A stretch of DNA of 25,313 nt, from positions 1 to 25,313 of the IMG/VR virus record IMGVR_UViG_3300047444_000889. One strand, given 5' to 3'. Numbering within the stretch: position 1 is the stretch's first letter; the number at the start of each line of letters is the position of its first letter. Below the pieces are notes generated by a model, which worked only from the letters and a program-made list of their open reading frames with translations, was not told where the DNA came from and made no database searches. This DNA is from a virus. Positions 1 to 25,313 of the stretch are shown here, in pieces. Position numbers and translations under genes: made by a program.

Positions 1-154
1 GGGGTTTTAGGGTCCTATATACCCCCTATAATATATTATATTATACAACCAAAATATTTTTTTCTATCAGGGTGGATAGAAGGGACTTCAAATCTGGAGA
101 AACAAAAATCCAGGACTCTCACCCCCATTTCATCAATTCCCCCGTACAGTAAGT
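1..154 (+). promoter_or_regulatory. AT-rich non-coding leader upstream of the terminase genes
   Basis: No gene is seen here. The first 70 bases are very AT-rich in an otherwise GC-rich window. Bases 27-40 form a perfect 14-base palindrome (TATAATATATTATA) that also contains a consensus -10 hexamer, TATAAT, at 27-32. No convincing -35 hexamer stands 17 bases upstream, although the window starts too close to judge well. A weak stem pairs CTGGA (94-98) with TCCAG (109-113). Its position just before the putative small terminase gene is where many phages carry a packaging (pac/cos) site or a late promoter. Both roles are inference. No Shine-Dalgarno sequence precedes the first ATG at 155. Confidence 0.45.
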
Positions 155-493
155 ATGGACCTCGAATCCGCGATCCTTGAGTCCGCCAACCTCCGGGAAG
201 CCGCGGGAAAGCTGGGCCTGACGCTACCCGAACTCCTCGCCCGCCTTGCCGAAGAAGCGACCCGGCAATCCCTAGACGCCTCGACCCGAACGCTTTACCA
301 CGAATCGATGCGACAGTTATACCTCGCCGCCGGCCGAGCGATCGCCGTCCTCGAAACCGCGGCCCGAGGCGAAGAGGTCACCAAACACCAAGTTTCCGCC
401 GCCGCGGCCCTCCTGACCCACGCCGAGAAGGCCCGCGAATACTTCTCGATGGACGCTGCCCTGAAGAAGATGGAAAAGGAGCTCGGGTTATGA
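155..493 (+). CDS. Putative terminase small subunit
   Basis: This 112-residue, almost wholly helical, charged protein is the first gene of the run and stands two genes upstream of the large terminase. Residues about 12-36 look like a helix-turn-helix (AAGKLGLTLPELLARLAEEA), followed by a long central helix and a Lys/Glu-rich C-terminal helix. Small terminases are usually 100-200 residues with an N-terminal DNA-binding helix-turn-helix and a helical oligomerisation core, and they recognise the packaging site. Size, helical make-up and location fit that role, but I see no diagnostic motif. It could instead be a small DNA-binding regulator. The ATG has no Shine-Dalgarno sequence upstream. The next gene starts inside its last codons (490 against stop 493). 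Confidence 0.5.
   Translation: MDLESAILESANLREAAGKLGLTLPELLARLAEEATRQSLDASTRTLYHESMRQLYLAAGRAIAVLETAARGEEVTKHQVSAAAALLTHAEKAREYFSMDAALKKMEKELGL
476..481 (+). promoter_or_regulatory. Ribosome binding site for the gene at 490
   Basis: AAGGAG lies eight bases before the ATG at 490 and inside the 3' end of the preceding gene. It is a near-consensus Shine-Dalgarno sequence and supports that start. Strong sites like this are uncommon in the window, where most starts seem to rely on translational coupling. Confidence 0.6.
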
Positions 494-825
494 AAGTCAT
501 CGCATTCGTCCTAGCCCTCGCAATCGCCTTCCCCGCCGCAGACCGCCTAATTACCCACGAGGTCGCGACGCCCGGAGCCGTGGCCGGCGAATGCCCGAGC
601 CCCATGGAGAAGGACCCGCAATTCGGCTGGCTGTACACCGAGGGGCAAGCTCACTTCCATCTCTTCATTTACACCGACAAAGGCTTCCGCACGTTCGATT
701 ACGGCATCAACCGATTCGCCGAGAACCCCGAAGTCACGCTCTTCGACACCCGCGGCCTCTTCGGCACCATCTGGAAAACCCGCCTTGCAACAAATCCTCG
801 GCTCCAGCAACCGCAGCCGGATTAA
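490..825 (+). CDS. Small secreted protein of unknown function
   Basis: The 111-residue product begins with a short Lys-containing N-terminus and a hydrophobic stretch (residues about 3-17, IAFVLALAIAFPAA), typical of a signal peptide or membrane anchor. The rest is soluble and aromatic-rich (FGWLYTEGQAHFHLFIYTD), suggesting a small beta-rich exported domain. I do not recognise a family. A near-consensus ribosome site (476-481) supports the ATG at 490, which overlaps the previous stop. Its last 41 bases overlap the start of the large terminase gene in another frame. An exported protein between two terminase genes is unexpected; candidates are a superinfection-exclusion or envelope protein, but nothing in the sequence decides this. 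Confidence 0.6.
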   Translation: MKVIAFVLALAIAFPAADRLITHEVATPGAVAGECPSPMEKDPQFGWLYTEGQAHFHLFIYTDKGFRTFDYGINRFAENPEVTLFDTRGLFGTIWKTRLATNPRLQQPQPD

Positions 826-2284
826 AGCGATCCAAGCCGCTATCGCCCAGCGGCAGAATTCGTCAGTTGTCGTCGCCGATCGGTACCGAGAAAACATCGC
901 CGCGTACGCAAACGACATCCTCTCCGTACGCCTGACGCCGCAACAGACCGAGATCGCCGATCGCCTGCCGATCGACAAGCGAATCCTCGCCCCCGCCGGG
1001 AACGAGGTTGGCAAGTCCCTGATGGGGGCTGTCCTTGCGTTGCACCACTACGACTGCTTCATCCCCGGCCTAACGATCGCAACCGCCCCGGCAGACAAGC
1101 AGATCACGCAGATTCTCTTCCGAGAAATCCGCTCGCTCGCTCCGAAACGCAAGGGCTGGCGACCGCGGGCGAATCACCTAGAAGACGCGGCGAACCACTT
1201 CCTGACCGGGCTCGTCGCGAAGGGCGACACGCCTTTCCAGGGACGCCACGAGGCCCACGTCCTCCTGATTTTCGACGAGGCCGAGGGCATCCCGCTGGAG
1301 TTCTGGACCGCCGGACACTCCTTCGCCGACTGGTGGGTCTGCCTCTACAACCCGACGCTAACCAGCTCGCCGGCCGCGACCGCCGAGCGATCGGCAGACT
1401 GGAAGACGATCCGCCTCAACGCCCTCGAACATCCGAACATCCTGGCGGCGTTGCGAGGCGAGCCGCCCCCGTTCCCGAAAGCCGTCACCCTTGACAAAGT
1501 CAAGTACCGACTCCGACAGTGGGCAACCCGGGTTGTACTCGATGAACCGACCCATCCCGACGATATCGTACTCGACGGAGAGCGTTGGCGACTCGGACCT
1601 GTCGCTCAGGCTCGTATTCTGGGACGGCGACCGTCCGGCGGCACTAATTCCGTCTTTTCGGATGGCCTCTGGCAGAAGCTAATCGCCGCCCAGCACGCCC
1701 TCAACGAGCACCTCCCGCTCCAAATTGGCTGTGACGTCGGGCGATTCGGAGACGACTACACCGCAATCGTGATCCGCCGGGGGTTCGTGACCACGCATAT
1801 AGAAGTTCATAACGGCTGGAATACCCGCCAGACCGCAGAACGACTAAAGGACCTCGCCGTCCGCTCGGTAAACTCCCACGAAGACCCGAAGAAAATCCCC
1901 GTGGTAATCGACGACACCGGAGTTGGGGGCGGAGTAGTGGATCAGGCAGACGGGTTTCGATTCGTCGGAATAAACTTCGGGGCGTTGGCAGAAGACACTG
2001 AAAAGTATCCCGACGTACGAAGCGAGCTCTGGTTTGATTTCGTGGACATCGTCGATGGCGGATACGCCGACATCTCTCGGGTACCTCACGACATCCAAAA
2101 CACTCTTCGAGACCAGCTCTTGAGCCCGCTCTACGAGCTTGACAAGAAGGGCCGGCGGGTCCTAGAATCAAAGAAGAAGACCAAAGAGCGCCTTGGTCAG
2201 GGCTCTCCTGACGTGGCCGACGCCTTAGTCCTGGCCTATAGCCCTCACGCGAGCTTCTACGAAACCTACACGGTAATCAAGTAA
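785..2284 (+). CDS. terL: Terminase large subunit (packaging ATPase-nuclease)
   Basis: This 499-residue protein has the layout of phage large terminases, which pump DNA into the prohead and cut it. The N-terminal ATPase has a Walker A-like loop at residues 72-78 (GNEVGKS) and a Walker B motif at 159-165 (VLLIFDE, D164 and E165). The C-terminal RNase H-like nuclease shows acidic residues in the expected order: D317 in [11 protein letters not shown]376/D377 in VVIDDTG, and D476/D479 in SPDVADAL. The start is TTG at 785. No ATG or GTG lies between it and the Walker A loop, so an early non-ATG start is needed. It overlaps the preceding secreted-protein gene by 41 bases. The stop overlaps the next ATG (TAATG). 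Confidence 0.93.
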
Positions 2285-2796
2285 TGGGATGCCCCATAGA
2301 TATGGTCGGACAGCGATTCGGGCGGTTAACCGTCGTGGAACTAAAGCCGCGGCCGAGCACCAGTCTAAGTAGATCATACCACTATTTGTGCAAATGCGAT
2401 TGTGGAGCTGAGAAAGTAGTTGATGGCAACTCGCTCCGAAGTGCAAATACCCAGAGCTGTGGATGCCTTCATAAAGAGCTACGACGCGAGCAGGTAGGCC
2501 CTAAACATCCGGCGTGGAAAGGGGGGCATACGACAGCTAAGAACTATCGTAGAATACGAGTAGGAACAAAACAAGTATTCGAACACCGAGTCGTGATGGA
2601 AAAGCACTTAGGGCGTACTCTACGAGAGAAGGAAACTGTCCACCATAAGAACGGTGACCGACTAGACAACCGGATCGAGAACCTCGAACTTTGGTCCATC
2701 AAGCAACCTTACGGTCAGCGAATCGAAGATAAATTCGCCTGGGCTCAAGACTTCATATCCGAGAACTACGAGACGGTGGGGTACCCAGCATCGTGA
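2284..2796 (+). CDS. HNH endonuclease (free-standing, homing type)
   Basis: The 170-residue protein has an N-terminal Cys cluster (C36, C38, C40 and C59, C61) of the zinc-finger type often found in HNH homing enzymes. An HNH_3-like core follows: H101 in [11 protein letters not shown], then [12 protein letters not shown] at 119-130, with the catalytic/metal residues H120/H121 and N123 and the trailing Asn-rich NRIENLEL. Such enzymes nick or cut DNA and spread their own gene. The coding DNA has more A/T-ending codons than its neighbours, consistent with separate arrival. Its ATG overlaps the terL stop (TAATG) and its TGA overlaps the next GTG. There is no sign of an intron or a split gene around it. 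Confidence 0.9.
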
Positions 2797-2888
2797 GCGA
2801 CGTCCGCGATGATTACGCCCTCGGGTGCGGACTCCTGATTGCCTACGTCGCGATGGTGTCCCTCCTCGTCTGGTCATTCACCCGCTAA
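2793..2888 (+). CDS. 31-residue single-span membrane peptide
   Basis: A GTG start overlaps the HNH stop (GTGA), and the frame runs 31 codons to TAA. The peptide is short and acidic at the N-terminus ([10 protein letters not shown]) with one hydrophobic helix (residues about 11-28, containing [14 protein letters not shown]) and ends in Arg. This is a plausible single-pass membrane peptide. Function is unknown. Phage peptides of this size include holin-like and inhibitor peptides, but I cannot assign one. Coupling to the upstream gene and exact abutment to the tRNA downstream (stop at 2888, tRNA from 2889) support it as a real frame. Confidence 0.5.
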
Positions 2889-2962
2889 CAGGGAATAGGA
2901 AAGCCCGGTAATCCGCGTGTGTCGGAAACACGAGATCGATGGTTCAAATCCATCTTCCCTGA
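2889..2962 (+). tRNA. tRNA-Pro, anticodon CGG
   Basis: The sequence folds by eye into a complete cloverleaf. The acceptor stem is CAGGGAA (2889-2895) with TTCCCTG (2955-2961), 7 of 7 pairs. T8 and A9 follow. The D arm has GGA/TCC and the loop AAGCCCGGTAA. The anticodon stem CGTGT/ACACG is perfect around the loop GTCGGAA, giving T33 and anticodon CGG (2923-2925), which reads CCG. The T arm is GATGG/CCATC around TTCAAAT. The discriminator is A2962, and CCA is not encoded. A C1-G72 pair, A73 and G35/G36 are known bacterial tRNA-Pro identity elements. It has essentially no spacer to the flanking small genes, so it is probably cut from the polycistronic transcript. Confidence 0.93.
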
Positions 2963-2965
2963 CTT

Positions 2966-3112
2966 ATGATCTGCGAAATCTGTGCTAAAGAAGCTCGCCA
3001 CTTTAGAGCGAAGCTCGTGAGACTCCCGGACGGACGAATCGTCGTCGCCGGGACTCTCCACTACTGCGATGAGCACGTCCGCGAACATCCGATCGGAAGG
3101 ATCGAGAAGTGA
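2966..3112 (+). CDS. 48-residue Cys/His small protein
   Basis: ATG at 2966, four bases after the tRNA, opens a 48-codon frame ending at TGA 3110-3112. The TGA overlaps the GTG of the methyltransferase gene. The product has CxxC at residues 3 and 6 and CxxH at 34 and 37, a spacing that could hold one zinc ion. It is otherwise basic. Its N-terminus (MICEIC) resembles that of the next protein (MICRVC), so it may share the same kind of zinc ribbon. Function is unknown. Confidence 0.6.
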   Translation: MICEICAKEARHFRAKLVRLPDGRIVVAGTLHYCDEHVREHPIGRIEK

Positions 3113-3777
3113 TCTGCCGGGTCTGTGGAAACTCGACCGAGCGAACGCTCGCCGCCCCGTACCCGCCCAACTGGTACCGGTGTGATCGCTGCGATAGCGA
3201 CTCCCGAGTCGGCGGACCGACGGAGTACTCCAAGCCCTACCTCGATCGATACGAAGCTCACATCAGCTTCGAAAACAACCTCCACAGCCATCGAGCGAAC
3301 CTTCAATGGTTCGATGACCACGCCGGAGGCTGCACCGGTCGATCCTTCCTCGACGTGGGTTGTGCGGACGGAGCCGCGGTCTTCGGTATGCACGAGCGAG
3401 GCTGGCATCCGCATGGGTTCGACATCAATCCCGCAGTCGCCCGGGGACGGTTCCCCATCACTGTAGCCCCCGCGTTCAACGCCTCCTTCGTCCCGCAAGT
3501 CGACGCTTTGCTCTGCCGCGAAGTTATCGAACACGTCGAGAACTGGCCCGAGTTCCTGACCGAGCTCACCCGAGCTGTGAAACCTCACGGGCTCCTGCAA
3601 GTGCAGACGCCGATGCCGAGCGAAATGCACCCGAACATCTACCAAGAAGACCATCTGCAAATCTTCGCTCCCGGCATCCTCGAAGCAGAAATCAGCAAAC
3701 GCGGCTTTCAGATCATCGAATCCCGGCGATGGACGGACGTCCAAGCCGGCCAAGTCCTCATCGCTAGGAAACACTAA
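3109..3777 (+). CDS. SAM-dependent methyltransferase with N-terminal zinc ribbon
   Basis: The 222-residue product starts with a zinc-ribbon-like module (C3, C6, C25, C28). A class I methyltransferase core follows: motif I FLDVGCADG at residues 80-88 binds S-adenosylmethionine, GFDINP is the acidic loop after strand 2, and LLCREVIEHVENWPEF matches the motif IV/post-IV region of Methyltransf_23-type enzymes. The C-terminal HLQIFAP and GFQIIES segments also fit that family. The substrate is not evident. Such enzymes in glycan clusters often methylate sugars, and this phage also encodes glycosyltransferase-like proteins. GTG start overlaps the upstream TGA; the TAA overlaps the next ATG. A shortened paralogue lies at 23397-23888. 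Confidence 0.85.
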   Translation: MICRVCGNSTERTLAAPYPPNWYRCDRCDSDSRVGGPTEYSKPYLDRYEAHISFENNLHSHRANLQWFDDHAGGCTGRSFLDVGCADGAAVFGMHERGWHPHGFDINPAVARGRFPITVAPAFNASFVPQVDALLCREVIEHVENWPEFLTELTRAVKPHGLLQVQTPMPSEMHPNIYQEDHLQIFAPGILEAEISKRGFQIIESRRWTDVQAGQVLIARKH

Positions 3778-4100
3778 TGAATCGCATTTCGAATCCGGTC
3801 TTCACGATCCCGAGCGGGTCCTCGGCCTCCAACTCCCACGACCTGCACGGGCAGCTCGCCGGCCTATACTTCCCCGCCGCGATGACCGGGACCACGGTCA
3901 CCTTCGAAGCGTCCTACGACGGCACGAACTTCTTCGGTGTCGTGAAGGACGATGGCACGGCGTACTCCGTCACGGTCACCACGAACTCGTACACCGCACT
4001 GACGTGGCAATACTTCCTCGGCCTCCGATACATCCGCGTCAAGTCCGGTGGGACCGAAGGTGCCGCTCGCACGATCTACGGGGGCATCTACCAGAGCTAA
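3777..4100 (+). CDS. Small beta-rich structural protein (virion, putative)
   Basis: A 107-residue Ser/Thr/Gly-rich protein with alternating hydrophobic residues (TVTFEASYDGTNFFGVV, YSVTVTTNSYTAL, LRYIRVKSGG) that reads as a small beta-sandwich. The pattern "fEaSyDGtnF...vk...G" is common in short phage proteins placed near tail fibres and decoration proteins. I cannot name a family with certainty. It begins the first run of adhesin-like genes (3777-5570), starting with TAATG coupling to the methyltransferase gene. It is probably a virion component, though a decoration role is as likely as a fibre role. Confidence 0.6.
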   Translation: MNRISNPVFTIPSGSSASNSHDLHGQLAGLYFPAAMTGTTVTFEASYDGTNFFGVVKDDGTAYSVTVTTNSYTALTWQYFLGLRYIRVKSGGTEGAARTIYGGIYQS

Positions 4101-4101
4101 C

Positions 4102-4368
4102 ATGGACCTCCCCCTCATGTACTATGCGGACCCGATTCTCATCGTTCAGATCACGAACGATGGGTCGGGTAACCCTAAGATCGAGACGAGTATGCCGCAC
4201 GGTCTCGCGGGATACGGCGACGCCGTCGTCATCTCCGGCACCGGGACGTACGACGGAGGCTACGACATGGGCGGCGGGGACATGACGGCAATCGATGATA
4301 GGCATCTCCGAATCACCAGCGTCGGCTTTACCACTCGAACCGCGGGCGGGCGACTAACCAAAGCCTAA
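4102..4368 (+). CDS. Small tail/fibre-associated protein with HGL...GD motif
   Basis: 88 residues. The sequence runs IVQITNDGSGNPKIET, then MPHGLAGYGDAVVISG, then LRITSVGFTTRT. The order "I..itn....p..iet...HGL..GD.v.isG...Itsv..." is a small beta-domain repeated in many phage tail and fibre proteins, so a structural role is likely. I chose ATG 4102, one base after the previous stop. An upstream in-frame start at 4048 would lie inside the preceding gene and add 18 unlike residues. The TAA overlaps the ATG of the beta-helix protein at 4368. Confidence 0.6.
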   Translation: MDLPLMYYADPILIVQITNDGSGNPKIETSMPHGLAGYGDAVVISGTGTYDGGYDMGGGDMTAIDDRHLRITSVGFTTRTAGGRLTKA

Positions 4369-5570
4369 TGCAACCGCTCCTCCCACATAGCGGCGATCTG
4401 ATCGCCAATCGAACGGTCCAGAATACTGAGGACCCGGTCGGCCGGTCCGTCCTCACGGTCGGCGGCGGGCTCGGATACTTCGACTCCCTCACCGTGACTG
4501 GAGCCCACCAAGTCACCTTCGCCGATCCCGCGGCCCTTGCGAATTATGCCATCGGGAGTCCGCTCTTCCTCTTCCGCCTCGACGGCTTCTTCGACAGCGT
4601 CGGTCAGCTCAACACCCTGACAACCGTCGTCTCGAAGAGCGGCTCGAACATGATCGTGAGCGGAGCGGTTCTCGACAACCGCCTCACCGCCGGGAAATGG
4701 TTCGCAAGCGGACAGATCGTCGGAGCGGTCGCCCAGGGAACGAAACTCCTCACCGTCACGACCCCAATCCCCTCCGGCTCCGACGTCCTGCTCACTGACG
4801 GAGCGGTTGTCGCCAACGAAGGCCGGGACGAGTGGAACCGAGTCGTCGCTCAATTTGGCAACGGGAAGATTCTTCTCCAGCACCCCGTCTTCCGGGACTA
4901 CTCGAACGCTGTCCTCGCGGTGGCCACGCCGGTCACCGGTGTGCGGTTTCGAAACACGACGGTGCTCGCCCCGTCCGTCGGCGTTCTCGAATCCATGTTC
5001 GTGAAATACAGTATCAATTGGGACAGCCGTGCTCTCACGACTACCGGCGTCGCGGCGTACGCGAACTGTTCCTTTCACACCTACAAAGACAGCACTTTCC
5101 ACAATCTGGCCCTGAACTCCTGCCACGACTTCGTGTTCGTCAACTGCCACTTCCCGGACTGCCACTTCGAAGAGTGCTGCTTCAACTGCCGCTTCTACAA
5201 CTGCACCTTCGGCGGCTCCGCCCAACCCCTCGGCTCGACCACGCAATGTGAGAGACTGACGTTCATCAACTGCAAGATACAGAACTCGACCTCGCAAGCA
5301 ATCGGTCTGCCCGTCAATGACCTCTACATCGATGGCTTCACGGGCAACAACAATGCCGGCGGAATGTACTTCCAAGGCGACCGGATGCGGCTTACTAACA
5401 TCAGCTCCGACGTCCCGGTCAACATACAGATCGGGCACGACGTCTATCTGCAAAACATCAAATCCCCTTCCCTCGTTCTCGGCTCCGACTTAGGTGAAAC
5501 TTCGGGCATTGCGTACAACTGCTCGAATGTTCAAGTCTACAACGGCAACTGGACGGTCATCAATGATTAG
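4368..5570 (+). CDS. Beta-helix tail spike/adhesin with cysteine-rich pentapeptide-like ladder
   Basis: The 400-residue protein is dominated by short alternating strands and Asn/Gly turns, as in right-handed beta-helix spikes. From about residue 229 to 300 the coil becomes very regular and cysteine-rich. Residues 257-281 read as five-residue rungs (FVNCH, FPDCH, FEECC, then FNCR and FYNCT), stacking Phe on one face and Cys on another, like pentapeptide-repeat helices. Known phage beta-helix proteins bind or cleave host surface glycans. I see no lyase active site to claim enzyme activity. No signal peptide is present, fitting a virion protein assembled in the cytoplasm. It sits in an unusual place, between terminase and portal. 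Confidence 0.7.
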   Translation: MQPLLPHSGDLIANRTVQNTEDPVGRSVLTVGGGLGYFDSLTVTGAHQVTFADPAALANYAIGSPLFLFRLDGFFDSVGQLNTLTTVVSKSGSNMIVSGAVLDNRLTAGKWFASGQIVGAVAQGTKLLTVTTPIPSGSDVLLTDGAVVANEGRDEWNRVVAQFGNGKILLQHPVFRDYSNAVLAVATPVTGVRFRNTTVLAPSVGVLESMFVKYSINWDSRALTTTGVAAYANCSFHTYKDSTFHNLALNSCHDFVFVNCHFPDCHFEECCFNCRFYNCTFGGSAQPLGSTTQCERLTFINCKIQNSTSQAIGLPVNDLYIDGFTGNNNAGGMYFQGDRMRLTNISSDVPVNIQIGHDVYLQNIKSPSLVLGSDLGETSGIAYNCSNVQVYNGNWTVIND

Positions 5571-5820
5571 ACGCAACCACATCGTGAAGACGCTCGAACG
5601 TCTTAAGAGACACAACCCCGAGAAAGCCGCTGCGATCCAGCAAGTCCTGGATAACCCGGCGATGCTCTCGCAGGCCCACACGCGGATCGCGGCCGAAGTG
5701 CCGGTGCAGGAATCCGGGAGCGGCACCGCTCACCCGATTCTCGACTGGCTCTGGGCTCACAAGGAACTGATCCTCCAGATCATCATGACGATTGTCGCCC
5801 TCTTCGCGAGCGGTACATGA
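5563..5820 (+). CDS. Small protein with C-terminal membrane segment
   Basis: 85 residues starting at ATG 5563, whose first bases overlap the stop of the beta-helix gene. A longer in-frame start at 5494 would lie inside that gene and give unlike sequence. The N-terminal half is basic and helical (IVKTLERLKRHNPEKAAAIQQVL). The C-terminus has a hydrophobic helix (residues about 68-82, LILQIIMTIVALFA). One membrane span with a charged cytoplasmic part could suit a holin-like or membrane-docking protein, but one span is not diagnostic. It ends in an ATGA overlap with the next gene. Confidence 0.6.
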   Translation: MIRRNHIVKTLERLKRHNPEKAAAIQQVLDNPAMLSQAHTRIAAEVPVQESGSGTAHPILDWLWAHKELILQIIMTIVALFASGT

Positions 5821-6044
5821 TCGAGCACGACGATCTCGTCTCGACGCTGAAACGTCTTCGTCGGTTCTACCCTCTCTTCGACCGAGAGATCAATGCGGCC
5901 TTGCACTCCCGCGAAGCCCTCGACCGCATTAGAATCTACTCCCTCGAAGCGATCGGGGACCTCGGAGACGCCAACGACCTCTGGCTCGTCCGAACAGAAC
6001 TCATCCGGGTCGTCGAATCCGTCACAAAGGCCCTCTCCATATGA
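5817..6044 (+). CDS. Small helical protein of unknown function
   Basis: 75 residues, soluble and helical, with heptad-like Leu/Ile spacing (LVSTLKRLRRFYPLFDREINAAL, LVRTELIRVVESVTKAL). No motif is recognised. ATGA overlap with the membrane protein upstream and the ATGA-type overlap at 6041 downstream show it is translated as part of a coupled trio (5563, 5817, 6041). It may be a partner of the upstream membrane protein, which is inference from coupling only. Confidence 0.55.
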   Translation: MIEHDDLVSTLKRLRRFYPLFDREINAALHSREALDRIRIYSLEAIGDLGDANDLWLVRTELIRVVESVTKALSI

Positions 6045-6211
6045 CTCGCTTGCTGCTTGCACTTGCTCTTATTGGCTCACTGATCGCCGCGGCGTTTTAC
6101 TTCCGGGGCGGACATTGCAACGATTGTCATTGCAAGAAAGATGGCTGGTGCTGCTGCTCCGGCGTTTGCAAAGACTCCTGCACCTGCCCGAATTGTAATT
6201 GCGGAAAGTAA
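6041..6211 (+). CDS. Membrane-anchored cysteine-rich metallothionein-like peptide
   Basis: ATG at 6041 overlaps the previous stop and opens a 56-residue frame. Residues 1-20 form a clear signal or anchor segment (MTRLLLALALIGSLIAAAFY). The remaining 36 residues hold 11 cysteines plus His in CxxCxC, CCC, CxC and CxxCxC groups. That density and the CxC/CxxC clustering are what metallothioneins use to bind Zn, Cu or Cd, but an N-terminal membrane segment is not typical of them. An alternative is a disulfide-knotted exported peptide. It may sit on the periplasmic side if exported. Three bases separate it from the next gene. Confidence 0.65.
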   Translation: MTRLLLALALIGSLIAAAFYFRGGHCNDCHCKKDGWCCCSGVCKDSCTCPNCNCGK

Positions 6212-6214
6212 TCA

Positions 6215-6766
6215 ATGCCCACTGGGGATAGAGCGGCCGAGCTACGAAAATATCGTCCTGGCGATCGGATCGCCGATTGGACAGTCGTTAAATATCTCCG
6301 AGGCACGAACCTCATCCGAGTTCGGTGCATCTGTGGCACCCTAGCGGAAATCCAACGAGCGAACCTATTCTCCGGGGCCTCTACGAGATGCAGTGCGTGC
6401 TATCACTCCTCTTGCGAGAGAACCCCAGAATCCCGGATGTGGAAACAAATCCTAGGCTCCGCCGCCAAACGAAACCTTTCAGTCCAAGTCACCAAGGAGT
6501 ATGTATTCAAGCTACTAACGGATCAAAATCACCGCTGTGCTCTTAGTGGACTTCCCATCACTATAGCATCCACTTCGGCGGAACACTATCGAAGAGGCAC
6601 TACGGCGTCCTTGGATCGCATTGATTCCTTTAGGGGCTATGAAGATGGGAACCTCCAATGGATTCACAAGGATTTGAATCGAATGAAATCCTCTCACTCA
6701 GACGAGTATTTCATCAAGATGTGCAGACACGTAGCCGAATACCAGAGTCGAACTCATGTCAATTGA
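6215..6766 (+). CDS. HNH-type endonuclease (second, unrelated to the first)
   Basis: The 183-residue protein has an N-terminal zinc-finger-like Cys set (C38, C40, C59, C62). A phage HNH-like catalytic region follows: CALSGLPI at 108-115, ASLDRIDSFRGYEDGN at 131-146, then LQWIHKDLNRMKSS at 147-160. The "SLDRIDs..GY..GN.qWvhk.iN.mK" signature is seen in many free-standing phage nucleases. Its DNA is visibly less GC-biased than the flanking genes, suggesting recent acquisition. It lies immediately before the portal gene, overlapping its start by 11 bases. The first HNH gene lies immediately after terL, so both sit beside essential packaging genes. Confidence 0.85.
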   Translation: MPTGDRAAELRKYRPGDRIADWTVVKYLRGTNLIRVRCICGTLAEIQRANLFSGASTRCSACYHSSCERTPESRMWKQILGSAAKRNLSVQVTKEYVFKLLTDQNHRCALSGLPITIASTSAEHYRRGTTASLDRIDSFRGYEDGNLQWIHKDLNRMKSSHSDEYFIKMCRHVAEYQSRTHVN

Positions 6767-8780
6767 TTTCAACCAGCTAGGGGTAGACTTCCGGGACTGG
6801 TGGGATGACGCCAGTTTCTACGGACCAGCACCCTTCTTTGGTTTCCCGCCTCCCACGTATCGAGATAATACCAAACGCGGCGAGGCCCTGCCCTACTACC
6901 TAGATGAGAACGCCCTAAAATTATTGCGAGATCGCTCGCGGGCCTTGTGCAGCTCGAACGAGTTCGCAATCTGCGGCGTCGACAACCTCCGCAACTTCAC
7001 GGTCGGCACGGGGTTCAAGTATTCCGCCCGCCTCGCGGACTCGGACGACCGCGACATGACGTACAAGAAGGACCCGCTGGTCAAGGACGTCCAGAAGTTC
7101 ATCGACCTATTCTCCGAAGCGAACGACCTCCCGGAACGCGAAGCCGAGTCGAGTCAGCGAGCCGACGTTGATGGCGAAGCGTTCATCCGCCTATTCAAGC
7201 GGGATGACGGGATGACCTTGCTCCGCTTCGTCGAGCCCGAACTTATCCGAAGCCTTGGCGGCGTCACCGATCCGAAGTTCTCCTTCGGTATCGAGACCGA
7301 GCCTAATGACGTTGAGACGATTCTCAACTATTGGGTCATCGAGGCCCCGATGCAATCGTACACCCCTGTCAGCGTCCCCGAGTCTGAGATCGTCCATATC
7401 AAATTGAATAGTCGATCTACGGCGAAGCGAGGGGTGCCCACTTTCTATCCGATCGAACAGAACCTCCGCCGAGCGGAAGGCCTGCTCACGAATATGTCGA
7501 TGATGGCGAAGACCCGAGCGGGCATCGCCATGATCCGCTACTTCGAGGGAACACAGAAGTCCGCGGCCCAGACCTTCGTTGATGGCCAGAAGGAAATGAC
7601 TGCGACGGACCCGTTCACGAACGTGCAGCTGTCGTTCGAGCGTGTCCGGCCGGGCACAATCCTTAATGCCGGCAAATCGATCAAGTACGAGTTCCCGCAC
7701 TCGAACAGCGGTGCGGCCGAGTTCATCCTCGTCCTCCAGGCCGAGCTCCGGGCCTGTGCGGCTCGCCTCAATATGCCGGAGTGGATGTTCTCCGCGGACG
7801 CGAGCAACTCGAACTACTCGTCCTCGTTCGTCGCCGAGTCCTCGGCCACGAAGATGTTCGGCCAGCGGCAGGACCTGCTCCGCCGGAAGTGGGGCCAAGG
7901 TCGCTACGGCGTCAAGAAGTCGATCATCTGGCGTGCGATAGAGAACGCGATCGAGGCCGGCATCCTCCCGGCTGAGGTCAAGGAAAAGATCAAGATCGTC
8001 GTCGAAGCACCGTCGCTGAATAGCCGCGATGGAGACCGCGAAGCCTCGATGAACAAGGTGTACGCGGATATGAAGGTGAAGAGCCGCCGGACGATCCAGC
8101 ACGAGATCGGCCTCGACGGCGAAGAGGAAGACAAGATGATCCGGGCGGACGACCTAGCTCCGCCTCCGACTGCCGACCAACCGATCCAGGGCGAGAAGCC
8201 GATCCAACCGGGGCAGGTGCAAACCCGCCAAGCGGTTGCCCGGAACTATTCGAAAGTTAGTGAATCGCTACCGGATACCCTCGACGATTCCTTCAGCCCG
8301 GACGATCCGGACGTAGCGATCGGAGCCGACGAAATGGATCGACAAGAGCTCGCGGCACTCCGCGAACAGATCGCCAAGCTCGAAGGTATGCTCACCGTAC
8401 GAGTTATGTCGGAATCCCAGGCCTCGCACGACTCCGGGACGCACATCCACCTACCCGAGAACGTGGGAGCGTCGATCGCGAGCGGCGTGGCGGAAGGGCT
8501 CAAGGGAATGCCGCCGGCCCAGCATATCCACAACCATGAGCACAAGGAAGTCATCAACATCCCGGCCATCGAAATTCCGCCGGCCGCTCCGGTGAACTTC
8601 ACCGCGGGGGACGTCATCGTCCCGCCGATCGTGATCCCACAGGCTCCGTCTGTAGTGGTTCCGCCAGCCCAAGTCAAAGTCATGCCGGCCGAGCCGGCTC
8701 CGGAGCGAAAGCCCCGGAAGGTCCGAATCGTCCGAGACAAGAAGACAGGCCGACCCGAAGGCCTTGAGGAAGTAGAATGA
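6756..8780 (+). CDS. Portal protein with Pro/His-rich C-terminal extension
   Basis: 674 residues. The first ~460 read as a phage portal, the dodecameric DNA gate at the capsid vertex: an N-terminal region with conserved aromatic and Arg residues, a wing/clip region (EPELIRSLGG, VPESEIVHIKLNS), the stem/crown-type segment RAEGLLTNMSMMAKTRAGIAM, and CAARLNMPEWMFSADASNSNYSS. That last motif is typical where portals read "lgiP..llg.d.s..nySS". The C-terminal ~200 residues are unusual: low-complexity, rich in Pro, with a coiled-coil piece (about 529-550) and His clusters (H563, H565; H590, H592, H594, H596). It ends in a basic RIVRDKKTGRPEGL stretch. Portals are commonly 400-600 residues, so this tail is extra. 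Confidence 0.85.
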   Translation: MSIDFNQLGVDFRDWWDDASFYGPAPFFGFPPPTYRDNTKRGEALPYYLDENALKLLRDRSRALCSSNEFAICGVDNLRNFTVGTGFKYSARLADSDDRDMTYKKDPLVKDVQKFIDLFSEANDLPEREAESSQRADVDGEAFIRLFKRDDGMTLLRFVEPELIRSLGGVTDPKFSFGIETEPNDVETILNYWVIEAPMQSYTPVSVPESEIVHIKLNSRSTAKRGVPTFYPIEQNLRRAEGLLTNMSMMAKTRAGIAMIRYFEGTQKSAAQTFVDGQKEMTATDPFTNVQLSFERVRPGTILNAGKSIKYEFPHSNSGAAEFILVLQAELRACAARLNMPEWMFSADASNSNYSSSFVAESSATKMFGQRQDLLRRKWGQGRYGVKKSIIWRAIENAIEAGILPAEVKEKIKIVVEAPSLNSRDGDREASMNKVYADMKVKSRRTIQHEIGLDGEEEDKMIRADDLAPPPTADQPIQGEKPIQPGQVQTRQAVARNYSKVSESLPDTLDDSFSPDDPDVAIGADEMDRQELAALREQIAKLEGMLTVRVMSESQASHDSGTHIHLPENVGASIASGVAEGLKGMPPAQHIHNHEHKEVINIPAIEIPPAAPVNFTAGDVIVPPIVIPQAPSVVVPPAQVKVMPAEPAPERKPRKVRIVRDKKTGRPEGLEEVE

Positions 8781-9184
8781 GCGTCCAACTCTCTGTAGCA
8801 GTCCGCAATGCCCGACTCGATGCGATTGAAACGCAGATCGGGGTGTCCGCGGTCCTGAAAATCTTCACCGGTTCTCCGCCGGCCAACTGTGCCGCGGCCG
8901 ATAGCGGCACGACCCTAGCGACGCTCTCCCTCCCGTCCGACTGGATGGCGGCGGCGTCGAGCGGCTCGAAGGCCAAGTCCGGCACGTGGCAGGACACCTC
9001 GGCCGATAACACCGGCACCGCCGGATACTGGCGACTATATGCCAGCGACGGCACGACCTGCGGAGCCCAGGGCACGGTCACCGCGACCGGGGGCGGCGGC
9101 GATATGACGGTGGACAATACGTCCTTCGCAGCCGGCCAGTCGTTCACCGTAACCGCCTTCACTCTCACTGACGGTAATGTATAA
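8777..9184 (+). CDS. Beta-rich phage structural protein
   Basis: 135 residues with a pattern I recognise from many tailed-phage genomes: VAVRNARLDAIETQIG, then SPPANCAAADSGTTLATLSLP, SGTWQDTSADNTGTAGYWRLY and a final QSFTVTAFTLTDGN. It is a small beta-sandwich-type protein without known enzymatic residues. Its genes usually stand near head and tail genes, so it is probably a virion component, but its exact function is not known to me. ATGA overlap couples it to the portal gene, and TAATG couples it to the glycine-rich fibre gene downstream. Confidence 0.7.
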   Translation: MSVQLSVAVRNARLDAIETQIGVSAVLKIFTGSPPANCAAADSGTTLATLSLPSDWMAAASSGSKAKSGTWQDTSADNTGTAGYWRLYASDGTTCGAQGTVTATGGGGDMTVDNTSFAAGQSFTVTAFTLTDGNV

Positions 9185-10215
9185 TGTTGCTTTTGACTTC
9201 CACGTCGTCCCTCGTCCGCGTTAATACCGCGTCCTCGGGCGACATCCGGGTCCATGCCTCCTGGCTCGACGTATTGTCCTGGGCCGTCACGCCCGGCAGT
9301 ACCGACACGGCCTCGATCTCCGGCACCGGCAACACTACGGTCGTTGCCTCTCCCGCGAGCTCGACCGCCCGGAACGTCAAGAACTTGACGATCTTCAACG
9401 TCCACGCGACGGTTTCGAACCTCGTCTACGTCGAGCACTATGACGGGACGACTGCCGAGAAGCTGTGGTCTGGCACCCTCCAGCCCGGCGAATCGGTCGT
9501 CATGGATGACAAGGGCGTCTGGACGCCGTACACCGCGAACGGAATCCCGAAGGGGATCGTCAACCCGTCTGGCCTCTTCGTCAAGCGGACGGTCCTGACC
9601 TCGGGAACCTCGTTCACGACCGGCCTGACGACCAACACGATCTTCGTTCGGCTCCTCGGGGCCGGCGGGGCGGGCGGTGGTGCGACGAGCAACGCGGGTA
9701 ATATCTCCTGTGCTGGCGGCGGGGCCTCTGGCGGATACGCCGAGAAGACCTTCGTCGTCACGCCGAACACGGCATACACCTACCAAATCGGTGCGGGCGG
9801 GGCCGGCGGCATCAATGGAGCTAATGCCGGCAACCAAGGAACCAACACTTTCTTCGTGGTCGGTGCAACCAACGTGGTCGCCAACGGCGGACCCGGCGGT
9901 GCGGCGGCTCCCGCGGCCGGTGCCACAACGACCCGGCTTGGCGGAGCTCGGCCTTCGCAGTCTACCAGTGGCGACCTCAATGCGAGCGGCGTGGCCGGCG
10001 ATAACGGCTTCTCGGTCAGCGTCACAATCGGCTGGTCCGGTGCCGGCGGGGCCTCCCTCATGGCGGGCGGTGGACCGAGCAGCAACGCGAACGGCAATGG
10101 TGCGGCTGGTGTGAACTTTGGTAGCGGTGGTGCGGGTGCTGTGACAGTCGGTGCGGCGAACGCGACCGGCGGTGCCGGCGGGCAAGGAGTCATCATTGTC
10201 GATGAGTTCACGTAA
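9184..10215 (+). CDS. Glycine-rich tail fibre/adhesin
   Basis: 343 residues. Residues 1-155 form a beta-rich head (VKNLTIFNVHATVSNLVYVEHYDG, LWSGTLQPGESVVMDDKGVW), like small phage fibre-base domains. From about residue 157 the chain is a glycine-rich domain (LLGAGGAGGGA, CAGGGASGGYAEKTF, YQIGAGGAGGINGANAGNQG, GGAGGQGVIIV). This matches the Gly-rich domain of fibre tips and adhesins in which polyglycine-II-type segments pack as a scaffold for receptor-binding loops. The ending "GGqGvIiVdE" is typical of such domains. It is not collagen: there is no Gly-X-Y periodicity. Its last 14 bases overlap the next gene start at 10202. Confidence 0.75.
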   Translation: MLLLTSTSSLVRVNTASSGDIRVHASWLDVLSWAVTPGSTDTASISGTGNTTVVASPASSTARNVKNLTIFNVHATVSNLVYVEHYDGTTAEKLWSGTLQPGESVVMDDKGVWTPYTANGIPKGIVNPSGLFVKRTVLTSGTSFTTGLTTNTIFVRLLGAGGAGGGATSNAGNISCAGGGASGGYAEKTFVVTPNTAYTYQIGAGGAGGINGANAGNQGTNTFFVVGATNVVANGGPGGAAAPAAGATTTRLGGARPSQSTSGDLNASGVAGDNGFSVSVTIGWSGAGGASLMAGGGPSSNANGNGAAGVNFGSGGAGAVTVGAANATGGAGGQGVIIVDEFT

Positions 10216-10912
10216 AGCCCTCTTCACCCTCAACGTCAACGACTACTCTCCGGAGATCACGGGGCTCACGTTCCCGTACCTCCGGCGGTACGCCGACAAG
10301 ATCGGGGCCGAGTTCATCGTCATCAAGGATCGCAAGTTCCCGGATATGCCGGTGACTTACGAGAAGCTGCAAATTCACGAGCTCGGCAAACCGTTCGAAT
10401 GGTCGATCTACTTCGACGCCGACACGCTCGTTCACCCGGATATGTTCGACCTGACCGAGACCCTCTCGAAGGACACGGTCCTTCATTGGGGTGCGGATAT
10501 GGCGAGCAACCGCTGGACCTACGACAAGTATTTCCGCCGGGACGGCCGGCACATCGGCTCCGGAAACTGGCTCGCCGTCGCAAGCGACTGGTGCCTCGAC
10601 CTCTGGAAGCCGCTGGACGACCTGACCCTCCCCGAGGCCCTGGCGAACATTCATCCCACGGTCCGAGAGACGAACCTCGGCATGAAGGCCGAGCACCTCA
10701 TCGATGACTACGTTCTCAGCCGGAACATCGCCAAGTACGGGCTGAAGTTCACCAGTATGGTGAAGTTGCAAGAGAAGCTCGGTATCCCGAACGATCTGTA
10801 TCTCAAGCACAACTATATGCTCGACGGCCCCGGTAAGATCAACATGATCCGGGAGCATATCGCGGCTTGGGAGCTGACAGGTCCAAATAAACCCGGCGTC
10901 CTGACGATCTAA
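10202..10912 (+). CDS. Glycosyltransferase-like protein (GT-A fold)
   Basis: 236 residues. Features of GT8/GT-A enzymes are visible: an N-terminal strand and Tyr-rich helix (FTLNVNDYSPEI, FPYLRRYADKIGAEFIVI), then the metal-binding D-x-D motif YFDADTLVHPD (D72, D74), and downstream SGNWLAVASDW, plausibly the acceptor-site region. GT-A enzymes move a sugar from a nucleotide-sugar donor using Mn2+. The acceptor cannot be read from sequence. ATG 10202 was chosen; an earlier in-frame start (10151) lies within the Gly-rich gene. Its position directly after a fibre gene hints at fibre or host-glycan modification, which is inference. TAATG coupling to 10912. Confidence 0.72.
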   Translation: MSSRKALFTLNVNDYSPEITGLTFPYLRRYADKIGAEFIVIKDRKFPDMPVTYEKLQIHELGKPFEWSIYFDADTLVHPDMFDLTETLSKDTVLHWGADMASNRWTYDKYFRRDGRHIGSGNWLAVASDWCLDLWKPLDDLTLPEALANIHPTVRETNLGMKAEHLIDDYVLSRNIAKYGLKFTSMVKLQEKLGIPNDLYLKHNYMLDGPGKINMIREHIAAWELTGPNKPGVLTI

Positions 10913-11487
10913 TGGCAGTCACGATCTATCTCATGCCGCTAACCGGAGCCGGAACGATCGACGATCCGGCCCGTGCTGCGTATTGGGATGCCGCCTCGCC
11001 CTCGAAGCGGGTAGTCATGCGAGTGGGGCGAGAACCCTTCTGCATCATGGCAGTTGAGGATATAGCCCCGGCCGTGGACTCGACAATCGTGGCTGACTCC
11101 ACTTGCACGAAGATACCGGCGCTCACGAACACGGTCAGGGCTGGGGCATTGGCGACGGTGCAATCCAAGATTGAAGGCATCGGCATTCCGGCGGGCTGGG
11201 TCACGGCTGGGATGACCTATCAAACCGTCCTCCAAACCGTGCTGCGAATCACGCAACTCTATCAGCGACTCATGGGACTTGGTGCCGCACGATTGCTCGG
11301 AAGTGGCGTGACTCTGGATACAACATTCAACGCCTTGCCGAGTGAGGTACGGTCAAAACTATTGGCGATGGCTCAGTCATTCAACTTCGACACCAGCAGT
11401 CTAAGCGGCGCTTCGACTATCCGACAGATTCTCAAGGCACTCGCGGACCAGTGGACGACGCCCGTTAATCTTCTAGGGGCGTTCTAA
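10912..11487 (+). CDS. Unknown virion-associated protein
   Basis: 191 residues. The N-terminal half is beta-rich and contains Asp/Pro turns (IYLMPLTGAGTIDDPARAAYW). The C-terminal half is helical (TVLQTVLRITQLYQRLMGLG, PSEVRSKLLAMAQSF). The opening "iYlmPl.GaGt.ddPaRa.yw" resembles the start of several phage structural proteins of unknown function. No catalytic motif is visible. TAATG coupling on both sides places it in the fibre operon (8777-12694), so a role in fibre or baseplate assembly is possible. From here to about 12092 the codon use is a little less G/C-biased than in the capsid genes. Confidence 0.5.
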   Translation: MAVTIYLMPLTGAGTIDDPARAAYWDAASPSKRVVMRVGREPFCIMAVEDIAPAVDSTIVADSTCTKIPALTNTVRAGALATVQSKIEGIGIPAGWVTAGMTYQTVLQTVLRITQLYQRLMGLGAARLLGSGVTLDTTFNALPSEVRSKLLAMAQSFNFDTSSLSGASTIRQILKALADQWTTPVNLLGAF

Positions 11488-12092
11488 TGAGTCGCTTCGA
11501 CAATTTTAACCGTGCGGACAGCAATACGAGCATCAACTCGCCGAGCGACGGTGGCAGCGATTGGGTGGTTATTTCTGGAACTTGGGGCATTAGCAGCAAT
11601 CAGGGGTACGACGTAACTCAATCATTTCAGGAGTTTGTTGCTCTCGATGCAGGCTCACCGAACGCGACCGTTATCGACACCATCACAGCCACGACTGCAA
11701 CTAACTTCGGACTCATTGGGCGAGTTACAGGCGGCTCGAATTTCTATTGGTCACGAGTGCGTCCCAATGTTCCCGAACTCATCGTCTACAGCGTCGTGGC
11801 TGGCGTAGCAACCGCAATCTACGACAACGCGGATGCGTGGTCCGATGGGACGATGACATTCGATCTACAGGGCACGGCCATCAAAGTCTATTTCGGGGCA
11901 TCACTAAAGGCCAACTTGACAGATTCATCGCTTGTCACGGGTGATTCGCACGGACTCTATGGACGGTACGACCCGTCGGCTTTGCATAACGATTTCACGA
12001 TTACCACGGCAAGTGCCGCAATCGTCGGCACCCTCGGACTCTGGGACCCGGACCTAGATAACAAATCCTGGTTTGATGTGACCTTCGGATGA
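11487..12092 (+). CDS. Lectin-like (concanavalin A-type) domain protein
   Basis: 201 residues. It opens with DNFNRADSNTSINSPSDGG and then WVVISGTWGISSNQGY, followed by beta strands containing NFGLIGRVTGGSNFYWSRV, then MTFDLQGTAIKVYFGAS and the end-strand DFTITT. The order "d.FnraDs......GG..W....GtWgi..nqgy....... v...g....y" is typical of concanavalin A-like (LamG/carbohydrate-binding) sandwiches used by phages and secreted enzymes. It probably binds a glycan or acts as a fibre domain. No hydrolase residues are seen. ATGA-type overlap with the next gene (12089). Confidence 0.65.
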   Translation: MSRFDNFNRADSNTSINSPSDGGSDWVVISGTWGISSNQGYDVTQSFQEFVALDAGSPNATVIDTITATTATNFGLIGRVTGGSNFYWSRVRPNVPELIVYSVVAGVATAIYDNADAWSDGTMTFDLQGTAIKVYFGASLKANLTDSSLVTGDSHGLYGRYDPSALHNDFTITTASAAIVGTLGLWDPDLDNKSWFDVTFG

Positions 12093-12694
12093 ACATCAAA
12101 GGCTGGTTCGACGGAGACCTCATCGACGCAGTATCCCGTGAAGGGGTACTGTCCTCGACACTCGGCAGCCTGACCTCGGCGGCAACCGGGACTCTCGCCA
12201 TTGCGGGCACCGCGACCCCGACTCTCGGGGCGTTGACTTCCGCGGCGACCGGGCAACTCGCCATCGCCGGCACGGCCTCCGACACACTCGGATCGCTTAC
12301 CTCCACGGCGACCGGAACCCTCGCTCTATCCGGCACCCTCGGTGCAACCCTCGCGGCCCTCTCGTCCACGGCGACCGGGCAACTCGCCCTCCAAGCGGCC
12401 CTCGCCAAGACCCTCGATGCCGCGACCCTCGCGGGCACCGGGGCTCTCAGCCTCCAAGCCGTCGTCGCCCAGACCCTCGCCTCGCTCGGCATCACGGCGA
12501 CCGGCATCGGGCAAATCTCGACCTCGGGCTCACTCGACGTGACCCTCGGGGGCCTTACCCTCGCGGCGACCGGCACCATGCCGCAAAGCGGGCACCCGGG
12601 TTCCGACGAGTGGCCGAGCGTCTTTGTCCAGCCGGGATACGTCGAGGACGAGGACGAACTGGCCCTTTTAATGGCCCAATTCCTTCTCCAGTAA
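12089..12694 (+). CDS. 21-residue tandem repeat protein (fibre-type)
   Basis: 201 residues. Residues 19-167 consist of seven repeats of about 21 residues with the consensus G-T-L-x-x-T-L-G-x-L-T-S-x-A-T-G-x-L-A-I-x. The first three are nearly identical and the later ones drift. Alternating small and aliphatic residues predict stacked beta strands, giving a fibrous or solenoid rod. Similar "L.aTLgalTLsaTGt" repeats occur in phage and bacterial surface proteins. The C-terminus (WPSVFVQPGYVEDEDELALLMAQFLLQ, split acidic and hydrophobic) may be an assembly or capping helix. It is the last gene before a 69-base gap, so this transcription unit may end here. Confidence 0.7.
   Translation: MNIKGWFDGDLIDAVSREGVLSSTLGSLTSAATGTLAIAGTATPTLGALTSAATGQLAIAGTASDTLGSLTSTATGTLALSGTLGATLAALSSTATGQLALQAALAKTLDAATLAGTGALSLQAVVAQTLASLGITATGIGQISTSGSLDVTLGGLTLAATGTMPQSGHPGSDEWPSVFVQPGYVEDEDELALLMAQFLLQ
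12143..12589 (+). repeat. Seven tandem ~63-bp in-frame repeats
   Basis: The repeats encode the 21-residue units described in the protein at 12089. A common DNA core is seen, such as GCGACCGG followed by a CTCGCC-type segment, about every 63 bases. Unit 6 is two codons longer. The units are in phase, so copy number could change without breaking the frame. Confidence 0.75.
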
Positions 12695-12763
12695 GTATTT
12701 AGGGAAATTTTTCTTTTCCCGTCCCCAAAACGACCAAAAACGCCGTACTGTATTATAGCACTC
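12695..12763 (+). promoter_or_regulatory. Intergenic AT-rich gap before the capsid operon; possible promoter
   Basis: This 69-base gap is the longest non-coding stretch after the leader. It contains a short stem (GGGAAA 12702-12707 with TTTCCC 12715-12720, loop of seven). It also has a TATTAT hexamer at 12751-12756, ending seven bases before the ATG at 12764. No good -35 box is visible and no Shine-Dalgarno sequence precedes the ATG, so a leaderless transcript is possible. CCGTACTGTA at 12743-12752 matches CCGTACAGTA at 142-151, just before the first gene. Together these suggest a start point for expression of the capsid genes, but this is inference. Confidence 0.45.
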
Positions 12764-13744
12764 ATGTCCTCGTCCGCTATCTTCCGCGAGGACTATGCAG
12801 GCCAGACCGAGCACATCAAGGTCGATTCGGCCAACAGCATAGTCCGCAATGTCAAAATCCTCGGATGGAAGTCCCGCAACCGCCGGACTTACGTCCCTGA
12901 AGGTGTTGACGCATCGCTTTACGAAGGAAAGTTCGTAAATGCGGATCACTTCCCGGAAGCGTACTCAGCACCTCCTGGCGGACTGCCGGCCAATCGGGTA
13001 CAAGCCAATCGCAGCGTTTTTTCTCGCTTTGCCCGGTTGGTTGGCGTGACTAAAAAGGCCGATGGCCTCTACGCCGATAAGCTCGTTTGCAATCCGAAGC
13101 ACCCCTTCACTGAACAATTCCTCTGGTGGGCTGAAAACCACCCGGATGCGATTGTCCTCTCTCACCTCGCGGGCGGTCCATCCCGTCACGAGAAAGACGG
13201 AACCGTCACGGTCCTAAAGATCGACCAAGTCATTTCGGTCGATGCGGTCGGAACCGGCGGGACCAACGCCACTCTTTACGAAAGTCTTATCGAAATGGAC
13301 CCGAAGCTGGAAGCCGGGGAATATCTCCTGAGTCTCTTCCCCGAGACCGCTCTCGATGAAATCAAGACGAAGCTGACCGCCGCGTTGCAGCCGCCCGCCG
13401 AGTTTACCGGCGACGTTAATGCGGCCCTCGCGGAACTTCAAACCTCCGCGGACCCGCGAGTTCGAATCGTGGCCGAAGCCTACAACGAACGGCTCGCCAA
13501 GGACGCTCGCCTGGAGCTGGTCACGAAGGCGAAGACCGCCTGCCAAGCCGCTCGTCTCCCGGAACCCGCAATCACCCAAATCTTCGTCGAAAGTCTCGCG
13601 GATCGTCCCGAGGCGGATTGGGCCAAGCACATCAACGACCGAAAGATCGGTCTCGCTCAGACTGCCAAGCCGCCGGTCTCCGGTGGGGCGGACGTCAAGC
13701 CGACCGCTGACGACTTCGTCAAGGGCTACCGAAAGGGTAACTAA
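12764..13744 (+). CDS. Prohead protease with C-terminal scaffold-like domain
   Basis: 326 residues, first gene of the capsid operon. The N-terminal part resembles phage prohead proteases: IVRNVKILGWKSRNRRTYVPEG, then GKFVNADHF (H62, the usual "DH" catalytic His), VLSHLAGG (S133, in the place of the "lSig.g" nucleophile) and KIDQVISVDAVGTGGTNATLYES (153-174), like the "svDlV..patggg" end of the fold. Such enzymes cleave scaffold and capsid protein during head maturation. The remaining ~150 residues are helical and Glu/Ala-rich, suggesting a fused or in-frame scaffold domain. The catalytic assignment is by pattern only. TAATG joins it to the next gene. Confidence 0.75.
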   Translation: MSSSAIFREDYAGQTEHIKVDSANSIVRNVKILGWKSRNRRTYVPEGVDASLYEGKFVNADHFPEAYSAPPGGLPANRVQANRSVFSRFARLVGVTKKADGLYADKLVCNPKHPFTEQFLWWAENHPDAIVLSHLAGGPSRHEKDGTVTVLKIDQVISVDAVGTGGTNATLYESLIEMDPKLEAGEYLLSLFPETALDEIKTKLTAALQPPAEFTGDVNAALAELQTSADPRVRIVAEAYNERLAKDARLELVTKAKTACQAARLPEPAITQIFVESLADRPEADWAKHINDRKIGLAQTAKPPVSGGADVKPTADDFVKGYRKGN

Positions 13745-14229
13745 TGGCCGCTGCTCAACAGATTTTCAAGCCCGACGAACCGGTCGATGCTCCGATCGCT
13801 ACGGCACAGGCGGTTACCGCCGGTGACCTCGTCGCCATGCTCGCCGGCACGCTAGTGCGTGCAGAAGACGAGACGTGGGTCAACGACCTCCTGACCACGC
13901 AAGAGAACTTCGCCTCGAAGTTCCTCGGCGTCTCCGAACAGACGAAGGCTGCGAACATCGTCCGAATCTTCGGCAACTCTGTCGATAACGAAGTGCGGGT
14001 CGATACGTCCGGCATTTGGGAATTCGATTGTGCCGCGACCTCTTGGAATCTCGGCGACCTCGCCGGTGCTGCCAAGGCTTCAGGCAACAACCTTGTCAGT
14101 AACGCCGTTGCGAAGGTTACGGTCAAGAACGCCTGCGTTGGCGTCGCCGTTCGCAAGCAAAACGCGGTGACGCGAGTCCGGCTCAAGATGTTGTCGAACA
14201 TTATCCCGGACGCCCGGACCATCTACTAA
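13744..14229 (+). CDS. Putative capsid decoration/cement protein
   Basis: 161 residues lying between the prohead protease and the major capsid protein, the usual site of decoration protein genes. The chain is beta-rich and starts with a PIATAQAVTAGDLVAMLAGTLVRA segment, like the "G.al..GdlV...aG.v.pa" opening of small head-decoration proteins. It includes VRIFGNSVDNEVRVDTSGIWEF and a C-terminal VRLKMLSNIIPDA. These proteins bind the outside of HK97-type capsids to stabilise them. No enzymatic motif is visible. The assignment depends on position plus this pattern. Confidence 0.6.
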   Translation: MAAAQQIFKPDEPVDAPIATAQAVTAGDLVAMLAGTLVRAEDETWVNDLLTTQENFASKFLGVSEQTKAANIVRIFGNSVDNEVRVDTSGIWEFDCAATSWNLGDLAGAAKASGNNLVSNAVAKVTVKNACVGVAVRKQNAVTRVRLKMLSNIIPDARTIY

Positions 14230-14233
14230 GGAT
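14228..14233 (+). promoter_or_regulatory. Ribosome binding site of the major capsid gene
   Basis: AAGGAT stands five bases before the ATG at 14239 and overlaps the stop of the previous gene. It is one of the few good Shine-Dalgarno sequences in the window, as expected for the most highly expressed virion gene. It supports this start. Confidence 0.5.
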
Positions 14234-14238
14234 CAACA

Positions 14239-15477
14239 ATGCCGACTCTTGGCAAGTATCTCCGCTCGCAAGCCGAATTGCACGGCTCCCGCCACACCTA
14301 CGGAGTGTTCTCCGAGGCTCTGGCGAAGGGCGAAATCACGGACGCCGACTTCTCGCTCCGCGAGACGGCCGACGCCCTGTTGCCCGCCAACTTCCAGACC
14401 CAACCCGCTCGGAACCGGATGATTCTTCCGCCGGGCGAGCATGAGATCGGTTCGTACTTCCCGGAAACCGGCGGCGGTGACGCTGTCGATTCCTCGATGT
14501 TCGCGAACATCACCGGTCAGATTCTCTTCCAAGAGATCAAGCAGATGTACGAGTCGGCCGATTTCGTCGGCGACAAGCTCTGCCGCGTCATGCCGGTGAC
14601 GAACAAGAACCTCGGTGAGGAAAAGATTCCTTACCTCTCGAAGGCTGTCGACGCTCCCCCGTACGTGAACCAGGGTCAGCCCTACCCGCGTACGAGCTTC
14701 GGCGAGCAATTCGTCATCCTGCCGGCGATCAAGAAGTTCGGTGAAATCGTCCAAGTGACGATGGAAATGATCTTCAGCGATCATACCCTCCAGGCCCGCG
14801 AAGCGGCCCAGAGCGTCGGCGAACGGGTCCGCATGATTAAGGAGGAAATGATCCTCCAGACCGTGCTCGGCCTCGTGGATTCGTACAAGTTCAACTCCAC
14901 GACTGCGGCTGCGACGTACCAAGCGACCACGCCGTATATCAACAAGCTGTCCGGCAAGCCGCTGGTTGACGACGATACGATCAACATCGCCGAGCAGTTG
15001 CTCGCCGAAATGAAGGACCCGGTCCTCAGCAAGCCGATCCGCGTTCAGCCGACCGCCTTGCTCGTGATGCCGTTCAACTACCGCAAGATGCGGCGTGTGA
15101 TGAACTCCAGTGGGATTCGTACTGGCGACGGGGCTTCGACCACGATCGCGACGTATGCCCAGGATCAGCGGGAGAACGATTACCCGGTACTCGCAACCCG
15201 TTGGGGTTACAACCTCTTGACGAGCTCGGCGACCCCGGCCGGCAACGATCTGGTTGGTGGCGGACTAACCGCGACCCAGGCTCGTGAATACTGGCTCCTC
15301 GGCAACTTCCCGAAGGCCTTCATCTGGCGTCAAGCCGCTCCGTTCCAGAGCTTCGTGGCTCCGCCGCTGGCTCCGGAAGAGTTCGAGAAGGACATCGTGC
15401 TCCAAGTCAAGGCTCGTGAGTGGGGTTCGATGGGCGTGTACGATCCGCGTTACGTGGCCCTCTTGTACAACACCTAA
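14239..15477 (+). CDS. Major capsid protein (HK97 fold, putative)
   Basis: 412 residues in the classical order protease, decoration, major capsid. It has a helical N-terminal region (about 1-60) that could be a removed delta-like domain. It then runs through FANITGQILFQEIKQMYESADFVGDKLCRVMP, a central long-helix segment (QAREAAQSVGERVRMIKEEMILQTVLGLVDSYKF) and P-domain-like strands. The end is VLQVKAREWGSMGVYDPRYVALLYNT, typical of capsid subunits. The length fits a capsid of this kind. The DNA has the strongest G/C-ending codon bias of the window, as in highly expressed genes. HK97 fold membership is by size, context and helix pattern, not by an exact motif. Confidence 0.82.
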   Translation: MPTLGKYLRSQAELHGSRHTYGVFSEALAKGEITDADFSLRETADALLPANFQTQPARNRMILPPGEHEIGSYFPETGGGDAVDSSMFANITGQILFQEIKQMYESADFVGDKLCRVMPVTNKNLGEEKIPYLSKAVDAPPYVNQGQPYPRTSFGEQFVILPAIKKFGEIVQVTMEMIFSDHTLQAREAAQSVGERVRMIKEEMILQTVLGLVDSYKFNSTTAAATYQATTPYINKLSGKPLVDDDTINIAEQLLAEMKDPVLSKPIRVQPTALLVMPFNYRKMRRVMNSSGIRTGDGASTTIATYAQDQRENDYPVLATRWGYNLLTSSATPAGNDLVGGGLTATQAREYWLLGNFPKAFIWRQAAPFQSFVAPPLAPEEFEKDIVLQVKAREWGSMGVYDPRYVALLYNT

Positions 15478-15482
15478 TCCTC

Positions 15483-15692
15483 ATGGACTGCGAAGCTCTA
15501 AAGGCTTTACAGGCAGATATCCTCAACGACCTAGCGGCGTCTGCCCTAGGTCGTTTGGGTTCCTACTCGATCGACGGGCAATCCGTGAGCAAGGAACGCT
15601 GGATCGCCTGGAAGTTTAACGCCCTCGGTCAACTCAACGCACTGATCCAACAGTGCGAGCCGTACGAGATCAGGACCAATGCTGCCCCGTGA
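15483..15692 (+). CDS. Small connector-region protein
   Basis: 69 residues from ATG 15483, five bases after the capsid stop. An earlier in-frame start at 15420 would lie in the capsid gene and give unlike residues. The protein is helical (CEALKALQADILNDLAASALGRL, WIAWKFNALGQLNALIQQC). Size, helical character and place right after the capsid gene recall head-completion proteins such as gpW, but there is no clear signature, so I leave it as connector-region. It overlaps the next gene by 14 bases. Confidence 0.55.
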   Translation: MDCEALKALQADILNDLAASALGRLGSYSIDGQSVSKERWIAWKFNALGQLNALIQQCEPYEIRTNAAP

Positions 15693-16032
15693 CGAGATGA
15701 TTGCGGACTTCCGCAGCTTCGACTTCATCGAGCAGATCGACTTCTATTCTCGGGACGGCGAAAGTGGCGACTTTTACCTGCCCGAGACGGTGGATGGACT
15801 CCAGACCCGCGGCGAGACCGCGATGGAATCCGATGTTGGGCAATTCGGTGCCGGCCGGCGAACCGCAGTCTTCCACTGGATCGTGACGGACATTTCCCAC
15901 GACGCGAAGCCCCGCGACCGAATCGTGGACGAGTCCGGACAGAAGTGGGAAATCTGGACGATCCAGACCCAGACCGCCGGCATCCGATACCGGGCCTTCT
16001 GCGTTGAACTCCTCGAAGCCAACTGGCCCTAA
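15679..16032 (+). CDS. Putative head-tail connector (stopper-like) protein
   Basis: 117 residues. The middle is beta-rich (GQFGAGRRTAVFHWIVTDI), then PRDRIVDESGQKWEIWTIQTQTAGIRYRAFCVEL. The "p.D.i.de.G..weI..i......ryr....." pattern is the usual one of small barrel-type stopper or head-tail joining proteins, which read "prgd.i...g..y.V..v". It lies three genes upstream of the tail tube genes, the usual place. TAATG connects it to the next gene. The assignment is by context and pattern. Confidence 0.55.
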   Translation: MLPRDEMIADFRSFDFIEQIDFYSRDGESGDFYLPETVDGLQTRGETAMESDVGQFGAGRRTAVFHWIVTDISHDAKPRDRIVDESGQKWEIWTIQTQTAGIRYRAFCVELLEANWP

Positions 16033-16481
16033 TGAGCGTCTACCGTGACATTCTCGCCGCAGTCCAAAATGGCGTCGATGGGCTCGCCCTCGATGGGTTC
16101 TCCAAAACCGCGATTCGCAAGCGGCCTCACATCGTACGAACCGACTTTGACGACGGCTCGGGCATCGTCATTATCTCGCCGTCCGCCGAAATCGTCGCGG
16201 AAGAGTACACGGAAAACACGGAAAACATCGACTACCCAGTCCATGTGACCTTCGCCCAGGCCGGCGATGGCGTGGTCGACGTATCCGCAACAAATAGCCT
16301 GCTCGATGCCCGCGAAGCTGTCCGCCTCAAGTTTCACAAAACCACGCTGACCGGCGTCTCGTCTGTGATCGATGTTCGGGTCTTCCTCTCTCGCCTCTTC
16401 GATCCATTCATGTTCGGAACGAACATCGACGCCTCCCAGCTAACTCTGATCTTTAAGTCCACGGAGCCTCGCTCACAATGA
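16032..16481 (+). CDS. Putative tail terminator/neck protein
   Basis: 149 residues, starting MSVYRDILAAVQNGVDGLALDGFSKTAIRKRP. It continues with IVIISPSAEIVAEE, YPVHVTFAQAGDG, a helix LLDAREAVRLKFHKT and the strands VIDVRVFLSRLFDP and ASQLTLIFKSTEP. The alternation of an alpha-helix at the start, beta hairpins and another helix is the layout of tail terminator (gpU/gp17-like) proteins that stop tail growth and join the head. The location directly before the tail tube genes supports it. No single motif is diagnostic. ATGA overlap with the first tube-like gene. Confidence 0.55.
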   Translation: MSVYRDILAAVQNGVDGLALDGFSKTAIRKRPHIVRTDFDDGSGIVIISPSAEIVAEEYTENTENIDYPVHVTFAQAGDGVVDVSATNSLLDAREAVRLKFHKTTLTGVSSVIDVRVFLSRLFDPFMFGTNIDASQLTLIFKSTEPRSQ

Positions 16482-16876
16482 GTTTCAAATCCGGTAAGAA
16501 TGGGCGACTCTCCCTCGGTGGGACGACCTTCAAGGTCAAGCGGTGGAGCGTCGAGCCGAAGAATCAAATCCAAGACGTGACGAACGGGAACTCGAACGGA
16601 TTCGGCGAGTACATCGCTGGCGTGTCCGACCTCGACTTCTCGGCTGAACTCGACTACGACGTCGGCACCAATCCCTTCGGAACCAAGTTCGTCCAGGGAC
16701 TCCTCCTCCAAGCAATCTTCTACGTCGATGGCGTTGGGGCTCCGAATTGGACCGTCAACGGCATCGTCGAATCTGTGACGAACTCCCTGGACGTCCGCGG
16801 CCTCGTGAGCATCACGCTCCACGGACGAGCGAGTGTTGACTCCGGCGGAACCGCCTGGACTGCCCCGAGCACCTAA
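16478..16876 (+). CDS. Tail tube-like protein, copy 1
   Basis: 132 residues, beta-rich, with the segments SGKNGRLSLGGTTFKVKRWSVE, EYIAGVSDLDFSAELDYDVGTNPFG, and SLDVRGLVSITLHGRAS. Tail tube subunits are small beta-barrel proteins with a similar "G..g.v.ig...y.v..ws.....d..d....g......g..d...." make-up, forming the tube through which DNA passes. Its location between connector genes and tape measure fits. The next gene encodes a clear paralogue, so one could be the main tube and the other a minor tube, cap or spike-type subunit. ATGA coupling upstream and TAATG downstream. Confidence 0.68.
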   Translation: MSFKSGKNGRLSLGGTTFKVKRWSVEPKNQIQDVTNGNSNGFGEYIAGVSDLDFSAELDYDVGTNPFGTKFVQGLLLQAIFYVDGVGAPNWTVNGIVESVTNSLDVRGLVSITLHGRASVDSGGTAWTAPST

Positions 16877-17325
16877 TGTCACTCGGTTTCCAATCCGGCA
16901 AGTTGGGCAAGCTGGTGATCGGCTCCGACACCTACAAGATCAAGCACTGGTCGCTTGACTTGCCCTCCGCTATCCTCGACGTCACCAACGGCGGAGGGGG
17001 TGGCATCGATGACCCGTCGGTTCCGGTCGGCGGGTACGGTCAGTACATTGCCGGCGTCGCCGATATGGACTTCACCGTCGAGCTAGACCACGACGTAGGC
17101 TCCTCGCCCTTCGCAACCGACTTCGTCGTCGGTACGATCCTCGCCTCAGTCTTCCTGTACGTGGACCCGGTCTCCGCCCACTTCTGGAGAATCTGCGGAG
17201 CGATCGTGCAAGATGCCGGCGAATCGCTAGACGTTCGCGGCCTCGCCTCGATCCGGATGACTGCGAAGGCAACTGGCGGCAATTACGCTTTCCACGAAAA
17301 CGATGACCCCACGTTGTGCCCATGA
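16876..17325 (+). CDS. Tail tube-like protein, copy 2
   Basis: 149 residues, clearly paralogous to the preceding protein. Both begin MS..SGK.GkL.ig..tyK.K.WS, share DVTNG, YIAGV.D.DF..ELD.DVG..PF.T.FV and end with SLDVRGL.SI. The second copy has an extra Gly-rich and Pro-containing loop (GGGGGIDDPSVPVGGYG) of about 13 residues around position 38-54. Tandem tube genes are known where one is decorated or carries an added domain, but the loop here is short. Coding DNA overlaps the next gene by ATGA. Confidence 0.68.
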   Translation: MSLGFQSGKLGKLVIGSDTYKIKHWSLDLPSAILDVTNGGGGGIDDPSVPVGGYGQYIAGVADMDFTVELDHDVGSSPFATDFVVGTILASVFLYVDPVSAHFWRICGAIVQDAGESLDVRGLASIRMTAKATGGNYAFHENDDPTLCP

Positions 17326-17735
17326 GTGAACTACAGAAAACTCTCGGTCAGTCGACGGTCACCCTCCAAATCGGCGAGACGGCATACAAGCTGGCTCCGT
17401 TCACGATCGAGGACTACGGGAACTTCGAGAACTGGCTCCAAGAGAATGCGTGGTCCGCGGTTCGCCGGGCGTACGTCCTCAAGTGGATCACCCCCGAAGA
17501 GTTCGACCGCCACTCGCAGAATTGCATCCGCCTGATCGCGAGCGAGAAGCTGTCATACGGATCGGACGCCTACGGTGAGGCCTCGATGTCCTACCGCGGG
17601 ATGGAGAAGCTCCTCGCGATCGCTTTGGCTAAGACTCACCCGAACGTGAGCGAGAAGCAAATTCACGAGTTTGTCCACAACCAGACGAAGGAAGTTGCGA
17701 AAGCCTTGCACGAGAACGATGAAGTAAGTCAGTGA
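17322..17735 (+). CDS. Putative tail assembly chaperone (first)
   Basis: 137 residues from ATG 17322, which overlaps the previous stop; a GTG two codons earlier is possible. The protein is helical, acidic and without motifs (FTIEDYGNFENWLQENAWSAVRRAYVLKWI, MEKLLAIALAKTHPNVSEKQIHEFV). Between tube and tape measure, this is the slot of the gpG-like chaperone that binds the tape measure. "kl.pft..dy..fe.wlq" resembles other such proteins. The gene overlaps the next by GTGA. I looked for the usual -1 slippery heptamer near its end and saw none. Confidence 0.58.
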   Translation: MSELQKTLGQSTVTLQIGETAYKLAPFTIEDYGNFENWLQENAWSAVRRAYVLKWITPEEFDRHSQNCIRLIASEKLSYGSDAYGEASMSYRGMEKLLAIALAKTHPNVSEKQIHEFVHNQTKEVAKALHENDEVSQ

Positions 17736-17983
17736 ACCTCTCAGAGATCATTGCACTTCTTTGCAACGAGCCGTTTTCTCTTGATGTTGATCGGGCGAAA
17801 CGGCTCACTTTATTCCAGGTCCGGAAGTTGTACTTCCGACCCCGAGACAGAGAAGGCCGGATTGAGATCGACTCCCCGAAGGGTGAATTCCCAGACGGGC
17901 CGACCTGGAAGAAGCTCGCGGCTCAAGTCATCCGGGTCCCCATGTGGTATGTCCGCGAACGTGATGCAAAGTTGAACAAATGA
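17732..17983 (+). CDS. Putative tail assembly chaperone (second)
   Basis: 83 residues from GTG 17732, overlapping the previous stop. Sequence: LSEIIALLCNEPFSLDVDRAKRLTLFQVRKLYFRPRD then WKKLAAQVIRVPMWYVRERD. This is the size and position of the second chaperone product (gpT-like part) just upstream of the tape measure. Here it has its own start instead of an obvious frameshift fusion. The "lt..qvrklyf..." middle is like the region seen in such small proteins that contact the next gene's product. ATGA overlap with the tape measure gene. Confidence 0.5.
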   Translation: MNLSEIIALLCNEPFSLDVDRAKRLTLFQVRKLYFRPRDREGRIEIDSPKGEFPDGPTWKKLAAQVIRVPMWYVRERDAKLNK

Positions 17984-19275
17984 GTGACGGTGCAGACGAA
18001 CTACTGAAGCTCCTTAGCGACATGATCGCCAGTCGCCAGATGGCGACGAACGTCGGCCTCGGGGACGTCGCGAGCAAAGGCCCGAACGCGAACCCGTCGG
18101 ATATCGTCAAGGGGTATCGCGAGGTCACCAACGAACTCAAGCAGCTGCTCGCGTTAGAGAAGGACCTTTCGAAAGAGCGGCGTGAGGGAGCAAAGAAGGC
18201 CGCGGCTGAGGAACGCCGAGCTGCCGCGGAAAAGAAGTCCGCCCATCGAGCGTATCAAGCCGCGTTGAAGAACAGCGGCATGGCGACTCCCCGCGATGTG
18301 GAGATCGCCCGTCGTCGGTCGGTCGCGATCATGGAACGCCGAGCGGCATCAGCCGCAGCGGTGAAGGCGAAAGCCCTCGACGCCTGGGAACAGCTCGCGT
18401 ACGGCGGCACCGGCTCGGACGGTATGCCTCGATCCGGTGGTGGAGTTGGTGGAGGGCGAGCGGGGGGTTCACGTGCGAAGGGCCTTGGCCGACTCCCGCT
18501 CGCCTCGGTGCCGGCGGCGTTGATGGGTAATCGATCCGCCGGAGCCCGTGTCGGCTACGCCCTCGGCAGCATGACTGGCCTCGGTATGGCCGCAGGGCTT
18601 CCGGGACTAGCGATCGGTGCTGGAGCCGCCGCCGCAATCGGTGCTGGAGGAGCCGCATCCCCCACGGGTATGAGCGTCGTCACAAAGCCGCTTGAAATCC
18701 TCGCCGGAACAATCGGCGGAATGGTTCTTCCGTCCCTCGTTCGCTTCGGTGGGGCTCTTCTAGATATGGCCGATTGGGTAGAGGGCAAGATGGGAGGGAA
18801 GGAGGCCACGCCCGGCAGCTATAGTAATCGAGCGAATCAAGTGGCAGGGGCCTATGGCGGAGCCGGCGTCCTGGCTGGAGCTACGATCGGCTCTATCGCC
18901 GGACCGCCGGGGATGGTTATCGGTGCTCTAACTATGGGTATTGCCGGACTCGTAGCTGGGAAAAAGATTGGGGACATGGAGGCGGACGCCCGCCTAAAGA
19001 TTGATCCATCCCCTGAAGCGGCTGCTGAACGACAAGAGCGATTTGGCGGAAAGCTACAATCCCTCAGCAACCAGAAGATGATCCTACAGGACATGATCCA
19101 GGGACTTGGGGCGAAGCCGAAAATGGGTTCGAATATCCTCGACATCGCGAAGGAAACCCAGATGGCAGTCTTCGAGAGCCCGATGGAAGTCCGCCAGCGT
19201 CGCATGTGGATGGAAAATATCGCGATCGTTTCGGCTAAGATCGAAGCCGTCGAGAAAGCAATTAGAGGTGGATAA
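17980..19275 (+). CDS. Tape measure protein (short)
   Basis: 431 residues. It begins with a long charged coiled-coil-like region (about residues 45-140, KEDL/ERREGAKKAAAEERRAAAEKK type). A Gly-rich linker (about 148-168) follows, then a long hydrophobic, Gly/Ala-rich stretch (about 175-335) with several membrane-like helices, and a charged helical end. This layout and the position after the chaperones are typical of tape measure proteins that set tail length and insert into the host membrane. At the rule of thumb of about 1.5 angstrom per residue, 431 residues would give a tail near 65 nm. That is an estimate, not measured. TAATG overlap with the next gene. Confidence 0.78.
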   Translation: MSDGADELLKLLSDMIASRQMATNVGLGDVASKGPNANPSDIVKGYREVTNELKQLLALEKDLSKERREGAKKAAAEERRAAAEKKSAHRAYQAALKNSGMATPRDVEIARRRSVAIMERRAASAAAVKAKALDAWEQLAYGGTGSDGMPRSGGGVGGGRAGGSRAKGLGRLPLASVPAALMGNRSAGARVGYALGSMTGLGMAAGLPGLAIGAGAAAAIGAGGAASPTGMSVVTKPLEILAGTIGGMVLPSLVRFGGALLDMADWVEGKMGGKEATPGSYSNRANQVAGAYGGAGVLAGATIGSIAGPPGMVIGALTMGIAGLVAGKKIGDMEADARLKIDPSPEAAAERQERFGGKLQSLSNQKMILQDMIQGLGAKPKMGSNILDIAKETQMAVFESPMEVRQRRMWMENIAIVSAKIEAVEKAIRGG

Positions 19276-20315
19276 TGGCCCGCGGCCTTGATGGAATGGA
19301 CTTTCGAGAGCAAGACGAACACCAGGGGGTTTCTCCCACCTTCGGTGGTGATCGGTTCATGCAGAAGAGCTCTCGCATCTTCTGGTTGAAGACGTGGAGC
19401 GACATCAAGCAAGCGATCCCGAACGCCCTGGGCTATCCGACCCGCACGGCTCCGGGTGTTCTGTCCCGGTACCTCCCGCACCAGGACCCAGTCTTTCCGT
19501 TCCTCGTCGCCACGAGTTACGGGTCCACAAAGAACAAGGGTATCTCCCTCGACACCCCGGACAGTGATTCCGGACTCCGCGGCAACGAGTACGATGGCGG
19601 AATCGTCCTTCCGCTGGAATTCGAGAAGCCGCTATATCATATCCTCGAAGACGGTGAACTGGCCCCCGAAGACACGGCGAACTATAACGGTCTCGGTCCT
19701 CGATGGGCGACGGAGATAGATCGATACGTCGAGTACGAAGAGACCCCTGAGTCTTCGTACGTCACCCCGCCGTCAGTCACGGGTATGATGGCGTGGTCAA
19801 AAGGACAGACTGGTCTCGGCGGGGAAGACAATCAGTCCTTCCCGCAAAACTATTCGACCATCCTCGGAGAGGCATCGATCCGCCTCCGCTGGCACCAGAT
19901 TCCGGACGACGCCCTGCCGCTGGACGCGATCTACGCCTGCCTGGGCAAAGTGAACCAGACGAACTTCGGCTCGAAGGAAGATGTCCGCCTTGGCTTTAAC
20001 CCCTGGTCGATGCTATTTCTCGGCGGTTCTTTCACCCGCATCGTTCTCCCGACTGGCGATTTCGGCTGGACCGTCGAGTACCTGTTCAAATTCTCGGGCT
20101 CTCAGAAAGTCTGGAACTACTATTTGAATGCCCGAGCCACGACGCCGGGATTTTACGAAGTCTCGCTCAAGCCGATCACCGGAGCTGGTCCTCCCCCGAC
20201 TCTCGGAGACGCCCCGTTCTTCGTTCCTGGGGCGACGAATTCCGACGATACCCACATCGGGAACAAGATTTCGTACGGCGTGGCAAACCTGAATGACCTC
20301 TTCGTGATCGCATAA
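19275..20315 (+). CDS. Tail protein, distal (unknown family)
   Basis: 346 residues, beta-rich with many aromatic residues and Pro/Gly turns, directly after the tape measure gene, where distal tail proteins are placed. Visible segments include FGGDRFMQKSSRIFWLKTWSD, YEETPESSYVTPPSVTGMMAW, IRLRWHQIPDDALPLDAIYACLGKVNQTNF and FGWTVEYLFKFSGSQKVWNYY. No catalytic or membrane motif is seen. The closing region looks like a barrel-type assembly domain. I do not recognise the family, so "distal tail" is by place only. Confidence 0.55.
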   Translation: MARGLDGMDFREQDEHQGVSPTFGGDRFMQKSSRIFWLKTWSDIKQAIPNALGYPTRTAPGVLSRYLPHQDPVFPFLVATSYGSTKNKGISLDTPDSDSGLRGNEYDGGIVLPLEFEKPLYHILEDGELAPEDTANYNGLGPRWATEIDRYVEYEETPESSYVTPPSVTGMMAWSKGQTGLGGEDNQSFPQNYSTILGEASIRLRWHQIPDDALPLDAIYACLGKVNQTNFGSKEDVRLGFNPWSMLFLGGSFTRIVLPTGDFGWTVEYLFKFSGSQKVWNYYLNARATTPGFYEVSLKPITGAGPPPTLGDAPFFVPGATNSDDTHIGNKISYGVANLNDLFVIA

Positions 20316-20316
20316 G

Positions 20317-20922
20317 ATGCCCTCGATCCCCATCGGTAGCACTGGTCATGGATTGATGCGTCGGGACGACCCGACGATTCAGGAGATCATCCGCCAGCTC
20401 CAGCAGGTGGCGACGCTCTCGACGGAGTATCCGCTGGATATCGTGAAGAATGGAGACGTATACCATCTCCGCTACGTGGCTCGCCGCCCCGCCTGGGTTC
20501 GAATCACCGGTCACGCGAGCACGTCATACTCCTCGGGATACGAACCGCTCAACCACTACGCGGGGATCGAGCAGGTCTCGCGAATCGGGATGTCGGCGTC
20601 TGAGGACCTGAACTCTGGGCTCCGCTTCGATGAACACTTTCCGCTCTTCGCGATGGACGGCAACACCGCGGTTCCCGAGAACGCTCTCGTGTATGCGACG
20701 CCAGCCCTCGGCGGCACGCACTACGAGTTCGTGTGGGCGACCGGACAAATGGCTCTAACTTGCCCGAGCGGAGGGTCCGGTTCAGGTCAGTGCGATTCGG
20801 TATGCGGGTTGCCGATCGATAACCTCTTCCAGTGCGTGGACGGCTTCACGGAACCGACCGAAGGGTGCCTTGTGGTTGTGAATGCGAACGGCGATCCGAT
20901 CGGACGGGTGGAAATCCGATGA
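20317..20922 (+). CDS. Tail-tip region protein, unknown family
   Basis: 201 residues. The N-terminal half reads as an extended beta region (TIQEIIRQLQQVATLSTEY, NGDVYHLRYVARRPAWVRITGHAS, EPLNHYAGIEQV). The C-terminal part has a Ser/Gly linker and five Cys within 40 residues (CPSGGSGSGQCDSVCGLP, QCVDGFTEPTEGC), followed by VVVNANGDPIGRVEIR. It could use disulfides or zinc for a compact tip domain. Function unknown. It lies one base after the previous stop and overlaps the next gene by ATGA. Confidence 0.52.
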   Translation: MPSIPIGSTGHGLMRRDDPTIQEIIRQLQQVATLSTEYPLDIVKNGDVYHLRYVARRPAWVRITGHASTSYSSGYEPLNHYAGIEQVSRIGMSASEDLNSGLRFDEHFPLFAMDGNTAVPENALVYATPALGGTHYEFVWATGQMALTCPSGGSGSGQCDSVCGLPIDNLFQCVDGFTEPTEGCLVVVNANGDPIGRVEIR

Positions 20923-21548
20923 TTATCGTCCCGCCTCCGAACTACATCTACGACACGAGCGGAGGCTCCGGGTATGGCGGGTGCCAGTGTCGCTGCGTGC
21001 CGCCGGACCCCATTGACTGCGGCAACGGGTGTCCGCCGCTCGATATGTCGCGGTACCACGTTCGACTCAACCGAATCCGAGCGACCGACAATCCGGACTG
21101 CCTCATCGACTTCGACACGTCCGCAATCCCGGAGTTCAAACTCGATGGCGAAAGCGGGAACACTGTAGGAGTGATCCCACCAGCGATTGCGAGCTTCCCT
21201 TCGAAAATCCCTGGCGGAGCCCTCGCTAATTATCAGTTCTTCAACGCTTGTGGTGTATTGAATATCTCAACATGGTTCGCCTACATCTATTGTACGTGTA
21301 GCGATCCCATCGATGGGTTACGATACACCCTACAGTTTCGGTTCGGAACGTCCCCCGCCGGCTTTACTCCTAACTTCGCTTGCCCTTTGTGTCCCGCCGG
21401 CATTATCAGTCGGGCATTTATCATCTTCAGCGTACCCTGTTCCGATGAATGCGATTTCGATACGATCCTTGGGGACTATGAAGTGAATCTCGTGGACGGT
21501 ACTTTCGGGTCACACTACACTCTCGACTTCACGGTCTATAAGACATGA
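20919..21548 (+). CDS. Cysteine-rich tail-tip region protein, unknown family
   Basis: 209 residues from ATG 20919, which overlaps the previous stop; an upstream in-frame start (20832) would lie in the preceding gene. The N-terminus has a glycine/tyrosine-rich lead and a dense Cys cluster (residues 22, 24, 26, 34, 38: CQCRC and CGNGCPP). More Cys occur later in the chain (YCTCSDP, CPLCPAG and CSDEC). The rest is beta-rich (FVPSKIPGG-like turns and a strand-like end, LDFTVYK). With the Cys-rich end of the preceding protein, this gives two adjacent Cys-rich tail genes. Possibly disulfide- or metal-stabilised tip components, which is inference. Confidence 0.55.
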   Translation: MIIVPPPNYIYDTSGGSGYGGCQCRCVPPDPIDCGNGCPPLDMSRYHVRLNRIRATDNPDCLIDFDTSAIPEFKLDGESGNTVGVIPPAIASFPSKIPGGALANYQFFNACGVLNISTWFAYIYCTCSDPIDGLRYTLQFRFGTSPAGFTPNFACPLCPAGIISRAFIIFSVPCSDECDFDTILGDYEVNLVDGTFGSHYTLDFTVYKT

Positions 21549-22585
21549 TCGAGTCGATGAAGTTCACGCCTAACCGGCAACCAATGCGGAAAGGCATCCG
21601 CCTTCCGCTGCGGCATGACGAGTGCGTGCATCTCGGGCTCAAGAAGTCGCATGTGGATGTGAATGGGAACGCGGTGAACTGCCGGGGCAAGCATCTCTTC
21701 GCCTGCGACCTGCACGGAGAGTGCCGGATCAACGACCCGCGGGCGGCTCACAACTGCCAGACCTGCGGCGATTATTCGGTCGATCTCCCCGATGACCCGG
21801 CGTACCGCCCCGGACTCCGACACATCCTCTACCACGTCTATCCGATGCGGGGAACCGGGACGTGGCAGCGGAACATCGACCAGCTCGTACCGCGACTCCC
21901 GCTCTTCAGCGGCAAAAGAATCTGTGCGATCGCGGTAGACAACAAGACTGATGACGCCGACGCGGTCAAGCAACACCTCGGCGACTCGTTCGAGTATCTC
22001 CTCTTCCCGAACGACCCCTTCAAGAGGGAGGTCATCTCCTGGGTTCCCCTCTGGGAGCGGGTGATCGAGGAGCCCGGCGTCACGTTCTATGCCCACGCGA
22101 AGGGGGTCCGGCACCCGACGAATCCGGGCGTTTCTGTCCATTTCTGGACGGAAATGATGTACGAAACCCTCCTGGATTATTGGCCGACCGTAGAACACTC
22201 ACTACGCTCTCATCCTTTGACGGGTACCTTTAAGAAGGTGGGCCGGTGGTTTGCCCGCTGCCCGTCCCGTTGGCACTACTCCGGCTCATTCTTCTGGGCT
22301 CGGAACGACAAGCTCCGTGAGAAGCCGTGGCGGAATCCCCCGCAAGAATGGTGGGGAACCGAAGCTGCTCCTGGCACGTGGTTTCCGCAAGAGCGTGCCG
22401 GCGTCATCTTCCACGAAAATCCGAAGCTCAACATCTACAACCCGCAATACTGCCAAGGCGTCCTGAAGGAGCTGCGTAAGTGGAGATTGGATCATTCACC
22501 GAGCCCTTCAATCACTGGTACCTCTGGGACGCGCTCGACATCGGCCTCGTGCGGGACGCCGTCGCAAGCGTCCCCGGCGTGTTGA
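21545..22585 (+). CDS. Glycosyltransferase-like protein with N-terminal Cys/His module
   Basis: 346 residues. The N-terminal ~75 residues hold a Cys/His set (C27, H29, C46, C54, H57, C60, C71, C74). The rest resembles glycan-processing transferases: HILYHVYPMRGTGTWQRNIDQLVPRL, then AIAVDNKTDD, FYAHAKGVRHPTNPG, YETLLDYW and WHYSGSFFWARND. Reading of "H.KGv" and "ysGsfFwar" as sugar-transferase features is by pattern and not a proven family. The last ~35 residues are Ser/Thr/Pro low complexity and lie out of frame over the start of the next gene, with a 106-base overlap. They may be read-through after a lost stop. Confidence 0.6.
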   Translation: MIESMKFTPNRQPMRKGIRLPLRHDECVHLGLKKSHVDVNGNAVNCRGKHLFACDLHGECRINDPRAAHNCQTCGDYSVDLPDDPAYRPGLRHILYHVYPMRGTGTWQRNIDQLVPRLPLFSGKRICAIAVDNKTDDADAVKQHLGDSFEYLLFPNDPFKREVISWVPLWERVIEEPGVTFYAHAKGVRHPTNPGVSVHFWTEMMYETLLDYWPTVEHSLRSHPLTGTFKKVGRWFARCPSRWHYSGSFFWARNDKLREKPWRNPPQEWWGTEAAPGTWFPQERAGVIFHENPKLNIYNPQYCQGVLKELRKWRLDHSPSPSITGTSGTRSTSASCGTPSQASPAC

Positions 22586-23097
22586 GCCCGACCTGGATTC
22601 GGTACGAGAACGATTCCGAGCTCCACAAGTGGACGATGGAAGCCGGTCTCCCGGACCCGTGGAACAAACTCCTTGACGCTCTTGCTGCGTTGCCTGTTGA
22701 CGAGATCACTGGAATTCCTGGTCTTCGGTGCGATCTTGCCCGTCGCGGTGCTGGTTGCCACGTTATGTTCCCTGGTGGTGTCCTCGCTCCTCACCTCGAT
22801 TATGCAATCCATCCATCCGGCCTAGAGCGTCGAGCGAACCTGATCCTGTTCCTCCAAGACGGCAATCCCTCAGATGGCGGCACCCTTGACCTCTGCGACC
22901 CGTTCGGTAAGCCGCTCAAGAGCTTCGCAGGCAAAGAGAACACCGCAGTCATCTTCGAATGCTCCGACCTCTCTTATCACGGAGTCTCCCGATTAACGAA
23001 AACCGCCGCATCCCGAGTGACAGCCGCCTCATACTATCTGGCGAGCCCGAGGACCGGGGCAGTTCGCCGGAGGGCGACCTTCTTACCAACTCGGTAA
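22480..23097 (+). CDS. 2-oxoglutarate/Fe(II)-dependent oxygenase
   Basis: 205 residues from GTG 22480. The double-stranded beta-helix signature is visible: the iron ligands H105 and D107 in LAPHLDYAIHP, the distal H167 in LSYHGVSRL, and R179 in KTAASRVTAASYYLA, placed to bind 2-oxoglutarate. Between them run LILFLQDGNPSDGGTLDL and NTAVIFECS, as in prolyl hydroxylase-type (2OG-FeII_Oxy) enzymes. They hydroxylate protein side chains, nucleobases or small molecules using O2. The target is unknown. No ATG exists before the "HxD" motif that would spare conserved sequence, so the GTG start is accepted although it overlaps the glycosyltransferase-like gene by 106 bases. Confidence 0.82.
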   Translation: MEIGSFTEPFNHWYLWDALDIGLVRDAVASVPGVLSPTWIRYENDSELHKWTMEAGLPDPWNKLLDALAALPVDEITGIPGLRCDLARRGAGCHVMFPGGVLAPHLDYAIHPSGLERRANLILFLQDGNPSDGGTLDLCDPFGKPLKSFAGKENTAVIFECSDLSYHGVSRLTKTAASRVTAASYYLASPRTGAVRRRATFLPTR

Positions 23098-23204
23098 TCC
23101 GCGAGCTCATCAATCTGTGGGGCGAAGTCTTCATCCGCATCGACAACGACACCATCGAGATCATCAACCCTGCACAGGTGAAACTTGAGCGAGTGGTCAA
23201 GTAA
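22959..23204 (+). CDS. Small unknown protein (start uncertain)
   Basis: 81 residues if ATG 22959 is used, in which case the first 139 bases overlap the oxygenase gene in another frame. The N-terminal part is Arg/Ser/Pro-rich, as expected of an overlapping frame. The C-terminal ~37 residues (SVIRELINLWGEVFIRIDN, IEIINPAQVKLERVV) look like a real short domain and continue beyond the oxygenase stop. No ATG, GTG or TTG with a clear ribosome site lies between, so the true start is uncertain; a start on a rarer codon is possible. Function unknown. It overlaps the next gene by 20 bases. Confidence 0.4.
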   Translation: MLRPLLSRSLPINENRRIPSDSRLILSGEPEDRGSSPEGDLLTNSVIRELINLWGEVFIRIDNDTIEIINPAQVKLERVVK

Positions 23205-23400
23205 ACTGCCAACCGTTCCTGGTTTCTACTTCGTGTGCTTCCTCGCGGGGCCGACGGTTTCGTACTCCGCGGTTGAGGTGGTCGAGGGATCGATCGGCGG
23301 GCCGTTATGGGCTCTCTTCCCTGGGACCGATAACGACGTGTGCTTGGATTCCCCGTTCGGCTCTTGGATCGGCCCTCTCGAAATCCCTCCGTTCAAATGA
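23185..23400 (+). CDS. Small unknown protein with GxY/GPLE pattern
   Basis: 71 residues from TTG 23185, with AGGTG (23176-23180) four bases upstream as a ribosome site. The sequence runs KLPTVPGFYFVCFLAGPTVSYS, VVEG, WALFPGTDNDVCLDS and WIGPLEIPP. "pGfYfV....gp....veVve......l...Gtd...........GPle.P" is a pattern of small phage proteins of unknown function that read "GWYWV...vvEV....GPi..P". It overlaps the stop of the preceding frame and the ATG of the next gene (ATGA). Confidence 0.52.
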   Translation: MSEWSSKLPTVPGFYFVCFLAGPTVSYSAVEVVEGSIGGPLWALFPGTDNDVCLDSPFGSWIGPLEIPPFK

Positions 23401-23888
23401 TCTACTGCCGTAACTGTGCGAACAAGACCGCGGAACGGATGCTGGGTGAGTCATACGCCCGCTGCCTGTACTGCGGATCGGACACGAATCTGATCGTCCC
23501 GGTCGTCGCCCCGGTGAAGTGGGAATCCCCCTTCGAGAAAAAGACAGACTACGTCGATGCTTGGGTCGGCTGGGGGGCGTTGGGGTACCTCGCGAGGAAC
23601 CTCGGCCGGCAGCACGAGACGGTTATCGCTGGCGGGATGCTGGAGCAGACCCCCGGCTGGAAACAACTCCTGGTCGAGCTTACGAAGTCAGTGGTGAAGA
23701 ACGGTTGGCTGCACTTAGAGACAGCCCGCCCGACCGTGGGGCCCCAGACTCACCTCGCCCAGGTCATCTCTCCCCTCGCATTGCAGAACGAATTCCGCAA
23801 CCTCGGTCTCTCGATTATCAACTGGTCCTTCACCGAGGACCGTCAAGCCTATTGGCTACAAAAGATGGATGAAGTGTTCACCGTATGA
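23397..23888 (+). CDS. Degenerate methyltransferase paralogue with zinc ribbon
   Basis: 163 residues from ATG 23397; an upstream in-frame start (23340) would lie in the preceding gene. N-terminus: zinc-ribbon Cys pairs (CRNC and CLYC), equivalent to those of the methyltransferase at 3109. C-terminus: ETVIAGGMLEQTPGWKQLLVELTKSVVKNGWLHLETARP aligns with the other protein's DALLCREVIEHVENWPEFLTELTRAVKPHGLLQVQTPMP. LAQVISPLALQNEFRNLGLSII aligns with LQIFAPGILEAEISKRGFQII. The segment with the SAM-binding motif (VGCADG) is missing, and the protein is about 60 residues shorter. It is therefore likely catalytically inactive, or it works as a partner of the intact enzyme. Confidence 0.62.
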   Translation: MIYCRNCANKTAERMLGESYARCLYCGSDTNLIVPVVAPVKWESPFEKKTDYVDAWVGWGALGYLARNLGRQHETVIAGGMLEQTPGWKQLLVELTKSVVKNGWLHLETARPTVGPQTHLAQVISPLALQNEFRNLGLSIINWSFTEDRQAYWLQKMDEVFTV

Positions 23889-24640
23889 AATGCCACGACG
23901 ACTACAACTGCCCGACCGAGCCGCATCACCCGATGTACATCGAGGGCGTGACGATCTGCGACGGGTACGCTGACTTCCTCCGCGTGACGATGCCCTACAT
24001 GTTGTCGGTCGTTGACCGGCTCATCGTAGGCACCTCGCCCCAGGACGAAGAGACGCGAGACCTCTGCCGCCAGCACCACGTTCAGTGTATCCTCTCGACC
24101 GAGCACCGGCGGAGGGGATTCAACAAGGGCCGGCTCATCGAACGGTGCCTCCAACACACCTCAGCCAACGGCTGGCGGCTCCATGTCGATTCGGACATCG
24201 TCCTTCCGCACCGGATGCGGCACTACCTAGTGTCCGCGGACCTGGACCCACAGGGCATCTACGGCGTGGACCGAGTGATGATTCACTCGCGAGCTCAATG
24301 GGAACGGTTCAAAGCATCCGATTACCTCCAACATCACCACCACTCGGTTGACCTGCCTCGCGGGTACTCAGTCGGCGGTCGCTGGGCAGCCCATCAATCC
24401 GGGTACGTACCAATCGGATTCTTCCAGCTCTGGAACTCCGCAGCGGACGAATGGCGGGGTTCCCGCATCCGCCGGTATCCCGAGTCGCACGGCAATGCCT
24501 GCCGCACGGATGTGCAATTCGGCCTCCAGTGGGATCGCCGGGATCGGCATCTGCTTCCCGAGATCGCGGTCGTGCACTTGGAGTCTGAAGCCGCGGGACT
24601 CGGAGTCAACTGGAATGGTCGCAAAACAAAACGCTTTTAA
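23885..24640 (+). CDS. Glycosyltransferase, GT-A fold
   Basis: 251 residues. The order of features fits GT2/GT-A enzymes: EGVTICDGYADFLRVTMPYML with the nucleotide-sugar binding first half, SVVDRLIVGTSPQDEETRDLCRQHHVQCILSTEH, FNKGRLIERCLQH, then the metal-binding motif RLHVDSDIVLPHR (D102, S103, D104). The C-terminal half includes SGYVPIGFFQLWNS and ends near IAVVHLESEA. "lvvgTs..DeeT.ela..." is the usual opening of such enzymes. Acceptor not evident. ATGA overlap links it to the methyltransferase paralogue. This is the third glycosyltransferase-like gene of the window. Confidence 0.78.
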   Translation: MKCHDDYNCPTEPHHPMYIEGVTICDGYADFLRVTMPYMLSVVDRLIVGTSPQDEETRDLCRQHHVQCILSTEHRRRGFNKGRLIERCLQHTSANGWRLHVDSDIVLPHRMRHYLVSADLDPQGIYGVDRVMIHSRAQWERFKASDYLQHHHHSVDLPRGYSVGGRWAAHQSGYVPIGFFQLWNSAADEWRGSRIRRYPESHGNACRTDVQFGLQWDRRDRHLLPEIAVVHLESEAAGLGVNWNGRKTKRF

Positions 24641-24644
24641 CATC

Positions 24645-24648
24645 GGAG
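24645..24648 (+). promoter_or_regulatory. Ribosome binding site for the peptidase-like gene
   Basis: GGAG lies ten bases before the GTG at 24659, in the 18-base gap after the glycosyltransferase gene. It supports the non-ATG start, which is also the one giving a complete signal peptide. Confidence 0.5.
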
Positions 24649-24658
24649 AGTACATCAA

Positions 24659-25313
24659 GTGAAGAAACTGTTTCTGCTTCTGGTCCTCGGGTTCGGCCTA
24701 GCCGTGCCCTCCGCGGAGGGTCAATTTCGACTTCCGCGTCCTTTGGCCCCTGTTCGACCGACACCCAGTTCGACGCCGCTCGATACTGAGATGGACTTCC
24801 TCGGCGGACCCGAGCACGACGGGCGGCACATCCGAGTCGATCTCCCCATGTCCGAGCACCTTCGCAACAAGGCCGGCACCGATCACAGCGGCCTGTGCGT
24901 CTTCGCCTCCCTCGACATGGACGCCCGATACCAAAACATCAAACCCCTGATCGGCATCCTCGACTATATGACGCAGTACCCAGGCGGCGGGTGGCCGAAG
25001 AAGGTGGACGCCGCGATCGCGGTCAAGGCGAACGGAATCCGCTACCAGCAATCGACGACCGCCGACGAGAAGCTCTTCGCCATGTTCCTGAAGACCGGCC
25101 GGCCGGTCTGCATGACGTACGGGTACTCGCCTCGATACAAGGATCGGAAGAATCCCTCAGGGCGAATCGATCACATGGTCCTCTGCGTCCACCTCGACGA
25201 GAAGTGGGGCGTAATCCTGGACAACAACTTCCCTGGCGATTACGAGTGGTGCTCCCGGCAAGAACTGTTCCGCCGCTGGGAACTTGGCGACCTTGGCGGT
25301 TGGCTAATTGGAC
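24659..25313 (+). CDS. Secreted cysteine-peptidase-like protein (3' end cut by window)
   Basis: GTG 24659 opens a frame that stays open to the window edge (218 codons seen). Residues 1-21 form a signal peptide (MKKLFLLLVLGFGLAVPSAEG), followed by a Pro-rich stretch (about 24-42). The mature part has features of papain/C39-like peptidases: GLCVFASLDMDARYQN (candidate nucleophile C80), then IDHMVLCVHLDEKWGVILDNNFP (candidate H172 and N189/N190), with spacing typical of the Cys-His-Asn order. It might cleave protein or peptidoglycan cross-links outside the cytoplasm, for lysis or infection. This is by motif pattern; the catalytic set is not proven. It could instead be an inactive homologue. Confidence 0.65.
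   Translation, partial: MKKLFLLLVLGFGLAVPSAEGQFRLPRPLAPVRPTPSSTPLDTEMDFLGGPEHDGRHIRVDLPMSEHLRNKAGTDHSGLCVFASLDMDARYQNIKPLIGILDYMTQYPGGGWPKKVDAAIAVKANGIRYQQSTTADEKLFAMFLKTGRPVCMTYGYSPRYKDRKNPSGRIDHMVLCVHLDEKWGVILDNNFPGDYEWCSRQELFRRWELGDLGGWLIG

Follow-up and report, generated by a model that had tools for sequence, protein, structure and literature searches.

The stretch of viral DNA analysed here (the window, 25,313 nucleotides, IMG/VR record IMGVR_UViG_3300047444_000889) carries four co-directional genes 3' of its tail genes, GT1, OXY, MT2 and GT2, and this raises the question of what an oxygenase, two glycosyltransferase-like proteins and a methyltransferase-like protein modify in that place. 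The window sequence and its list of open reading frames (ORFs) agree with a sequence-only reading as to the positions of the four genes, and the features that bear on the question are the following.

20922..21548, plus strand: Cys-rich last gene of the tail region, a possible substrate (from sequence)
21545..22585, plus strand: GT1, probable GT-A glycosyltransferase with a Cys-rich N-terminal extension (viral profile family, Foldseek)
22480..23097, plus strand: OXY, 2OG/Fe(II) oxygenase with a prolyl-hydroxylase-like profile (PF13640, invariant catalytic residues)
23185..23400, plus strand: small ORF of 71 aa between OXY and MT2 (ORF list, sequence)
23397..23888, plus strand: MT2, degenerate methyltransferase paralogue lacking SAM motif I (similarity to 3109-3777)
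23885..24640, plus strand: GT2, GT-A-like glycosyltransferase with a DSD motif at 24188-24196 (sub-threshold PF13704)
3109..3777, plus strand: MT1, intact class I methyltransferase, paralogue of MT2 and possible partner (PF13489, 1e-13)
10202..10912, plus strand: GT3, GT-A-like glycosyltransferase with a DAD motif, possible partner

The cassette does lie right behind the tail genes, as had been claimed. Tail proteins are encoded at 19275-21548, the first codon of GT1 overlaps the stop codon with which this tail region ends, and ATGA start/stop overlaps of this kind occur at three junctions (20922-21548/GT1, ORF 23185/MT2 and MT2/GT2). Furthermore, the GT1 frame extends 106 bases into OXY, whereby the last ~34 GT1 codons overlap OXY out of frame, and the OXY start at 22480 is itself well supported, because an in-frame TAA and GAAGGAG are found directly 5' of its GTG. 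The 71-codon ORF, the stop of which overlaps the MT2 start, was absent from the earlier reading, and a search for its relatives found none; the gene at 20922-21548 likewise has no family match. GC3 of the cassette (0.67-0.78) is the same as that of the remaining window. The portal and head protein of the window have no relative among 50,697 phage records, and scans of viral contigs with single proteins (OXY, GT1, GT2, head protein) returned zero matches or one chance match; locus L002 was rejected as a chance match, being a short SRVTAASYY stretch within an unrelated 1491-aa protein.

OXY matches PF13640 with an E-value of 3e-12 (47.7 bits, cutoff 27), and the HxD...H...R set attributed to it is indeed intact: H105 (22792-22794) and D107 (22798-22800) of the HxD at 22792-22800, the distal H167 (22978-22980) and R179 (23014-23016) are all present and invariant across 42 diverse relatives. 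Among solved proteins, the best matches of the family profile are protein prolyl hydroxylases (OGFOD1 at 1e-16, P4H at 1e-5, Tpa1 at 0.02), which suggests kinship with this type, a result coloured by the bias of solved PF13640 structures toward it. OGFOD1 and Tpa1, the closest solved proteins, share the HxD...H...R set and are established as acting on a ribosomal protein. The window OXY has diverged strongly, and the oxygenase tree leaves it unplaced.

GT1 by itself has no Pfam or NCBIfam match, but an iterated profile groups it with other viral proteins sharing the motifs H-x-K-G and HYxGxFxW, a family also represented in Synechococcus phage S-SRM01. Its AlphaFold model has an alternating beta/alpha core of low confidence (mean pLDDT 48.9), for which almost every top PDB match in Foldseek is a GT-A glycosyltransferase, although no E-value is under 0.001, and a classic conserved DxD was not identified; GT1 is a probable member of this class. 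GT2 reaches an E-value of 0.0013 with PF13704 (19.6 bits, under the gathering cutoff of 27.5), its DSD occupying residues 102-104, and a plasmid search with it gave no match. MT2 has no family match and its structure model is uninformative, but it is paralogous to MT1 (BLASTP 4e-7, phmmer 1e-8) and has kept the Cys motif at its N-terminus as well as the C-terminal half. It was rightly called degenerate, since the LDVGCADG region (SAM motif I), and with it the SAM-binding half, is missing from the alignment to MT1, and judging from this alignment the usual motif is not available to MT2 for SAM binding. GT3 is 35% identical to L003:5640-6308, and both AG-345-E08 and L213 have a GT3 relative close to GT1-OXY; a link of GT3 to glycine-rich virion proteins (3/43 vs 1/294 genes, at a threshold picked afterwards) is only suggestive.

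Co-occurrence in relatives had been set beforehand as the test on which the idea of a modification cassette could fail. Relatives of GT1 were the only seed of a scan that yielded 50 non-redundant viral loci; 36 of these lack OXY, and in the 14 that hold both genes OXY is without exception on the same strand and at most two genes from GT1, where 5.2 loci would be expected at random (permutation p 5e-5). The pair is adjacent in phages whose virion genes are unrelated, and in a T4-like phage (L188) these functions are even fused, as a single 1020-aa protein consists of MT, GT1, GT2 and DUF6445, the last being a second 2OG-like domain. The gene order of that locus is collagen-like fibre, OXY, a further PF13640 protein, the MT-GT1-GT2-DUF6445 protein, a GT2-MT protein, neck, terminase and sheath, and the order fibre, OXY, GT/MT, neck recurs in L006, L032, L042, L048, L079 and L219. 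Recurrent linkage and fusion in other phages, together with the order oxygenase-GT-MT-GT in Streptomyces phage Zuko, thus bear out the idea of a cassette.

These T4-like aquatic phages (L188, L048, L006, L032, L042, L219) belong to a lineage unrelated to that of the window, but like the window they combine OXY with GT1, GT2-type and MT domains, and they do so in one operon with virion genes. They differ from it in their DUF6445, extra 2OG enzymes, collagen-like fibres and fused domains. Classic collagen hydroxylation, a candidate raised by the collagen genes adjoining OXY, is unsupported, since the collagen tracts of the relatives are proline-poor and near lysine-free (in nine loci the Y position is mostly Gln, with Pro at 0-9% and Lys at about 0); the window itself holds no collagen repeat.

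Since like sets recur in unrelated phages, mostly by tail-fibre genes, the cassette probably decorates the phage's own virion proteins. It would then be a module that is produced along with the late tail operon and decorates proteins after translation. OXY would hydroxylate a side chain, most probably in a tail protein or another protein of the virion; GT1 and GT2, perhaps aided by GT3, would attach sugars to that residue or to one beside it and lengthen the glycan; and a methyltransferase component would cap the sugar or modify it in some other way. This component would be MT1 together with the pseudo-enzyme MT2, or else MT2 acting alone as a binding partner. We infer the catalytic steps, their order, the target and the methyltransferase role, and give a late-expressed hydroxylation-glycosylation module acting on a tail or virion protein about an even chance. 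Virion decoration had been proposed from the sequence, and the proposal is strengthened by the overlap with the tail gene, the prolyl-hydroxylase-like profile and the fibre-to-neck placement in T4-like phages, but weakened by cellular relatives in surface-polysaccharide-type loci and by a similar set in Streptomyces phage Zuko that lies away from virion genes. The divergence of OXY, the missing SAM motif of MT2 and the 36 GT1 loci devoid of OXY likewise weigh against it.

The alternative that survives best, which we nonetheless consider rather doubtful, is that the enzymes build or alter an O-antigen, capsule or other surface glycan of the host and so block superinfection, with OXY hydroxylating a sugar or a lipid-linked part. 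It retains some plausibility because cellular OXY relatives occur in capsule/O-antigen-type loci, where the neighbours of the bacterial ones are genes for GT families, Wzy_C ligase, sulfotransferases, capsule and the synthesis of polysaccharides. Furthermore, marine phage loci with OXY contain epimerases and nucleotidyltransferases, some phage loci contain nucleotide-sugar synthesis genes, and host-surface modification is the published reading of similar phage GT clusters (PMC7029224). The window cassette is however coupled to a tail gene and holds no nucleotide-sugar gene, the T4-like module sits inside a virion operon, and the OXY profile resembles protein hydroxylases.

That the genes are accidental neighbours, i.e. 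unrelated accessory genes sharing no pathway that have collected behind the tail genes in a hypervariable region, is improbable. Such phage regions are indeed hypervariable (PMC7029224), no relatives of MT2 and GT2 were traced, and most GT1 loci lack OXY, but this explanation is in poor agreement with the constant proximity of OXY to GT1, with the adjacency of the pair in phages with unrelated virion genes and with the fusion of MT, GT1, GT2 and DUF6445, and the cassette is not a chance cluster.

Although bases that are first hydroxylated and then glycosylated are known from hypermodified phage DNA, a base hydroxylated by OXY and then glycosylated by the GTs is very improbable here and the DNA option once left open finds no support, as Pfam scans at E up to 1 match OXY to PF13640/PF13661 only, with no TET/JBP-type or other DNA-hydroxylase family, and the GTs to no T4 DNA-glucosyltransferase family, the solved OXY relatives are protein hydroxylases and the cassette adjoins tail genes; other DNA-modification genes may exist, since the fragment is without the replication half.

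Among known systems, gp109-gp106 of Zuko (and KimJongPhill) resemble the window in having a member of the OXY family (32% identity), after which come a GT, an MT and a second GT. The Zuko GTs and MT are however not orthologous to those of the window, and the set, annotated without a proposed role, is found in the right arm, surrounded by tRNAs and small genes, whereas the window cassette adjoins tail genes. A precedent for virion decoration comes from mycobacteriophages, in which tandem GTs and an O-methyltransferase reportedly modify proteins of the capsid and the tail tube (Freeman et al. 2023, cited in PMC11600133 and PMC13313380). As far as the citing papers describe it, this system shares with the window GTs accompanied by a methyltransferase and virion proteins as the expected target; these descriptions mention no 2OG oxygenase, the methyltransferase within the window cassette is degenerate, and the likeness is one of description. 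A chlorovirus, which in contrast to the window phage has a eukaryotic host, encodes a prolyl-4-hydroxylase and itself carries out the glycosylation of its capsid protein, in the cytoplasm (PMC7019647). Its P4H and glycosylation are however not known to be coupled, because hydroxyproline was sought in the virions and not found (PMC7019647), an observation that also speaks against virion decoration by the window cassette.

Aquatic-phage 2OG oxygenases are common, and the published explanation is that they adjust the 2-oxoglutarate and nitrogen metabolism of the host (PMC9602691); phage GTs have been explained as modifiers of DNA or O-antigen (PMC7029224). The conserved linkage of GT1 and OXY, like the fusion of MT, GT1, GT2 and DUF6445, points to another role that can be tested, in the maturation of fibre or tail proteins. 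More broadly, and as a tentative possibility, hydroxylation-dependent glycosylation of tail proteins may be the work of a module that moves among unrelated phages, usually by fibre or tail genes. A prolyl-hydroxylase-like enzyme would make the attachment site and GT-A enzymes linked or fused to MT would add a capped glycan, the carriers being T4-like aquatic phages, Streptomyces phages and the window lineage. If this is true, many environmental phages would have hydroxylated glycoproteins as their receptor-binding structures, with a bearing on host recognition and on the structural biology of tails.

The window, a 25.3-kb virus record and apparently a fragment, is laid out as follows:

785, terminase
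6756, portal
14239, head protein
up to 21548, tail-region genes
21545-22585, + strand, GT1, probable glycosyltransferase
22480-23097, + strand, OXY, 2OG/Fe(II) oxygenase
23397-23888, + strand, MT2, shortened methyltransferase paralogue
23885-24640, + strand, GT2, glycosyltransferase-like

The four-gene observation of the sequence-only reading is correct: all four genes of this cassette lie directly behind the tail region, downstream of it and on its strand, and their GC3 is no different from that of the rest of the window. GT1, MT2 and GT2 each start in an ATGA overlap with the stop codon of the preceding gene, which ties GT1 to the last tail gene. Furthermore, the GT1 frame runs 106 bases into OXY, whose own GTG start comes directly after an in-frame stop and is served by a good ribosome-binding site. 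An extra 71-codon ORF is found between OXY and MT2. Elsewhere in the window, two HNH-endonuclease-like genes (2284-2796 and 6215-6766) have a GC3 of 0.52-0.53 against 0.60-0.86 for the rest, as expected of recently arrived genes, a tRNA-Pro (cgg; 2889-2963) lies between the terminase region and the intact methyltransferase gene MT1 (3109-3777), and two adjacent, mutually similar genes (16478-16876 and 16876-17325) possibly encode duplicated tail-tube proteins. The window end cuts a gene (24659-25312) for a secreted protein whose N-terminus resembles a signal peptide and which may carry a papain-like Cys/His/Asn set; no family match for it was found in Pfam or NCBIfam.

OXY is a confident PF13640 member by profile match, and its HxD...H...R set, previously described as intact, is indeed present (H105-x-D107, H167, R179) and invariant across 42 phage and bacterial relatives. 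A profile built from these relatives matched, among PDB sequences, OGFOD1 (1e-16), a putative hydroxylase, P4H, a HIF-type prolyl hydroxylase and Tpa1, matches that would favour a protein substrate, although most solved PF13640 proteins are of that type anyway. PHROG 274, labelled 'DNA endonuclease V', is matched by 2OG oxygenases of the T4-like aquatic phage L048 (3905-4609) and of Streptomyces phage Zuko (gp109), for which the label looks wrong. GT1 has no match in curated families; iterated profiles place it in a viral family with the motifs H-x-K-G, AWR-x-YLEY and HYxGNFWWA, and a low-confidence structure model shows a beta/alpha core that comes closest to GtrB, GpgS, heparosan synthase, B3GalT5 and other GT-A enzymes, with no match reaching E 0.001. 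GT1 is regarded here as a probable glycosyltransferase. MT2 is, as had been proposed, a degenerate methyltransferase paralogue; compared with MT1, its intact counterpart, it is shortened and devoid of SAM motif I. GT2 has a weak PF13704 match spanning its DSD motif. No relatives of MT2 or GT2 were traced in the collections searched. Relatives of GT3, a glycosyltransferase-like gene of the head/tail region (10202-10912), occur in otherwise unrelated viral contigs (L086-L096) with identities of 44-58%, sometimes beside glycine-rich proteins (3/43 adjacent genes vs 1/294 others), and GT3 likewise lies near a glycine-rich gene (9184-10215).

Among 80 proteins encoded within two genes of OXY in 26 non-redundant viral loci retrieved with it, GT2-type glycosyltransferases are commonest (19), with DUF6445 (14), PF13704 (12), sugar epimerases and methyltransferases also prominent. 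In a second scan, seeded with GT1 relatives only to remove the bias of that retrieval, 14 of 50 non-redundant loci also encoded an OXY relative, in every case same-stranded and no more than two genes away, against 5.2 expected under random placement within each locus (permutation p = 5e-5, the test floor), these loci being not fully independent since most are T4-like aquatic phages. The pair is adjacent also in marine virus AG-345-E08 and in the window, whose virion genes found no match in the phage collection. In the T4-like phage L188, a single 1020-residue protein (9371-12430) combines methyltransferase, GT1, GT2/PF13704 and DUF6445 domains. Encoded next to it are OXY, a further PF13640 protein and a GT2-MT protein, and the set is bounded on one side by a collagen-repeat fibre bearing an S74 chaperone domain and on the other by neck, terminase and sheath genes. 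The fact that the kinds of function found side by side in the window form one polypeptide in L188 argues that they belong to one pathway. DUF6445, judged by its invariant HxD...H...R set (L048:7113-7667 and relatives), is probably a second 2OG enzyme family; large GT1-DUF6445 fusions are also found in L187, L194, L198, L200, L216 and L217. The notion of a modification cassette is well supported.

Virion protein is our best guess for the target, since the module lies inside the virion-gene operon of T4-like phages, often directly behind collagen-like fibres, and in the window shares a start/stop overlap with the last tail gene. The textbook collagen reaction does not explain the module: the collagen tracts are G-X-Q repeats in which Pro makes up 0-9% of position Y and Lys about none, and the fibres of L048 and L188 are almost without proline. 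The main rival is host-surface modification: bacterial OXY relatives adjoin capsule, O-antigen ligase, polysaccharide synthesis and sulfotransferase genes, so the family may act on surface glycans too, and the oxygenase tree is undecided between the two targets because the window OXY sits on a very long branch. Comparable aquatic-phage genes have been read as O-antigen modification, DNA protection or tuning of 2-oxoglutarate metabolism (PMC7029224, PMC9602691); DNA modification by the cassette is unlikely.

Mycobacteriophages offer a precedent for virion protein targets, their glycosyltransferase and O-methyltransferase genes modifying capsid and tail-tube components (Freeman et al. 2023, cited by PMC11600133 and PMC13313380). 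Chloroviruses carry a P4H alongside virion glycosylation, but their virions yielded no hydroxyproline (PMC7019647). The oxygenase-GT-MT-GT set of Zuko resembles the cassette, but its GT and MT partners are not orthologous to those of the window. No paper joining phage, collagen-like protein, prolyl hydroxylase and glycosyltransferase was found among open-access full texts, which is weak evidence of novelty. The recurrent hydroxylase-glycosyltransferase-methyltransferase module would be a new variation on a known theme, phage virion glycosylation.
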